Part shown: positions 1 to 64,000 of the stretch, one piece after another
Layout of the letters: every line of letters begins with the position of its first letter
Numbering within the stretch: the stretch's first letter is position 1
DNA from: Clostridium massiliamazoniense
Lineage (GTDB): Bacteria > Bacillota > Clostridia > Clostridiales > Clostridiaceae
Assembly (NCBI RefSeq): GCF_001403635.1
Contig: NZ_LN879468.1
Location: forward strand, 1,581,501 to 1,645,500
DNA length: 64,000 nucleotides
Direction of reading: 5' to 3'
Made by a program: the position numbers and the translations under genes
Notes under the pieces: generated by a model
Told to the model about the DNA's origin: nothing
Seen by the model: the letters and a program-made list of their open reading frames with translations, nothing else
Database searches by the model: none

Positions 1-120
1 AGCTGATATATTTCTTATTTCATCAAATCTTTCAATATCATACTTATCTTTAGAATACTCAAGTCCAGCTTGGGCAATTGATTGAAGTCTAGTTGCCCAT
101 GTAAGCCATTTATCTTCCAT
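1..120 (-). CDS. NUDIX hydrolase, N-terminal part (cut by window edge)
   Basis: Only the first 40 codons are present; the gene runs off the left edge. The ATG at 120 is preceded by a strong ribosome binding site (GGAGGTGAAG). The visible residues begin MEDKWLTWATRLQSIAQAGL and continue through YSKDKYDIERF. This matches the helical N-terminal domain that precedes the catalytic domain in a group of Firmicute NUDIX pyrophosphatases annotated as ADP-ribose or nucleotide-sugar hydrolases. The Nudix box itself lies outside the window, so activity and substrate cannot be judged. Confidence 0.75.
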   Translation of the reverse strand, partial: MEDKWLTWATRLQSIAQAGLEYSKDKYDIERFDEIRNISA

Positions 121-180
121 GGTTCTTCACCTCCATATATTAATAATAACACTAAACCTACGAAATTCCACAAAAAAGAA

Positions 181-262
181 TAGGTGAGTAGTCACAAATG
201 GTGAACCTATATAGCTAGATAAAAGGCAGAGAGGATGTACCTACAATTCGATACATCCTCTC
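181..262. repeat. Partial copy of the 27-kb inverted-repeat element, ending in a GGATGTA hairpin
   Basis: About 82 bp nearly identical to 27374-27456. The shared part starts at TAGGTGAGT, includes GTCACAAATG and ACCTATATAGCTAGATAAAA, and ends in a hairpin with stem GAGAGGATGTA (229-239) and TACATCCTCTC (252-262). It lies just after the glmM stop codon, so the hairpin may end glmM transcription, although the U-tract on that strand is weak (TGCCTTTTATC). Both copies sit immediately downstream of a minus-strand gene. Confidence 0.8.
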
Positions 263-273
263 AAATTAAAATA

Positions 274-1620
274 TTATTTTACTTTTTCAATTATCATATT
301 AGCTAAATCATGTGCCATTTTATCTATTTCTGCTTGATTTTCACCTTCTAGCATTACTCTTACTAAAGGTTCTGTACCTGAAGGTCTTATTAATACTCTT
401 CCTTTTCCTTGAAGAGCTGCTTCTATCTTTTTGATTTCGGCTATAATTTCTTCATCTTTTTCATGAATATCTTTTTTATCATTTGGAACTTTAGCATTTA
501 CTAATACCTGTGGTAACTCTTGCATTACTTTTGATAATTCATTTAATGATTTTCCTGTGTCCTTTAAGATTTCTGCTACTTGAAGTGCTGTTACTACTCC
601 ATCACCTGTACTATTTCTATTTAAAAGTATTATATGACCTGATTGTTCTCCACCTAATGTATAGTTCTCTTTTACCATTTCTTCTAGAACATATCTATCT
701 CCAACTTTTGTTGTTACTACTTTTATTCCTTCTCTTTCACAAGCTAACATTAATCCTAAGTTACTCATTACTGTTACAACTAATGTATCATCTTTTAAAA
801 GACCTTTATCCTTTAAGTATTTAGCTGTTATCATTAATAAAAAGTCTCCATTAACTAAGTTTCCTTTTTCATCTACAGCTAAACATCTGTCTGAATCTCC
901 ATCAAAAGCAAATCCAGCATCACAACCATTTTCTTTAACAAACTTCATTAAATCTTCTGGATGAGTTGAACCACATTTCTCATTTATATTTGTTCCATCA
1001 GGAGTATTGTGTATAACTAAAACCTCTGCTCCTAATTCTTTAAATGCTTTCTCTGCAACTTTATAAGCAGCTCCATTTGCACAATCTAAAGCTATTTTTA
1101 ATCCTTCAAAGTTATGATTTACACTTTCCTTTGCAAATTTAACATAATCATCACTAGCATTTTCTTCTAAAATTTCTCTTCCTAGTTTTGTTCCAACTGG
1201 TGAAGGAACTCCTTCAAAACCACTTTCTATAACTTCTTGTATTTTATCTTCTAAACTATCCTTTAACTTGTATCCTTTTGAATTAAAGAATTTTATTCCA
1301 TTATATTCTACTGGATTGTGTGAAGCAGATATCATTACTCCTGCATCTGCACCATATTCTCTTATTAAGTGTGCTACAGCTGGAGTTGGTATTACTCCTA
1401 AAACTACAGCCTCTGCTCCAACAGATAAAATACCAGCTACTAATGCAGCTTCTAACATATCACCTGATATTCTAGTATCTTTGGCTACTAATATTTTAGG
1501 CTTATGTGTTCCTTCTGTTAAAACATATGCTCCTGCTCTTCCTAAATCATATGCTAAATTCGCTGTTAATTCAGTATTAGCGATACCTCTTACTCCATCT
1601 GTTCCAAATAATCTTGCCAA
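274..1620 (-). CDS. glmM: Phosphoglucosamine mutase GlmM
   Basis: Converts glucosamine-6-phosphate to glucosamine-1-phosphate for UDP-GlcNAc and peptidoglycan synthesis in the cytoplasm. The N-terminus [13 protein letters not shown], the phosphoserine loop [17 protein letters not shown], the metal loop DGDSDRC and the C-terminal phosphate-binding [12 protein letters not shown] are all present; about 448 residues is normal. The frame is open to a GTG at 1629, but that codon overlaps the Shine-Dalgarno. The TTG at 1620 has AGAGGTGA about 5 bases upstream and gives the usual MARLFGTDG start, so I prefer it. In many Firmicutes glmM follows cdaA-cdaR; here those genes lie about 10 kb away on the same strand. 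Confidence 0.97.
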
Positions 1621-2117
1621 ATCAATCACCTCTTGATTTATTTTATTTTTACTTATTTATATTCTATACCTTAGTTTTTTTTAAGTGAATTATTAAATAA
1701 ATTCTACTTTTTCAATCATAATTTTTTTTAACTTTTCATAAATATATATATGTTCAATTTAAAATTATTTCCATATAAAATTTTAAAGTTAAATACTATA
1801 AAGCTTTTATTTTTCGCATTTTAAATATAAACCATCTATAATTCTTTGTCAATTCTATCTAATTTCAATTACTTTGCATAATTTTTGATGTTAATACCCT
1901 TAAATATATTTTTATTTATTTCTTATGATATTTAAATTTTATTAACATACAATTTAAAAGAAAGTAAAAAATACTATAGATTGATTTTATTCTAAGTTAT
2001 TGTCATAAGCTATTTGAACATTACTTTATAAAAATAAAGTTTAACTTTATAGTAGACATACATTTTATAGACATTTAAAATAGAATTAAGAGTGTAATTC
2101 GAAAGGGGATTTTTACC
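1621..2117. other. AT-rich intergenic region with a 17-bp palindrome
   Basis: About 500 bp between the divergent glmM and DUF349 genes. I see no gene or RNA. A near-perfect palindrome, ATAAAGTTTAACTTTAT, lies at 2034-2050, about 70 bp before the downstream start, and could be an operator. The AT content makes promoter calls here unreliable. Confidence 0.5.
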
Positions 2118-3398
2118 ATGAAAAAGACAGACGAATCTATTTACATAGATAGTGAATTTGGAGCTATGCTTCTTGCTCAAGAAAAAGAAAACCTTGAAAA
2201 AAGAAGAGCTATTGTTGAAGAAATAAAAGAATTAGCTAACACAGCTACCAATTGGAAAGAAGCCAATAAAAAATTCTATGAACTTTGTGAAGAGTTTAAA
2301 GAAATCTATTGCTCTGATGCTGAAGAACTTAGCATTATTAATAGAGAGCTAAGTGAAGCAAAACACTTATTCTATGATAAAAGAAATGCCTTCTTTGAAA
2401 AATCACAAGAAAACTTCAAAGAGAACGCTAATAAGAAAAAAGAAATCTTAAGCAAGCTTGAAGAAACTTCTTATATAAATAACAACTATAAAGAAGTTGA
2501 TGAACACATAAAGGATTTAACTAAAGAATTCTTTAATATAGGTTTTGCTGGTAAAGAAGAAAATGATACTATCTTTGATAAATTTAATGAACTTAGAAAT
2601 AAATTAAGAGAAGAAAGAAAATCTATCTTCAAAGAACTTGAAGGCGAATTTGAAAGTAAAAGAAATAAGAAAAAAGAAATAATAAAGGCTCTTGAAGCTT
2701 TAGTTAATAATGAAAACTGGAAAGAAGCAACTGTAAAATTTAATGAACTTTGCGATGAATTTAAATCAATAGGTTTCTCTGGTAAAGAAGAAAATGATGA
2801 AATATCAGAAGCTTATGCAAATGCTAAAAATGCATTCTTTAATGAAAGACAAAAATTCTTTGATGAAGTTAAAGCTTCTAATGAAGTTAACATTATAAAA
2901 AGAAAAGAACTTATTGAGAAATTAAAAACTCTTTATGTTAATGAAAGCTGGAAAGAAGCTTCTAAAGAAGTAAAAGCCCTAAGTGATGAATTCTTTAAAG
3001 TTGGTTTCTGTGGTAAAGATGTAAATGAAAGCTTAATAAATGAATTTAAAGAAGCTAGAGATAAATTCTATGCTTTAAGACAAGAATACTTCGATCAAGT
3101 TAATAGTTCAAGAAATGAAAAACAACTTGAATTCTTAAATTCATTAGTTAAAAATAAGGAAGAGTTCATAGCTAAGCTAAGAGGCTTCGTTAAAAAAGAT
3201 GAAGAAAGACTTGAAGATTTCAAAGGTAGATTATTTAATGTAAGACCTGGAGAAAAAGCTGAAGATATAATAGAAAACTACCAAAATATAATTGAAGATA
3301 TAAAATCAAGAATTTCAAATAATAAAACTAAAATAAAAACTGTCCAAGATGAACTATTTGAAGTTAATAAACAAATAAAAGAAATTAAAGAAAAATAA
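2118..3398 (+). CDS. DUF349 repeat protein (four repeats)
   Basis: A 426-residue, highly charged, helical protein with no signal peptide or membrane segment. It holds four tandem DUF349-like units of about 77 residues, each starting near an aromatic-K-E pair (W46, Y124, W201, W278) and containing a version of L-x-E-F-x-x-I-G-F-x-G-K-E followed by a long F-x-x-x-R helix. The last 100 residues look like coiled coil. The start ATG follows AAGGGGAT. The function of DUF349 proteins is not established, so none is given. It is monocistronic and ends at a hairpin shared with the convergent downstream gene. Lys/Glu-rich composition is normal for the family. Confidence 0.85.
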   Translation: MKKTDESIYIDSEFGAMLLAQEKENLEKRRAIVEEIKELANTATNWKEANKKFYELCEEFKEIYCSDAEELSIINRELSEAKHLFYDKRNAFFEKSQENFKENANKKKEILSKLEETSYINNNYKEVDEHIKDLTKEFFNIGFAGKEENDTIFDKFNELRNKLREERKSIFKELEGEFESKRNKKKEIIKALEALVNNENWKEATVKFNELCDEFKSIGFSGKEENDEISEAYANAKNAFFNERQKFFDEVKASNEVNIIKRKELIEKLKTLYVNESWKEASKEVKALSDEFFKVGFCGKDVNESLINEFKEARDKFYALRQEYFDQVNSSRNEKQLEFLNSLVKNKEEFIAKLRGFVKKDEERLEDFKGRLFNVRPGEKAEDIIENYQNIIEDIKSRISNNKTKIKTVQDELFEVNKQIKEIKEK

Positions 3399-3404
3399 AA
3401 AATC

Positions 3405-3446
3405 AAAGGGATGTGTCAAATTATAGATACATCCCTTTAATTTTTA
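3405..3446. terminator. Bidirectional terminator of the GGATGTATC family
   Basis: Stem AAAGGGATGTGTC pairs with GATACATCCCTTT around the loop AAATTATA (one G-T pair), followed by AATTTTT on the plus strand and an A-run on the other side. It lies between convergent genes and suits both. Confidence 0.85.
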
Positions 3447-3481
3447 GATAATTATGCTTTAAAAATAATATTTAATTTATA

Positions 3482-3781
3482 TTACTTTTCCATTAATCTA
3501 TCTAAAACTATATTATAACCATCACTTCCATAAATAAGAGCCTTATTAACTCTACTTATAGTTGCTGTAGATGCCCCTGTTACTTCTGCAATTTCTATAT
3601 ATGTTTGTTTCTCTTTTAGCATTTTTGCAACCTGTAATCTTTGTCCTAAAGATTTTATTTCTGCTATAGTTGAAACATCTTCAAAAAATCTATAACATTC
3701 CTCTATATCTTGTAACTTTAAAATGCCTTCAAAAAAATAATCTAATTCCTTGCTTTTTAACTTTGAATTATAAGGTTCCAT
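3482..3781 (-). CDS. YerC/YecD family TrpR-like DNA-binding protein
   Basis: A small helical protein of about 99 residues with the TrpR-superfamily helix-turn-helix. The sequence EIAEVTGASTATISRVNKAL is the recognition motif typical of Firmicute YerC/YecD proteins, and SLGQRLQVAKMLKEKQTY precedes it. The frame is open to a GTG at 3793, but AGGTAGGTG lies 9 bases before the ATG at 3781, so the protein probably begins MEPYNSKLK. The family's ligand and targets are not known to me. It is convergent with the DUF349 gene and appears monocistronic. Confidence 0.88.
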   Translation of the reverse strand: MEPYNSKLKSKELDYFFEGILKLQDIEECYRFFEDVSTIAEIKSLGQRLQVAKMLKEKQTYIEIAEVTGASTATISRVNKALIYGSDGYNIVLDRLMEK

Positions 3782-3985
3782 AATTTTAAACACCTACCTC
3801 TAGTAAAGTTCTTAATTAAACATTTTAATATTTCATTACTTTATTATAATAAAGTATTTTAACAATAAAGTGAATAGTATAAAAGGTATTCTCCTAAATT
3901 TTTCTATCTCTAACTTAATAGAATTGGATACATAACTACACAACAATATAGATATCGTATTTCATTTTGAATATAAATATTTTGT

Positions 3986-4015
3986 TTGATAATTTTAATT
4001 TACATTATGTATAAT
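3986..4015 (+). promoter_or_regulatory. Promoter of the XRE-cupin gene
   Basis: TTGATA (3986-3991), an 18-bp spacer and TATAAT (4010-4015) lie 58 bp before the ATG. This matches the housekeeping sigma-factor consensus. Confidence 0.7.
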
Positions 4016-4072
4016 ATAATTAGAGAACTAATGTGTATTTTTACATAAAATAAATAAAGAAAGGTGAGAAAT

Positions 4073-4651
4073 ATGGACAATTTAGCTAGCATTTCATCAA
4101 AAAACTTTATTATCGAAGCAGGAAAATCTATAAGAAAAGTAAGACATGAAAAAGGGTTAAGCTTAGAAGAACTTTCAAATGAAATAAATGTAAGTAGATT
4201 AACATTATCAAAAATAGAAAAAGGAGAAGCAAATCCAACTATAAATATTATGTGGAAAATTTGCGAAGCTTTATCAATACCTTTTGCACAATTATTTGAC
4301 GTAAATGAAGATATTAAATTATCAAGAGCTAATGATAGTGTAGGAATAGAAAGTGATGATAAATCTTTTAGAATAGAATTAATTTTTAGAGAAGACTCTT
4401 CTACCACTACAGAATTTTATAGAACTTATTTGTCTAAGGGTGGAGTAATGTTCACAGAGGAACACAACAGAGGCACTGTAGAAATAGCAACAGTTATGAA
4501 AGGAGAAATCTCTATAAATATAGGAGATGAGGAATTTATCCTAAAAGAATATGATTCCTTAAAATTTAAGGCAGATAGAAAACATTCATATAAAAATTTA
4601 AATGACGATGAATCAGTAATTCATATGTCTGTAATATATAAAATGATTTAA
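4073..4651 (+). CDS. XRE-family regulator with C-terminal cupin domain
   Basis: A 192-residue transcription factor. Residues 12-70 form an XRE helix-turn-helix (IRKVRHEKGLSLEELSNEIN, SRLTLSKIEKGEANPT), and the C-terminal half is a small cupin barrel (MKGEISINIGDEEFILKEYD, DRKHSYKN) likely to sense a small ligand. A GTG at 4064 lies in frame but is inside the Shine-Dalgarno AAAGGTGAG, so the ATG at 4073 is chosen. The gene is followed by its own hairpin and then by an efflux gene with tandem repeats at its promoter, a layout suggesting this regulator controls that exporter; this is inference. The effector is unknown. Confidence 0.9.
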   Translation: MDNLASISSKNFIIEAGKSIRKVRHEKGLSLEELSNEINVSRLTLSKIEKGEANPTINIMWKICEALSIPFAQLFDVNEDIKLSRANDSVGIESDDKSFRIELIFREDSSTTTEFYRTYLSKGGVMFTEEHNRGTVEIATVMKGEISINIGDEEFILKEYDSLKFKADRKHSYKNLNDDESVIHMSVIYKMI

Positions 4652-4668
4652 TAAAATACTTTGTTCTA

Positions 4669-4708
4669 TAAAGAGGATGTATCAAATTACAGATACATCC
4701 TCTTTAAA
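4669..4708 (+). terminator. Terminator of the GGATGTATC family
   Basis: Perfect stem AAAGAGGATGTATC / GATACATCCTCTTT with an AAATTACA-type loop, right after the XRE-cupin gene. The trailing U-tract is short (TTTAAATTT). Confidence 0.82.
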
Positions 4709-4774
4709 TTTACAGTTTTTTTAGATGCTTTGGCTGTTGTTGTTGAATTAATTTTATATTTTTTGATATTTTAC

Positions 4775-4803
4775 TTTACATTTTTAACTTTTAAGTATAT
4801 TAT
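4775..4803 (+). promoter_or_regulatory. Probable promoter of the efflux gene
   Basis: TTTACA (4775-4780), 17 bp, TATTAT (4798-4803). An overlapping TATAAT at 4801-4806 is an alternative -10 with a 20-bp spacer. The repeats that follow begin exactly at the -10 end. Confidence 0.5.
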
Positions 4804-4853
4804 AATATACATAAGGTAACTTAAATATACATAAGGTAAACTTTAATATACAC
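4804..4853 (+). promoter_or_regulatory. Tandem operator-like direct repeats
   Basis: AATATACATAAGGTAA occurs at 4804 and again at 4824, with a degenerate third unit AATATACAC at 4845. The 20-21 bp period is two helical turns, so a protein could bind all units on one face. The position, overlapping and just after the -10, is typical of a repressor site. Confidence 0.65.
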
Positions 4854-4894
4854 AAATCGGATTTAAATAAATAAAAAACAAAGGAGGAATTTAT

Positions 4895-5839
4895 ATGGCT
4901 GCAATACTTATAGGACTTATATCATCATTATTCTTTTCAGCCACTTTTTTAGTTACTAAATTAATGGGGGTAGATGGAACTAGCTGGGCATGGACAGCTG
5001 CACTTAGATTTATGTTAGCATTACCTTTTTTATTTTTAGTAGTATTAGCAAAAAGTAATTTTAAAAGTTTATTTTCATCAATGAAAAAACATTTTTGGGC
5101 TTGGTTTTTATGGGGAAATTTAGCTGGAGTAGGATTTTACTTCTTCTTAAGTTTTGCCTCACTATTTGCACCTGCATGGCTTGTAGCTGCATCATGGCAA
5201 TTAACTATTGTTGCAGGGTTACTTCTTTCACCATTATTTTATACTGTTATAGATACTCCAAATGGTAAAAAGAAAGTTAGAGGGAAGATTCCTGTAAATA
5301 GATTGATAATTTCATTATTTATATTATTAGGTGTAGCATTAATGCAAATTAACGCTGCTGGTAGTATTAGTATTAAGAGCTTACTTTTAGGATTTATTCC
5401 AGTTGCTATATCAACATTTTTATATCCTTTAGGAAATAGAAAGTTAATGGATGTTTGTGCTGGCGAAGTAGATAGTTTCCAAAGATCATTTGGAGTATCT
5501 TTAGTAAGTATGCCTTTATGTATTATATTGTCTTTCTATGGTTATGCACAATCAGGCATTCCTACTAGTAATCAATTTATACAAGCTATAATATTAGCTC
5601 TATGTTCTGGAGTAATTGCTACTATTACATTCTTTTATGCTACAGATAAAGCTAAACACAATTTATCTTTATTAGCAGCAGTAGAATCAACACAGTCAGC
5701 AATAATAATATTTACTATAATAGGATCAATGATATTACTACATACTTCTTATCCAAAAGGCTTATCTTTAGTAGGAGTTATTATAATTACCATTGGAATA
5801 TTTGTAAATGCATTAGTAAAAGATAAAAAAAAGGTTTAA
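4895..5839 (+). CDS. EamA/EmrE-type multidrug efflux transporter
   Basis: A 314-residue polytopic membrane protein with about ten hydrophobic segments and almost no soluble part. The N-terminus AAILIGLISSLFFSATFLV and the conserved W-rich segment WAWFLWGNLAGVGFYFF match the putative multidrug-resistance efflux branch of the drug/metabolite transporter superfamily. A strong AAAGGAGG precedes the ATG. The substrate cannot be read from sequence. Tandem repeats over the promoter and an XRE-cupin gene immediately upstream suggest inducible control. It ends at a long bidirectional hairpin. Confidence 0.85.
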   Translation: MAAILIGLISSLFFSATFLVTKLMGVDGTSWAWTAALRFMLALPFLFLVVLAKSNFKSLFSSMKKHFWAWFLWGNLAGVGFYFFLSFASLFAPAWLVAASWQLTIVAGLLLSPLFYTVIDTPNGKKKVRGKIPVNRLIISLFILLGVALMQINAAGSISIKSLLLGFIPVAISTFLYPLGNRKLMDVCAGEVDSFQRSFGVSLVSMPLCIILSFYGYAQSGIPTSNQFIQAIILALCSGVIATITFFYATDKAKHNLSLLAAVESTQSAIIIFTIIGSMILLHTSYPKGLSLVGVIIITIGIFVNALVKDKKKV

Positions 5840-5905
5840 GGAATTAAGTATTATAGGAATATAATTACCCTTTCTTATATATCAAAACTTAATAATTTAA
5901 ACTAA

Positions 5906-5958
5906 AAAAGTAAACCACTTTTAGAGAATTATATTCAATAAAAGTGGTTTACTTTTTA
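5906..5958. terminator. Strong bidirectional terminator
   Basis: A 17-bp perfect stem, AAGTAAACCACTTTTA pairing with TAAAAGTGGTTTACTT, with A-run and T-run flanks, between the convergent efflux and hydrogenase genes. Confidence 0.93.
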
Positions 5959-5975
5959 TATTATTTTTTTATTAA

Positions 5976-7709
5976 TTAATGTTTTTTTCCATAATGGATG
6001 TGTAAAAGCTCATGAGCTTTACTTCCACCTGGTTCACCCATATATGTTTCGTACATTTTTAATAAGGCTTTATTTTGATGTGATTTTCTCTTCTCTAAAA
6101 CTTTAGCATCTTGATTATATAAAACAGAAGCTCTTATTTTTCTTATATCCATAGTAGCTCTATCATCTGCTTTAACATGTGGTTGTCCACCACCATTTAC
6201 ACAGCCTCCATTACAAGCCATTACCTCAATGAAATGATATCCCTCATTTATTTTTCCTGACTTCATAAATTCAAATAAAGCTGCTGACCCGTTTACTACT
6301 GCAACCTTATATTCTGCGCCACCAATTTCAACTGTGGCTTCTTTTATTCCATCAATTCCTCTTACTGCTGTATAATCAACATTTTCAAGGTCTTTTCCTT
6401 CAACAAAATCTTTAGCAGTTCTTAATGCAGCTTCCATAACTCCACCAGTTGCTCCAAATATAGCACCAGCACCAGTATGTTCTCCCATCGCTGGATCTAC
6501 TTCACCATCTTCTAGATTTACAAAATCTATTTTATTTTTCTTTATAAGTCTTGCTAATTCTCTTGTTGTTAAAACTGCATCTATTTCTCTTAATCCATTA
6601 AACTCCATGCCTTCTCTAGCTATTTCATATTTCTTAGCTATACATGGCATAATTGTTACAGTAAATATTGATTTTGGATCTAATCCTGTTATATGTGGAT
6701 AATAAGTTTTACTTGCAGCACCAAATTCTTGTTGTGGTGACTTAGCAGATGATAAATTATTAAGAATTTCTGGATAATAATTTTCAGCAAGTCTTACCCA
6801 ACCTGGACAACATGAAGTAAACATAGGGAATGGTCCACCAGCCTTCACTCTTTCAAGGAACTCTGTTGTTTCTTCCATTATTGTCATATCAGCTCCAAAG
6901 TTTATATCAAAAACTTTATCGAAACCTAATTCTCTAAAAGCTGTATATAACTTTCCTGTTGTATCTACTCCGTAGCCCATATTAAACAATTCACCCATAG
7001 CAGTTCTTACTGATGGTGCCATAGCTACTATTACATGTTTATTAGGATCATTTAACGCTTCTTCTACTCTTTCAACATGTGATTTTTCTTGAAGAGCATT
7101 AACTGGACATGCTACTAGACACTGTCCACATAAAATACATCCAATTTCATCAAATACTTGTCCATCTTTAGGTCCTACATATCTATTTCCATTTTCATCT
7201 CTATAGAATTTTATAGATTGTGTTGTTGTTTTAGTTCTACAAGCTGCAACACATCTACCACATGTAACACATTTTGATCTATCTATAATTAAAGATTCGC
7301 TTCTATCATCTATTAGTTCACTCTTATCTTGTGGTAAGAAAGGTTTATGCGCTCTAGCTTTTGTTTTTATTACAAGCTTTAAAAACTCACAGTTTTCTTT
7401 TCTATTACATTGTCCACATTTAAACTCATGCTTGTCTAATAATGCTGAAACACATTCTTTTATTTCATTTGTTACTCTTTCAGTATTAGTTCTTACTATC
7501 ATTCCATCTTTAGCCTTAATTGCACAGGATCTAGCAAGTCTATCTTGTCCCTCTATTTCAACTAAACAAACTCCACATTGAGCTAAGTTGTTACAATCCT
7601 CCAAAAAACAAAGTGTAGGTATTTCTATGCCATTTTCTTTTGCTAATTTAAGAATAGATGGCACTCCCTCGAATTCAATTATCTTATCATTAATTGTAAT
7701 TTTACTCAT
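5976..7709 (-). CDS. hydA: [FeFe] hydrogenase, CpI-like
   Basis: Reduces protons with electrons from ferredoxin, disposing of excess reductant as H2 during fermentation. Domain order: plant-type [2Fe-2S] (C34, C45, C48, C62), the His-Cys3 [4Fe-4S] motif HEFKCGQCNRKENC, two [4Fe-4S] motifs (CVTCGRCVAAC, CILCGQCLVACP), then the H-cluster domain with TSCCPGW, MPCIAKKYE and ACNGGCVNGGGQP, and the C-terminal SSU-like helix. The 577 residues are close to the 574 of C. pasteurianum CpI. The residue before GGC in the third motif is Asn where CpI has His. GGAGGG precedes the ATG. It stands alone in a fermentation cluster with buk and ptb. The maturation genes hydE/F/G are not in the window. Confidence 0.97.
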   Translation of the reverse strand: MSKITINDKIIEFEGVPSILKLAKENGIEIPTLCFLEDCNNLAQCGVCLVEIEGQDRLARSCAIKAKDGMIVRTNTERVTNEIKECVSALLDKHEFKCGQCNRKENCEFLKLVIKTKARAHKPFLPQDKSELIDDRSESLIIDRSKCVTCGRCVAACRTKTTTQSIKFYRDENGNRYVGPKDGQVFDEIGCILCGQCLVACPVNALQEKSHVERVEEALNDPNKHVIVAMAPSVRTAMGELFNMGYGVDTTGKLYTAFRELGFDKVFDINFGADMTIMEETTEFLERVKAGGPFPMFTSCCPGWVRLAENYYPEILNNLSSAKSPQQEFGAASKTYYPHITGLDPKSIFTVTIMPCIAKKYEIAREGMEFNGLREIDAVLTTRELARLIKKNKIDFVNLEDGEVDPAMGEHTGAGAIFGATGGVMEAALRTAKDFVEGKDLENVDYTAVRGIDGIKEATVEIGGAEYKVAVVNGSAALFEFMKSGKINEGYHFIEVMACNGGCVNGGGQPHVKADDRATMDIRKIRASVLYNQDAKVLEKRKSHQNKALLKMYETYMGEPGGSKAHELLHIHYGKKH

Positions 7710-7985
7710 GTTTTCCCTCCAACTATATACTTATCCCCAGTTATTAAAATCTAATTCTATTTTATTTTAACATACTTTTAATTATTTTTTTAGAAATTAA
7801 TTAATTGTGTAAAACATTTACTACTTTACTACTTTTTTTGAATAACAACTATAAATATTACATAAAAATTAATATTTTTTATTAACTTTGTAATTATATT
7901 AATTATAAAATTATTTAAAATTCAAATCAAAATTTAATTTAGGCAAAATAAAGGTTTTAACTAAATCCTTAATAAAAATTTCCTA

Positions 7986-9056
7986 TTAAGCATAAACCTT
8001 AGCTTCTTCTTTTTTATTTAATACTCGTAAAGTCCCTTGAGCTAAAGCTAGCATTTCATCTTCTCCTGGATATACTGTTATTGGTGCTATCCATCCTGTC
8101 ATTTCTTTTATTTTATCTACTATTAATTTTCCATAAGCTATACCACCAGTTAGAATAATTGAATCTACTTTTCCCTGTAAAGTAACAGCTCTTTCTCCAA
8201 TTGCCTTTGCAACTTGATAAACAAAAGCATCTTGAATATCTATATATTCTTTTACCCCTTCAATATACTTTCCTTCTACTATTCTTGCATCATTAGTATT
8301 TAAGTACGCAACATATCCGCCTTTTCCAACTATTTTTGAATATATTTCTTTTTCTTCATATTTGCCACTATAACATAATCTTATTAAATCCCCTACAGGT
8401 ACTCCACCTGATCTTTCTGGTGAAAATGGTCCTTCTCCATCTAAGGCATTATTAACATCAACAACTCTTCCACCTTTGTGTGCTCCAACAGAAACACCAC
8501 CGCCCATGTGAACTACTATTAAATTTACATCTTCATATTTTTTTCCCTTTTCCATAGCATATCTTTTAGCAACAGCTTTCTGGTTTAATGCATGAAACTT
8601 ACTCTTTCTTGGTAATTCAGGTACTCCAGAAATTCTTGCAACACTATCAAGTTCATCAACTACAACAGGATCTACTATATAAGCCTTCACATTTACTGAA
8701 CTAGCTATATCACTTGCTAATATTCCACCTAAATTTGAGGCATGTTCACCTTGAACTCCAACCTCTAAATCTTCTATCATAAGATCATTAACTTCATAAG
8801 TACCACCTTCCATAGGCTTAAGCATTCCACCTCTACCTACTACAGCATTTAAAGAATTTATATCAAAGTTTTTCTCTTTTAATATATTTAATATTATTTC
8901 CTTTCTGAATCCTAATTGATCTGAAACAGTTTTATATTTTTGTATTTCTGTTGTTTCATGTCTCAAAGTTTCTGTTAAAAGCTCCTTTTCATCTTCAAAA
9001 ATAGAAATTTTAGTTGAAGTAGAACCTGGATTTATAATTAATAATTTATGTGCCAT
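7986..9056 (-). CDS. buk: Butyrate kinase
   Basis: Converts butyryl phosphate plus ADP to butyrate plus ATP, the last step of the butyrate pathway. It is an ASKHA-fold acetokinase: NPGSTSTKI near the N-terminus is the phosphate-binding loop, [13 protein letters not shown] the second nucleotide motif and [12 protein letters not shown] the adenosine motif. About 356 residues is normal. The frame begins with a TTG at 9062, but the ATG at 9056 has AGGGGGA at better spacing. It follows ptb with about a 40-bp gap, forming the classical ptb-buk operon. Confidence 0.97.
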
Positions 9057-9097
9057 TCTCAATTTCCCCCTTAAAATTAAAAATAATTTTTATAAAA

Positions 9098-10000
9098 TTA
9101 ACTTTCAGCAACAAGTGCTGCTAAAGCAATTGAATTAACCTTAACTTCAAAACTATCTGCTCTTGATGTAAGAATTACAGGAGCTGATGTACCAACTAGT
9201 AATCCTCCATTTCTAGTTTTAGATAAAAGTGTTAGTGTCTTATACATAACATTAGCAGTTTCTATGTTTGGTAATAGTAATATATCTGCCTTTCCTGCAA
9301 CTTCTCCATGAATTCCTTTATGATGTGCAGCCTCTTCAGATATAGCATTATCTAAAGCAAATGGACCATCTACTATACATCCTTTTATTTGACCTCTATC
9401 ATTCATCTTTGCTAGAATAGCTGCATCCACAGTTGCTTGCATATCTTCGTTAACTACCTCAACTGCACATACCGCTGCAACTTTTGGCGTATCTACTCCA
9501 CAAGCATTCGCAACTGTAACACTATTATTAATCATTTGTACCTTTGCCTTTAGGTCTGGATAAGTATTAAAAGCTGCATCAGTTAAAAATAATAATCTAT
9601 CATAATCATCTATATCAAAAACAGCTACATGTGACATAAGTTTTCCAGTTCTAAGTCCAACTTCTTTATTAAGTACACTTCTTAAAAAAGTTGCAGTATC
9701 AACAAGTCCCTTCATAACCATATCAGCCTCTCCAGAAGAAACTAATCTTACAGCTTCTAGTGCTGCTTTCTTACTATCAACTTTATTAACGATTTTAACT
9801 CTACTTAAATCAAAATCTATGTTTTTTGCAATTTCCTCTATTTCTTCCTTATGTCCAACTAAAATAGCATCAACTATGCCTTTATCTATAGCAGCCTTAA
9901 GTGCCATTAAAACTGGTTCATCCTGTGCCACTGCAACAGAAACTTTCTTTTTTCTTACTGTTTTTAATCTTTCAAATAATTCATTAAAATTCTTACTCAT
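9098..10000 (-). CDS. ptb: Phosphate butyryltransferase
   Basis: Converts butyryl-CoA and phosphate to butyryl phosphate, feeding butyrate kinase. The 300-residue protein has the phosphotransacetylase fold; recognisable segments are MKGLVDTATFLRSVL, LMSHVAVFDIDDYDRLLFLT and the C-terminal GTSAPVILTSRADS. The open frame begins upstream at 10021, but AGAGGTG lies just before the ATG at 10000, giving MSKNFNELF. First gene of ptb-buk. I see no clear Rex or CcpA box upstream, though either would be expected from clostridial physiology. Confidence 0.96.
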   Translation of the reverse strand: MSKNFNELFERLKTVRKKKVSVAVAQDEPVLMALKAAIDKGIVDAILVGHKEEIEEIAKNIDFDLSRVKIVNKVDSKKAALEAVRLVSSGEADMVMKGLVDTATFLRSVLNKEVGLRTGKLMSHVAVFDIDDYDRLLFLTDAAFNTYPDLKAKVQMINNSVTVANACGVDTPKVAAVCAVEVVNEDMQATVDAAILAKMNDRGQIKGCIVDGPFALDNAISEEAAHHKGIHGEVAGKADILLLPNIETANVMYKTLTLLSKTRNGGLLVGTSAPVILTSRADSFEVKVNSIALAALVAES

Positions 10001-10105
10001 AAGACACCTCTTATTTTTCATATTTTTCTAATTATAGAAATTAAACCCTTATTATATTCTATCAAATTTAACTATCTATTGTCTATCTATGAAAAAATTC
10101 TACAT

Positions 10106-10140
10106 AAAAAAATTGAGAAAAAGTATAACTTTCTCTCAAT
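10106..10140 (-). terminator. Terminator of the FAD oxidoreductase gene
   Basis: A 13-bp stem with one mismatch (ATTGAGAAAAAGT / ACTTTCTCTCAAT) followed on the minus strand by TTTTTTTATG. Confidence 0.85.
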
Positions 10141-10147
10141 CTTTTTA

Positions 10148-11752
10148 TTAACTATTAAAAGGTTTATATTTCATCATTATTTTTTCTGCAACTTTCATTC
10201 CATCTACTGCTGCTGATATAATTCCACCAGCAAATCCTGCCCCTTCTCCAGCTGGATATAATCCTTTTAAAGTTTCACTTTCTAGATTTTCAGTTCTTTT
10301 TAATGTTACTGGAGCTGATGTTCTTGTTTCTATTCCTGTCATTACACTATCTTCAGCTGCATAACCTTTTATTTTTCTATCAAAGTTTTTTAATCCCTCT
10401 TTTAATGATTCAACCACAAAGTCTGGTAGGCATTGTCTTAAATCTCTAAATGCATATTTAGGACCTACTGATGGAGTCACTCTGCCAAGTTTTGTTGATA
10501 CTCTGTCTTCTAAGAAATCACCAACTAATTGAACAGGAACTGTATAATCCCCACCACCTAATTTATAAGCTAATTCTTCATAATGTCTTTGGAAGTACAT
10601 ACCTGCAAGTGGATGTTCTGACCCAAAATCCTCTGGTGATACTGTAACAACCATAGCAGCATTAGCATTTTCCTTATCCCTAGCATGATAGCTCATACCA
10701 TTTACGCATAATCTTCCTTCTTCTGATGAAGCTCCAACAACAACTCCTCCAGGACACATACAAAATGAATAGACACCTCTATTTTTTTCTTTAGCTTGAT
10801 AAGTTAACATGTATTCAGCTGCATTAAGCTTTGGATGTCTATTACATTCTCCATATTGATTTTCATTTATAAGACTTTGTAAATGCTCTATTCTAACTCC
10901 CATAGCAAAAGCTTTTGGTATCATTAAAACACCTTCATTATGTAACATTTCATAAGTATCTCTTGAACTATGTCCTATAGCAAGAATTAATTCTTCACAA
11001 GGAATTTCTTCTCCATTTACTATAGCTCCAACTAGACGACCATTCTCTGTCTTAATTCCTGATAATAATGAATTAAATCTTACTTCACCACCTAAAGCTT
11101 TAATTTCTTCTCTTATACTTTTTACTACATCTTTTAATATATCTGTTCCTACATGAGGCTTTCCTTTATAAGTTATATCATTTGGAGCTCCATGTTCAAC
11201 TAAGGCTTCTAATATAAAATCACATCTTCTATCTTTTATTCTTGTAGTTAACTTTCCATCTGAAAATGTTCCTGCTCCACCTTCTCCAAACTGAACATTA
11301 GAATTGCTATTAAGTTCTCCAGTCTTCCAAAACTTTTCAACCCTTTTAGTTCTACTATCAACATCTTCTCCTCTTTCAACAACTAAAGGCTTATAACCTT
11401 TTTTCGCTAAAAAAAGTGCTGCAAATAAACCAGCGGGTCCCATTCCAACTACTATAGGTCTATGCTTTAATTCTTCACTTCCCATTTCAAAATCCGGCTC
11501 ATATTTTGAAGTATCTATTCTAACATCATTATCTTTTAATTTTGCAACAAGTTCTTCTTCATTTTCTAAATTTACTTCTACTGCATAATTAAGCTTTATA
11601 TTATTTTTCTTTCTAGCATCTAAAGACTCTTTTATTATTTTATATTTTTCTAATTTACTTTCTTTTAACTTTAATTTTTTAGCTAGTTTTTTCTTTAATA
11701 AACTTATATCATCATCTAGACCAAGACTTATATTGTTTACCCTAATTGTCAT
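10148..11752 (-). CDS. FAD-dependent oxidoreductase, COG2509-type
   Basis: A 534-residue flavoprotein. After an N-terminal ferredoxin-like region of about 95 residues comes the dinucleotide-binding motif VVGMGPAGLFAALFLAKKGY, then VQFGEGGAGTFSDGKL, the Gly-rich FCMCPGGVVVGASSEEGR, and a C-terminal FAD motif YPAGEGAGFAGGIISAA. This order matches the widespread uncharacterised FAD-dependent dehydrogenase family. The substrate is unknown. GGAGGAAG precedes the ATG. It lies between ptb and cdaR on the same strand but is bounded by terminators on both sides, so it is probably its own unit. Confidence 0.9.
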   Translation of the reverse strand: MTIRVNNISLGLDDDISLLKKKLAKKLKLKESKLEKYKIIKESLDARKKNNIKLNYAVEVNLENEEELVAKLKDNDVRIDTSKYEPDFEMGSEELKHRPIVVGMGPAGLFAALFLAKKGYKPLVVERGEDVDSRTKRVEKFWKTGELNSNSNVQFGEGGAGTFSDGKLTTRIKDRRCDFILEALVEHGAPNDITYKGKPHVGTDILKDVVKSIREEIKALGGEVRFNSLLSGIKTENGRLVGAIVNGEEIPCEELILAIGHSSRDTYEMLHNEGVLMIPKAFAMGVRIEHLQSLINENQYGECNRHPKLNAAEYMLTYQAKEKNRGVYSFCMCPGGVVVGASSEEGRLCVNGMSYHARDKENANAAMVVTVSPEDFGSEHPLAGMYFQRHYEELAYKLGGGDYTVPVQLVGDFLEDRVSTKLGRVTPSVGPKYAFRDLRQCLPDFVVESLKEGLKNFDRKIKGYAAEDSVMTGIETRTSAPVTLKRTENLESETLKGLYPAGEGAGFAGGIISAAVDGMKVAEKIMMKYKPFNS

Positions 11753-11780
11753 AAACTCTTCCTCCGCATCAATTTTAATT

Positions 11781-11812
11781 AAAAAGAGGCTGAATAAAAA
11801 TCAGCCTCTTTT
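11781..11812 (-). terminator. Terminator of cdaA-cdaR
   Basis: Stem AAAGAGGCTGA / TCAGCCTCTTT, loop ATAAAAA, with TTTT-type runs on either side, about 50 bp past the cdaR stop. Confidence 0.9.
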
Positions 11813-11864
11813 AGATTATCTCTATTATATCATTTTCATATATTTTGTGCCATTTATAAAGAAT

Positions 11865-13277
11865 TTAATTTGAAACTTGTGTTTGCTCACTTACTGAACT
11901 CCCTGATTTTTCTGAACTAATTGATTTTTCTGGGCTACTTGATTTTCCCGAATTAGTATTATTTTCTTCTTTAGTAACAGTTACAGTAACTTCGTTTGGT
12001 GTTACTGAAACTACAGATAATCCTGATTCTGCATTAAAATTTAATTTAACATTAGCTGTATTTTCTATATTAGATACATCTATGGTTGAAATTAAACTTG
12101 ATATATTTACATTATTTATATCATTCTTGCTTCCCTTTAGAACAACGGAAACTGTATTGCTACTTAGAGTATATTTATAGCCGGCCTTCTCTCCTGTCAT
12201 TTTTATAGGTACTGTAAAAGTTTTTTCAACTTGATTCCCAGTAGTTCCTTCCTGATTATTGGAGCTCTCATTTCCTTGATTTGCGTTATTACTCTCATTA
12301 GCACTATTATTCGGTTTGTTATTCTCATTATTAATATTAACATTAGCTAAAGTAATAGCAACATTAACTGAATTAACTTCATTCCCTATAGTTATACCAT
12401 TTGGAATAACTAGCTTTACTGGAATAGTAGTATTTGCTCTTATATTAGATAAATTAATAGGTTCTGTGTTAATACTTGAAATCTTATTAATTACATCAGC
12501 ATCACCTATTACTTCTACATTTTTTATATTTGGAATTAAAGATTCTATATTAACTCCACTTGGTGCTGTACCTGTTGTTACAACATTTATAGGAACAGCC
12601 TTTCCATTTGAAATACTTATTTTTGCATTAGTAGTACCTGGATATATATCAACATCTTTTACTTGTTGCCCTTGTGCATTTAATGCTACTAATTTTGCAC
12701 TAACATTTTGATTTTGACTTAAATTATAAATTTTTTCTGTAGCTACAACCTTAGCAACAGAATTAACTGCACTAGATGCCCCCTCAACCATTACGGAACT
12801 TGGATCAAAGGCTATATTTTTAACATAAACACCTTGTTCTGTCCCTATATCTAAATTAGATTGAACAGTAAATTCTTTCTTTATTAAATGTTCTAACTGT
12901 AAATTTACTTTAATTTGCTGATTAGTAACAGTTATTCCTTGAGGACTACTTTCTACTTGAGCTGTAAGCCAGTTACTACCTGCAGCTAATTGAGTATTTC
13001 CTAATGTAAGTATTACTTTATAATCACTTGCATTTGAATTATATATATTTTCATTTAAACCTTGTATATTTAAATTAACAGTAATATGTTGATTAGGTGC
13101 TAGAGCCAAACCATCTTCTGCTAAGATTCCTGTATTAAGTATCTCTACTGGAACATTTTTGATAGTTTTTTGTCCAGTAGGATTTTCAACAGCATTTACA
13201 TAACACCATAATCCAAATGAAAGTAAAAGGCAAAGTGCTTGTATTAAGATTTTTCTTTTCTTATCTTGCTTAACCAT
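11865..13277 (-). CDS. cdaR: YbbR-domain regulator of CdaA
   Basis: A membrane-anchored extracytoplasmic protein that in Firmicutes binds and modulates the diadenylate cyclase CdaA. One N-terminal transmembrane helix (about residues 10-28, ILIQALCLLLSFGLWCYV) is followed by YbbR repeats. An Asn-rich linker (NNENNKPNNSANESNNANQG) lies before the last repeat, and a Ser/Glu/Lys-rich tail ends the protein. Its start lies 34 bases inside cdaA, which indicates translational coupling. The linker and tail are low-complexity and probably surface exposed. Confidence 0.94.
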   Translation of the reverse strand: MVKQDKKRKILIQALCLLLSFGLWCYVNAVENPTGQKTIKNVPVEILNTGILAEDGLALAPNQHITVNLNIQGLNENIYNSNASDYKVILTLGNTQLAAGSNWLTAQVESSPQGITVTNQQIKVNLQLEHLIKKEFTVQSNLDIGTEQGVYVKNIAFDPSSVMVEGASSAVNSVAKVVATEKIYNLSQNQNVSAKLVALNAQGQQVKDVDIYPGTTNAKISISNGKAVPINVVTTGTAPSGVNIESLIPNIKNVEVIGDADVINKISSINTEPINLSNIRANTTIPVKLVIPNGITIGNEVNSVNVAITLANVNINNENNKPNNSANESNNANQGNESSNNQEGTTGNQVEKTFTVPIKMTGEKAGYKYTLSSNTVSVVLKGSKNDINNVNISSLISTIDVSNIENTANVKLNFNAESGLSVVSVTPNEVTVTVTKEENNTNSGKSSSPEKSISSEKSGSSVSEQTQVSN

Positions 13278-14101
13278 GATTTCACCTTTCCTTTAAGGGA
13301 TATTTCACTTTTATCTCTTCTATTTCTAAGTATTCTTAAAAGAATATTCTTTAATTTTTCCTTATCATAATTTCTTGTAAGTCTTCCCTTAACAGCTAAA
13401 GATATAGCACCTGTTTCTTCTGAAACCACTATTACTAAGGCATCTGAAACTTCCGAAAGTCCTAAAGCTGCTCTATGTCTAGTTCCTAAGAGTTTATTTA
13501 TGTTCTGTTCAGCAGTTAACGGCAATACACATCCGGCTGAACTTATTCTATCATTTCTTATTATCATAGCTCCATCATGAAGTGGAGTATTTTTAACAAA
13601 TATATTTTCTACAAGAGAATCACTTACTACTGCATCTATTTTTGTCCCTGTTTTTATAATGTCTCCAAGACCAACTTTTTGTTCAATGGCTATTAAAGCA
13701 CCTGTCTTAGTTTTTGCCATATTTCCTACAGCTTCAACTATTTCTGATACTAAGTTTTCTAGAGCTATATCATCTGCTTGCCTATGAAAATCATTAAAGC
13801 TACTACTCCCTATGTGCTCTAAAGCCTTTCTAATTTCCGGTTGGAATATAATTACTATTGATAGTAATCCAATAGTTAATGTTTTTGTTAAAATAAAATA
13901 TAACATTTCTAAGTGTAATACCGCACTTATAGGGATTAATATAAGAACTAAAAATATTCCCTTTAACAGTTGTTCTGTTCTTGTTTTTTCTATTAGAGAA
14001 TATCCCTTATAAAAAATATAAGCTACCACCAGTATATCTACTATAGAAGATATATGCATATCTTTTAGGGTGCTTGATATTAACCAGGCAATTCCTTGCA
14101 T
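13244..14101 (-). CDS. cdaA: Diadenylate cyclase CdaA
   Basis: Makes c-di-AMP from two ATP; the messenger controls potassium and osmolyte balance and cell wall homeostasis. Three hydrophobic helices occupy the first about 90 residues, then the DAC domain with the catalytic NTPLHDGAMII and LGTRHRAALGLSE motifs. The frame is open to a GTG at 14110, but AGAGGTG points to the ATG at 14101 (285 residues). It overlaps cdaR. The glmM that usually follows is about 10 kb downstream in this genome. Confidence 0.97.
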   Translation of the reverse strand: MQGIAWLISSTLKDMHISSIVDILVVAYIFYKGYSLIEKTRTEQLLKGIFLVLILIPISAVLHLEMLYFILTKTLTIGLLSIVIIFQPEIRKALEHIGSSSFNDFHRQADDIALENLVSEIVEAVGNMAKTKTGALIAIEQKVGLGDIIKTGTKIDAVVSDSLVENIFVKNTPLHDGAMIIRNDRISSAGCVLPLTAEQNINKLLGTRHRAALGLSEVSDALVIVVSEETGAISLAVKGRLTRNYDKEKLKNILLRILRNRRDKSEISLKGKVKSWLSKIRKEKS

Positions 14102-14260
14102 TTCTTTCACCTCTTTACGCTACTCTTATTAAATTATACATCAAAAGATATTATAAAAAAATATCTATTTAACATAAGTTTTTGTAATGTAAATCCACAT
14201 TCTCACATATAATTTAAAGATAATTTTAAAATTAACTAATTAATTATAGGGGAGGTATAT

Positions 14261-15220
14261 ATGAATTATTCTAAAGTTAAATCTTTCTTTTCTAATCAAT
14301 TTAGTATGAGTTTTATTATATTAATAATTTTACTTCTCATAGTACTTATAAGACAAAACTTAGTAAGTAAAGATTTTAAAACTCTTATATCTTTTAGTAA
14401 TAGTATAAGTGAAATAAATAATACTTCAATAGAAAAATCTAAATTATCTTCTAAATCCTTAGGTAATACACTATCTAAAACAGTATCTGAACTTAAAGAA
14501 ATAGAAAATTCATTAACTTCTTTTCAGCCATCTAATAAGTATACAAAACATAAAGATTTATTATTAGAAGGGCTAAAGAAAAACATTGAGCTTCATAGTA
14601 ATTTAGCTTCTCTCTTTGAAATACCTAATAATGATATATTATCATCTAAAAACAAAGAAGCTATACAATTAAAAAATGATATTAACTTAATATTTAAACA
14701 ATGCAATGACCTTAAACTACCTGTTTCTTTAGGTAAAGATTCAAATGCATTATCTTATGCTTCTTTAAATTATATAAATGAAATTATAAAGCTTAATAGA
14801 GATAAGGATATTACAAATAATCAAAGTGCTACTTATATAGCCCAAATTGATAATATATATAATCAACTTTCTCTGCTAAATGAAGACTTATTTTTAATAA
14901 TTGATACTATGAAAAAAGAAAATAGATCATTATCTACAGTATTAGATGACATAAATAAAAAAATAACTACTTTTAACACTTTAAACTCAGAACTTTATGC
15001 CTTATCTGTTCCTATTGATCTTATTAATTCTTTTAATTCTTTAAAAACTGTTTTTGGTAATTATGATACCTATATAAATTCACTTAGAAATTATGTTCTT
15101 CATGAACTTAATAATAGTTCAGACCCTAGCTTATTTAACACATCTAAAAATAACTATGAAAACTTAAATAAATCTATTGCTGAGTTTAAATCTGAATTAA
15201 ATAATGATAGCATAAAGTAA
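14261..15220 (+). CDS. Unknown membrane-anchored coiled-coil protein
   Basis: I do not recognise this 319-residue protein. It has a short basic N-terminus, one transmembrane helix (about residues 15-32, MSFIILIILLLIVLIRQN) and a long Ser/Asn/Leu-rich, mostly helical outer part with heptad-like segments and no cysteines. The start ATG has GGGGAGG upstream. It lies divergent from cdaA and upstream of a cell wall hydrolase in the same direction, about 185 bp apart, which suggests an envelope role without proving it. Confidence 0.75.
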   Translation: MNYSKVKSFFSNQFSMSFIILIILLLIVLIRQNLVSKDFKTLISFSNSISEINNTSIEKSKLSSKSLGNTLSKTVSELKEIENSLTSFQPSNKYTKHKDLLLEGLKKNIELHSNLASLFEIPNNDILSSKNKEAIQLKNDINLIFKQCNDLKLPVSLGKDSNALSYASLNYINEIIKLNRDKDITNNQSATYIAQIDNIYNQLSLLNEDLFLIIDTMKKENRSLSTVLDDINKKITTFNTLNSELYALSVPIDLINSFNSLKTVFGNYDTYINSLRNYVLHELNNSSDPSLFNTSKNNYENLNKSIAEFKSELNNDSIK

Positions 15221-15405
15221 TATTTTATTGAAAAAGATTAGTCCTTCTCATAAATATAGACTTAATTTAGACAAATAATTACTTTAATATTCTACTTGAA
15301 TTAGATTTTACTTTATCTGATATTAATGTCTGTTTGTTTTCATTTAGGTATTAAAAGTTTTTTTTTGGTTAAAATACTCTAGGAAAGAGTCAAAAGGAGG
15401 TTTCT

Positions 15406-16014
15406 ATGAAGAAAAAATATTTTTTTAATTTTCTCTTAACCTTCAGCTTAATAATTATCACTAATTTATTTTTTAATACCTTAACAACTAAACCAACTAA
15501 TTTAAAAGGAGTAAACAATGAAAAGAATATAAATAAAATCAATACTACATTATTAGTAGCAAATGGCTCTAATAATGAATCTAAAGAACTTTATCTAGAA
15601 AATGAAGATACTGTTCAAGTTTTCAAATCAAATGATAAATCTATTTCCCTTTCTCAAAGTGATATAGATTTATTAGCTCAAATAGTTCATGCAGAAAGTA
15701 AAGGGGAACCTTACACTGGTAAAGTTGCTGTGGCCTCTGTAGTTTTAAACAGAGTTGTTTCCCCAGGTTTTCCAGACACAGTTGAAGGTGTTGTAAAACA
15801 AAAAAACGCATTTTCATGTGTTGTTAATGGTCAAATAAATGTTGTCCCCAACAGTGATAGTTATAATGCTGTTAAAGATGCTATAAGAGGAATAGACCCA
15901 ACAAATCAAGCATTGTATTTTTATAATCCTAAAATTGCAACTTGTAATTGGATGAAAAATGTATCCAAAAAAAATGTAAAAAGCATAGGTCAACATGTAT
16001 TTTTTAAAGTTTAA
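15406..16014 (+). CDS. SleB/CwlJ-type cell wall hydrolase
   Basis: A 202-residue secreted or membrane-anchored enzyme. Residues 7-26 form a signal peptide or anchor. Residues about 85-202 form the Hydrolase_2 domain: LLAQIVHAESKGEPYTGKVA contains the likely catalytic Glu, followed by VASVVLNRV and ALYFYNPKIATCNWM. The family cleaves spore cortex or vegetative peptidoglycan. There is no N-terminal peptidoglycan-binding domain as in true SleB, so the gene symbol is left blank. AAAGGAGG precedes the ATG, and a strong terminator follows directly. Confidence 0.9.
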   Translation: MKKKYFFNFLLTFSLIIITNLFFNTLTTKPTNLKGVNNEKNINKINTTLLVANGSNNESKELYLENEDTVQVFKSNDKSISLSQSDIDLLAQIVHAESKGEPYTGKVAVASVVLNRVVSPGFPDTVEGVVKQKNAFSCVVNGQINVVPNSDSYNAVKDAIRGIDPTNQALYFYNPKIATCNWMKNVSKKNVKSIGQHVFFKV

Positions 16015-16018
16015 TAAA

Positions 16019-16050
16019 ATTAAAGGGACTGCAAATGCAGTCCCTTTTCT
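16019..16050 (+). terminator. Terminator of the cell wall hydrolase gene
   Basis: Perfect stem AAAGGGACTGCA / TGCAGTCCCTTT with a two-base loop and TTTTCTAAT after it. It also lies just past the stop of the convergent flavoprotein gene and could serve both. Confidence 0.9.
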
Positions 16051-16063
16051 AATCTATAGATTA

Positions 16064-16942
16064 TTATTTATTTTTATTTTTTGCTTTTAGCTTTTCTAGA
16101 TATGATGCTGCACTTAATGTAGCGATATTTCCTTCTCCAGCAGCTTTTATATATTGGTATGGTTTACCAACACAATCTCCTGCTGCGAAACATCCTTCTA
16201 TATTAGTTTGCATTAATCTATCAACTTCAATATGACCATCTGTTATTTTTAGTCCTGGAACTAATTGACCTGGTGATATACTATCCTTTAAGACAAATAT
16301 TCCATCAGTTTTTAATTCTCCGTCCTTTAGTACTAAAGTGTCTACTTTCATTCCACCTTTTATTTCAACTGGTTTATCTTCAACTACTTCAATATTTCCA
16401 TTTAACTCAAATGGTCCTTTATACATAGGAATGTAATAAACTAAACTTGCTAGTTCACTTACGAAATTAGCTTCTTCTTCAGCTTCTTTATTATAACCTA
16501 TTATAGTAACAACTTTTTCTTTATATAAAGGTGCATCACATGTTGCACAGTATCCAACACCTCTACCTATGAATTCCTCTTCTCCTTTTAGTGGTTGAGT
16601 ATATTCCATTCCAGTTGCTAATATTAAGGCACTTGCTTCATAAGTTTTATCATTAACCATTAAAGCAAAGTAATCTCCCATAGCATATATATTGTTTACT
16701 CTTTCCTCTGTAATTTCTATTCCCATATAATCTAAGTGTTCTTGAAATTTTTCTTTTATTTCCGGTCCTGTCATACCATAAAATCCAAGATAGTTATTTA
16801 TTTTAGGTGCTCTAACTATTTTATTACTTAGATTTTTATTTCCAAATATAATAAATTTTTTGTTTCTTATTTTTGCATTTAATGCTGCTGATAGTCCAGC
16901 TGCACCACTTCCAACAATAGCTATATCGTATCTATCACTCAC
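16064..16942 (-). CDS. Thioredoxin-reductase-like flavoprotein lacking NADPH motifs (FFTR-like)
   Basis: A 292-residue flavoprotein with the thioredoxin reductase architecture: FAD motif IVGSGAAGLSAA (9-20), redox pair C132-A-T-C135, and C-terminal FAD motif AAGDCVGKPYQYIKAAGEG. In NADPH-dependent enzymes the segment after the redox pair carries G-G-G-D-S/T and H-R-R-x-x-x-R-A. Here those places read IIGYNKEAEEEA (147-158) and YYIPMYKGPF, so the NADPH site appears lost. This is the hallmark of the ferredoxin-dependent flavin thioredoxin reductases described in clostridia and Gloeobacter. Translation begins at a GTG with AAGGAG upstream. It follows trxA by 20 bases, so thioredoxin is the obvious partner. 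Confidence 0.85.
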   Translation of the reverse strand: MSDRYDIAIVGSGAAGLSAALNAKIRNKKFIIFGNKNLSNKIVRAPKINNYLGFYGMTGPEIKEKFQEHLDYMGIEITEERVNNIYAMGDYFALMVNDKTYEASALILATGMEYTQPLKGEEEFIGRGVGYCATCDAPLYKEKVVTIIGYNKEAEEEANFVSELASLVYYIPMYKGPFELNGNIEVVEDKPVEIKGGMKVDTLVLKDGELKTDGIFVLKDSISPGQLVPGLKITDGHIEVDRLMQTNIEGCFAAGDCVGKPYQYIKAAGEGNIATLSAASYLEKLKAKNKNK

Positions 16943-16962
16943 TTTAATTCTGCTCCTTTTTA

Positions 16963-17277
16963 TTAAAGGTGTTTTTCTAAAATAGCTTTTATTTCAGCTT
17001 TAGGTCTAAAACCAACTAATGTATCTACAACTTCACCATTTTTGAATATTTTTAATGTTGGAATACTTGCTATTTGATATTTAGTTGCAGTTCCTGGGTT
17101 TTGGTCAACATCAACTTTTGCAAATGTAACATTTGTCATTTCACCAGCTAATTCTTCTATAACTGGAGCTATCATTTTACATGGTCCACACCAAGTTGCC
17201 CAGAAATCTACTAGTACTACTCCATTGTTATTTATAACTTCTTGTTCAAAATTTTTATCTTCTATATGCTTTACCAT
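16963..17277 (-). CDS. trxA: Thioredoxin
   Basis: A 104-residue thioredoxin with the active site WATWCGPCKM, the cis-proline segment IASIPTLKIF and no export signal, so it is cytoplasmic. GGAGGAG precedes the ATG. It is the first gene of a two-gene unit with a flavoprotein reductase, driven by a well-formed promoter that carries an ATACCC-N5-GGGTAT inverted repeat near the transcription start. Confidence 0.97.
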   Translation of the reverse strand: MVKHIEDKNFEQEVINNNGVVLVDFWATWCGPCKMIAPVIEELAGEMTNVTFAKVDVDQNPGTATKYQIASIPTLKIFKNGEVVDTLVGFRPKAEIKAILEKHL

Positions 17278-17294
17278 AAAATTACTCCTCCTAT

Positions 17295-17311
17295 ATACCC
17301 CTCATGGGTAT
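17295..17311 (-). promoter_or_regulatory. CsoR/CstR-like inverted repeat in the trxA leader
   Basis: ATACCC-CTCAT-GGGTAT lies about +5 to +21 relative to the predicted trxA start site. It resembles the ATACCC...GGGTAT operators of the CsoR/CstR/RcnR copper or persulfide sensors. Regulator and function are inferred. Confidence 0.55.
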
Positions 17312-17322
17312 CTTTTCTTATA

Positions 17323-17351
17323 ATTATATTATAGTATTTAAAAACAGTCAA
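17323..17351 (-). promoter_or_regulatory. trxA promoter
   Basis: On the minus strand TTGACT (17351-17346), a 17-bp spacer and TATAAT (17328-17323): a near-consensus housekeeping promoter. Confidence 0.85.
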
Positions 17352-17389
17352 CATAAGTGACCTTACCACATAAGATAGTATTTCGAAAA

Positions 17390-18562
17390 TTATTCAAAGT
17401 TTCCTTTAACTGTAGGTTTGCCAAATTCCATAAGAATTTTTCCTTTGCTCACTACCCATTCTATCTCTAGTTTTTCTTCATCTATTAAAAGTAAATCAGC
17501 ATCTTTTCCTGGTGCTATTTCTCCCTTTTCATTTAAGTGAAGTATTCTTGCAACATTAGAAGTTACTACCTTTATGGCATCTTCAAAAGCTACTCCTATA
17601 CTTATAGCATATTTAATTTCCCTAAATAATGTACCTACTGAACAAATTTCCAATCCAATTAATTCCTTTTTATCGTTAAATACAGGCATACTTCCATTTC
17701 CATCAGAAGAAAAAGTTATTTGCTCTATAGATACCCCATTATCTAAAAGGTACTTTATTGCAAGACCAGCTCTATATTCATCTTCATCTAAACAATCAAT
17801 ATTACTAGATGTAGTTAAATCAATATTTCCACCTATTCTTGTATATTTAATAGCCTCTTTTAATAGAGATAAGGTTCTATTAACATGTGTAGGTAATATT
17901 TGTTCAATTGGAATTTCTGATTCTTCAGAGAGTCTAAATAAATAATTGAATTTGCCTATTCCATCTCCTAAGTGGACGTTAACCACTCCTGCTTTGCCTG
18001 ATAAAAGTCCACCAACTCTTGCTTCAGCTACAACTGATAAAAACTTTTCAAAACTTGGCTGACTTCCTCTATGATCGCATATGGCTATTTCTCCAAGACC
18101 TATTATTTTCTCAACTAGCATTATATCTTCTTTTACGCTACTTGTTAGTGTTTTTATAGGTGGTACATCATAAGAACCAGTATAGCAATATGCAGTTACA
18201 CCTTGTTCCTCTAAGGAATAGACACTTGGTAGTAATGTAACGATATTTCTAGTTACACCATCTGTTCCTGTTACTCCAACTACAGTGGTAACACCTCCAT
18301 AAATTAAATCTGATAACTTTATTTCTGGAGTTCTTGTATTAAATCCACCTTCACCACCGCCACCTGTTATATGAACATGTGAATCTATAAAACCTGGTAC
18401 TAATAATTTTCCCTCCCCGTCTATTACTTCTATATTTATAAAGTCTTGGGGAACTTCAATTTCATCATAGATTCCTTCAATTTTATTTCCTACTATGACT
18501 ACATCCTTAATTCCAACATATTCAGGACAATAAACTTTAGCTGACTTTATAACTTTTATCAT
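17390..18562 (-). CDS. iadA: Beta-aspartyl (isoaspartyl) dipeptidase
   Basis: A metal-dependent amidohydrolase that cleaves isoaspartyl dipeptides from damaged proteins. The metal-binding HVHITGGGGEGG follows VPGFIDS; later ligand regions are ICDHRGSQPSF, LPTHVNRTL and the catalytic SSDGNGSMPVF. The 390 residues match the family. AGGATGTGAT precedes the ATG. The TPR membrane protein gene ends only 13 bases upstream, so the two are probably cotranscribed. Confidence 0.95.
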   Translation of the reverse strand: MIKVIKSAKVYCPEYVGIKDVVIVGNKIEGIYDEIEVPQDFINIEVIDGEGKLLVPGFIDSHVHITGGGGEGGFNTRTPEIKLSDLIYGGVTTVVGVTGTDGVTRNIVTLLPSVYSLEEQGVTAYCYTGSYDVPPIKTLTSSVKEDIMLVEKIIGLGEIAICDHRGSQPSFEKFLSVVAEARVGGLLSGKAGVVNVHLGDGIGKFNYLFRLSEESEIPIEQILPTHVNRTLSLLKEAIKYTRIGGNIDLTTSSNIDCLDEDEYRAGLAIKYLLDNGVSIEQITFSSDGNGSMPVFNDKKELIGLEICSVGTLFREIKYAISIGVAFEDAIKVVTSNVARILHLNEKGEIAPGKDADLLLIDEEKLEIEWVVSKGKILMEFGKPTVKGNFE

Positions 18563-18575
18563 AGGTAATCACATC

Positions 18576-19805
18576 CTATTCACTTTCTAAAATACTTTTT
18601 ATGTTGTTGTTATTATAAATAGAATCATTAAATTTATATTGCAATTTCTCAGCATATTTTTTACTTTCAGAAATATTCCTATCTTTATTTAATATTGCTA
18701 ATTTATATAACACCTCCTCTAAATATTCGCTTTCTTTAAAATTCTTTTCATAATCGCTATAATATTTTATAGCATTGTCTTTGTCATCTAACTTTTCAAA
18801 ACTTACAGCAATCATATAATTTAAATGATTTTCCAAATAACTACCTTTTGCGTATTTGAATCCCTTTTGAAATTCTTTATTAGCTTTCCCAAATTCTCCG
18901 TTTTTAAATTCATTTAATCCTTCATCGTAAAAATATTTTACTCCCTTTGTTTCTAATAGTTCCTTTGCTAGTTCAAACTCCTTTTGATTTTCTTCTGTAA
19001 TACTCTCTCTATTTTTCTCCATAGCTACAATTAATTCATCATAATTTTCTTTTTCAATTAATTCTTTTAAATTATATTTTTTCTTTTCTTCACTATCTTT
19101 ACTATTAGTTTCTTCATTATTTTTATTGTCATTTTTATTTCTTTCATCATTTTGTGAAATTACACTTTGTGGCTTTTTACTTTCTGTATTTTTCTTAAAG
19201 TTCGCACTATTTGAAAGCATTAAAGCACCACCTATTACAACAAGACCTATAGCTATAGATCCTGCTAAAGCTACTTTTTTATTTATTATATTGCTAAAAC
19301 CTCTTCCTTTAAGACCTAGCTCATTAATATAATCATTTGCTACTTTATTGTTTCTTTCAACTGATATAACCTTTTCTATACATTCTTTTGCTTTTTCTTT
19401 ATCACCTAGCTTTATATAACAATAAGTTAATGCATTATACACATTAATAGCATTAAAATCACTTTCTTTAGCACTTTCTAAAAGTACTACTGCTTCATCT
19501 AAATTAAAATCTTTAATTTTCTTTAATGCTTTTGTATATAATTTCTCTCTAAGCAAATCATCCTTGATATTATCTAAATAAGACTTAGCTATACCATCAT
19601 TATTTATATTCACATTAACTTTCCAACTTGCCTGTGCTGCATGTAAATTACCCTTTAAATAGAGAATCATTCCCTTAAGGTTCAAAGCAGCTTTATTATT
19701 TATATCTAAAGCTACAGCTTCTTCACAATATTCTAAAGCTTTCTCAATATTTCCTACTTGAAATTTTTCTACTGCCTTATTGTAGTTTTTCATAGAATTA
19801 TTCAT
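18576..19805 (-). CDS. TPR protein with central membrane helix
   Basis: 409 residues. The N-terminal part (about 1-170) holds tetratricopeptide repeats (KAVEKFQVGNIEKALEYCEE; KAALNLKGMILYLKGN; NAINVYNALTYCYIKLGDKE). One transmembrane helix follows at about 180-198 (ALAGSIAIGLVVIGGALML), then a low-complexity Asn/Lys/Ser/Glu linker and more TPR-like repeats (KGFKYAKGSYLENHLNYMIA; KDNAIKYYSDYEKNFKES). Topology is probably cytoplasmic N-terminus and outside C-terminus. GGGGGAT precedes the ATG. No enzyme motif is visible; such proteins are scaffolds. It shares a unit with iadA. Confidence 0.8.
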   Translation of the reverse strand: MNNSMKNYNKAVEKFQVGNIEKALEYCEEAVALDINNKAALNLKGMILYLKGNLHAAQASWKVNVNINNDGIAKSYLDNIKDDLLREKLYTKALKKIKDFNLDEAVVLLESAKESDFNAINVYNALTYCYIKLGDKEKAKECIEKVISVERNNKVANDYINELGLKGRGFSNIINKKVALAGSIAIGLVVIGGALMLSNSANFKKNTESKKPQSVISQNDERNKNDNKNNEETNSKDSEEKKKYNLKELIEKENYDELIVAMEKNRESITEENQKEFELAKELLETKGVKYFYDEGLNEFKNGEFGKANKEFQKGFKYAKGSYLENHLNYMIAVSFEKLDDKDNAIKYYSDYEKNFKESEYLEEVLYKLAILNKDRNISESKKYAEKLQYKFNDSIYNNNNIKSILESE

Positions 19806-20113
19806 TTAAAAATCCCCCTGTTTTTAAAGCACTTCCTAACTAAAATATTTAAAAAATCCCTATAAATATTATAACAATTTTTTACATTTCTAGTTGTTAT
19901 AATATGCTTTTTTATGTAAATTTTTAGTTAATATAAGAACTAATCTAATTTATAGAATTTGTAATACTCAAATATTCTATAATCTAAATTTTTATCTACT
20001 CATTATTCCTATAGTGTTTTCCGCTATTGAAAATCAATATTTTCTTGAACTAAAAAAGCTATATGAAATAGACTAACCTAAAATTAATCTATTCCATATA
20101 GCTATATTTTTAC
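19806..20113. other. Intergenic region with terminator
   Basis: About 310 bp of AT-rich DNA. The only clear structure is the hairpin at 20052-20104, listed separately; the rest should hold the promoter of the TPR-iadA unit. Confidence 0.5.
20052..20104 (-). terminator. Terminator of the cyclase-family gene
   Basis: AGCTATATGGAATAGA pairs with TCTATTTCATATAGCT (one mismatch) around a 15-base loop; TTTTTTAG follows on the minus strand. Confidence 0.85.
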
Positions 20114-20725
20114 TTAAAACTCAACTAATACTCTTGCTGGTAGTGCATCTATTGCTTCAATTTTCATAGGTAAACAATAAACCTTAAAACCCTTTGTTGG
20201 AATCTTATCTAAATTACTTAGATTCTCTATTGCATAGGTTTTATGCTTTCCTAAATATTCATCTATTATGCCGTGGTTCCTAGAAATCCCAAAGCCTAAT
20301 GTATCAATTCCTATCATATTTACCTTTTTACTAACTAAGAACTCTATAACTTCCATAGATATTTCTGGATGTTTACTATACTTTTCATCGTCATCTAAAT
20401 ACTTATCCCAGTTAGTTTGGAAAAATACATATACTCCTTCTTTTACTAATGACAGGTCTAAATCCTTTAATTTTATTTCCTTTTCATTTACATTTGAAAG
20501 ATCAAATTTTATTCCTTCTCCAATTAATCTTTCATTTTCAATTACCACATCAGGTCCCATAACATCTATATGTGTTCCCATATTGTGAACATCACAAGAA
20601 AATTTAGTTGTTGTATATTCACTACCACTTCTAGAATTTCTTATAACTCTCTCTACCTTTAAAGGCTCTGAGCCATATCTATAAACCTTTCCTAAAAGTG
20701 TAGTTTGTGTAATATCTACTATCAT
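20114..20725 (-). CDS. Cyclase family protein (kynurenine formamidase-like)
   Basis: A 203-residue metal hydrolase of the cyclase/KynB superfamily. The signature HNMGTHIDVMGP supplies the metal-binding His and Asp residues, and GIDTLGFGISRNHGI is the second conserved stretch. The substrate is uncertain: the family includes arylformamidases and other amide hydrolases, and no tryptophan-degradation gene is nearby. The frame is open to 20740, but GAGGAGG before the ATG at 20725 decides the start. That Shine-Dalgarno directly overlaps the stop of the upstream ydcF-like gene (TGAGGAGG), implying translational coupling. Confidence 0.85.
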   Translation of the reverse strand: MIVDITQTTLLGKVYRYGSEPLKVERVIRNSRSGSEYTTTKFSCDVHNMGTHIDVMGPDVVIENERLIGEGIKFDLSNVNEKEIKLKDLDLSLVKEGVYVFFQTNWDKYLDDDEKYSKHPEISMEVIEFLVSKKVNMIGIDTLGFGISRNHGIIDEYLGKHKTYAIENLSNLDKIPTKGFKVYCLPMKIEAIDALPARVLVEF

Positions 20726-20736
20726 GACTTTCCTCC

Positions 20737-21507
20737 TCATTTGTCTACTATAGCTGATTTTCCTATAGCTATGAACTCTCTACTATAATAAGCTGGTATT
20801 AAGTACCATGGTGTTTTAGCACTATATACTTCACTTTGTCCAAAGCCAACTCTCTTACTCAAAAAGCTGCTTCTAAAACAATGGAATCCATTTGTTATTA
20901 TTTTTATACTTATATCTTTAACTTCTTTTTGGCTATGTTCTTCTATAATAGATTTAGAAAACTTAAAGTTTTCAAAGGTACTAGTTGATTTATCCTCCAT
21001 TAATATACGATTTTCTTTAATACCATGACTGACTAAATATCTTTTCATTGCTTCAGCTTCAGATATTCTTTCATCATTTCCCTTGCCACCTGAAACTACA
21101 ATAGTTTCATTTCTATCGTGATTATTTATATATTCTAAAGTTGTATCTAATCTATTCTTAAGAGTAGCACTTATTTGGTCTCCATTTAAAAGTCCAGCAC
21201 CTAGAACAATTATATAATCACTCTTATTTTTATTCTTTTTCATAGCAAAAATGCCTATAATACTCCCATCTATAATAATCACCGCAATAACTAAAACAAT
21301 AAAGAAATTTATAAATCTATTTATTCTTTTAAAAATAGTATTATTAGAAAATTTAAATAAAGCTATAGAATAACATAAAGAACAAATAGCTAAAACTAAA
21401 AACACATAATTAAAACTAAATTCTTGAACTACCATTTTCATAACTAAAAAATAAATAAAACTACAAAAACTTAAAACTCCAAAAAAAATCCCCTTAAAAT
21501 TTTTCAA
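20737..21507 (-). CDS. YdcF/SanA (DUF218) family membrane protein
   Basis: 256 residues: about four hydrophobic segments in the first 95, then the DUF218 domain with YIIVLGAGLLNGDQISATLK, VVSGGKGNDERISEAEAM and MEDKSTSTFENFKFS. The family (SanA, ElyC, YdcF) is linked to envelope integrity, with unknown chemistry. The start is uncertain: a TTG at 21507 follows AGGGGGAG at short spacing, and no ATG lies near. It precedes the cyclase gene in one unit. Confidence 0.82.
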   Translation of the reverse strand: MKNFKGIFFGVLSFCSFIYFLVMKMVVQEFSFNYVFLVLAICSLCYSIALFKFSNNTIFKRINRFINFFIVLVIAVIIIDGSIIGIFAMKKNKNKSDYIIVLGAGLLNGDQISATLKNRLDTTLEYINNHDRNETIVVSGGKGNDERISEAEAMKRYLVSHGIKENRILMEDKSTSTFENFKFSKSIIEEHSQKEVKDISIKIITNGFHCFRSSFLSKRVGFGQSEVYSAKTPWYLIPAYYSREFIAIGKSAIVDK

Positions 21508-21586
21508 AAAACTCCCCCTAAACTATTTTTTATTCTATTATACCCATGAAAGTACTTTTAAAAATTACAAATTAAAATTTTTAAAC

Positions 21587-22162
21587 TTAATTCTCTATAA
21601 TATTTAATTCATTTTTCTTTGCTATTTCTTTATATCCTTCTAAAACATCATATTCTTTAAAAAATATAGGGAACTTTAAATCATAATTTCCCCATAAAGT
21701 TAATTCATTTTCTAAAAAATAAAAAGTAGTAAAAAACATATTTCTAGTATTTAATTTAACTATAACATCCAAAATATCCTCATTAACTACTTTAAAATAA
21801 ATTTTATCTTTATCTATACTTTTTATAAGCTCTAAAAATTCTTTCTGTTCTTTTTCATCTAAAACTTTTAATATTTTAGAAATAGCCTTACTGTCTAACC
21901 TATTTACATAGAAATCAATTATTAACTTTCCTTTATTAAATACATAACATTGCTTTATAAAATTTATATACACCTCTTCAATGTCTTTAAAATTTTTAGA
22001 AATTACTTCTTCTTTAAAAGTATTTTCCTCTTCTACCGTAAGTTTTTTATGATGTAATGTTAGAATTCCATTTTTAAATCTTTTAAAGTAACCATCTATA
22101 TTCATGGCTCTTACATTTACTTCATTAATAAAAGTTACATTATCAATGGCTTCTAAAGTCAT
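21587..22162 (-). CDS. Unknown soluble protein
   Basis: I do not recognise this 191-residue protein. It is Lys/Glu/Ile/Asn-rich, with no signal peptide or membrane segment and one cysteine. It has an N-terminal region with alternating hydrophobics, a central helical DEKEQKEFLELIKSIDKDKI segment and aromatic-rich RNMFFTTFYFLENELTLWG near the end. The ribosome binding site is weak (GGACGTGAT). It follows the small membrane protein at 22198 by 35 bases on the same strand, so the two probably form a unit. Confidence 0.65.
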   Translation of the reverse strand: MTLEAIDNVTFINEVNVRAMNIDGYFKRFKNGILTLHHKKLTVEEENTFKEEVISKNFKDIEEVYINFIKQCYVFNKGKLIIDFYVNRLDSKAISKILKVLDEKEQKEFLELIKSIDKDKIYFKVVNEDILDVIVKLNTRNMFFTTFYFLENELTLWGNYDLKFPIFFKEYDVLEGYKEIAKKNELNIIEN

Positions 22163-22197
22163 GAAATCACGTCCAATCTAAAATTTTAATCTCGCCA

Positions 22198-22659
22198 CTA
22201 CTTATTTACTGTTATAAATTTATAATACTCTGTATCTTTAATTCCTAAATTATAATCTTCCACTAAAGTTACAAGTGCTGGATTTATCTCTTCATCTGAT
22301 TGTTTTAATAAATCTTCAAATTCATTTAAGTTATTTTCTTTATAAGCTTCATAAGCTCTAATTCTTATTTCTAGCCCTGCTATATATTTTCTTAAGACTG
22401 AATTTAAATTTTCATCCTTTATATTGGCTTTTTCTAAATTAATATTTTCTATAGTATTTTTGTAATTATTAATTATTTCATCACATAGCTTTGAATTTTC
22501 TAAAGTTGATTTTTCAAATTCATCTTCCTTATTATAAGTATCCATTATAGACTTTGCTATATATCTTGGAATTTTTCCAATAGTATTATTATACACAAGC
22601 AATGCTCCAAATAGTAAAATAACAAAAAATGTTGTTGTTAATATTAATTTTTTCTTCAT
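22198..22659 (-). CDS. Unknown small protein with one membrane anchor
   Basis: 153 residues. A typical N-terminal anchor or signal (KKKLILTTTFFVILLFGALLVY, shown here without its first Met) is followed by a charged helical domain. No lipobox cysteine is present, so an uncleaved anchor is likely. AGGGGGAATG precedes the ATG. I cannot assign a family. Confidence 0.7.
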   Translation of the reverse strand: MKKKLILTTTFFVILLFGALLVYNNTIGKIPRYIAKSIMDTYNKEDEFEKSTLENSKLCDEIINNYKNTIENINLEKANIKDENLNSVLRKYIAGLEIRIRAYEAYKENNLNEFEDLLKQSDEEINPALVTLVEDYNLGIKDTEYYKFITVNK

Positions 22660-22740
22660 ACTCTCATTCCCCCTTAACCCTTTAATAATATTTTAATAAA
22701 GAATGAGAGTTATTAGAATGGATTTTAAAATTTATTTTAT

Positions 22741-22809
22741 AACTAGTGTCCTATACTACTCCAATTTTCTATAAGCTAAAGCCAAACAGACACATATCTC
22801 TAGATAAGA
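22741..22809 (+). repeat. Copy of dispersed two-hairpin intergenic repeat
   Basis: Starts CTAGTGTCCTATACTACTCC and ends CTCTAGATAAG; aligns with 42870-42933. The outer stem here is GTGTC/GACAC where the 42.9-kb copy has GTGCC/GGCAC, so one pair changes from T-A to C-G. Confidence 0.7.
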
Positions 22810-22888
22810 ATACTAATGTTTAGCTAGAGTTAAAACTTTACCTGATGACTTTATTTCTCTCTCCAAGAAAATATCTCTCCTAAAATAT

Positions 22889-22925
22889 AAAGAGGATGTA
22901 TCTCTAATTTCGATACATCCCCATA
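22889..22925 (-). terminator. ptsI terminator, GGATGTATC family
   Basis: GGGGATGTATCG / AGATACATCCTC-type stem 15 bp past the ptsI stop, followed by TTTATATTTTA on the minus strand. Confidence 0.78.
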
Positions 22926-22940
22926 AATATATTAAAACTT

Positions 22941-24560
22941 TTATTCTTGTTCCATTATTATTTTCTTAGCTGTTAATATTGAGCTTGCACTCATTGAGAA
23001 TTCGTCTAATCCATATTCTACTAATGTTGGTATAGCTGCTTCATCTCCAGCCATTTCTCCACACATTCCTACCCATTTACCATGTTTATGTGCTCCATCT
23101 ATTGTCATTTTTATTAATCTTAATACAGCTGGATGCATTGGATTATATAAGTATGATACTTTTTCACTCATTCTATCTGCAGCTAATGTATATTGAATTA
23201 AGTCATTTGTTCCTATTGAGAAGAAATCTACATGTTTAGCTAATTCATCAGCATAAACTGCTGCTGCTGGGATTTCTACCATGATACCCCATTGAATATC
23301 TTCTGAGTAAGAAATTCCTTCAGCTTTTAATTCAGCTTTACACTCTTCAACTACTTCTTTAGCTTGGTTGAATTCTTCTAAACCTGATATCATTGGGAAC
23401 ATTACTGCTAATTTACCATATACAGATGCTCTTAATAAAGCTCTTAATTGAACCTTAAATATTTCTTTTCTATCTAAGCAAAGTCTTATTGCTCTATATC
23501 CTAAAAATGGGTTCATCTCTTCTGGTAATGGTAAGTATGGAAGAGTTTTATCTCCACCAATATCTAATGTTCTTATTACTACTTGCTTTCCTTCTGTTTT
23601 TTCTAAAACATATTTATAAGCATTGAACTGCTCGTCCTCTGTTGGAGCTGAATCTCTATCCATGTATAGAAACTCAGTTCTAAATAATCCTACACCATCT
23701 CCACCATTTTGCATAACTTGGTCAACATCTTCTGGTTTACCAATGTTTCCACAAACCTCTACTCTTTTACCTGATTTAGTAGTTGTTTTAACAGTTATTA
23801 ATTTCTTTAATTCCTCTTGCTCAGCTTGGAATTTTTCTTTTTTAGCTTTGTATTCATTAACAACTTCTTCTGAAGGATTTACTATAGCAATTCCTTCTAT
23901 ACCATCAACGATTACTAAATCACCATCTTTAACTGATTCAGTTATATTTCCAAGCCCAACTATTGCTGGTATTTCTAATGTTCTTGCCATTATAGCTGAA
24001 TGTGAAGTTCTTCCCCCTATATTAGTTAAGAAAGCAACAACTTTGCTTCTATCTAATTGTGCTGTATCTGATGGAGTTAAATCATGTGCTACTACTATTG
24101 TATTTTCTGGAGCATTTTCAAATGGATTAACAGCTTTACCAGCTAAGTTAGCTATTATTCTATTTGACACATCCTTTATATCAGCTGCTCTTTCTCTCAT
24201 ATAATCGTTATCCATTGATTCAAATATCATAACAAAAGTGCTTTTTGTATTTTCAACTGCTTTCATAGCATTTAATTGCTCATTTTCTATAGCTAAAGTC
24301 ATTGCCCCCGCAAATTCTGGATCATCTAATAATGTTAAGTGAGCTTCAAATACTTCTGCCTCTTCTGCTCCCATTTCTTTTGCTGCTTTTTCTTTAATTG
24401 CAACTAATTGAGTTTTTGAAGCTTCTAAAGCTGCATCTAATTTAGCCTTTTCAGCTTCTATATCTGTAATTTTTTCATCACTTATTACTATCTCTTCATG
24501 TTTTTGTAGTAATACTGTTCCTATTGAATATCCTTTTGATGCTGCTATACCTTTTAACAT
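22941..24560 (-). CDS. ptsI: PTS enzyme I
   Basis: Phosphoenolpyruvate-protein phosphotransferase, which starts the phosphorelay PEP to EI to HPr for sugar uptake. The active-site His is H187 in GGRTSHSAIMARTLEIPAIVG; the C-terminal PEP-binding domain shows GVGLFRTEFLYMDR, RTLDIGGDKTLPY, FSIGTNDLIQY and the catalytic GMCGEMAGD. 539 residues is slightly shorter than many EI proteins but complete. AAGGAGG precedes the ATG. It stands alone, with no ptsH beside it; instead a regulator with an HPr-like domain is divergent upstream. Confidence 0.97.
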   Translation of the reverse strand: MLKGIAASKGYSIGTVLLQKHEEIVISDEKITDIEAEKAKLDAALEASKTQLVAIKEKAAKEMGAEEAEVFEAHLTLLDDPEFAGAMTLAIENEQLNAMKAVENTKSTFVMIFESMDNDYMRERAADIKDVSNRIIANLAGKAVNPFENAPENTIVVAHDLTPSDTAQLDRSKVVAFLTNIGGRTSHSAIMARTLEIPAIVGLGNITESVKDGDLVIVDGIEGIAIVNPSEEVVNEYKAKKEKFQAEQEELKKLITVKTTTKSGKRVEVCGNIGKPEDVDQVMQNGGDGVGLFRTEFLYMDRDSAPTEDEQFNAYKYVLEKTEGKQVVIRTLDIGGDKTLPYLPLPEEMNPFLGYRAIRLCLDRKEIFKVQLRALLRASVYGKLAVMFPMISGLEEFNQAKEVVEECKAELKAEGISYSEDIQWGIMVEIPAAAVYADELAKHVDFFSIGTNDLIQYTLAADRMSEKVSYLYNPMHPAVLRLIKMTIDGAHKHGKWVGMCGEMAGDEAAIPTLVEYGLDEFSMSASSILTAKKIIMEQE

Positions 24561-25014
24561 ATGTATATCCTCCTTAAATTCAAACCTTAATCTTAAATTA
24601 ATATCATACTTTTCTTAAACCTAAAGTAATCAAAATTTTACACTGTAAATCTATAATATATATTTAAAGCAATTTATATGCCATTTACTAAAAAATATAC
24701 TTCTTTCCTTTACTCTCTAAATTCTTATGATTTCTTCAAGAAATTTATGTTATTTTTTAAGATTAATTCCTAATTTTTTCACCAATTTCTATTATATAAT
24801 GATTTATTAAAGTAAAAATATGAAATTTAGATTATTATCAATTTATTAACAATATTTTTTATACTCTATAATTTGATTAAAAGTAAAATAGTTGATAAAA
24901 TTTATTATATAAAGTGTATTTTCGATACTTTTTATCAATTCTTTCTTTTATAATTTAATTTAATGTACTTTTCTTGATATTTTTTATCAAATATTTATTA
25001 AAGGAGAGCTATAT
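24561..25014. promoter_or_regulatory. ptsI / sigma-54 activator intergenic region with inverted repeats
   Basis: About 450 bp of very AT-rich DNA between divergent genes. TTGATA-N5-TATCAA lies at 24974-24990, just before the regulator's Shine-Dalgarno. A wider pair TTGATAAA (24892) ... TTTATCAA (24931-24938) encloses AAAGTGTAT/ATACTTT. A TATAAT at 24949 lies between them. These look like binding sites for the regulator itself. I see no -24/-12 sigma-54 promoter. Confidence 0.5.
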
Positions 25015-27021
25015 ATGTATTATGAAGATATAAAAATAACTGTTGATTCTGGCTTACACACTAGATATTCAGCAATGCTTGTAAATAAAGCTTCTGAAAT
25101 TTCTTATAAATATAAAGTAAAATTTTATATAAAAAAAGCTAATTATACTGATTGGCTCGAAATAAGTATGCTTGGTCTTTTAGCCTTAAAAGTTGCTAAA
25201 GATGAAATTCTTACTATAGGTACTGAAAATGTAGGTATGATAGGAAAACTTTCTATTAATCTTTTAATCGACTATATAAATAATAATATAAATAATTCAA
25301 CTGAACCTATGGAAGCCATAGATGATTTTATTGAAGAAAATAGTTTAGCCAATGAACAACTCTTTGATGTTTTACCTATTGGTGTTATAGCTATAGATTT
25401 AAATTCTAGCATAACTAAAGTAAATAAATATGCTTTACAAATTTTAAACTTACCAGAAGAAAAAGTATTGGGAAATAATATACGAAATATAATTCCTAAT
25501 ACAGAACTTCCTGACTTGCTAAAAACTCAAATTAAAGAAATAGGAAAAATTTTATATATAGGTAATAGAACAACCATCGTTAATAGAAGTCCACTCTATC
25601 ATAATGGTGACTTAATTGGAGCTACAGCTGTAATACAAGATATATCTCAAATGGTAGGATTAAAAGAGCTAAATGAAAAGTTCACAAGAATATTAGAAAA
25701 TTCTAGTGAATTAATTTGTTTTATTGATGAATATGGCAAAATAAACTACATAAACCCAGCCTATGAAAAACACTTTAAAAGTTCATGTAAAAATATTATT
25801 GGAAAAGATATTTTCTCAATTTCTCCAAAGGGCTATAGAGCCAAAGCCTTTACTGAGAAAAAAACTATAAATAATGTAATCCATAATAAAGAAGGTATAG
25901 ATATTATAACAAAAGTAGTTCCTATATTTGTTGATAATAAATTTAAAGGAGTTATTTCAACCTCAAAACCAATAAATGAATTAAAAAAAGTAATAGCTCA
26001 ACTTGAAAAGTCTCGTGAAGAATTAAAATATTACAAAGATGAATTCTTTAGAAATATCTCTTCACTTTCCTCTTTTTCAAATATAATAGGCTATAATAGT
26101 GGTTTAAAAGATGCTATTTATATATGTGAGAAAGCTTCACAAAGTACTTCCACTGTTCTAATTCGTGGCGAAAGTGGAACTGGTAAAGAACTTATTGCAA
26201 AGGCTATACATAATAATAGTGCTAGAAAAAACAAACCCTTTGTTAAAGTTAACTGTGCAGCCATTCCAGAAAATTTATTAGAAAGTGAACTTTTTGGTTA
26301 TGAAAAGGGAGCTTTCACTGGGGCTATAAAATCTAAACCTGGTAAATTTGTTATAGCTAATGGAGGTACAATTTTTCTTGATGAAATAGGTGATATGCCT
26401 ATGTCCATGCAAGTTAAGTTACTTAGGGTTATTCAAGAACGTGAAGTAGAAAGTATAGGTGCTATAAAACCTCAAAAAATTGATGTTAGAATTATAGCTG
26501 CCACTAATAGAGATTTAGAAAAAATGATGTCTTCAGGAGAATTTAGAGAGGACTTATATTATAGACTAAATGTTCTATCAGTATCACTACCTCCTCTTCG
26601 TCATAGAAAAGAAGATATAAATTCACTTACAGAACACTTTATAGAAAAAATAAATAATAAACTTAATAAATCAGTTAAATCTATAGATAAAAAATCTTTA
26701 AAAGCCTTACAAAACTATGAATGGCCAGGAAATATAAGAGAATTAGAAAATATAATAGAGAGGGCTATAAACCTTTGTGATAGTGATGTAATAACTCTCT
26801 TAGATTTACCATCATACTTAAATACTAATAATGACTTAACAGAAACAACCTTTGAAATTGATGAAAACAATATACTAACTTTTGAAGAGTATGAAAAGAA
26901 AATAATAGAAACAGCTCTAAGAAAATATAAGAGCTTTAATAAAACAGGCCAGGCATTAGGTCTAACCCATAGAACCATCTCACTAAAATGTAAAAAGTAT
27001 GGTATAGAAGTTCAAAAATAG
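25015..27021 (+). CDS. Sigma-54-dependent activator with N-terminal HPr-like domain
   Basis: 668 residues. Residues 1-90 resemble the phosphocarrier HPr: [16 protein letters not shown] places a His at position 15 and Arg at 17, as in HPr, and [16 protein letters not shown] matches the HPr regulatory-serine helix. Two PAS domains follow (about 115-215 and 225-330), then the AAA+ domain with GESGTGKE (385-392), GAFTGA (432-437, the sigma-54 contact loop), IFLDEIGDM, and a C-terminal Fis-type helix-turn-helix ([20 protein letters not shown]). It is divergent from ptsI. I infer that EI or HPr phosphorylation state feeds into this activator; target promoters are not visible in the window. Confidence 0.92.
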
Positions 27022-27030
27022 AAAATAAAA

Positions 27031-27045
27031 AGGATGTATCAAATC
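27031..27045 (+). repeat. Orphan left arm of a GGATGTATC hairpin
   Basis: AGGATGTATCAAAT follows the activator's stop codon, as in the family terminators, but the expected right arm GATACATCC is absent; the sequence continues CAGCGCC. It looks like a terminator disrupted on one side, close to the left end of the inverted-repeat element. Confidence 0.55.
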
Positions 27046-27087
27046 AGCGCCTTAATTTATATTATTTTTATAAATATATTTTTTTAT

Positions 27088-27422
27088 CTGCCAAGATAGC
27101 TATATAGGTACAAAATGCTGTGACCATTGAACTAGTACTAGAAGCTCTTTATTTTTGAACAACAGTTTCGTAAGTGACTATCTAAATCTTGATTTAGTTA
27201 TAGGAACTTACTCAGCAAGCAATGCGAGTCGAGTTTCCTTTTAAAAGAAGCTCAGTGCTAAACGAACTGAGTAACTTCTAGTTACCAAATCACAGATTTG
27301 GACTATCAGTTAAACAAAATGAGTTTGGAAATTTCAGAAACTGTTGTAGAAAAAATATTAGAGCTTTTTTACGTAGGTGAGTGGTCACAAATGATGAACC
27401 TATATAGCTAGATAAAAGGCAG
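27088..27422. repeat. 335-bp element with ~80-bp imperfect inverted arms
   Basis: The left arm (27088-27169) and the right arm (27337-27422, reverse complement) share in the same order CTGCC, TAGCTATATAGGT, TGTGACCA, AAGCTCT and ACAACAGTTTC. The roughly 167-bp centre holds more hairpins: CTAAATC/GATTTAG (27182-27197), GAAG-CTCAGT/ACTGAG-CTTC (27247-27278) and CCAAATC/GATTTGG (27285-27301). There is no ORF. It could be a MITE-like mobile element or remnant, or encode a large folded RNA. The right end recurs at 181-229. Confidence 0.75.
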
Positions 27423-27456
27423 AGAGGATGTATCTGTAATTTGATACATCCTCTTT
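27423..27456 (-). terminator. nrdB terminator, GGATGTATC family
   Basis: AGAGGATGTATC / GATACATCCTCT stem about 30 bp past the nrdB stop. Its spacing to the GGCAG end of the element is the same as at 225-262. Confidence 0.75.
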
Positions 27457-27484
27457 TATTCTTATTCTACTTCTTTAAATTATT

Positions 27485-28519
27485 TTATAAATCATCTACT
27501 AGAGCTGTTGCTTTAGCATAAGCTGTTGATCTAGCTTCAAAGAAATCTGTCTTAACTTGGTTTGCATCTGCATGAACGTCTACCCATGGTGCTGGATTTT
27601 CTGTATGTTCTGGATATAATATTTCAAGACCTATACTTCTTAATCTTAAGTTACCTATATATTTTATATAGTTTTCTATTAAAGTTTTATTCATTCCTTC
27701 TATATTATTACCTATTACATAATGACCCCAAGCAATTTCATTTTCTACTCCAGTCTTAACCATATCTACTAATTCTTTTTCAAATTCTTCAGTGAATATT
27801 TCTGGATTTTCTGTTTTTAACTCAAGTATTATATTTTTAAATAACCATAAATGAGTATTTTCATCTCTATTTATATATCTTATTTCTTGTGCTGAACCTG
27901 GCATTTTTCCGTTTCTCTCTAAGTTATAGAAAAACATAAATCCTGAATAGAAATATACACCCTCTAATATATAGTTTGCCATAACAGCTCTTACAAAGTT
28001 ATGCATTGTTTCATTTTCTAAAAATCTATTATATAAATCACCTATGAATTTATTTCTTCCTAATAGAATTTCATCATCCTTCCATTGGAATAGAATTTCA
28101 TTTCTTTCCTCTGGAGAACATATACTATCTAACATATAGCTGTAACTTTGTGAATGAAGAGCTTCTTGGAAAGCTTGAATAGTTAAGCATAGATTAACTT
28201 CTGATGCTGTTACGTAACTATTTATATTTCCTAAATTAGCTGTTTGTATAGAATCTAAGAATATTAAAAATGATAATATTTTATCATAAGCTGTTTTTTC
28301 ATTTTTAGATAGTTTTTTATAATCCTTTAAATCTTGAGATAAATTAATCTCTTCTGGTATCCAGAAGTTATTCATTGCCTGTCTGTACCAATCAGAAACC
28401 CAAGTATATTTCATATTATTAAAATCATTTAGATTTGTAGTATTACCATTAACTATTCTTTTCTTAGATATTTCTGTATCTCCAAGCTCGTTAAACAAAG
28501 GTTTTTTAGTTATTTCCAT
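27485..28519 (-). CDS. nrdB: Class I ribonucleotide reductase, small (beta) subunit
   Basis: Provides the metal cofactor for reduction of ribonucleotides. Ferritin-like helices carry the ligand set FLDSIQ (Asp), EALHSQSY (Glu, His and the radical Tyr), ILEGVYFY (Glu) and RDENTHLW (Glu, His). The Tyr aligns with E. coli Tyr122, so a tyrosyl-radical type is expected. Of two in-frame ATGs, the one at 28519 has GAGAGG 9 bases upstream; the one at 28528 abuts it. About 344 residues. It follows nrdA by about 19 bases. No nrdI or nrdH is nearby, so class Ia/Ib naming is uncertain. Confidence 0.93.
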   Translation of the reverse strand: MEITKKPLFNELGDTEISKKRIVNGNTTNLNDFNNMKYTWVSDWYRQAMNNFWIPEEINLSQDLKDYKKLSKNEKTAYDKILSFLIFLDSIQTANLGNINSYVTASEVNLCLTIQAFQEALHSQSYSYMLDSICSPEERNEILFQWKDDEILLGRNKFIGDLYNRFLENETMHNFVRAVMANYILEGVYFYSGFMFFYNLERNGKMPGSAQEIRYINRDENTHLWLFKNIILELKTENPEIFTEEFEKELVDMVKTGVENEIAWGHYVIGNNIEGMNKTLIENYIKYIGNLRLRSIGLEILYPEHTENPAPWVDVHADANQVKTDFFEARSTAYAKATALVDDL

Positions 28520-28538
28520 CTTCAACATCCTCTCTTAA

Positions 28539-30767
28539 TTAAGCTGAACAACTTTCACAATCATCCACTGATAGTGATTTGCTTCTAACATAATATATAC
28601 TCTTAACACCACTCTTACAAGCTGTTATATATAAATTCATTATTTGTCTCATTGTAAAATCTGTAGTTATATAAAGATTAAATGATTGCCCTTGGTCTAT
28701 ATGTCTTTGTCTTACTCCATTAGCCTTTACTGATAATTGTTGATCTACATTATAGGCTGATATATAATACCAGAATGTTTCCATTGATAAATTAGGTGCA
28801 GTTTTTGGTGTTATGCTACCTTTTTTCTCTTCTAACCAGAATTTAGCCATTACTGGATCAATACCTTCTGATGTTCCTGCTATAGTTGCAGTTGAACCAT
28901 TTGGTGCTACAGCAAATAAATATCCATTTCTCATACCATGTTCTTTTACTTCTGCTTTTAATTCATTCCATCTATCTGAGTTATAATTTCTTAACTCAAA
29001 GTACTCTCCATTATCCCAATCAGAACCTTCAAAGTAGTTATATCTGCCTTTTTCTTTTGCTATTTTCATACTGGCTTTTATAGCATAATAGTTTATATCT
29101 TCATAAACTTTATCAACAAATTCTAAATGCTTATCTGAATTCCAATGAATTTTGTTGTTAACTAACATATGATGGTATCCTGAAGTTCCAAGACCAACTG
29201 CTCTGTATTTTTTATTTGTTATTTCTGCAAAAGGTACTGAATAGTAGTTTAAGTCTATTACATTATCCATAGCTCTAATTTGTGTTTCAACAATATATTC
29301 TATTTCTTCTTGTGAATTAACATCAATATTTCCAAGAACCATTGATGATAAATTACAAACAACAAAATCTCCTGGTTTAGTTTTTTCAACTACTATTAAA
29401 TCACCGTTAATATCTTTTATTTCTGTTTTTTCAATTTCCATAGCACTCATATTTTGCATTATTTCTGTGCATAAATTTGAAGAATATATCATTCCCTTGT
29501 GCTTATTAGGATTCATTTCATTTACAGTATCTCTATAAAAAGCAAATGGTGTTCCTGTTTCAGAAGCACTCTTTATTATTAATCTAACTATATCTTTAAC
29601 TGACATAACTCTTTTTTCTATTCTTTCATCATTTACACAGTCAAAGTATCTCTTTTCCCATTCTTCTCCATAGAAATCTTCTAGAGAATATCCTTTAACC
29701 TGTCTTATTTCATGAGGACACATCATATACCAGTTCGCATCTATATCTTCTTCTGCTAATTTCCAGAATAGATTAGGGTAAGAAAGTCCTGGGAATATAT
29801 CATGAGCTTTCTTTCTGTCATCTCCATTGTTAGTTCTTAATTGTAAGAATTCTGGTAAATCCTTATGCCATGCATCAAGCCATATTGATATTGAACCATT
29901 TCTTACTCCTAATTGGTCAACAGCTACTGCTGTATCATTAAATAGTTTTATCCATGGAATTACTCCACCTGAAGCACCTTTAAATCCTCTTATACTTGAC
30001 CCTAAAGCTCTAACTTTTCCGATGTAAACTCCCATTCCACCACCAAATTTAGAAACCTTTGAAAAATTATCTAAAGATTTATAGATTCCATTTAAACTAT
30101 CATCTACAGTATCTATAAAACATGAACTTAACTGATAAAAAGGCTTTCTTGCATTTGACATAGTTGGAGTCGCCATAGTTGCCTTTATTGAACTTAATAC
30201 ATTATAAAATCTTTTAGCCCAAGCCACTCTATTTTCCTTCTTTTCTGGTATTGCTAAATGCATAGCTATTCCCATAAACATTTGTTGTGGTAGTTCTAAT
30301 ACTTCTCTAGTATAATCTTGAACCAAATATCTTTTTGCTAAAAGATTTATTCCGCTATATGTAAAAAGAAAATCTCTCTCTGGTTTTATCTCTTTTTCTA
30401 AATCTTCAATATCCTCTTTTGAATAATTTTCAATTATATATTTTCCGTATAATCCTCTTTGTGTAAGATCAGTTATGAAATTATAAAAATTGCAGTAAGG
30501 GTTCTCATCTTCTTTAAGTCCTCTATTTACTTTAACTTGCTCCCTCAATTTAATTGTATAATAATTTGCTGCTATTTTTTGCCACTCTGGCTCTATTTGA
30601 GATGTTAATTCTAGAGAACATTGCATTAAACAATCTTTTATATGATTCTCATCATTTTCATCTCTTATTATATTTTTTAAAGCTTCTTTTAAAGCTTCTT
30701 CTTTATATAATTCTTTATCCTTTAAAAGGCTCATTGCCTCCTTGCACATTTTATCTATTAAAGTCAT
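28539..30767 (-). CDS. nrdA: Class I ribonucleotide reductase, large (alpha) subunit
   Basis: The catalytic subunit, about 742 residues. Visible are LSSCFIDTVDDSLNGIYKSL (first redox Cys), GGGMGVYIGKVRALGSSIRG, NLCTEIM with the thiyl-radical Cys, PNGSTATIAGTSEGIDP and the C-terminal redox tail DDCESCSA. The N-terminus lacks the K-R-D-G type ATP-cone, so classical dATP feedback inhibition is not expected. The open frame extends to 30851, but AGGGGAAAGG before the ATG at 30767 gives MTLIDKMCKEA. Upstream are two NrdR-like boxes. Cotranscribed with nrdB. Confidence 0.93.
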   Translation of the reverse strand: MTLIDKMCKEAMSLLKDKELYKEEALKEALKNIIRDENDENHIKDCLMQCSLELTSQIEPEWQKIAANYYTIKLREQVKVNRGLKEDENPYCNFYNFITDLTQRGLYGKYIIENYSKEDIEDLEKEIKPERDFLFTYSGINLLAKRYLVQDYTREVLELPQQMFMGIAMHLAIPEKKENRVAWAKRFYNVLSSIKATMATPTMSNARKPFYQLSSCFIDTVDDSLNGIYKSLDNFSKVSKFGGGMGVYIGKVRALGSSIRGFKGASGGVIPWIKLFNDTAVAVDQLGVRNGSISIWLDAWHKDLPEFLQLRTNNGDDRKKAHDIFPGLSYPNLFWKLAEEDIDANWYMMCPHEIRQVKGYSLEDFYGEEWEKRYFDCVNDERIEKRVMSVKDIVRLIIKSASETGTPFAFYRDTVNEMNPNKHKGMIYSSNLCTEIMQNMSAMEIEKTEIKDINGDLIVVEKTKPGDFVVCNLSSMVLGNIDVNSQEEIEYIVETQIRAMDNVIDLNYYSVPFAEITNKKYRAVGLGTSGYHHMLVNNKIHWNSDKHLEFVDKVYEDINYYAIKASMKIAKEKGRYNYFEGSDWDNGEYFELRNYNSDRWNELKAEVKEHGMRNGYLFAVAPNGSTATIAGTSEGIDPVMAKFWLEEKKGSITPKTAPNLSMETFWYYISAYNVDQQLSVKANGVRQRHIDQGQSFNLYITTDFTMRQIMNLYITACKSGVKSIYYVRSKSLSVDDCESCSA

Positions 30768-30781
30768 AACCTTTCCCCTCT

Positions 30782-30838
30782 CCACAATATATAGTATATT
30801 TTTTTTATTATTCCGTATCTTGATACAATATGTTGCAT
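30782..30838 (-). promoter_or_regulatory. Two NrdR-like boxes before nrdA
   Basis: On the minus strand ATACTATATATTGTGG (30797-30782) and ATGCAACATATTGTAT (30838-30823) resemble the NrdR consensus ACACTATATATTGTGT. They are 41 bp apart start to start, about four helical turns. Tandem phased boxes are the usual NrdR arrangement. Confidence 0.55.
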
Positions 30839-30981
30839 CCGCACTTATCAATTATAAAGATTTAAATCATTGTTGTAAAACCTTTTTTTTTTAAATTTAT
30901 TTGAATATGTTTATTAAAACTCTTTATTTTTTCTTTTTTCACTGCTTTAAACAAGAAATTCATCAGTTGACAAAAATTTAA

Positions 30982-31012
30982 GCATTAATATCTTTTTCTT
31001 TGATATTAATGC
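30982..31012 (-). terminator. Terminator of the ArsC/Spx-like gene
   Basis: Perfect 11-bp stem GCATTAATATC / GATATTAATGC, 9-base loop, followed on the minus strand by TTAAATTTTTG. Confidence 0.8.
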
Positions 31013-31019
31013 CTAGCCT

Positions 31020-31379
31020 CTACTTATTTAAAATTTCTTTCCATTGGTCTTCTTTAAAACCAACTAAAACTTTATCTTCTAATACAAGTAATGGTCTTTT
31101 TACTAACATTCCATTTGTTGATAGGATTTCTAAAAGCTCATCTTCTGATGCTATTTTTACTTTATCCTTTAAATTTAATTCTCTATACATCATTCCACTT
31201 GTATTGAATAATTTATTTATTGTTAATCCGCTCTTTTCATAAAACTCTTTAAGTTCTTCTTTAGTTGGGTTATCCTCTACTATATGTCTCTCTGTAAACT
31301 CTATATTATTTTCCTTAAGCCATTTTTTAGCCTTTTTACAAGTACTACACTTTGGATATTCTAAAAATGTTATTGCCAT
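31020..31379 (-). CDS. ArsC/Spx/MgsR family protein
   Basis: A 119-residue thioredoxin-fold protein with the CxxC pair in YPKCSTCKKAKKWLKEN, the ArsC-type segment HIVEDNPTKEELKEF, and RPLLVLEDKVLVGF. Family members are either glutaredoxin-linked reductases or RNA-polymerase-binding regulators (Spx, MgsR). No arsenic genes are adjacent, so a true arsenate reductase role is doubtful. Monocistronic, with a hairpin directly after the stop. Confidence 0.88.
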   Translation of the reverse strand: MAITFLEYPKCSTCKKAKKWLKENNIEFTERHIVEDNPTKEELKEFYEKSGLTINKLFNTSGMMYRELNLKDKVKIASEDELLEILSTNGMLVKRPLLVLEDKVLVGFKEDQWKEILNK

Positions 31380-31828
31380 TTTAACTTCCCTCCTAGAATT
31401 CGATACTAATTATTATATAGTATCCTATCTTTACAATCAATATTAAAGTTAATAATTATTAACAAGTAATTATTATTATTTTTTTATAAACTTAATTCAC
31501 ATAAAGTTTTGATTTTAGGTGAATTTTAGTGGAAGTTACGAAGTTATCTAGCTATAGACCTATATCTACTTATCTTCATTTTATAAAAAATTTGAGTGTT
31601 ATAAATATTAATTATTAGGCAAAACAGATTTAATTTAAAATTATATTTAAACACCATAGATATACATATTAATATTGTGAAAAATAAAGTATTGTAAAGC
31701 TAAAAATATAATTAGCTTTCTAGTGGCAAAATATCATAAAAGTTTCAAGTTAATATAATTACATAAATCCCTTATAATTGTATTGATAAATTGCAAGATA
31801 TTATGCATTAAATTTGGGAGATTAAATT
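31380..31828. other. AT-rich intergenic region with a degraded repeat
   Basis: About 450 bp between divergent genes. 31484-31575 is a reverse-oriented, degraded copy of the dispersed repeat: read on the minus strand it has TAGCTAGATAAC, CACTAAAATTCACC and TATGTGAATTAAG in the same order as 42925-42980. Nothing else is seen. Confidence 0.5.
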
Positions 31829-32689
31829 ATGAACCTTATTAAAAAACAAAAAGTATTTGTTGTGGACGCCTTAACAATTATTTTGGGATGCTTTATTGCC
31901 TCATTAGGCGTAAATCTTTTTTTAGTTCACGCTAAGCTTCTTAGTGGTGGTGCTACCGGAATAGGTCTTATATTTGAATATAAGTTTGGCATAAATTCAG
32001 GTATAATTGTTTTATTAATTAACTTACCTTTATTTATACTTAGCTATTTAAAATTAAATAAGAAATTTACAATTTACTCAATTATAGGATCATTATCTTT
32101 ATCCTTATTTCTTGTTGTTACAGCTAAATTTAAACATCTAATAAGTTTAAATGATCCGCTTTTATATTGTATATATGGTGGTGTGCTTTGTGGTATTGGA
32201 TACGGCCTAGTATTCTCTAGAAGTGGTTCAACAGGTGGTACTGATATAATTGCTATGGCAATAAAAAAGAAATACTCTAACTTTAATATAGGAAGCCTTG
32301 GTTTAATTTTAAATTTAATCATAGTTTCAGTAGGTTCCTTAATATTTGGACTACCTGTTGCTCTTTATACTTTAATTTCTATGACAATGCAAAGTATACT
32401 TATAAATAAAGTTACTAAAGGTCTTGGATCTAAACAAATGCTTCTAATTATTACTGATAAAGAAGATGAAGTAGTTGAATACATAATTTCAAATCTTAAT
32501 AGAGGAGTAACATCACTTTTAGCAGAGGGTGAATTCACACACTGCAAAAGAAAAATGTTGTATTGCATAGTTACAACTAGACAAATGATACTGTTAAAAA
32601 CAAAAATACTTGAAATAGATCCTAAAGCCTTCATAAACATAGTTGAAGTTTCTGAGGTTAAAGGAAGAGGATTCCAAGCATTAATTTAA
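31829..32689 (+). CDS. YitT family membrane protein
   Basis: A 286-residue protein: five or six transmembrane segments (from IILGCFIASLGVNLFLV), the conserved LLSGGATGIGLI and GLVFSRSGSTGGTDIIAM motifs, and a soluble C-terminal DUF2179 domain (about 200-286, ending INIVEVSEVKGRGFQAL). This is the standard YitT/YqfU layout. The transported substrate is unknown. GGGAG precedes the ATG, and its own terminator follows. Confidence 0.92.
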   Translation: MNLIKKQKVFVVDALTIILGCFIASLGVNLFLVHAKLLSGGATGIGLIFEYKFGINSGIIVLLINLPLFILSYLKLNKKFTIYSIIGSLSLSLFLVVTAKFKHLISLNDPLLYCIYGGVLCGIGYGLVFSRSGSTGGTDIIAMAIKKKYSNFNIGSLGLILNLIIVSVGSLIFGLPVALYTLISMTMQSILINKVTKGLGSKQMLLIITDKEDEVVEYIISNLNRGVTSLLAEGEFTHCKRKMLYCIVTTRQMILLKTKILEIDPKAFINIVEVSEVKGRGFQALI

Positions 32690-32703
32690 TATAAAATTCA
32701 AGC

Positions 32704-32760
32704 AAAAAAGGATTATCTCTAATAGGAAGTTTTATTCCACCTTGAGATAGTCCTTTTCTT
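32704..32760 (+). terminator. Terminator of the yitT-like gene
   Basis: AAAGGATTATCTC pairs with GAGATAGTCCTTT around a roughly 21-base loop, followed by TCTTTC; an A-run lies on the other side. Confidence 0.8.
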
Positions 32761-32800
32761 TCAAAAGTTTACGTTTATTATAAGATAGTTTTTTAACTGA

Positions 32801-33355
32801 TTATATAGATTTCAAATACTCTTCTTTTCCTAAATTGTATAAATTATTTCCTTCACTATCTATTACAACTATAGCAGGAAAATCTTCTACATAAAGTTTT
32901 CTTATAGCTTCTGTACCTAAATCTTCATAGGCTATAATTTCTACCCTTTTTATACTTTTACTTATTAATGCTGCTGCTCCACCTATAGCCCCTAAGTAAA
33001 TCCCCTTATTTTTAATTATACTTTCAACAACCTCTTCACTTCTATTTCCTTTCCCTATAGTTCCCTTAAGCCCTAAATCCATTAATGCTTTTGTATAACT
33101 ATCCATTCTATAACTTGTTGTTGGTCCTGCTGAACCTATTACTTGTCCTGGTTGTGCTGGTGAAGGTCCAACATAATAAATGAATTCATTTTTTAAATCT
33201 ATTGGTAACTTTTCATTTTTCTCTAAAGTCTCTATAAGTCTCTTATGTGCTGCATCTCTTCCAGTGTAAATAGTTCCTGTTAATAAAACTCTATCTCCTA
33301 CTTTCAACTTTATTAAATCACTTTCTTTTACTGGTAGTTTTAATCTTATCTCCAT
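32801..33355 (-). CDS. Class I fumarate hydratase, beta subunit
   Basis: 184 residues, the C-terminal half of iron-sulfur fumarases or L-tartrate dehydratases. The segment GDRVLLTGTIYTGRDAAHKR carries the substrate-binding loop, and GSAGPTTSYRMDSY and YLGAIGGAAALIS are conserved. The ATG at 33355 follows AAAGGAG; a TTG 6 bases earlier is less likely. It follows the alpha subunit by 14 bases. Fumarase against tartrate dehydratase cannot be settled from sequence alone; fumarase is more likely in this setting. Confidence 0.92.
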   Translation of the reverse strand: MEIRLKLPVKESDLIKLKVGDRVLLTGTIYTGRDAAHKRLIETLEKNEKLPIDLKNEFIYYVGPSPAQPGQVIGSAGPTTSYRMDSYTKALMDLGLKGTIGKGNRSEEVVESIIKNKGIYLGAIGGAAALISKSIKRVEIIAYEDLGTEAIRKLYVEDFPAIVVIDSEGNNLYNLGKEEYLKSI

Positions 33356-33369
33356 ATACAAAACTCCTT

Positions 33370-34212
33370 TTAAATTATAGCTTCTTTATGTCTAGTAGAA
33401 TGACAATTTATATTAACTGCCACTGGTAATCCAGCTATGTGAGTTGGAAATACTTCTATATTTACTGCAAGGGCTGTAGTTCTACCTCCAAAACCTTGAG
33501 GACCAATTCCTAAACTATTTATTTTTTCTAAAAGCTCTTCTTCTAAATCTCTATAAAACTTATCGTCATTTCTTTTATCTAAATCTCTTATTAAAGCTGT
33601 TTTTGCTAAACTTGCAACCTTATCAAAGTTTCCACCTATTCCAACTCCCACTACTATTGGCGGACATGGATTCCCTCCAGCCTTAACTACAGTATCTATA
33701 ATAAAATTTTTAACACCTTCTATACCTTCAGAAGGTTTAAGCATTTTAATAGCACTCATATTCTCAGAGCCAAATCCTTTTGGTGAAAATATTATTTTAA
33801 TCTTATCTCCTTCTACTATTTTGTAATTTATAATAGCTGGTAGATTATTATTACTATTTACTCTCTTTATAGGATCAGAAACAACAGATTTTCTCAAATA
33901 TCCCTCTTCATAAGCATCCCTAACACCATTATTTATACTTTCCTCTAAATTTCCACCAATTAAATGAACATCTTGTCCAACTTCTATAAATACACATGCC
34001 ATACCTGTATCTTGGCATAATGGTTTTTTCTCATTTTCTGCTACTCTATAATTTTCCTCTATTTTTTCTAGAATATCCTTTGCTAAAGGATAACTTTCTT
34101 CATTCTTTAAAATTTCTATTCTATCTTTTACATCTCTTGGAAGATAATAATTAGCTTCTATAGCCAACTCTTTAACTTTAGCTTCTATTACCTTAACATC
34201 TAACTCTCTCAT
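33370..34212 (-). CDS. Class I fumarate hydratase, alpha subunit
   Basis: A 280-residue iron-sulfur hydro-lyase subunit that interconverts fumarate and malate with the beta subunit. The three cluster cysteines lie in LCQDTGMACVF, GGNPCPPIVVG and NINCHSTRH. IIFSPKGFGSENMS is the conserved substrate region, and GIGPQGFGGRTTALAV follows. GGAGG before the ATG at 34212 decides the start. The oxygen-labile [4Fe-4S] type suits an anaerobe. First gene of the two-gene unit. Confidence 0.93.
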   Translation of the reverse strand: MRELDVKVIEAKVKELAIEANYYLPRDVKDRIEILKNEESYPLAKDILEKIEENYRVAENEKKPLCQDTGMACVFIEVGQDVHLIGGNLEESINNGVRDAYEEGYLRKSVVSDPIKRVNSNNNLPAIINYKIVEGDKIKIIFSPKGFGSENMSAIKMLKPSEGIEGVKNFIIDTVVKAGGNPCPPIVVGVGIGGNFDKVASLAKTALIRDLDKRNDDKFYRDLEEELLEKINSLGIGPQGFGGRTTALAVNIEVFPTHIAGLPVAVNINCHSTRHKEAII

Positions 34213-34356
34213 AAAATCCTCCAATCTATAATTAACTCATTATACTTTTATATAAATTAATTATATAACAATCCCCTTTATCTGTTAATTATATTTGTAA
34301 TATTTACCTTAGTCTATCAATATACTTTTACATAAGCATTTAAAAGGAGTATTACC

Positions 34357-34569
34357 GTGAAAAAGTTTAATATAAATATCATAATAATTTTCCTTACCAT
34401 GGTCCTTTTAATTCTTACTATCCATACAACATTTTTAATTTTTAAATTACAAAAAGTTAAATCAATTCCTAAAGGTTCAATAAATGTTTCTCCTCAAGTA
34501 GATGAGTTTATTAAACCTACCTTTAACAAAACTATAAATTATTTAGGTACTGACTCTAGTATTGATTAA
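34357..34569 (+). CDS. Small single-pass membrane protein
   Basis: 70 residues beginning at a GTG with AAAGGAG upstream. Residues 7-28 form one hydrophobic helix (NIIIIFLTMVLLILTIHTTF), followed by a polar tail of about 40 residues. No family recognised. It is bounded by a terminator, which supports it being a real gene. Confidence 0.6.
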   Translation: MKKFNINIIIIFLTMVLLILTIHTTFLIFKLQKVKSIPKGSINVSPQVDEFIKPTFNKTINYLGTDSSID

Positions 34570-34570
34570 A

Positions 34571-34605
34571 AAAAGTGGGCTTAGTTAATTTTACTTGCCC
34601 ACTTT
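34571..34605. terminator. Bidirectional terminator
   Basis: Perfect stem AAAGTGGGC / GCCCACTTT with a 16-base loop; a seven-base U-run on the minus strand makes it strongest for cwlD. Confidence 0.87.
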
Positions 34606-34623
34606 AACTTTGTAAAAATTTAA

Positions 34624-35337
34624 TTATCTAAAGAAAAAAGGTTTACCTGAACTGTCTTTACTTTGAAGCAAATACTTTTCTAATCCATCTTTTATGGCAC
34701 TTGCTATTTTCTGTTGATATTCCTCACTTGCTAATTGTTTAGCTTCTTCTTCATTTGATAAGAAACCACATTCAACAAGTATAGATGCCCCTTGATTATT
34801 ATTTCTTAAAACTCTAACTTCATTCCCAGCATCCTTTGCTACCCTATTATTTTCTTTATCTAGGTACTCTTTTAAAGAATTTTGCATTATATTAGCTAAA
34901 TTTTTACTTAAATCACTGTTAGGTGCATACCAAACTTGAGCTCCTTTATATTTGGCTTGTGGGAATGTATTCTGATGTATGCTTATAAAAACATCACAAT
35001 TTGTTTCTTTTTTCATTTTAGACCTATTAGCTAAATCTTCTCTTTTCTTTTCTTTTACTGTAGCTCCTTTTGTATATAATCCACAATCATCTTCTCTTGT
35101 CATGTATACAGTATATCCAGATTCCTCTAAAATTTTCTTTAGTTTAAGACCTACTGATAAGTTAATATCCTTTTCTAAAACCCCTGCTTTTGAACTAGCA
35201 CCACCATCTATTCCTCCATGCCCTGGATCTATAAGTATAACCTTTGATTTATCATCAGCAAAGGATACAGTGTTAAATAAACAAGTAAATATTATTGCTA
35301 ATAAAAATATTGAAACAAGACCCTTAATTTTTTTCAT
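34624..35337 (-). CDS. cwlD: Germination-specific N-acetylmuramoyl-L-alanine amidase CwlD
   Basis: A 237-residue amidase 3 protein with an N-terminal signal peptide (GLVSIFLLAIIFTCLFNTV). The zinc ligands and catalytic Glu are in LIDPGHGGIDGG, VLEKDINLS, FISIHQN and ILVECGFLSN. CwlD begins muramic-lactam formation in the spore cortex, needed for germination. GGAGGTGAT before the ATG at 35337 fixes the start. In Bacillus cwlD follows the rplM-rpsI genes; here a Na/Pi transporter gene lies between, with the same strand order kept. Confidence 0.9.
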   Translation of the reverse strand: MKKIKGLVSIFLLAIIFTCLFNTVSFADDKSKVILIDPGHGGIDGGASSKAGVLEKDINLSVGLKLKKILEESGYTVYMTREDDCGLYTKGATVKEKKREDLANRSKMKKETNCDVFISIHQNTFPQAKYKGAQVWYAPNSDLSKNLANIMQNSLKEYLDKENNRVAKDAGNEVRVLRNNNQGASILVECGFLSNEEEAKQLASEEYQQKIASAIKDGLEKYLLQSKDSSGKPFFFR

Positions 35338-35479
35338 TCTAATCACCTCCATAAATTTAAATTTATAGGGTTAGTATAACCTTAAAAAAATATTATTATT
35401 ATTTTTTAAAGTTGAAATTCACTTTTATAAAATAAACACATCTCCCTAAATTATTTTTAGTAAAATCCATATGAAATTA

Positions 35480-35512
35480 AAAGCTTATATAAATTAAGTC
35501 TTAATTTACAAA
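35480..35512 (+). repeat. Fragment of dispersed intergenic repeat (tail)
   Basis: AAATTAAGTCTTAATTTACAAA matches the conserved tail of the repeat at 42969-42991. The hairpin part is lost. Confidence 0.5.
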
Positions 35513-35518
35513 TAACAA

Positions 35519-35554
35519 AAGAGGACATATCATAAAATTGATACATCCTCTTCT
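35519..35554 (-). terminator. Na/Pi transporter gene terminator, GGATGTATC family
   Basis: AAGAGGACATATCA / TGATACATCCTCTT stem with two mismatches; TTTTGTTATTT follows on the minus strand. Confidence 0.75.
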
Positions 35555-35575
35555 TCTAATCTTCTACTGAAGAAT

Positions 35576-37192
35576 CTATTTACTATTTTGTATTACACTA
35601 TCTGCAATATTAGTTGCATGATCTCCAATTCTTTCTAAATTTGATAATAAATCAACAAATATAGCACCTTCATAAGCTCCACATTTTCCTTCATTTAATC
35701 TCTTTATGTGGTTATCTCTATATTCCTTTTGGCTCACATCTATTTTTTGTTCTACTCCATATACAGTATCAGCTTTTAATAAATCTCTATTTTCATAAGC
35801 TTCTATTGATATACTTAATGCCTCTAATGTATTATTATAAACTATTTCTAGTTCCTTTATTGCTTCCTGTGAGTACTTTATTTTCTTAAAAGATTTTTGA
35901 AGTGCTAATTCTGCTATATTTTCAGCATGGTCACCAATTCTCTCAATATCAGTTATTACATGGAATGTAGCAGCAACTATATTCTTTTCTTTATCTGATA
36001 AATCACATTTTGATAATTTTACTAAATAAGCTGTTATAGCCTCTTCTAAAACATTTATTATTTTTTCATTTTCATAAACTTTTTCTACTAACTTATCATC
36101 ATCATTATTAAAGGCTTCCATACTTAATTCTAAATTTTGTCTAGCCTTATTAGCCATTCTTATAGTTTCTTTAATAACTTGCCCTGCTGCTATTACAGGT
36201 GTTTCTAAAATTTTATCATCAATATACTTAGGTCCAACTTTTTCTATTTCATCTTCCCCTGGTATTAACTTATTTACTAAATTAATTAATACTTTAATAA
36301 ATGGGAACATTACTATTGTTGCTACTATATTAAATATAGTATGTGAGTTTGCTATTTGTCTTGAAACATCTCCAGGACTTATTTGCATAACTACCTTAAC
36401 CATCATTGGAATAAATGGTACGAATATTATTGTTCCTATAATATTGAATAATAAATGTATTATTGCTGCCTTCTTAGCAGTTTTATTTGCTCCCACACAT
36501 GCTAATAATGCTGTTACACAAGTACCTATATTACATCCAAATAATATTGGTAAAGCTGCTTGTATGTTTATAGCTCCTGCTGTTGCTAAAGATATTAATA
36601 TACCAGTTGTTGCTGATGAGCTTTGAAGTACTGCTGTCATAGCAAGTCCTACAAATATTCCAATAAACCAGTTGTTTCCTATAGCAACTACCATATTTGA
36701 AAATACTGGTGATGTAGCAAGTGGCTTCATTGCTCCACTCATTGTGGACATTCCTAAAAATAATATACCAAATCCAAGAATTATATTACCAATTTCTCTT
36801 CTCTTTTTTGCCTTTGCTGACATTACTATTAATGCACCTATAGCTATAAACATTGGTGCATAATCAGTTAATTTAAATGCTACAAGCTGAGCTGTTATAG
36901 TTGTCCCTATATTTGCCCCCATAATAACTCCTGCTGCTTGAGCTAAGTTCATGAGTCCTGCATTTACAAATCCAACTACCATTACCGTTGTTGCACTTGA
37001 ACTCTGAACTACCGCTGTTACAATAGCACCTACTGTTACAGCCATAAAAGGATTACTAGTTACCTTTTCAAGAATTTTTTTCAGCTTATCCCCTGCGGAG
37101 TTTTCTAGTCCATCACCCATAAGTTTCATTCCATATAGAAATAAACCTAGACCTCCTAAAAGCTCTATTATAGTAAAAATTCCATCTTTCAA
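35576..37192 (-). CDS. Na/Pi cotransporter with C-terminal PhoU domain
   Basis: About 538 residues. The membrane half has two internal repeats, each with the family signature QSSSATT (AVVQSSSATTVMVV; AVLQSSSATTGILI). The C-terminal 200 residues form a PhoU-like helical bundle with two copies of ERIGDHAENIAE / ERIGDHATNIAD. It should import phosphate with sodium, with PhoU-like feedback. The frame is open to an ATG at 37210 that overlaps the Shine-Dalgarno GGAGGAGA; a TTG at 37192 is better spaced. Confidence 0.9.
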   Translation of the reverse strand: MKDGIFTIIELLGGLGLFLYGMKLMGDGLENSAGDKLKKILEKVTSNPFMAVTVGAIVTAVVQSSSATTVMVVGFVNAGLMNLAQAAGVIMGANIGTTITAQLVAFKLTDYAPMFIAIGALIVMSAKAKKRREIGNIILGFGILFLGMSTMSGAMKPLATSPVFSNMVVAIGNNWFIGIFVGLAMTAVLQSSSATTGILISLATAGAINIQAALPILFGCNIGTCVTALLACVGANKTAKKAAIIHLLFNIIGTIIFVPFIPMMVKVVMQISPGDVSRQIANSHTIFNIVATIVMFPFIKVLINLVNKLIPGEDEIEKVGPKYIDDKILETPVIAAGQVIKETIRMANKARQNLELSMEAFNNDDDKLVEKVYENEKIINVLEEAITAYLVKLSKCDLSDKEKNIVAATFHVITDIERIGDHAENIAELALQKSFKKIKYSQEAIKELEIVYNNTLEALSISIEAYENRDLLKADTVYGVEQKIDVSQKEYRDNHIKRLNEGKCGAYEGAIFVDLLSNLERIGDHATNIADSVIQNSK

Positions 37193-37210
37193 TGTAAGTC
37201 TCCTCCACAT

Positions 37211-37861
37211 AACTAAATTCTAATTTAATTCCCAACTATAGTTTATAATAAGAAAAATTCTTTGTTAAGTAGTTACAAAATTTCTTAACCTAAACTTAAT
37301 ATTGAAACCAAAATTTAGGATATTTCTTACGAAATCAGTGGCTTTGAATAAATGTAATTAAATTTCCAAATAACTTCCAAGAAACATTTTTTTAATACTT
37401 TATTAATTAATTCATTAACTAATTATTCTTAATAAAAGACTAGACTTTTTAAAATAAATTTAGTTATATAAAAGTTCCTTGTATTGTAATTAAAAATTCA
37501 AGTATATTTTTGAGAAGCCATGAAAATTAAAATCGAAATTAATTTAATTTAATTTCTTAACTATTCAAAAAGTATATATTTTTTCAATATATATTTTACT
37601 TTTTTAAAATTTATCTGATGGATATTAATACCTATAACTTTAATTTTTCACAATCTAAGATTATTCCTAAATAATTCACACTAAATTTCACAATAGTGTT
37701 ACTACTTTGTTTGAATTATATATTAGTTTCTCTAATACCTTATTTTTTAACTCCTTATTTCTAAAATTCACATAGAGTCTCAACACTCTATGTAAATTAA
37801 ATTTTAATTTATTTATATAAAAAAAAGAGAGGATAAAATCCTCTCTTTTGCAAGAATATAA
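37211..37861. other. Long AT-rich intergenic region with repeat hairpin
   Basis: About 650 bp with no gene seen. 37761-37800 is a copy of the dispersed repeat's second hairpin, ACATAGAGT / ACTCTATGT, preceded by CTAAAATTC. A degraded first half may begin at 37613 (TATCTGATGGATATTAATACC). The rpsI terminator lies at 37821-37849. The rest is featureless. Confidence 0.55.
37821..37849 (-). terminator. rpsI terminator
   Basis: AAAGAGAGGAT / ATCCTCTCTTT stem with a short loop and seven or more Us on the minus strand, 13 bp past the rpsI stop. Confidence 0.92.
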
Positions 37862-38254
37862 TTATCTCTTTGAGAATTGTGGAGATCTTCTTGCTTTCTT
37901 TAAGCCGTATTTCTTTCTTTCAACCATTCTTGGGTCTCTTGTTAAGAATCCAGCTCTCTTTAATTCAGGCTTTAAGCTTTCGTCAGCTTTTAATAAAGCT
38001 CTTGATATTCCGTGTCTTATAGCTCCAGCTTGACCTGTGAATCCACCACCGTGAACGTTAACTAAAACATCATATTTATCTTTAGTTTCAGTTAAAACTA
38101 ATGGTTGGTTAACTATAACTCTTAAAGTTTCTAAACCAAAGTAGTTTTCGATTTCTCTTTTATTTATAAGAACTTTACCTTCTCCAGGTACAAGTCTTAC
38201 TCTTGCAACTGATTTTTTTCTTCTTCCAGTTCCCATGTATTGAACTTTTGCCAT
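37862..38254 (-). CDS. rpsI: 30S ribosomal protein S9
   Basis: 130 residues of normal length. The N-terminal [14 protein letters not shown] and the C-terminal [10 protein letters not shown] tail, which reaches the P-site tRNA, are intact. GGAGGAGGAATT precedes the ATG. It follows rplM by 26 bases, the conserved rplM-rpsI operon, and ends at its own terminator. Confidence 0.98.
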
Positions 38255-38280
38255 TTGAAATTCCTCCTCCCGAGTCTATA

Positions 38281-38715
38281 TTAGTATCTTAATTCTAATA
38301 CTTCTGGCTTTTGAGCTTCGAATCCGTGCTCTTCACCTTTAACAGTTTTTAATTTCTTTAACATTTTTCTTCCTAAAACACCTTTAGGTAACATTCTTCT
38401 TACAGCTTCTTCGAATGCATATTCAGGTTTTTTATCTAAAACAACTCTATATGGAGTTTCTTTTAATCCGCCTGGATGTAAGCTGTGCTTTCTCATGTAT
38501 TTTTGATCTAACTTTTTACCAGTTAAAACTACTTTCTCTGTGTTGATTACGATAACGAAATCTCCACAGTCAACATTTGGTGTAAATGTTGGCTTGTTTT
38601 TTCCTCTTAATATTGAAGCAACTTGGCTAGCAACTCTTCCTAGTGGTTTACCAGCAGCGTCAACAACATACCATTTTCTTTCAACGTCTTGTGCTTTCGC
38701 GATGTATGATTTCAT
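38281..38715 (-). CDS. rplM: 50S ribosomal protein L13
   Basis: 144 residues, an early-assembly protein. [20 protein letters not shown] and [16 protein letters not shown] are typical. GGGAGGG precedes the ATG. It has its own consensus promoter and a leader with a hairpin, the position where Firmicutes carry the L13 leader, so autogenous control is likely. Confidence 0.98.
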
Positions 38716-38768
38716 TGTTTTCCCTCCCTAGATTTTTTTCAATAGTTTCATATCAATCGTTCTTATAT

Positions 38769-38802
38769 GTGAAGATTAAGGTTTTTATTAATCTTAATTC
38801 AC
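38769..38802 (-). promoter_or_regulatory. Hairpin in the rplM mRNA leader (L13-leader position)
   Basis: GTGAATTAAGATTAA pairs with TTAATCTTCAC about 55 nt upstream of the ATG and about 20 nt after the predicted start site. The Firmicute L13 leader family occupies this position; identity with it is inferred. Confidence 0.55.
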
Positions 38803-38826
38803 GATCTTCTCTTACAAACAAATACA

Positions 38827-38855
38827 ATTATAATACACGCTTACGGGCGTGTCAA
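38827..38855 (-). promoter_or_regulatory. Consensus rplM-rpsI promoter with palindrome in the spacer
   Basis: TTGACA (38855-38850), 17 bp, TATAAT (38832-38827): perfect consensus at both boxes. The spacer holds ACACGC-CCGTAA-GCGTGT (38852-38835), an inverted repeat overlapping the -35, and is far more GC-rich than the surroundings. It may be an operator. Confidence 0.85.
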
Positions 38856-38871
38856 CTAATTTATTTTATTT

Positions 38872-39606
38872 TTAATAAAAAACTTTTTCAAGGCATAATC
38901 CTTGACCAGTAACGCATTTTCCTGCTTTATTCCTATCCTTTGAATTAATTATATCCTTTATTGATTCTGCATTTATTTTACCTATTCCAACTGCAATTAA
39001 CGTACCCACTATTATTCTAACCATATTATATAAAAACCCATCAGCTGAAACAAAAATCTTTATTTTTTCTCCATCTATTTCAATATGTAAATCAGTAATT
39101 GTTCTTGTAGTTGTTGTTACTGAGCTGCCAAGACTTCTAAAAGCTGCAAAATCATGCTTCCCTATAAAATAAGTACACGCTTCCTTCATTGCTTCTATAT
39201 TTAATCTTCCTCTAAAATGATTAACATAATTTCTTTCTAAGGCTGATGGCTCATATCTATTTAAAATAGTATAACAATAGGTTTTTCCCTTTGAACAATA
39301 TCTTGCATGAAAGTCTTCTGAAACCTCTTCTGAATCTAAAATAACTACATCCTCTGGTATTTTAGTATTTATAGCATCTTTAAACTTATTTCCAGGTATT
39401 TTGGAATTTGTCTTAAAATTAGCTACATATCCTTTAGCGTGAACCCCTGAATCTGTTCTACTACTTCCTATAAGTTCTATTTCTTCATTTATTATTTTAC
39501 TAATGGCTTTTTCTAAAACACCTTGCACAGTTCTTTGATCATTTTGTCGTTGCCATCCACAAAAATTCGTACCATCATATTCTATTATTAACTTGATATT
39601 TCTCAT
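38872..39606 (-). CDS. truA: tRNA pseudouridine synthase A
   Basis: Makes pseudouridine at tRNA positions 38-40. 244 residues; the catalytic Asp is in [30 protein letters not shown] is at the start and [13 protein letters not shown] near the end. It lies between ecfT and rplM as in other Firmicutes, but 377 bp of repeat-rich DNA separate it from ecfT, so it may have its own promoter. Confidence 0.97.
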
Positions 39607-39983
39607 ATTAAATCTCCTTTATCTTATAATTAGCATCTATAACACTCCATTTTAAAACTAAACAAAGATAAGTTCCTAAACAACGTTCTCTAAAATTCAA
39701 ATGGAGCTTTAACTTTAACTCTCTCTAAATTAAGTCTTAATTTATATTATCAATTAAATTAAAAAAGCTAAATTACTAATGTCCATATGCTTTAACTCTA
39801 TCCAAATTAAGTATCAGTTTATGCATTTGACTATTTTAGCAAATTAGCTTTTAATACTGAGAATTAGTATATCTATAGTAACACTTAGATAAACGTAGAC
39901 TTAATTCAGGTGGAGTTTTGACTCCATCTGAATGCTTAGTCGCACAAAAACTCAGTTGAAATTTATTATTTTATTATATAAGT
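39607..39983. repeat. Cluster of dispersed-repeat copies between ecfT and truA
   Basis: Three copies in about 380 bp. 39631-39746 (plus orientation) has AGCATCTATAACACTCC, CTAAAATTCAAATGGAG and AAATTAAGTCTTAATTTA, with the right hairpin arm degraded. 39781-39828 is a short fragment. 39880-39945 is in reverse orientation with an intact hairpin, ATTCAGGTGGAGT / ACTCCATCTGAAT (39904-39933). Confidence 0.65.
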
Positions 39984-40790
39984 TTATATAAATCTTATTC
40001 CTATTGTTATTACTATTAATATTACTAATGCAATATATGAAACAACATCTCTACTACTATATTTAAGCTGTTTCATTCTTGTTCTTCCAGAACCACCTCT
40101 ATAACATCTAGCTTCCATAGCCATAGCTAATTCATCAGCTCTTCTAAATGAACTAATAAATAATGGTACTAATAATGGTACTAAACTCTTAGCTTTTTGA
40201 ATTAAATTGCCTGACTCAAAATCTGCACCTCTAGCTTTTTGTGCTTTCATTATTTTATCTGTTTCATCTATTAAAGTTGGAATAAATCTTAATGCTATGG
40301 TCATCATCATAGCTAACTCATGTGCTGGAAAACCTATTTTTTTGAAAGGACTTAATAAATTTTCTATTCCATCAGTAAGTTCTATTGGCGATGTTGTTAA
40401 AGTTAATAATGATGTTCCCATTATTAAAAATACTAATCTTAAAATCATAAAAATTGCAACTCGTATTCCATTAGTATATATATGTAGGAATTTCCATTGC
40501 CATATTAGTGTATCTGGAGTTCCTTTTATCATAAAAATATTAAATACTGCAGTAATAACTATTAATATCAATATAGGTTTTAACCCATTATATAAATATC
40601 TTACTGGAACTTTTGATAATGCTACGGCAGTTCCTAAAAATAAGAATATAAATATATATCCATAAAATTTATTAATAATAAATAAATCAATTACAAAAAG
40701 TAATGTTATCATTATTTTTGTTCTAGGATCCAATTTATGGATGTAGGATTTTCCCGGTATATACTGACCTATGGTTATATCCTTTATCAT
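39984..40790 (-). CDS. ecfT: ECF transporter transmembrane subunit EcfT
   Basis: 268 residues with about six membrane helices. The two cytoplasmic coupling motifs are seen: KAQKARGADFESG and AMEARCYRGGSG. It joins the ATPases EcfA1 and EcfA2 to exchangeable vitamin-binding S components encoded elsewhere. It follows ecfA2 by 11 bases. Confidence 0.96.
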   Translation of the reverse strand: MIKDITIGQYIPGKSYIHKLDPRTKIMITLLFVIDLFIINKFYGYIFIFLFLGTAVALSKVPVRYLYNGLKPILILIVITAVFNIFMIKGTPDTLIWQWKFLHIYTNGIRVAIFMILRLVFLIMGTSLLTLTTSPIELTDGIENLLSPFKKIGFPAHELAMMMTIALRFIPTLIDETDKIMKAQKARGADFESGNLIQKAKSLVPLLVPLFISSFRRADELAMAMEARCYRGGSGRTRMKQLKYSSRDVVSYIALVILIVITIGIRFI

Positions 40791-40801
40791 TCTACGTCCT
40801 C

Positions 40802-41659
40802 CTATTTATCACTCTTTAATATTTTAACTAAAGCATTTTTTGCATCTTCAATAGTAAAAATATCATCTGATATATTAAATCCCTTATCTCTAAGAGCTTT
40901 AATCAAATACGTAACTTGAGGAACTGCAAGACCTATATTTTCTAAGGTGTCAATTTCTTTAAATACTTCAGCAACAGTTCCATCTAAAGCTATTTTACCT
41001 TTATTCATAACAATTACTCTATTAGCTATTTTCGCAACATCTTCCATACTGTGACTTACTAATATTACAGTCATTTTATATTGCTCATGTAATTTTTTTA
41101 TTTGTGCTAATATTTCATCTCTTCCATGAGGGTCTAATCCTGCTGTAGGTTCATCTAAAATAAGAACCTTAGGTTCCATAGCTATAACTCCAGCTATAGC
41201 TACTCTTCTTTTTTGCCCTCCACTTAATTCAAAAGGAGAAAGATCTTTATATTTTTCATAATCAAGACCAACCATTTCCATAGCTCTTTTTACTCTAATT
41301 GTAATTTCCTCTTGCTCTAACCCAAGGTTTCTAGGACCATATTCTATATCCTTCTCTATAGTTTCTTCAAACAATTGATATTCTGGATATTGGAAAACAA
41401 GCCCTACTTTTTTTCTTATATCACTAAGCTTAGTTTTTTTATCACTTAAGTCCATATTATCAACAATTATATTTCCTGATGTAGCCTTAAGTAATCCATT
41501 TAGATGTTGTATTAATGTTGATTTTCCTGATCCTGTATGTCCAATAAGAGCAACAAAATCACCATCTTCTATTTCAAAATTTATATTATCTAACGCAACC
41601 TTTTCAAATGGACTCTTAGGCATATAAACATGTGTTAAATTTTCTACTTTAATTGACAT
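40802..41659 (-). CDS. ecfA2: ECF transporter ATPase EcfA2
   Basis: An ABC ATPase of 285 residues: Walker [10 protein letters not shown], signature LSGGQKRR, Walker [16 protein letters not shown]. It pairs with EcfA1 and overlaps its gene by 16 bases, indicating coupled translation. No substrate-specific component lies in the cluster, typical of group II ECF modules. Confidence 0.96.
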
Positions 41660-42486
41660 AACGCATTCACCATCTCATCTATATTTAATATATCTGTAGA
41701 TATATTTAAACCTTCCTGTTGCAATTCATAAGCAAGCTCTGTTACCTGTGGTACATCAAGTCCAATATCTTTCATTTTTTTAACCTCTGAAAAAACTTCC
41801 CTTGGTGTTCCAGTAAGCTTTACTTTTCCTTGATCCATAACTATAACTCTATCTGCTTGAGCTGCTTCATCCATGTAATGTGTAATAAGTATTACAGTTA
41901 TACCTAGATTTTTATTTACATCCTTCATTGTTTTTAATACTTCTTTTCTTCCTGAAGGGTCTAACATAGCTGTAGGCTCATCAAAAATTATACATTTAGG
42001 CATCATTGCTAATATACCTGCTATAGCGATTCTTTGTTTTTGACCACCTGATAATAAATGTGGTGCATGTTCTCTATATTCATACATTCCTACCTTTTTT
42101 AAGCTTTCTTCCACCCTCTTTTTTATTTCTTCTGGTGGAACACCTAAATTTTCTGGTCCAAATGCTACATCTTCTTCAACAATAGTTGCTACTAGTTGGT
42201 TATCAGGATTTTGGAATACCATTCCTGCACTACTTCTAACATCCCATAAATTATTTTCATCCTTTGTGTCTAAACCAGCAACATATATAGTTCCTTCAGT
42301 AGGAATTAATAATGCATTCATATGTTTTGCCATAGTAGACTTTCCTGAACCATTATGACCTAATATAACTAAAAATTCCCCTTCTTTAACATCAATAGAT
42401 ACTGAATCTAAAGCTACTTTTTCCTTTTTTTCTTCTTCATTAATATATTTAAAGGTTAAATTTTTAGTCTCTATAATATTTTTCAT
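41644..42486 (-). CDS. ecfA1: ECF transporter ATPase EcfA1
   Basis: An ABC ATPase of 280 residues: Walker [10 protein letters not shown], signature LSGGQKQR, Walker [16 protein letters not shown]. The open frame extends upstream to 42504, but GGAGGTGAAG before the ATG at 42486 decides the start. First gene of ecfA1-ecfA2-ecfT. It is separated from rplQ by more than 600 bp and a terminator, so the usual cotranscription with the alpha operon is probably broken here. Confidence 0.95.
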
Positions 42487-43104
42487 TAAATTCTTCACCT
42501 CCAAATTTTTCGGATAATAATTATCTAATAGCTATGTGCTATAATACTCCATTTTCCTTTTAATCTTAAATCCAAAACTTTTAAACTCTCACTGAATTTT
42601 TAATAGATTGTATCTTATATAATTAATACTTTTCTCTTATAAAAAGATAGGACTTTAGATTGGATAGATATGAAATAATTAAGATTAAATTATCTTCTTA
42701 TAAAATAATACTATTTTTAATTTTATTTTGTAAAGAGATAACTACTTATATATACACGGTAATTCCTTTTTCTTAATATATTCTTGATTCTATTTTTTGA
42801 AGAATTAGGCATATATAAACCTTATAGTGCATTAGAATAATTATTTAAAATTATATTTTATCTGATGACTAGTGCCTGTAATGCTCCAATCTTCTACAAA
42901 TTGGAGATAAACAGGCACACATCTCTAGATAACTTTCACTAAAATTCAGATAGTATTTTAACACTATCTGAATTAAGTCTTAGTTTACAAAGTAACTATA
43001 ATAATATTATTACTGAACCTTTAAGATTTCACCAATTTATTTTATAATTAAAGTATTTTTAATTGCAAAAATGGGGATTAAGTTAGTACTTAATCCCCTA
43101 TATA
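42487..43104. repeat. Repeat-bearing intergenic region between rplQ and ecfA1
   Basis: 42862-42991 is the best-preserved copy of the dispersed repeat. Hairpin 1 is GTGCCTGT / ACAGGCAC (42872-42918) with inner CTCCAAT / ATTGGAG; hairpin 2 is TTCAGATAGT / ACTATCTGAA (42945-42972); the tail is TGAATTAAGTCTTAGTTTAC. A degraded second copy lies at 42522-42600 (AGCTATGTGCTATAATACTCC). The remainder should contain the ecf promoter, but I cannot place it. Confidence 0.7.
43073..43098 (-). terminator. Terminator of the alpha operon
   Basis: 11-bp stem GGGGATTAAGT / ACTTAATCCCC with a four-base loop, 7 bp past the rplQ stop, then ATTTTTG on the minus strand. Confidence 0.9.
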
Positions 43105-43446
43105 TTATACTAATTCAAGTATAACTACTTCTGCAGCGTCGCCCCTTCTAGGACCAACTTTATACATTCTAGTATATCCACCGTTTCTTTCAGCGTACTT
43201 TGGAGCGATGTTGTCAAATAAATCTTTAACTACATCCTCTTCTGTTACGAATGATAAAACTTGTCTTCTAGCGTGTAAATCTCCTCTTTTTGCAAGAGTG
43301 ATCATTTTTTCTGCAAGACTTCTAGTTTCTTTTGCTCTTGTTACAGTTGTTTCTATCTTCCCATGCTTTAAAAAGCTAGTAACTAGATTTCTTAACATAG
43401 CTCTTCTTTGATCTGTAGGACGACCTAACTTACGATATCCTGCCAT
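43105..43446 (-). CDS. rplQ: 50S ribosomal protein L17
   Basis: 113 residues. [20 protein letters not shown] and the C-terminal [23 protein letters not shown] are typical, and the length is that of the short bacterial form. It follows rpoA by 15 bases and is the last gene of the ribosomal supercluster before a terminator. Confidence 0.98.
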
Positions 43447-43461
43447 GGCTATACCTCCTAA

Positions 43462-44409
43462 CTACTCTTCGTTTATTCTTAGGTTTAAACCTAATTCGAT
43501 TAATTTCTTTTCTACTTCTTCTAGAGATTTCTTACCAAGGTTTCTTACCTTCATCATATCATCCATACTCTTAGCTGCTAATTCTTGAACAGTATTGATA
43601 CCTGCTCTCTTTAAACAGTTGTATGATCTTACTGATAAGTCAAGTTCCTCGATAGTCATTTCTAAAGCTTTTTCTTTCTTATCTTCTTCTTTTTCTATCA
43701 TGATTTCAACATCATTAGTGTTATCAGTTAAAGTCATGAATAATTTAAAGTGTTCAATAAGAATTTTAGCTGATAAAGAAATCGCTTCTTCTATTTTTAT
43801 AGTTCCATTAGTCCATACTTCTAAAGTTAATCTATCATAATCTGTGATTTGACCAACTCTTGTATTTTCTATTGAAAAATTAACTCTCTTTACTGGAGTA
43901 TAAATAGAATCTATTGCTATAGCTGATAGTGGAAGATCTTCTGTTTTATTCTTGTTTTGAGTAACATATCCTCTTCCTCTATTAACTGTTATCTCCATGT
44001 ATAACTTACCGTCTTCATCTAATGTAGCTATATGTAAATCTTTATTTACAACTTCTACATCTCCATCTGTAGTTATATCTGCTCCAGTAACCACACCTGG
44101 TCCTTTTGCATCTATATAAATTGTTTTTGGTCCTTCACCTTCCATTGTTAAAGCTAAAGCTTTAAGGTTTAATATTATTTCAGTAACATCTTCCTTAACT
44201 CCAGCTATAGTTGAAAACTCATGAAGAACTGTGTCAATTTTAACAGAAGTTGGTGCAACTCCTGGTAAAGAAGAAAGTAATATTCTTCTTAATGCATTCC
44301 CAAGAGTAGTTCCATATCCTCTTTCAAGTGGTTCTATAGCAAATTTACCATAAGTACCATCTTCATTTGACTCTATACATTGAATAACTGGCTTTTCGAT
44401 TTCTAACAT
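43462..44409 (-). CDS. rpoA: RNA polymerase alpha subunit
   Basis: 315 residues. The N-terminal dimerisation domain includes [20 protein letters not shown]; the C-terminal domain (about 245-315) includes [16 protein letters not shown] and [19 protein letters not shown]. The C-terminal domain Arg that contacts UP elements lies in this stretch (LDLSVRS). GGAGG before the ATG at 44409 decides the start over a TTG two codons upstream. It follows rpsD by about 80 bases. Confidence 0.98.
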
Positions 44410-44490
44410 TGGCAAACCCTCCTTAATATTAAAATGGCAACCTTATTTGAGGGCAACTGATCCATCTTAAATTAATCTTTAAATTAATTA

Positions 44491-45111
44491 CTATTTGCTG
44501 TATAACTCAACAATTAGAGTTTCATTTACTGGAACGTCAATGTCTTCTCTACTTGGTTCAGCAACAACTTTTCCTTCAAAGTTTTCTAAGTTAGCTGTTA
44601 ACCATTGAGGTAAAGCTTTTGGATTTTCAACGAAAGTTTTGAACTTTTCGCTTGCTCTACTTTTTTCTCTTACTGATATTACATCATTAACTGATACTTT
44701 GTATGATGCGATATCAACTTTTTTACCATTTACTAAGAAATGTCCGTGGTTAACTAATTGTCTAGCTTCAACTCTTGATGAAGCGAATCCTAATCTGAAT
44801 ACCACGTTATCTAATCTCATTTCTAAAAGTCTTAATAGGTTTTCACCTGTAACACCTTTAATTTTTTCAGCTCTTTCATAAGTGTTTCTGAATTGAGTTT
44901 CTAAAACACCATATATTCTTTTAGCTTTTTGCTTTTCTCTTAATTGCATTCCGTACTCAGAAACTTTCTTTCTGCTAGCCCCATGTTGTCCTGGTGCGTA
45001 ACTTCTTTTTACGAATGCACATTTATCTGTGTAGCATCTATCCCCTTTTAGGAATAATTTCATACCTTCTCTTCTGCAAAGTTTGCAGGTTGCGCCAGTA
45101 TATCTTGCCAT
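44491..45111 (-). CDS. rpsD: 30S ribosomal protein S4 (zinc-binding type)
   Basis: 206 residues, a primary 16S rRNA binder. Four cysteines near the N-terminus (C9, C12, C26, C31) form the zinc-binding version. The S4 RNA-binding domain shows [20 protein letters not shown]. Being in the alpha operon next to rpsK and rpoA is the E. coli-like arrangement, unlike B. subtilis where rpsD is separate, so S4 could autoregulate this operon through the rpsM leader. Confidence 0.98.
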
Positions 45112-45134
45112 TAATTACACCTCCCGTTAGCTTA

Positions 45135-45530
45135 CTATACTCTTCTTCTTTTTGGTGGTCTACATCCGTTGTGAGGAATTGGAGTTACATCTTTTATTAA
45201 AGTAACTTCTAATCCAGCTGCTTGTAAGCTTCTTATAGCTGCTTCTCTTCCAGCACCTGGTCCTTTAACGTAAACCTCTACGCTTTTTAATCCATGTTCC
45301 ATAGCTGCTTTAGCTGCAGTTTCTGCTGCCATTTGAGCTGCAAATGGAGTACTCTTCTTTGAACCTTTGAAACCAAGTCCACCAGCACTTGCCCATGCTA
45401 ATGCGTTACCTCTTTCATCAGTTAAAGTAACTATTGAGTTATTAAATGTTGATTGGATGTGTGCAGCACCATGCTCAACATTTTTTCTGTCTCTTCTTCT
45501 TCTAGTCTTTTTAACTTTTTGAGCTGCCAT
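45135..45530 (-). CDS. rpsK: 30S ribosomal protein S11
   Basis: 131 residues. The basic N-terminus [16 protein letters not shown], the central [18 protein letters not shown] and the C-terminal [15 protein letters not shown] tail are intact. It lines the mRNA exit path near S7. It lies 16 bases after rpsM and 23 before rpsD. Confidence 0.98.
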
Positions 45531-45546
45531 TGCCTTCCCTCCTTAA

Positions 45547-45915
45547 CTATTTCTTCTTGTTAGCTATTGTCTTCTTAGGACCTTTTCTAGTTCTAGCATT
45601 TGTTTTAGTTTTTTGACCTCTTACTGGAAGACCTCTTCTGTGTCTTATTCCTCTGTAAGAACCAATTTCTACTAATCTCTTAATGTTAAGAGCTACTTCT
45701 CTTCTTAAATCACCTTCAACTGTGAAGTTTCCGTTGATGTAAGTTCTGATTTCATTAACTTGATCTTCAGTAAGATCTTTAACTCTGATGTCACCGTTTA
45801 TTCCAGTAACTTCAAGAATTTTCTTTGCTGTTGGTAATCCTATACCATATATATAAGTTAGACCTATTTCAACTCTTTTTTCTCTTGGTAGGTCAACACC
45901 TGCTATTCTTGCCAT
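45547..45915 (-). CDS. rpsM: 30S ribosomal protein S13
   Basis: 122 residues with [14 protein letters not shown] and [20 protein letters not shown]; the tail contacts P-site tRNA and forms bridges with the 50S head region. First gene after a 245-bp gap that contains a clear promoter and a folded leader, so it opens a separately controlled alpha operon. Confidence 0.98.
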
Positions 45916-46003
45916 TAATCTTTACACCTCCTGGTATTGAAATGCTTAAAATTAATCATTCGATTAATTTTTGTAATTGTAGTTTTTTATAATAAATATA
46001 TAT

Positions 46004-46053
46004 TAAATTTTAGGATAATATCATTAAGATATTTCAGCCGCTCCTAAAATTTA
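46004..46053 (-). promoter_or_regulatory. Structured leader upstream of rpsM
   Basis: A perfect 12-bp stem TAAATTTTAGGA / TCCTAAAATTTA encloses a second stem AATATC / GATATT with loop ATTAA and an unpaired GCGGCTGA-type strand. No U-run follows, so it is not a simple terminator. It sits in the leader of the predicted rpsM transcript, where a ribosomal protein could act. Confidence 0.6.
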
Positions 46054-46082
46054 CTAACTCATTTGAATAGAACGCCTATATA

Positions 46083-46111
46083 ATCATATTTTAGTTTAAT
46101 GGAAAAGTCAA
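46083..46111 (-). promoter_or_regulatory. Promoter upstream of rpsM (alpha operon)
   Basis: TTGACT (46111-46106), 17 bp, TATGAT (46088-46083). The predicted start near 46076 gives a leader of about 160 nt. Confidence 0.8.
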
Positions 46112-46160
46112 TAAAAATTGACTCCCAATTCAACTAAAAATTATTAAGGTTATTTAAATT

Positions 46161-46286
<126 letters not shown>

Positions 46287-46505
46287 TTATTTTGCTCTCC
46301 AAGTTATTCTACCTTTTGAAAGATCATATGGTGAAAGTTCTATTGTAACTTTATCACCAGGTAGAATTCTTATGAAGTTCATTCTTAACTTTCCAGAAAT
46401 ATGAGCCATTATTTCATGCCCACTTTCTAATTTTACTTTAAATGTTGCATTAGGTAACGCTTCTAAAACCGTACCTTGCATTTCTATTACATCTTCTTTT
46501 GACAT
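46287..46505 (-). CDS. infA: Translation initiation factor IF-1
   Basis: 72 residues of OB fold: [39 protein letters not shown] and GRITWRAK. The frame is open upstream, but the family start is the ATG at 46505. The Shine-Dalgarno AAGGAGG is 12 bases away, rather far, and lies over the stop of the upstream KOW gene, suggesting coupling. Confidence 0.97.
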
Positions 46506-46512
46506 AAGGTAA

Positions 46513-46791
46513 TCAAACCTCCTTGGTGCCATTTAGCTTTATAAATCTTTTTATTATTAAATCTGCATTTCTGCTTTGTGAAAGAATTGAATCTCTTACT
46601 TCGCCATCAATCACATTAGTTAATGTTAAATGTTTTAACTTTTTCTTTTTTGGCAATAATATAGTTTTGCTTGATCCATTTACTAAAAGCAATAAATTAT
46701 CGCTTAAACTTTCAAGAACAACATAACAGCTTCCTTTATCTCTTCCAGCAATTGATATAACTAATCTGCCAATTAAGTCTTTATTTTGCAA
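46513..46791 (-). CDS. KOW-domain RNA-binding protein (L14e-like)
   Basis: About 92 residues. An N-terminal KOW-type segment, [20 protein letters not shown], resembles archaeal-eukaryal L14e/L6e proteins; such a gene lies between map and infA in many Firmicutes. A basic run [11 protein letters not shown] follows. The frame is open to an ATG at 46821 that lacks a good ribosome site; a TTG at 46791 has GAGGTG 5 bases upstream and gives [10 protein letters not shown], so it is preferred. The role is unknown. Confidence 0.85.
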
Positions 46792-46876
46792 ACTGTTCAC
46801 CTCAACGATTACCTTAGCCATAAATTACATACTACTTAAATAAAATATGAATTTATAACTAAGCAACACATTTGAA

Positions 46877-47626
46877 TTATTTCACTAGTGTCAAAATCTC
46901 AGGACCGTCTGGTAATATTACAACTGTATTTTCATAATGTGCAGAAAGCGAACCATCTACAGTTAATACAGTCCAATCGTTACTGGCTGTTTCAACGTGA
47001 TATTTACCAACATTGACCATAGGTTCTATAGCTAAAGCCATTCCTTCAACTAATCTAGGACCTCTGCCTGGTCTTCCGAAATTAGGCACATCTGGACTTT
47101 CATGAACTTTGCGGCCAATTCCATGACCAACAAAATCTCTTACAACAGAAAATCCATTTTCTTCAACATACTGTTGTATTGCATGAGATACATCTGTTAA
47201 TTTATTGCCAACTTTAGCATGTTCTATACCTTTGAAGAAAGAAGCTTCTGTAACTTCAATAAGTTTTTTAGCTTCCTCAGATACATTACCTACTGGGAAT
47301 GTTCTTGCTGCATCTCCATGGAAACCATTAAGACATGCACCACAATCAAGAGAAACAATATCTCCTTCTTTTAGAGTATATCCTCCAGGTATACCATGAA
47401 CTACCTCATTGTTAACAGATATACATACTGAAGCTGGAAAACCATACAATCCTTTAAAGGATGGTATTGCTCCTTGCTTAATTATAAACTCTTCAGCTAT
47501 TCTATCTAATTCTGCAGTAGTAATACCTGGTCTTACATTCTGCTCTAGCAAGTTAAGTGTTTCTCCAACAACTCTTCCTGCTCGTCTCATAAGCTCGATT
47601 TCTATTTCATTTTTAATAGTAATCAT
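46877..47626 (-). CDS. map: Methionine aminopeptidase type I
   Basis: 249 residues. It removes the N-terminal Met from new proteins. The metal ligands lie in SLDCGACLNGFHGDAARTF (two Asp), VGHGIGRKVHE (His), AIEPM (Glu) and YENTVVI (Glu). The start codon overlaps the adk stop by one base (TAATG), so translation is coupled. Confidence 0.97.
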   Translation of the reverse strand: MITIKNEIEIELMRRAGRVVGETLNLLEQNVRPGITTAELDRIAEEFIIKQGAIPSFKGLYGFPASVCISVNNEVVHGIPGGYTLKEGDIVSLDCGACLNGFHGDAARTFPVGNVSEEAKKLIEVTEASFFKGIEHAKVGNKLTDVSHAIQQYVEENGFSVVRDFVGHGIGRKVHESPDVPNFGRPGRGPRLVEGMALAIEPMVNVGKYHVETASNDWTVLTVDGSLSAHYENTVVILPDGPEILTLVK

Positions 47627-48276
47627 TATTTATCGCTCCCTAAGATATCACAGATACTTTCAAAGACCTCATTAATTGCTTTTGTTCCATCTACTACGGA
47701 AAGTTGTTCTCTATTTTTATAAAAATCTATTAATGGTTGAGTTTGCTTTTGATATACATCAAGTCTTTCTGATACAGTTTCTTCTGTATCATCTTTTCTT
47801 TGAATAACATCGCTTCCACAAACATCACATTTGCCTTCAGTGCTTGGTGGATTGAACTTTACATGATAGCTCGCACCACATGAAGGGCACACTCTTCTTC
47901 CAGTCATTCTCTCAAGTATAAAACTCATAGGAACGTCTATTAAAAGAGCTGTATCTATTTTTTCACTTCTATTATGAAGGAATTCCTCTAAAGCTTCCGC
48001 TTGTTGAACAGTTCTTGGAAAACCATCTAATAAATATCCTTCTCTACAATCATCATGTGTTAATCTATCTTTAACCATATTAATTGTTACTTCATCAGGA
48101 ACTAACTGACCATTGTCGATATATTTTTTAGCTTCTATACCTAATGGTGTATTTTCTGAAATATTCTTTCTGAAAATATCTCCTGTTGATATATGTGGAA
48201 TAGAATATCTATTACTTATTGATTTTGCCTGTGTTCCCTTACCTGCACCAGGAGGACCCAATAATACTATCTTCAC
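47626..48276 (-). CDS. adk: Adenylate kinase
   Basis: 216 residues from a GTG at 48276. The P-loop is [10 protein letters not shown]. The LID carries a four-cysteine zinc site ([12 protein letters not shown] ... CDVCG), as in many Gram-positives. Several in-frame ATGs lie upstream, but TGGAG at the right distance favours the GTG, giving MKIVLLGPP. It sits between secY and map in the spc cluster. Confidence 0.97.
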
Positions 48277-48299
48277 GGGCATCATCTCCATACATTCTA

Positions 48300-49577
48300 T
48301 TATTTAAGAAATCCTTTGTAGTGTCTCATTGTTAATTGTGTTTCAAGTTGTCTCATTATTTCTAATGATACTGAAACAAGAATTAATAATGATGTTCCAC
48401 CAAATTGTACTCCTTTAAATGGAGTATAATTATTTATCACAACTGGCATAACTGCTAGTATTGCAGCAAATATTCCACCTATAAATGAAACCCTATTTAA
48501 AAGTTTCTCAAGATAGATTGCTGTTTCTTGACCTGGTCTTATACCTGGTATAAATCCTGAAGACTTATGCATATTTTCAGCCATTTCATCTGGCTTAAAA
48601 GTTATTTGAGTATAGAACCATGTAAAGAAAATAGTCAATACTGCATAACAAATTGGATAAAGTATCCCACTCTCATTGAATGGGCTCCATTGAGCTGCTG
48701 TTATCCATTGAGATACTGAGTTATTTGGGAAAAATCTTGCTACCGCACTAGGGAAACTCATTACTGACATTGCAAATATAATTGCTATTACTGTTGTTCC
48801 GATAATACTTAAAGGAATGTGAGTATTTTGCCCTTTATAAACTTTATTCCCAACTGATTTACCAGCATAGTGTACTGGTACTCTTCTCTCTGCTAATGAT
48901 AAGTATATTACTGCACATAATAGAGCTAGTGTAAATACTATGAATAATACAATCTCAATTATATTTATGCTACCTGCTGATGTTAATCCAGCTAGTTGAT
49001 AAGCTGTCATTGGTAATCCTGCTATTATGTTTGCGAAGATAATGATTGAAACACCATTACCAACACCTTTAACTGTTATTTGATCACCTAACCACATCAA
49101 GAATGTTGAACCAACTACCAATGAAATTATAATCAACATAACGGTCATTGGTGAATTAGTCTTTATGGCACCATATCTATTAATCAATAAATAACTACCA
49201 TAAGCTGTTATAATTCCAATAACAAGTGAGAGGTATCTAGTAATATTTTGTATTTTCTTTCTACCTTCTTCTCCCTCTTTTGATAATTGCTCTAATTGAG
49301 GAATTGCTATTGTCAATAATTGCATAATTATTGATGAGTTAATATATGGAACAACCCCTAAGGCAAAGACACTAAATCTACTTAAGGATCCTCCAGATAT
49401 CATATTATAAAAGCCAAACAACCCATCTGATTGTGTTAATTGCTTCAAACTCTGAGCGTCAATTCCAGGAACAGGAATATAGCTTCCCATCCTGAAAATA
49501 ACTATTAAGAATACAGTCCATAATATTTTTTTTCTTAGGTCAGAAACTTTCCAGGCATTACTTAGGGTTGATAGCAT
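48300..49577 (-). CDS. secY: Protein translocase subunit SecY
   Basis: The channel-forming subunit of the Sec translocon, 425 residues and ten membrane helices. The plug region [24 protein letters not shown] and the large cytoplasmic loop [20 protein letters not shown] with [13 protein letters not shown] are conserved. The ATG starts 1 base after the rplO stop. Confidence 0.98.
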
Positions 49578-49578
49578 A

Positions 49579-50019
49579 CTACTTCACCTCTACTTTTCCT
49601 CCAGCTGCAACTATTTTATCAGCCGCTTGCTTTGAGAACTTGCAACCTTTAACTACTAATTTTTTTTCTATAGTTCCGTTACCTAATATCTTAACTCCGT
49701 CTAAAACTTTACTTACTACTCTTCTTTCAAGTAATAATTCTGGAGTTACTTCTGTTCCATCTTCAAAGATATTTAATCTATCTAAGTTGATAGCAACAAA
49801 ATGCTTAGTGAAAGGATTAGTGAATCCTCTCTTAGGAAGTCTTCTGTATAAAGGCATTTGACCACCTTCGAATCCTGGTCTTACTCCGCCACCTGATCTA
49901 GCGTTTTGACCCTTCTCCCCTTTACCAGCATTTCTACCTAGTCCTGAACCAGTACCTCTACCGATTCTTTTCTTAGAATGTCTGCTACCAGCAACTGGTT
50001 TTAATTCATGAAGTTTCAT
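49579..50019 (-). CDS. rplO: 50S ribosomal protein L15
   Basis: 146 residues. The Gly/Arg-rich N-terminal extension [20 protein letters not shown] winds into 23S r[18 protein letters not shown] is typical. It immediately precedes secY in the transcript. Confidence 0.98.
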
Positions 50020-50042
50020 ACTTTATTACACCTCCTCTTTAA

Positions 50043-50216
50043 TTATGCTTCTTCTACTTTTAATAAATAACTGATTTTAGTTATCATACCTTTTATTTGA
50101 GGAGTTTCCTCTTTTTCTACTGTTTTACCTATCTTCTTAAGTCCAAGGGCATGCGCAGTAGCTATATGGTCTTTTTTTCTACCAATTAAGCTTTTAACTA
50201 AAGTTACTTTTATCAT
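50043..50216 (-). CDS. rpmD: 50S ribosomal protein L30
   Basis: 57 residues read directly from the minus strand: [20 protein letters not shown] ... [15 protein letters not shown] ... ending KVEEA. The start is at 50216 with GGAGGTATAGCG upstream. The position between rpsE and rplO is the standard one. Confidence 0.97.
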
Positions 50217-50227
50217 CGCTATACCTC

Positions 50228-50725
50228 CTAACCTAATATTTCCTCAACAGATTTACCTCTTAATCTAGCTATATCTTCAGCTGTTCTTAAGTTTGTTAAT
50301 CCATTGATTGTTGCTTTAACCATATTTCTTGGGTTGTTTGAACCTAATGACTTAGCTCTAACGTTCTTAAGTCCTGCAAGTTCAATTACCGCTCTAGCTG
50401 GACCACCAGCTATAACTCCTGTACCTTCTTTAGCTGGCATTATTAAAACATTACCAGTTCCAAATTTTCCGTGTATTTCATGAGGTACTGTGCCATCAAC
50501 GATAGCAACTGATACTAAGTTTTTCTTAGCGTCCTCAATTCCTTTTCTGATTGCTTCTGGGATCTCGATTGACTTACCAGTTCCAACGCCTATGTGTCCG
50601 TTCTCGTCACCAACAACTACTAATGCGCTGAATCTAAAGTTTCTACCACCTTTAACAACCTTAGTAACTCTGCTTATATTAACAACTTTTTCTTTAAGCT
50701 CTAATGTACTAGGATCGATTCTCAT
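50228..50725 (-). CDS. rpsE: 30S ribosomal protein S5
   Basis: 165 residues: double-stranded RNA-binding domain ([19 protein letters not shown]) and the C-terminal domain ([20 protein letters not shown]). A decoding-fidelity protein. The loop VKGGRNFRF, where spectinomycin-resistance changes occur in other bacteria, looks wild type. Confidence 0.98.
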
Positions 50726-50748
50726 TGCGTACTTTCCCTCCTTATTTA

Positions 50749-51108
50749 TTAGAATTTTAAGCCTGCTTCTCTTGCTGCAGTAGCTAAAGCTTCTATTCTT
50801 CCGTGATATATGTATCCGCCTCTATCGAATACAACTTCAGTAATTCCTTTATCTATAGCCTTCTTAGCAACCATTTCGCCAACTAATTTAGCAGCTTCTT
50901 TATTGCTTCCAGCTTTGTCAAACCCTTTTTCTAAGCTTGATGCAGCTACTAATGTAACAGCATTTACGTCATCTATGATTTGAGCATATATATTTTTCTC
51001 ACTTCTATATACTGCAAGTCTTGGTCTTGAAGGAGTTCCTGAAACTTTTTTACGAACTCTTAAGTGACGCTTTGCTCTAGATTGTTGCTTGTTTGCTTTT
51101 TTAAACAT
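50749..51108 (-). CDS. rplR: 50S ribosomal protein L18
   Basis: 119 residues; binds 5S r[28 protein letters not shown] and the C-terminal [20 protein letters not shown] are conserved. A GTG three codons upstream lies within the Shine-Dalgarno region; GGAG before the ATG at 51108 gives MFKKANKQQ. Confidence 0.98.
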
Positions 51109-51130
51109 AGGGTTCACTCCTTTCTATTTA

Positions 51131-51670
51131 TTACTTACCAGTTTTACCTTCTTTTCTTCTGATCACTTCGCCAGCATACTTGATACCTTTACCTTTATAT
51201 GGTTCTGGTTTTCTCCATGATCTAATGTTAGCAGCTACAGCTCCAACTTTTTGCTTATCTATACCTTCAACAATGACTTTAGTTGTTCCATCTAATTTGA
51301 ATGAAACTCCTTCCATTGCTTCAACTTCTACTGGATGTGAAAATCCTAAGTTCATAACAAGTTTATTTCCTTGTAATTGTGCTCTATAACCAACACCGTT
51401 TAATTCTAAAGTCTTAGAAAAACCTTGACTTACACCAATTATCATGTTGTTTATTAAAGCTCTTGTTAAACCATGTAAAGCTCTGTGAGTTTTATGGTCA
51501 CTTGGTCTAGTAACAACTACTTCGTTGTTCTCAACAGCTATGTTTATGTCTGCATTCATAGCTTCCTTAAGCTCGCCTTTAGCACCTTTTACTATAACAA
51601 CGTTCTCTGGTGTTACAGTAACAGTTACGCCAGCAGGTATAGCTATAGGTAATCTACCTACTCTTGACAT
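51131..51670 (-). CDS. rplF: 50S ribosomal protein L6
   Basis: 179 residues in two homologous domains. [13 protein letters not shown] at the start and [19 protein letters not shown] at the end are typical; the tail lies near the GTPase centre. A 99-bp gap with no visible structure separates it from rpsH. Confidence 0.98.
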
Positions 51671-51769
51671 AATCGCACCTCCTGTAATTTTTTGATCCGT
51701 GAAAAATCTATATTCTTATTATTTTCAATGCTTCAATCAATTTATATAAATTCAGTAACTAAATTCTTA

Positions 51770-52168
51770 TTACCAAACGTAGCAGATAACTTCTCCGCCT
51801 AATCCTAATTTTCTAGCTTCTCTATCTACAACTAAACCTTTTGATGTTGATATTAAAGCGATACCTAATCCGTTTAATACTCTAGGTACTTCATCTTTCT
51901 TGCAGTATACTCTTAATCCTGGCTTTGATATTCTCTTAAGACCAGTGATTACTCTAGTACTGTCTGCACCATATTTAAGAGTTAATCTTAACATTGGAAC
52001 TACACCGTCGTTGTACTCCTCTATTCCTTTAAGATATCCCTCTTGTAATAATATATTAACGATTGCCTTCTTAACTGTTGAAGAAGGAACCTCAACTACT
52101 TCATGTCTAACAGAATTTGCGTTTCTGATACGTGTTAGCAAATCTGCGATAGGATCTGTCATAACCAT
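51770..52168 (-). CDS. rpsH: 30S ribosomal protein S8
   Basis: 132 residues. [17 protein letters not shown], the [14 protein letters not shown] loop and the C-terminal GGEVICYVW are diagnostic. It binds the central domain of 16S rRNA. GGAGG lies 9 bases before the first ATG. Confidence 0.98.
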
Positions 52169-52198
52169 TATATTGTGCCTCCTTTCATTCTTTAAATA

Positions 52199-52384
52199 TT
52201 ACCAACTTGCTTTCTTACAACCAGGAATTTCGCCTTTGTAAGCTAATTCTCTAAAGCAAATACGGCAAATTCCGAATTTCTTTAATACAGAATGTGGTCT
52301 TCCACATAATCTGCATCTAGTATAAGCTCTTGTTTTGTATTTTGGTTCTTGTTTCCATTTTTCGATCATTGCCTTACGAGCCAT
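52199..52384 (-). CDS. rpsN: 30S ribosomal protein S14 type Z
   Basis: 61 residues, the short zinc-binding form with C24, C27, C40 and C43 ([20 protein letters not shown] and beyond). The longer zinc-free paralogue, which some Firmicutes keep for zinc starvation, is not in the window. Confidence 0.98.
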
Positions 52385-52399
52385 AATATACCCTCCTTA

Positions 52400-52942
52400 T
52401 TATTGAGCAAATGGCATTCCAAGGAATCTTAATAATTCTCTTGCTTCTTCGTCAGTTTTAGCTGTTGTTACGAAGATGATATCCATTCCTCTAACTTTAT
52501 CTATTTTATCATATTCTATTTCTGGGAATATTAATTGTTCTTTAATTCCTAATGAGTAGTTTCCTCTTCCATCGAAAGCTTTGCTTGAAACTCCTCTAAA
52601 GTCTCTAACTCTAGGTAAAGCGATTGACATTAGCTTATCAGCAAATTCATACATTTTTACCTTTCTTAAAGTTACTTTACATCCTAAAGGCATGTTTTCT
52701 CTTATTTTAAAGTTAGCAACTGATTTCTTTGCTCTTGTTAAGATAGGCTTTTGACCTGATATTAAAGTTAAATCTGCAACAGCTGATTCTAAAACTTTAG
52801 CATTGTCCTTTGCTTCTCCTACACCCATGTTAATAACTATTTTCTCAAGCTTTGGAACTTCCATAACGTTCTTGTATCCAAACTTATCGATCATTGCTTG
52901 AACTACTTCTTTTTCATATATTTCTTGAAGTCTTGGCATCAT
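52400..52942 (-). CDS. rplE: 50S ribosomal protein L5
   Basis: 180 residues; binds 5S rRNA and touches P-site t[33 protein letters not shown] and [14 protein letters not shown] are typical. Two adjacent ATGs are possible; GGAGGTACTTTAC precedes both. Confidence 0.98.
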
Positions 52943-52964
52943 GTAAAGTACCTCCTTTCAAATC

Positions 52965-53279
52965 TTATAGTGTTTCTCCACACTTCTTGCATACTCTTAC
53001 TTTAGCGCCATCTTCTAATAGCTTATGGCTGATTCTTGTAGCTTTTTTACACTTTCCACAGTAAAGCATAACTTTTGCGCTGTTTATAGCAGCTTCTCTT
53101 TCTACAATACCACCTTGCATGTTTTCTCTATTAGGTTTTTGATGTTTCTTAACTACGTTAACATCTTTAACAACTACTGTTCCTTTTTTAGGGTTAACTT
53201 TAAGAACTTCACCGATTTTTCCTTTATCTTTTCCAGATATAACTACAACTTTGTCATTCTTTCTAACATGTACCTTCAT
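52965..53279 (-). CDS. rplX: 50S ribosomal protein L24 with Cys-rich tail
   Basis: 104 residues. The KOW core [19 protein letters not shown] is followed by [19 protein letters not shown]. The C-terminal part holds two CxxC pairs ([11 protein letters not shown] ... [11 protein letters not shown]), probably a zinc ribbon absent from B. subtilis L24. It starts 50S assembly. Confidence 0.98.
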
Positions 53280-53303
53280 CTTCGCACCTCCTAATCCTTC
53301 GAA

Positions 53304-53672
53304 TTATAGAACTTCTGGTGCTAATGATAAGATCTTATTAAATTCTTTATCTCTTAGCTCCCTAGCAACTGGTCCAAATATACGAGTTCCTCTTGGTTGC
53401 TTATCATCTTTTATTATTACTGCAGCATTTTCATCAAATTTGATGTATGATCCGTCATTTCTTCTTAATCCTCTAACTGATCTAACTATAACTGCTTTTA
53501 CAACGTCGCCTTTTTTAACAACTCCACCTGGTGTTGCACTTTTTACGCTAGCAACGATTATATCTCCAACATTTCCAAATTTTCTTTTAGATCCGCCTAA
53601 TACTCTTATACACATAATTTCTTTTGCTCCTGAGTTATCAGCGACCTTTAATAGGGTTTGTTGTTGTATCAT
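53304..53672 (-). CDS. rplN: 50S ribosomal protein L14
   Basis: 122 residues with [20 protein letters not shown] and [20 protein letters not shown]. It forms intersubunit bridges and is the site where ribosome-silencing factor binds. The protein is complete. Confidence 0.98.
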
Positions 53673-53700
53673 GAAATTAACCTCCTTTCAGACTTAAAGA

Positions 53701-53955
53701 CTACTTAGCCTTTTCTGTAATCTCAACTAGTCTCCATCTCTTATCCTTTGATAGTGGTCTAGTTTCCATTATTAAAACTTTATCGCCCATTCTAGCTTCA
53801 TTATTTTCATCATGAGCTTTGAACTTAGTTGTTCTGTTAACAGTTTTACCGTAAAGTGGATGTCTTACCTTTGTTTCTACAGCAACAACGATTGTTTTAT
53901 CCATTTTATCAGAAACAACTTTACCTATTCTTTTTCTTCTTAAATTTCTTTCCAC
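53701..53955 (-). CDS. rpsQ: 30S ribosomal protein S17
   Basis: 84 residues, OB fold. [20 protein letters not shown] and [19 protein letters not shown] are characteristic. It follows rpmC by 21 bases. Confidence 0.98.
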
Positions 53956-53976
53956 AGGTGTTACCTCCTTTCAGGA

Positions 53977-54186
53977 TTACTGCTCAACCTTTAACTCATC
54001 TTCTCTTATGATAGTCTTGATTTGAGCTATTGATTTCTTTACTTCTTTGATTCTCATTGGGTTCTCTAGTTGACCTGTTGCCAATTGGAATCTTAAATTG
54101 AATAATTCAGCTTTAAGATCTTTTAATTTAACTCTTAAATCTTGAGGATTGCTTGTTCTTAATTCTTTTAATTCTCTAGCCTTCAT
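53977..54186 (-). CDS. rpmC: 50S ribosomal protein L29
   Basis: 69 residues, a helical hairpin at the tunnel exit near the trigger factor and SRP site. [17 protein letters not shown] and [20 protein letters not shown] are typical. Its start overlaps the rplP stop by one base. Confidence 0.97.
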
Positions 54187-54620
54187 TATTCTTCACCACC
54201 CATTTCCTCAAAATCTCTTCTTGTAACAAACTTAGTTCTTACAGGAAGTTTGTGTGAAGCAAGTCTCATAGCTTCTCTAGCTACTTCTTCAGCTACACCT
54301 GATAATTCAAATAATACTCTACCTGGCTTAACAACTGCTACCCAGTATTCTACTGAACCTTTACCTTTACCCATTCTTGTTTCAGCTGGTGTTGCAGTAA
54401 CAGGTTTATCTGGGAATATTTTAATCCAAAGCTTACCGCCTCTTCTTATATGTCTGTTTATTGCTATTCTGGCAGATTCTATTTGATTACTTCTAATCCA
54501 TCCACAACTAGTTGCTTGTATTCCGAAATCTCCATATGCTAAGAAGTTTCCTCTAGTTGCTTTACCTTTCATTCTACCACGTTGTACCTTACGGTGTTTT
54601 ACTCTTTTAGGCATTAACAT
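54186..54620 (-). CDS. rplP: 50S ribosomal protein L16
   Basis: 144 residues, helps accept A-site t[23 protein letters not shown] and [20 protein letters not shown] are diagnostic. The start is either the ATG at 54620 or the one two codons later; GGAGGAAT favours the first. Overlaps rpmC by one base. Confidence 0.98.
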
Positions 54621-54647
54621 GACCTGATTCCTCCTTTCCTATGCTTC

Positions 54648-55313
54648 CTATGCGTCAGCTTCTTCTTTCTCTACTTTTTTAGTTGGAAGAACTTCTCCAT
54701 TGTAAACCCAAACTTTAACTCCGATTTTTCCGTAAGTTGTATCAGCTTCTGCGAATCCGTATTGGATATCAGCTCTTAAAGTTTGTAGTGGAATAGTTCC
54801 TTCGTGATATTGCTCAGTTCTAGCTATTTCAGCTCCACCTAATCTACCTGAACATGCAGTCTTAACACCTTGTGCTCCTGACTTCATAGCTCTTTGGATT
54901 GATTGTTTCATAGCTCTTCTGAATGAGATTCTCTTCTCTAATTGTAATGCTATGTTTTCAGCCATTAATTGAGCATCAGCTTCAGCATTTTTAACTTCAA
55001 CGATGTTTATTAATATATTTTTTTGGCTTGATAAGTTAGCTACTTTTTTCTTTAAGCTTTCTATACCAGCTCCACCTTTTCCTATAACAACACCAGGTTT
55101 AGCAGTATATATATTTAACTTAAGTCTTTTAGCTGCTCTTTCGATCTCTATTTTAGAAATCCCAGCAGTGTAAAGTTCTTTTTTAACAAATTTTCTTATT
55201 GCTTGGTCTTCAACTAAATTGTCAGCAAAATTCTTTTTATCAGCGTACCATTTTGCATCCCATCCTTTGATGACACCTACTCTTAGTCCATGAGGATTTA
55301 CCTTTTGACCCAC
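54648..55313 (-). CDS. rpsC: 30S ribosomal protein S3
   Basis: 221 residues at the mRNA entry site. The KH domain shows [20 protein letters not shown], and the C-terminal domain [15 protein letters not shown] and [12 protein letters not shown]. It follows rplV by 17 bases. Confidence 0.98.
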
Positions 55314-55330
55314 TCTGTTTCCCTCCTTAC

Positions 55331-55666
55331 TTAAGCTCTTTCTTTAACTACAAGAGTTATGTGGCTTGTTTTTTTGTTTATTCTAAACGCTCTACCTTGA
55401 GCATGTGGTCTGAATCTCTTTAATGTTGGACCTTGACCTACAAATGCTTCTGAAACGAATAACTTAGCAGCATCTAATTCATTGTTATTTTCAGCATTTG
55501 CAACAGCTGATTTTAAAACTTTCTCAATAACTCCTGCTGCATCTTTTGGAGTGTATTTTAATATAGCAAAAGCTTCATTAACATTCTTTCCTCTTATTAA
55601 ATCAAGAACAACTCCTACTTTCATTGGAGACATTCTAACATACTTAGCTATAGCTCTAGCTTCCAT
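55331..55666 (-). CDS. rplV: 50S ribosomal protein L22
   Basis: 111 residues; its beta-hairpin lines the exit tunnel and is the site of macrolide-resistance insertions in other bacteria. The loop [20 protein letters not shown] has normal length, with no insertion. [16 protein letters not shown] is at the start. Confidence 0.98.
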
Positions 55667-55692
55667 TTAAAGTTCCTCCTTTCCAGGCTGTA

Positions 55693-55974
55693 TTATTTTC
55701 TCTTTGATGATTTTTCTGTATCAACGTGACCTTTATAAGTTCTAGTTAATACGAATTCACCTAATTTATGTCCAACCATATCTTCACTTACATATACTGG
55801 AACGTGTTTTCTTCCATCATGTACTGCGATAGTATGACCTATCATTTGTGGGAATATAGTTGAGCTTCTTGACCAAGTTTTGATAACTTTCTTATCTCCA
55901 TTTTGGTTCATTTCTTCTATTTTCTTTAAAAGACCTGCATGCACGAAAGGTCCTTTCTTAATTGATCTACTCAC
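55693..55974 (-). CDS. rpsS: 30S ribosomal protein S19
   Basis: 93 residues at the head of the 30[41 protein letters not shown] and [14 protein letters not shown] are diagnostic. It follows rplB by 82 bases. Confidence 0.98.
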
Positions 55975-56056
55975 TGGAATTGCCTCCCTTCATAACCTTT
56001 AATGTTATTTACTCTAAGCGACTAAGCACTGAAGAGAACTAACTATTCTCTCCAAA

Positions 56057-56890
56057 TTACTTATCGTTTCTTCTCTTGATGATAAATCTGTTAGAGTATT
56101 TTTTAGTATTTCTAGTTTTGTATCCAAGTGCTGGTTTACCCCATGGAGTAACTGGACTTGGTCTACCGATAGGTGATCTACCTTCTCCACCACCGTGTGG
56201 GTGATCGTTAGGGTTCATTACAGAACCTCTTACTGTAGGTCTCCATCCCATATGTCTCTTTCTTCCAGCTTTACCGATGTTAACTATTTCATGAGTTGTA
56301 TTTGAAACTGTACCAACAGTTGCTCTACACTCTATTCTAACATATCTCATTTCACCTGATGGTAATCTTAATGTTGCATAGTTACCTTCTTTAGCCATTA
56401 ATTGAGCTGATGTACCAGCTGATCTTACTAATTGACCACCTTTACCAGCTTGTAATTCTATGTTGTGTACAAATGTACCAACTGGCATATGCTTTAATTG
56501 TAAAGCGTTACCTGGTTTGATATCCGCTTCTGGTCCTGATACTACTGTATCTCCAACTTTTAATCCAACTGGAGCTAGTATGTATCTCTTTTCTCCATCT
56601 GCATAAACAACTAATGCTATATATGCTGATCTGTTTGGATCATACTCTATTGTTGCAACCTTTGCAGGTACTCCGTCTTTATTTCTCTTGAAATCTATTA
56701 ATCTGTATTTTCTCTTAGCTCCGCCGCCACGATGTCTTACAGTTATTTTACCTTGAGCATTTCTTCCTGCTTTCTTTTTTAATGAAACAAGAAGTGATTT
56801 CTCAGGAACATTTGTTGTTATTTCATCAAATGTTGCAACTGTCATTTGTCTTCTTGATGGCGTAATTGGGTTAAACTTTTTAACTGCCAT
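56057..56890 (-). CDS. rplB: 50S ribosomal protein L2
   Basis: 277 residues, a universal protein near the peptidyl transferase centre. [20 protein letters not shown] in the N-terminal half, and [20 protein letters not shown] with the key His near the C-terminus. The length is standard. Confidence 0.98.
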
Positions 56891-56946
56891 TTGAAATTTC
56901 CCTCCTTATTAATCCTTCTCTGGCCTTCAGCCACTACCGGTTAATA

Positions 56947-57240
56947 TTATTGCATTCCTTCAAAGAATTCAATAGTGCTTCCTTCAGCTAATGTTACGAT
57001 AGCTTTCTTGTAGTCAGCTCTTTTTCCGATGTGAACGCCAACTCTTTTAGTTTTACCTTCAAGTCTGATTGTTTTTACATCAGCAACTTTAACATTGAAT
57101 ACTTCTTCAACAGCTCTTCTGATTTGAACTTTGTTAGCAGAAACATGAACTCTGAAAGTGTATTTTCCTTCAGCCATACCTGCCATGCTCTTTTCAGTTA
57201 TAACTGGCTTACTGATTATATCATAGCTTGTAAGTTTCAT
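56947..57240 (-). CDS. rplW: 50S ribosomal protein L23
   Basis: 97 residues at the tunnel exit, docking site for trigger factor and [23 protein letters not shown] and the exit loop [13 protein letters not shown] are typical. Its start overlaps the rplD stop by one base. Confidence 0.98.
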
Positions 57241-57860
57241 TATGCGTACACCTCCTCGATTTTTTCTATAGCTTCCTTAGTTATTATTAGCTTTTCAAAT
57301 TTAAGTAAGTCATAAACGTTTATGTTGTTTAATGGACATACTTCAACACCTGGAACGTTTCTTACTGATTTGTAAACATTCTCGTTTGATTCAGCTGTAA
57401 CAACTAATGCTTTTTTAGCTTCTAATGCATTTAACATTTTTATAGCTTCTTTAGTTTTTGGAGCTTCAAATTCTAAGCTTTCTAAAACTAACATGTTATT
57501 GTCAGCAACCTTGCTTGATAAAGCTGATTTCATAGCAACAGCTCTCATGCTTTTTGGTATTGACATTCTGTAATCTCTTGGTTTTGGTGCAAATACGATA
57601 CCACCTTTGATCCATTGTGGTGCTCTTATTGAACCTTGTCTTGCTCTACCAGTTCCTTTTTGTCTCCAAGGCTTGATTCCGCCTCCTCTAACTTCAGATC
57701 TAGTTTTAGCTGATTGAGTTCCTTGTCTCTTGTTAGCTAATTGAGCAACTACTACTTGATGTAATACTGCTTCGTTTATTTCAGCAGCAAATACTGATTC
57801 GTTTAATTGGATATCTCCAACTTTTTGTCCTTCTTTATTTAATAATCCTAATGTAGGCAT
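57240..57860 (-). CDS. rplD: 50S ribosomal protein L4
   Basis: 206 residues. The long tunnel loop [20 protein letters not shown] is intact, with no macrolide-type change seen. In other bacteria L4 represses its own S10 operon by binding the leader; the structured leader before rpsJ makes that plausible here. Confidence 0.98.
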
Positions 57861-57884
57861 TTTATTTCCTCCTTTCTAGAAAAA

Positions 57885-58514
57885 TTATGCTTTAACGCTG
57901 TTTCTGATTACAACTGTACTTTTGTTAGCTCCTGGAATTCCACCTTTAACTAAAATGATATTCTTGTCAGCCATAACCTTAACTACTTCAAGGTTTAATA
58001 CAGTAACATTTTCAGAACCCATGTGTCCTGGCATTCTTTTGTTTTTGAAAGTTCTTGATGGATCTGATGCAGCTCCCATTGAACCTGGTGCTCTATGGAA
58101 TTTTGAACCGTGACTCATAGGTCCTCTGCTTTGATTCCATCTCTTGATAACGCCTTGGAATCCTTTTCCTTTAGAAACTCCAGAAACGTCAACTTTATCT
58201 CCAACTTCAAAAGTATCAACCTTTATTTCGTCACCAACATTGTAAGCTGATATATCATCTAATCTGAATTCTTTAAGAGTTCTTCTAGCTGATACTCCTG
58301 CTTTAGCAAAGTGACCTTTCTTTGGGCTGTTTACTAATTTCTCTCTGATTTCACCGAATCCTACTTGTATTGCATCGTAACCGTCGTTTTCAACAGTTTT
58401 CTTTTGAACAACAACACATGGACCAGCTTCTACAACTGTTACAGGAACAACTTTTCCATTTTGATCGAATATTTGAGTCATTCCGATTTTTTTACCTATT
58501 ATAGCTTTTTTCAT
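57885..58514 (-). CDS. rplC: 50S ribosomal protein L3
   Basis: 209 residues. [20 protein letters not shown] and the deep loop [20 protein letters not shown] near the peptidyl transferase centre are normal. The frame is open far upstream, but AGGAGGTGTAACCAC before the ATG at 58514 decides the start. Confidence 0.98.
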
Positions 58515-58603
58515 GTGGTTACACCTCCTAAACTTATTAGCGGATTGATTTACAATCATAATAGTTTTTCTATTATTACTTCAATATCAATTAAATCTAA
58601 AAA

Positions 58604-58912
58604 TTATAGTTTAATTTCGATATCTACGCCAGCTGGTAAATTTAATCTCATTAATGCATCAACAGTTTTTGGTGATGGATTAACTATATCGATTAATCTT
58701 TTATGAGTTCTTATTTCGAACTGCTCTCTTGAATCTTTGTACTTGTGCACAGCTCTTAAGATAGTGATTACATCTTTTTCTGTTGGTAGAGGTATTGGAC
58801 CTGCAACCTTAGCACCAGTTGATTTCGCAGTTTCTACGATTTTTTCAGCTGATTGATCTAATATTGTGTGATCAAATGCTTTTAATCTTATTCTTATTTT
58901 TTGTTTTGACAT
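58604..58912 (-). CDS. rpsJ: 30S ribosomal protein S10
   Basis: 102 residues; also a partner of NusB in antitermination. [20 protein letters not shown] and the loop [20 protein letters not shown], where tigecycline-resistance changes occur elsewhere, look normal. First gene of the S10 cluster, behind its own promoter and about 195-nt leader. Confidence 0.98.
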
Positions 58913-58929
58913 TTGGTTTCCCTCCTTTT

Positions 58930-59107
58930 CATGTACGTTTTACTTCTTAACGCACAACAGTTTCATTCTGTAAACTGTCCCTGGTGTTTCACATTTCGAT
59001 AGAAACAGTAAGAATGTCTGTCGCTGGATTCTAGATCCACGCTAGCTCATCAAGAATATCCCGGAAGTTCGGCAACCTCTCGAATCAACGCTTTTTTGCT
59101 TTGCAAC
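58930..59107 (-). promoter_or_regulatory. Structured leader of the S10 operon
   Basis: A clearly more GC-rich stretch than any other non-coding DNA here. Hairpins on the minus strand include ACAGTTT / AAACTGT (about 58967-58992), TGGAT / ATCCA around CTAGA, and pairing within GAGGTTGCCGAACTTCC. It lies between the predicted start and rpsJ. Autogenous control by L4 is the known logic of S10 leaders; whether this one uses it is inferred. Confidence 0.6.
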
Positions 59108-59113
59108 TTCTTA

Positions 59114-59142
59114 ATTATACTATGTATATTTTATTTTTTCAA
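59114..59142 (-). promoter_or_regulatory. S10 operon promoter
   Basis: TTGAAA (59142-59137), 17 bp, TATAAT (59119-59114) on the minus strand; predicted start near 59107. Confidence 0.83.
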
Positions 59143-59254
59143 GCTTTTTAATTAGCTTTTTTCAAAATTAATTTTTTGATTTTTTTCTTCTCAAAACACT
59201 CTATTTAATATAATATACTATTTTAAAAATTTTTCAAGAGTATATTATTAACAT

Positions 59255-59320
59255 AAAAAAAGGCCTTTAAAAAAGAGATGAATGATTAATCATCCATCTC
59301 TTTTTTAAAGGCCTTTTTTT
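59255..59320 (-). terminator. Very long terminator after tuf
   Basis: A perfect 26-bp stem: AAAAAAAGGCCTTTAAAAAA plus GAGATG pairs with CATCTC plus TTTTTTAAAGGCCTTTTTTT. It lies about 260 bp beyond the tuf stop and 110 bp before the S10 promoter, separating the str and S10 units. Confidence 0.93.
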
Positions 59321-59582
59321 GAACAACTTAAGAGTTTAAATATTTTAGTTTTTTGCGCTTAAACTTAAATATGAAATTCTTAAGCTTCATTGTATATACT
59401 TTGAACTTTTTTCTAATTGAATTAAATTAAAATATCTTGCGCTAAATATTTTAAAATAATTCTTAGAACATACACCCGAGTTCATTGGGCAATTTAATTC
59501 ACTAAAAACAAATTAATGTTTATAAATGATATATTAATGCTTAGGTGAGATAAACTCACCTAAACAAGATAAATTTTAAGGA
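59321..59582 (-). other. tuf 3' region with an early hairpin
   Basis: About 260 bp between tuf and its long terminator. TTAGGTGAG / CTCACCTAA (59541-59563) forms a perfect 9-bp hairpin 20 bp past the stop but lacks a good U-tract. The rest holds no ORF; a long 3' UTR or a small RNA cannot be told apart by eye. Confidence 0.5.
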
Positions 59583-60776
59583 TTATTCTGCTACCTTAGT
59601 AACAACTCCTGATCCTACAGTTCTTCCACCTTCTCTGATCGCGAATCTTAATCCTTCATCCATAGCTACTGGGTGAATTAATTCAACGTCCATATCGATG
59701 TGATCTCCTGGCATTACCATTTCCATTCCTTCTGGTAATTTTATTGATCCTGTTACGTCAGTTGTTCTGAAGTAGAATTGTGGTCTATATCCATCGAAGA
59801 ATGGAGTATGTCTTCCACCTTCTTCTTTTTTAAGTACGTATACTTGACCTACGAATTTTGTATGTGGTTTGATTGATCCAACTTTTGCTAAAACTTGACC
59901 TCTTTCGATCTCGTCTCTTTGAACACCTCTTAATAATGCTCCTATGTTGTCTCCAGCTTGTGCTTCATCTAGTAATTTTCTGAACATTTCTATTCCTGTG
60001 ATTACTACTTTTCTGCTTTCTTCTTTTAATCCAACGATTTCTACTTCGTCTGATACGTGAAGAACTCCGCTTTCAACTCTTCCTGTTGCAACTGTTCCTC
60101 TACCAGTGATTGTAAATACATCTTCTACAGGCATTAAGAATGCTTTATCTGTAGCTCTTTCTGGTGTTGGGATGTAGCTATCTACTGCTTCCATTAACTC
60201 ATTGATACAAGCTGTTGCTTCTGCATCTGCTGGGTTTTCTAAAGCTCTTAAAGCTGATCCTTTTATTACTGGGATATCGTCTCCTGGGAAGTTGTACTCG
60301 TTTAATAACTCTCTTACTTCCATTTCAACTAATTCTAATAATTCTTCGTCGTCAACCATATCAGCTTTGTTTAAGAATACTACGATGTAGTCAACTCCAA
60401 CTCTTGATGCTAATAGGATGTGCTCTCTTGTTTGAGGCATTGGGCCGTCTGCAGCTGAACATACTAATATAGCTCCGTCCATTTGAGCAGCTCCTGTGAT
60501 CATGTTCTTAACGTAGTCAGCGTGTCCTGGACAGTCTACGTGAGCGTAGTGTCTGTTTGCTGTTTCGTATTCAACGTGAGCACTGTTGATTGTGATTCCT
60601 CTTTCTTTTTCTTCTGGTGCTTTATCTATTTCATCATATTTGAAAGCTTCAGCTCCACCTTGAGTTGCTAATACACTTGTTATAGCAGCTGTTAATGTAG
60701 TTTTACCGTGGTCTACGTGACCGATTGTTCCAATATTTACGTGTGGTTTACTTCTTTCGAATTTTGCCTTTGACAT
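59583..60776 (-). CDS. tuf: Elongation factor Tu
   Basis: 397 residues; delivers aminoacyl-tRNA. GTP-binding motifs are [10 protein letters not shown] (19-28), [13 protein letters not shown] and [10 protein letters not shown]; the effector region [17 protein letters not shown] follows. Domains 2 and 3 are complete. It follows fusA in the str operon. Codon use is strongly biased, which explains several long open frames on the opposite strand. Confidence 0.99.
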
Positions 60777-60858
60777 CGTTATTCCTCCTAAAACTATATA
60801 AATCTATAAAAAAGCATTTTGCTTTTTAAACTATTTTAAATAATTTATTTAATTACCT

Positions 60859-60880
60859 AGAAGGGAATTTAATCCCCTCT
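60859..60880 (-). other. Hairpin between fusA and tuf
   Basis: AGAGGGGA / TTCCCTTCT (with G-U pairs) around TTAAA, 20 bp past the fusA stop, with no U-tract. It may be a processing or partial attenuation site. Confidence 0.4.
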
Positions 60881-60898
60881 AAGTATTTTTAACTTTAA

Positions 60899-62968
60899 TT
60901 ATTTACCTTTTCTTTCTCCAACAACTTTTTCTTGGATACTCTTAGGTACTTCTTCATAGTGATCAAATTCCATTGAGTAGTTTCCTCTACCCTGAGTTCT
61001 TGATCTTAAAGCAGTTGCATAACCGAACATTTCTGAAAGTGCTACGAATGCTCTTATAACTTGAGCACCATTTCTAGCTTCCATACCTTCGATTCTACCT
61101 CTTCTTGAGTTGATGTCACCTATAACATCTCCCATATACTCTTCTGGTACTACTACTTCAACTTTCATCATTGGCTCAAGTAATACTGGGTTAGCTTTAG
61201 CCATAGCATTTTTGAATGCCATTGATCCAGCAATTTTGAATGCCATTTCAGATGAGTCAACTTCATGGTATGATCCATCATATAATTTGATTTTAAAGTT
61301 TATAACTGGGTATCCAGCTATTATACCACTTTGTGAAGCTTCTTGAATACCGTTATCTACAGCTGGTATGTATTCTTTTGGAATAGCTCCTCCAACTATA
61401 GCATTTTCGAATTCATATTCACCTTCGTGAGGTATCATTTCTATCTTACAGTGACCGTATTGTCCTCTACCACCTGATTGTCTAGCGAATTTAGCTTCAG
61501 CTTCAACAGCAGTTCTGATAGTTTCTTTGTAAGCAACTTGAGGAGCACCTACGTTACACTCAACTTTAAATTCTCTTTGTAATCTATCAGCGATGATATC
61601 TAAGTGTAATTCACCCATACCAGCGATGATTGTTTGACCAGTTTCTTGGTTAGTCCAAGTCTTGAATGTTGGGTCTTCTTCAGCTAACTTAGCTAAAGCT
61701 AATCCCATCTTTTCTTGACCAGCTTTTGTCTTTGGCTCTATAGCAACAGAGATAACTGGTTCTGGGAATTCCATACTTTCAAGTATGATTGGAGCTGATT
61801 CAGCACATAAAGTATCACCAGTAGTAGTGTTCTTTAATCCTATTATTGCTCCTAATTCACCTGCTTCTAATGATGTAACTTCTTCTCTTGAGTTAGCATG
61901 CATTTTAACAAGTCTTCCTATTCTTTCTTTTTTACCCTTAGTTGAGTTTAGAACGTATGAACCACTTTCCATAACTCCTGAATAAATTCTTGTGAATGCT
62001 AATTTACCAACGAATGGGTCAGTAGCAATTTTGAATGCTAATGCTGATAATGGAGCTGCATCTGAAGCTTCTCTTGTATCTTCATTACCTTCTAAATCAG
62101 TACCTTCAACAGCTTTTATATCTAATGGAGATGGTAAGAAATCAACAACTCCATCGATCATGTGTTGAACACCTTTATTTTTGTATGATGAACCACAGAT
62201 TACTGGTACTATTTCATTAGCTATAGTAGCTTTTCTTAAAGCTGCTTTTAACTCTTCGATAGTTAACTCTTCACCTTCTAAGTATTTCATCATTAATTCT
62301 TCATCAGTTTCAGCGATAGCTTCGATCATCATTGATCTATACTCTTCAGCTTGATCTTTTAATTCAGCTGGTATTTCAATTTCTTTTTCAGTTTGACCTA
62401 GGTCATCTTCGTAAACTACAGCAACGTTCTTCATTAAGTCGATCATTCCTGCAAATTCAGCTTCTTTTCCTATTGGAATTTGAATAGCAATAGCATTAGC
62501 TCTTAATCTTTCTCTAACTGATCCTAAGCAGTTGAAGAAGTCAGCTCCTGTTGCATCCATTTTGTTTACATATATCATTCTAGGAACTTGATATTTATCT
62601 GCCTGTCTCCAAACAGTTTCAGTTTGTGGTTCAACCCCACTCTTTGCATCTAGAACTGTAACAGCTCCATCAAGTACTCTTAATGATCTTTCAACCTCAA
62701 CAGTGAAATCTACGTGACCTGGAGTATCTATTATGTTTAATTCGTGACCTTTCCAGAAACAAGTTGTAGCAGCAGAAGTAATTGTTATACCTCTTTCTTG
62801 CTCTTGAACCATCCAGTCCATAGTTGAAGCTCCATCGTGAGTTTCACCTATTTTATGATTTTTACCTGTGTAGAAAAGTATACGCTCAGTAGTTGTTGTT
62901 TTACCCGCATCTATATGAGCCATTATTCCAAAGTTACGGAATTTTTCTAATGGATATTGTCTTGCCAT
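60899..62968 (-). CDS. fusA: Elongation factor G
   Basis: 689 residues; drives translocation. GTPase motifs are [38 protein letters not shown] and [12 protein letters not shown]; domain IV is present ([33 protein letters not shown]). The length is normal. GAGGAGGACA precedes the ATG. Between rpsG and tuf in the standard order. Confidence 0.99.
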
Positions 62969-63011
62969 TGTATCAATGTCCTCCTCTCAATTTATGGTAA
63001 CTTAAATTCAA

Positions 63012-63043
63012 CAAAACTGTTTTGGGAAACCAAAACAGCTTTG
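63012..63043 (-). promoter_or_regulatory. Strong hairpin between rpsG and fusA
   Basis: CTGTTTTGG / CCAAAACAG, nine perfect pairs with a four-base loop, extended by CAAA / TTTG past one mismatch. On the minus strand it is followed by TTTGTTG, a poor terminator, so it may tune fusA-tuf read-through or direct mRNA processing. Confidence 0.6.
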
Positions 63044-63051
63044 TATTAATA

Positions 63052-63603
<552 letters not shown>

Positions 63604-63688
63604 CTAATCTATATAAACTATATTAAAATCTATCTAAACTTTGAAGTCACAGCACTTAAACTAAGTTCAAGCTTTAAAATAACTTAAA

Positions 63689-64000
63689 TTATTTTTGCTT
63701 TGGTCTCTTAGCACCGTACTTAGATCTTCCTTGCATTCTGTTAGCTACTCCAGCTGAGTCTAAAGCTCCTCTTACTATGTGGTATCTAACACCAGGAAGG
63801 TCCTTTACTCTTCCACCTCTTATAAGAACAACACTGTGCTCTTGTAAGTTATGGCCTACACCTGGAATGTAAGCAGTTACTTCGTATCCGTTAGTTAATC
63901 TAACTCTGGCAACTTTTCTTAAAGCTGAGTTAGGTTTCTTAGGAGTACTAGTTTTAACAACAGTACAAACTCCTCTTTTTTGTGGACACTCTTTAAGTGC
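63689..64000 (-). CDS. rpsL: 30S ribosomal protein S12, C-terminal part (cut by window edge)
   Basis: 104 codons are present; about 20 N-terminal residues lie beyond the right edge. The visible sequence runs from [15 protein letters not shown] through [13 protein letters not shown] to the C-terminal [10 protein letters not shown]. Both lysines at the classic streptomycin-resistance sites (TPKKPNS and GGRVKDLPG) are wild type. It is the first known gene of the str operon, followed by rpsG. Confidence 0.97.

Follow-up and report, generated by a model that had tools for sequence, protein, structure and literature searches.

An HPr-fronted sigma-54 activator beside ptsI in clostridia: a probable dedicated control loop for enzyme I

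In the window, the whole 64 kb stretch of DNA that was analysed, the gene for a sigma-54 activator with an HPr-like front end lies beside ptsI, the gene for enzyme I (EI) of the PTS. This raises the question of what an HPr domain does inside a transcription factor, and whether the neighbouring gene is its target. The answer favoured here, at a probability of roughly three in four, is a dedicated control loop for EI, in which the activator drives ptsI via sigma-54 and its HPr domain serves as the sensor. If true, the charge of the PTS would feed back directly on EI levels, by way of an HPr domain inside a transcription factor, and the loop would bear on sugar use in fermenting clostridia. The HPr-activator at ptsI is real, conserved, and more specific than a sequence-only reading of this DNA had held.

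The activator and its HPr domain

The gene had been read as a sigma-54 activator with two PAS domains, an AAA+ domain carrying GAFTGA and a C-terminal helix-turn-helix (HTH), and Pfam finds all of these at 25015-27021. Its features, all on the forward strand, are:

25015..27021, +, sigma-54 activator, HPr-PAS-PAS-AAA+-HTH, 668 aa (ORF list and Pfam)
25015..25299, +, HPr domain, residues 1-95 (Pfam PTS-HPr above cut-off, hhalign, invariant positions)
25057-25059, +, His15 codon, in the HPr domain
25063-25065, +, Arg17 codon, in the HPr domain
25165-25167, +, Ser51 codon, in the HPr domain
25336..25650, +, first PAS domain, about residues 108-212 (Pfam PAS families)
25660..26004, +, second PAS domain, about residues 216-330 (Pfam PAS match at residues 222-289)
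26083..26583, +, AAA+ sigma-54 activation domain, residues 357-523 (Sigma54_activat, 246 bits)
26308-26325, +, GAFTGA, residues 432-437
26884..27006, +, helix-turn-helix, residues 624-664 (HTH_50, 42.6 bits, cut-off 27)

A Walker-type motif (GESGTGKE) and GAFTGA are both present and, like the C-terminal HTH and a -24/-12 promoter at the target, are features of a sigma-54 enhancer-binding protein. The nearest NCBIfam model, PrdR (NF041552), spans PAS-AAA+-HTH; its match begins at residue 216, past the HPr domain, and the identity was rejected at 499 bits against a cut-off of 795. The LevR type was likewise rejected, with no PRD, EIIA or EIIB domain among the 25 Pfam rows for the activator. The best solved relatives of the first PAS domain are CitA-type cytoplasmic PAS domains.

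Relatives were sought with residues 1-211 as the query in a sample of 194 genomes from the family of G001 (Clostridium tagluense, through L005). An earlier contig search with the whole protein had returned at least 80 relatives, mainly via the ATPase part, and was used only to pick a Clostridium genome as the centre. Matches at E 0.001 occur in 166 of the 194 genomes, many by the PAS part alone. Among the matches listed, 70 close relatives in 69 genomes form clade A (71 activators with that of the window), and 20 weaker full-length genes form clade B, the two being divided first by identity and then by neighbours. A tree of the domain alone places the clades on two sides of one branch (SH-aLRT 99), and in an order-wide profile search clade-A genes score at least 214 bits and clade-B genes at most 173. 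When ptsH rows were added to the domain tree, support for clade A was 75, and the tree did not place the two activator groups relative to ptsH (14 ptsH rows, four left out, with the L272 row nearly empty). A sample of 391 genomes from the class yielded clade A in four (G051, G022, G077 and G006) and clade-B-like genes in six more. A fused HPr had been called less common than other modes of PTS control, which needs qualifying, as the activator occurs in at least 69 of the 194 family genomes and HPr domains are listed for clostridial activators in the accessible text of PMC6615313.

By three kinds of profile search, residues 1-95 are an HPr domain, as had been proposed. The Pfam PTS-HPr profile matches residues 5-71 at 30.8 bits (cut-off 23), or 34.5 bits when residues 1-107 are searched alone; hhalign aligns the domain with clostridial HPr over 83 columns (probability 96.5, E 7.7e-10); and profile-profile comparison with solved HPr chains gives a best E of 2.2e-9 over positions 1-94. 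The PTS-HPr profile is also matched at E 0.001 in 15/15 relatives examined. The second PAS domain is missing in six clade-A activators (L131, L144, L148, L151, L208 and L210), and each of these retains its HPr domain; the device therefore does not depend on the second PAS.

The acceptor site stands out within this domain. The His15 and Arg17 that had been picked out are found as codons in the DNA, within GLHTR, and the serine described as being of the regulatory type, Ser51, occupies the place of HPr Ser46. Across residues 1-95 of the 71 clade-A activators, for which pairwise identity has a median of 47% and falls as low as 27%, only G13, H15, R17, A20 and S51 never vary. The same site is kept in clade B, with H15 in 20/20, R17 in 19/20 and S51 in 18/20. 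Given an invariant acceptor site on a sigma-54 activator whose neighbour is the enzyme I gene, the natural candidate for the kinase is EI. Compared with HPr, the activator domain has Pro18 replaced and about five extra residues ahead of the serine helix, and phosphotransfer to it may for both reasons differ from that to HPr.

The replacement of Pro18 also lends something to a quite improbable alternative, in which the domain merely docks or dimerises, binding EI or another partner, and His15 goes unphosphorylated in the cell; binding alone could report free EI. Such a role sits poorly with H15 and R17 being kept in 71/71 activators, and H15 in all 20 of the sister group, at domain identities down to 27%. 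A serine input is less probable still: HPr kinase would phosphorylate Ser51 as it does HPr Ser46, reporting glycolytic intermediates, and the invariance of Ser51 (71/71) is in its favour. Yet bacteria that lack HPr kinase, E. coli among them, keep the same serine in their HPr, where it may be structural, and this input would leave H15, R17 and the pairing with EI unexplained. The favoured reading remains EI as the kinase, with His15 as the acceptor.

Among the neighbouring ORFs listed in the window there is no ptsH, as had been remarked. Its absence was dropped as a clue, since a separate short HPr gene lies elsewhere in 14/14 related genomes examined (13 carrying clade A, one lacking it), one in each, and the activator domain is thus not the cell's only HPr. 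According to the accessible text of PMC3024867, clostridial EI and HPr genes are monocistronic and present in one or two copies.

ptsI, its promoter and the shared palindromic sites

The neighbour was correctly named as a divergent ptsI, and the region between the two start codons holds both a promoter and a set of palindromic sites:

22941..24560, -, ptsI, enzyme I of the PTS, probable target, 539 aa (TIGR01417, 718 bits against a cut-off of 341.7; Pfam)
24668..24683, -, sigma-54 promoter TGGCATATAAATTGCT, aimed at ptsI, 107 bp before its start codon, single exact match
24892..24908, no strand, possible activator site, two mismatches (dyad scan)
24922..24938, no strand, probable activator site, one mismatch (dyad scan)
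24974..24990, no strand, probable activator site TTGATATTTTTTATCAA, perfect, the dyad common to 67/67 regions

The two genes are 454 bp apart. The pattern TGGCAY-N5-TTGCW, allowed up to two mismatches, matches at 62 places in the whole 64 kb, of which only that at 24668-24683 (-) is perfect, and an exact box arose in none of 2000 first-order resamplings of the intergenic region. A perfect dyad site arises in 0.05% of 2000 resampled versions of the same region.

This arrangement is conserved throughout clade A. The activator has ptsI as its divergent neighbour in 68 of 71 loci, which is 68/68 where both genes lie on one contig. Of the three loci without an adjoining ptsI, L128 and L193 have the activator close to a contig end, with ptsI absent from the available stretch. 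The third, L157 (G076, 4901-6907), is a second clade-A activator of its genome; it adjoins a gene resembling the TPR gene of the window (18576-19805). In C. acetobutylicum, the neighbour of ptsI is presumably the NtrC-like gene CA_C3088, for which an open-access literature search returned no paper that names it. A sigma-54 box aimed at ptsI is present in 66/68 loci, the window included, exact in 60 and with one mismatch in six; of the remaining loci, L159 has only a two-mismatch box and L158 none. Two additional loci from the order-wide search, L298 and L299, have the same activator-ptsI pair with an exact box, and two and three dyads, respectively.

All dyads with 4-6 base arms and a gap of 0-13 were counted in 67 intergenic regions, L156 being left out for its length, and a single motif was outstanding. 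TGATA-N5-TATCA occurs in 67/67 regions (185 sites), whereas 20 resamplings gave it in 0.1 regions on average; the longer TTGATA-N5-TATCAA occurs in 63/67 (117 sites). Measured over 181 sites, the median distance from the dyad centre to the downstream sigma-54 box is 219 bp. From this comparison, the activator is predicted to bind the TTGATA-N5-TATCAA sites in the shared intergenic region, and the case that it would drive ptsI from the sigma-54 promoter is strong.

Neither element is a general property of ptsI. While 183 of the 194 genomes match ptsI at E 1e-100, in a control set of 40 ptsI genes, hand-chosen from genomes without clade A, a sigma-54 box with at most one mismatch within 800 bp upstream was found in 0/40 (a two-mismatch box in two), and the TGATA-N5-TATCA dyad likewise in 0/40. 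As rpoN is present in 36 of these 40 genomes, the promoter tracks the activator, not the mere presence of sigma-54; among the related genomes with the activator, rpoN is present in 67/69. On the ptsI tree the presence of the activator needs just six changes, so the activator-ptsI cases are not independent; three of these changes are forced by well-supported branches, and a pair test on three pairs cannot reach significance. L148 enters this tree with one part of a split ptsI alone, and its branch is meaningless.

Two loci depart from the usual layout. In L156 (G035, 7331-8725) rpoN is located between the activator gene and ptsI, and the sigma-54 box lies 338 bp before ptsI. In L180 (G037, 4530-6534) a stop breaks the activator gene, which looks like a decaying copy, into two ORFs; the adjoining ptsI has a one-mismatch sigma-54 box.

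It had been suggested that the activator couples PTS flux to a sigma-54 regulon. A sigma-54 target is borne out by the comparison above, whereas a wide regulon is not, with the sole exact box in 64 kb and the dyads both sitting at ptsI. In 20 of the 69 activator genomes, hand-chosen, the perfect dyad occurs 74 times, of which 40 are at ptsI, with at least one per genome. The 34 off-locus occurrences (1.7 per genome) are not above the 60 (3 per genome) of a reversed control pattern, leaving a broad regulon unsupported in these genomes. That ptsI is one among many targets, and its pairing with the activator mere neighbourhood, is accordingly very improbable, given also the 68/68 divergent pairs; in its favour, an exact pattern would miss degenerate sites, and in G034 one off-locus perfect site has an AT-rich spacer like those at ptsI, which could mark a second target. 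From the distribution of sites, ptsI is probably the whole regulon, though the activator may also regulate itself, since dyad sites lie near its own start.

The sister group at dhaKLM and two lineages without sigma-54

In clade B, all 20 activator genes are found upstream of dhaK-dhaL-dhaM, which in the representative L160 match Pfam Dak1, Dak2 and EIIA-man. A sigma-54 box begins 68-227 bp after the activator gene, exact in 15 loci and with one mismatch in five. The recognition helix of clade B differs from that of clade A. In keeping with this, TGATA-N5-TATCA was found in only 2/20 clade-B loci, and the search for a shared site of the dhaKLM group gave no other clear dyad.

The order and class samples added ten further loci, two at ptsI, seven at dha genes and one, L306, at a carbohydrate kinase. 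Of the seven dha loci, a box with at most one mismatch was found in four, and none in the stretches searched of L301, L304 and L305. In L306 (2603-6376), a clade-B-like HPr activator lies beside glycerol kinase-like and glycerol-3-phosphate dehydrogenase-like genes, and an exact sigma-54 box precedes the kinase gene. L301 (497-6972) has the cluster dhaK-dhaL-dhaM-ptsI-activator, in which the dha system has its own copy of ptsI. EI/HPr supply phosphate to dihydroxyacetone kinase, by way of DhaM, and to the glycerol kinase of Gram-positive bacteria. Judged by their neighbours, HPr-fronted activators are thus found at genes belonging to the very phosphorelay that they could sense.

Two clade-A lineages appear to have lost sigma-54. 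G033 and G069 are the only two of the 69 activator genomes without a Sigma54_DBD match (rpoN undetected), and their loci, L158 and L159, are the two that have no good sigma-54 box. GAFTGA or GSFTGA is present in 68 of the 71 clade-A activators; L158 and L159 are the only two in which this loop is replaced, the truncated ORF of L180 having no such domain. Both activators keep the nucleotide-binding motifs, the HTH and His15, and each intergenic region keeps two perfect dyads. These sequences suggest a joint loss of sigma-54, its promoter and the contact loop, with the HPr sensor and the DNA sites retained; this was probably a single event, since L158 and L159 are close to each other. A search of these loci for another ptsI promoter produced no convincing candidate: L158 has a single weak sigma-70-like match on the strand of ptsI, and L159 has none. 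One guess is that the activators now work in the manner of TyrR. The two lineages offer a natural experiment on the rewiring of such an activator.

Taken as a family, HPr-fronted activators may be sensors of phosphoryl demand, each with its own HPr to gauge EI~P and each controlling genes of the EI/HPr phosphorelay (ptsI; dhaKLM; in one case a glycerol kinase-like gene), with a homeostatic EI loop in the ptsI group and, in the lineages without sigma-54, gauge and DNA sites kept while the output moved to another sigma factor. This wider proposal is given even odds.

The proposed circuit and its place among known systems

In the proposed circuit, EI~P, or HPr~P by exchange, would charge His15 of the activator, and the HPr domain would act as a sensor that reports the phosphoryl holdings of the PTS against demand, the charge on His15 gating the AAA+ ring. 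With phosphate drained by PTS sugars, or with EI in short supply, the uncharged domain would let the ring activate ptsI, while the charged domain would hold it back, giving a demand-led supply of EI. The PAS domains may add a signal or act as a relay. In the sister group, the same front end would apply a like logic to dhaKLM and, at one locus, to a glycerol kinase-like gene.

The sign of this circuit, uncharged activating and charged restraining, is only slightly favoured. Such a sign would raise EI upon sugar uptake or lack of EI, and it fits substrate-led induction of dhaKLM. The same circuit with the reverse sign, in which the His15~P domain activates and ptsI rises with plentiful PEP and low PTS flux, as a supply sensor with positive feedback, is a weaker though real contender. 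Nothing in the sequence decides the sign, and LevR can be activated through phosphorylation by HPr; positive feedback on EI, however, suits demand poorly, and the same holds for dhaKLM, where this front end is put to substrate-led use. Precedent for the direction preferred here, and against its reverse, comes from Vibrio vulnificus, where, in the accessible text of PMC9040800, dephospho-IIAGlc activates DctD2. There too a dephosphorylated PTS component switches on a sigma-54-type activator, but the PTS protein is separate and binds, whereas the activator of the window has a built-in HPr domain.

Sigma-54 activators of the LevR/CelR type are also under PTS control. They differ in being phosphorylated on PRD/EII-like domains and in controlling sugar operons; the window activator is without both kinds of domain and stands at the general EI gene.

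Parts of this system have been described before. In the accessible text of Nie, Dong and Yang 2019 (PMC6615313), PTS-HPr (PF00381) is among the regulatory domains of clostridial activators, and Table 1 has the regulon ‘DhaQ: dhaKLM, ptsI’. The dhaKLM group (clade B) is very probably DhaQ. Location at dhaKLM, taken here as a mark of DhaQ, is seen in 20/20 of the sister group; the window activator has ptsI as its neighbour, and the ORFs around it include no dha gene. The ptsI group may have been counted with DhaQ or kept apart from it. A ptsI copy such as that of L301 may explain the table entry. In the accessible text of that paper, ptsI is named in the table only, with the acceptor histidine, the EI loop, the TTGATA site and the variant without sigma-54 undiscussed. 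The HPr tree of Comas et al. 2008 (PMC2405797) has, in the accessible figure legend, the entries ‘cperfrocr’ and ‘cacetrocr’, whose labels suggest RocR-like HPr-domain proteins of C. perfringens and C. acetobutylicum; they are named only, with neither target nor mechanism given there. From the accessible portions of two other papers, C. beijerinckii dhaKLM was predicted to be sigma-54 dependent (Hocq et al. 2019, PMC6510779), and PTS genes are enriched among predicted sigma-54 targets in Clostridia, EI not being named (PMC12316311). As far as these accessible texts go, the architecture is already in print, and possibly the target too. In the open-access literature, with most subscription papers outside its scope, PMC6615313 in its accessible part was the only source found that ties ptsI to sigma-54 in clostridia, and no account was found of the acceptor site, the EI loop or the variant without sigma-54.

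On its far side, the activator gene of the window faces a convergent gene (27485-28528) that reads as the small subunit of ribonucleotide reductase, and a two-way terminator-like hairpin lies between them at 27421-27456. At the gathering score, no Rfam family matches the longer inverted repeats found at 27119-27389.
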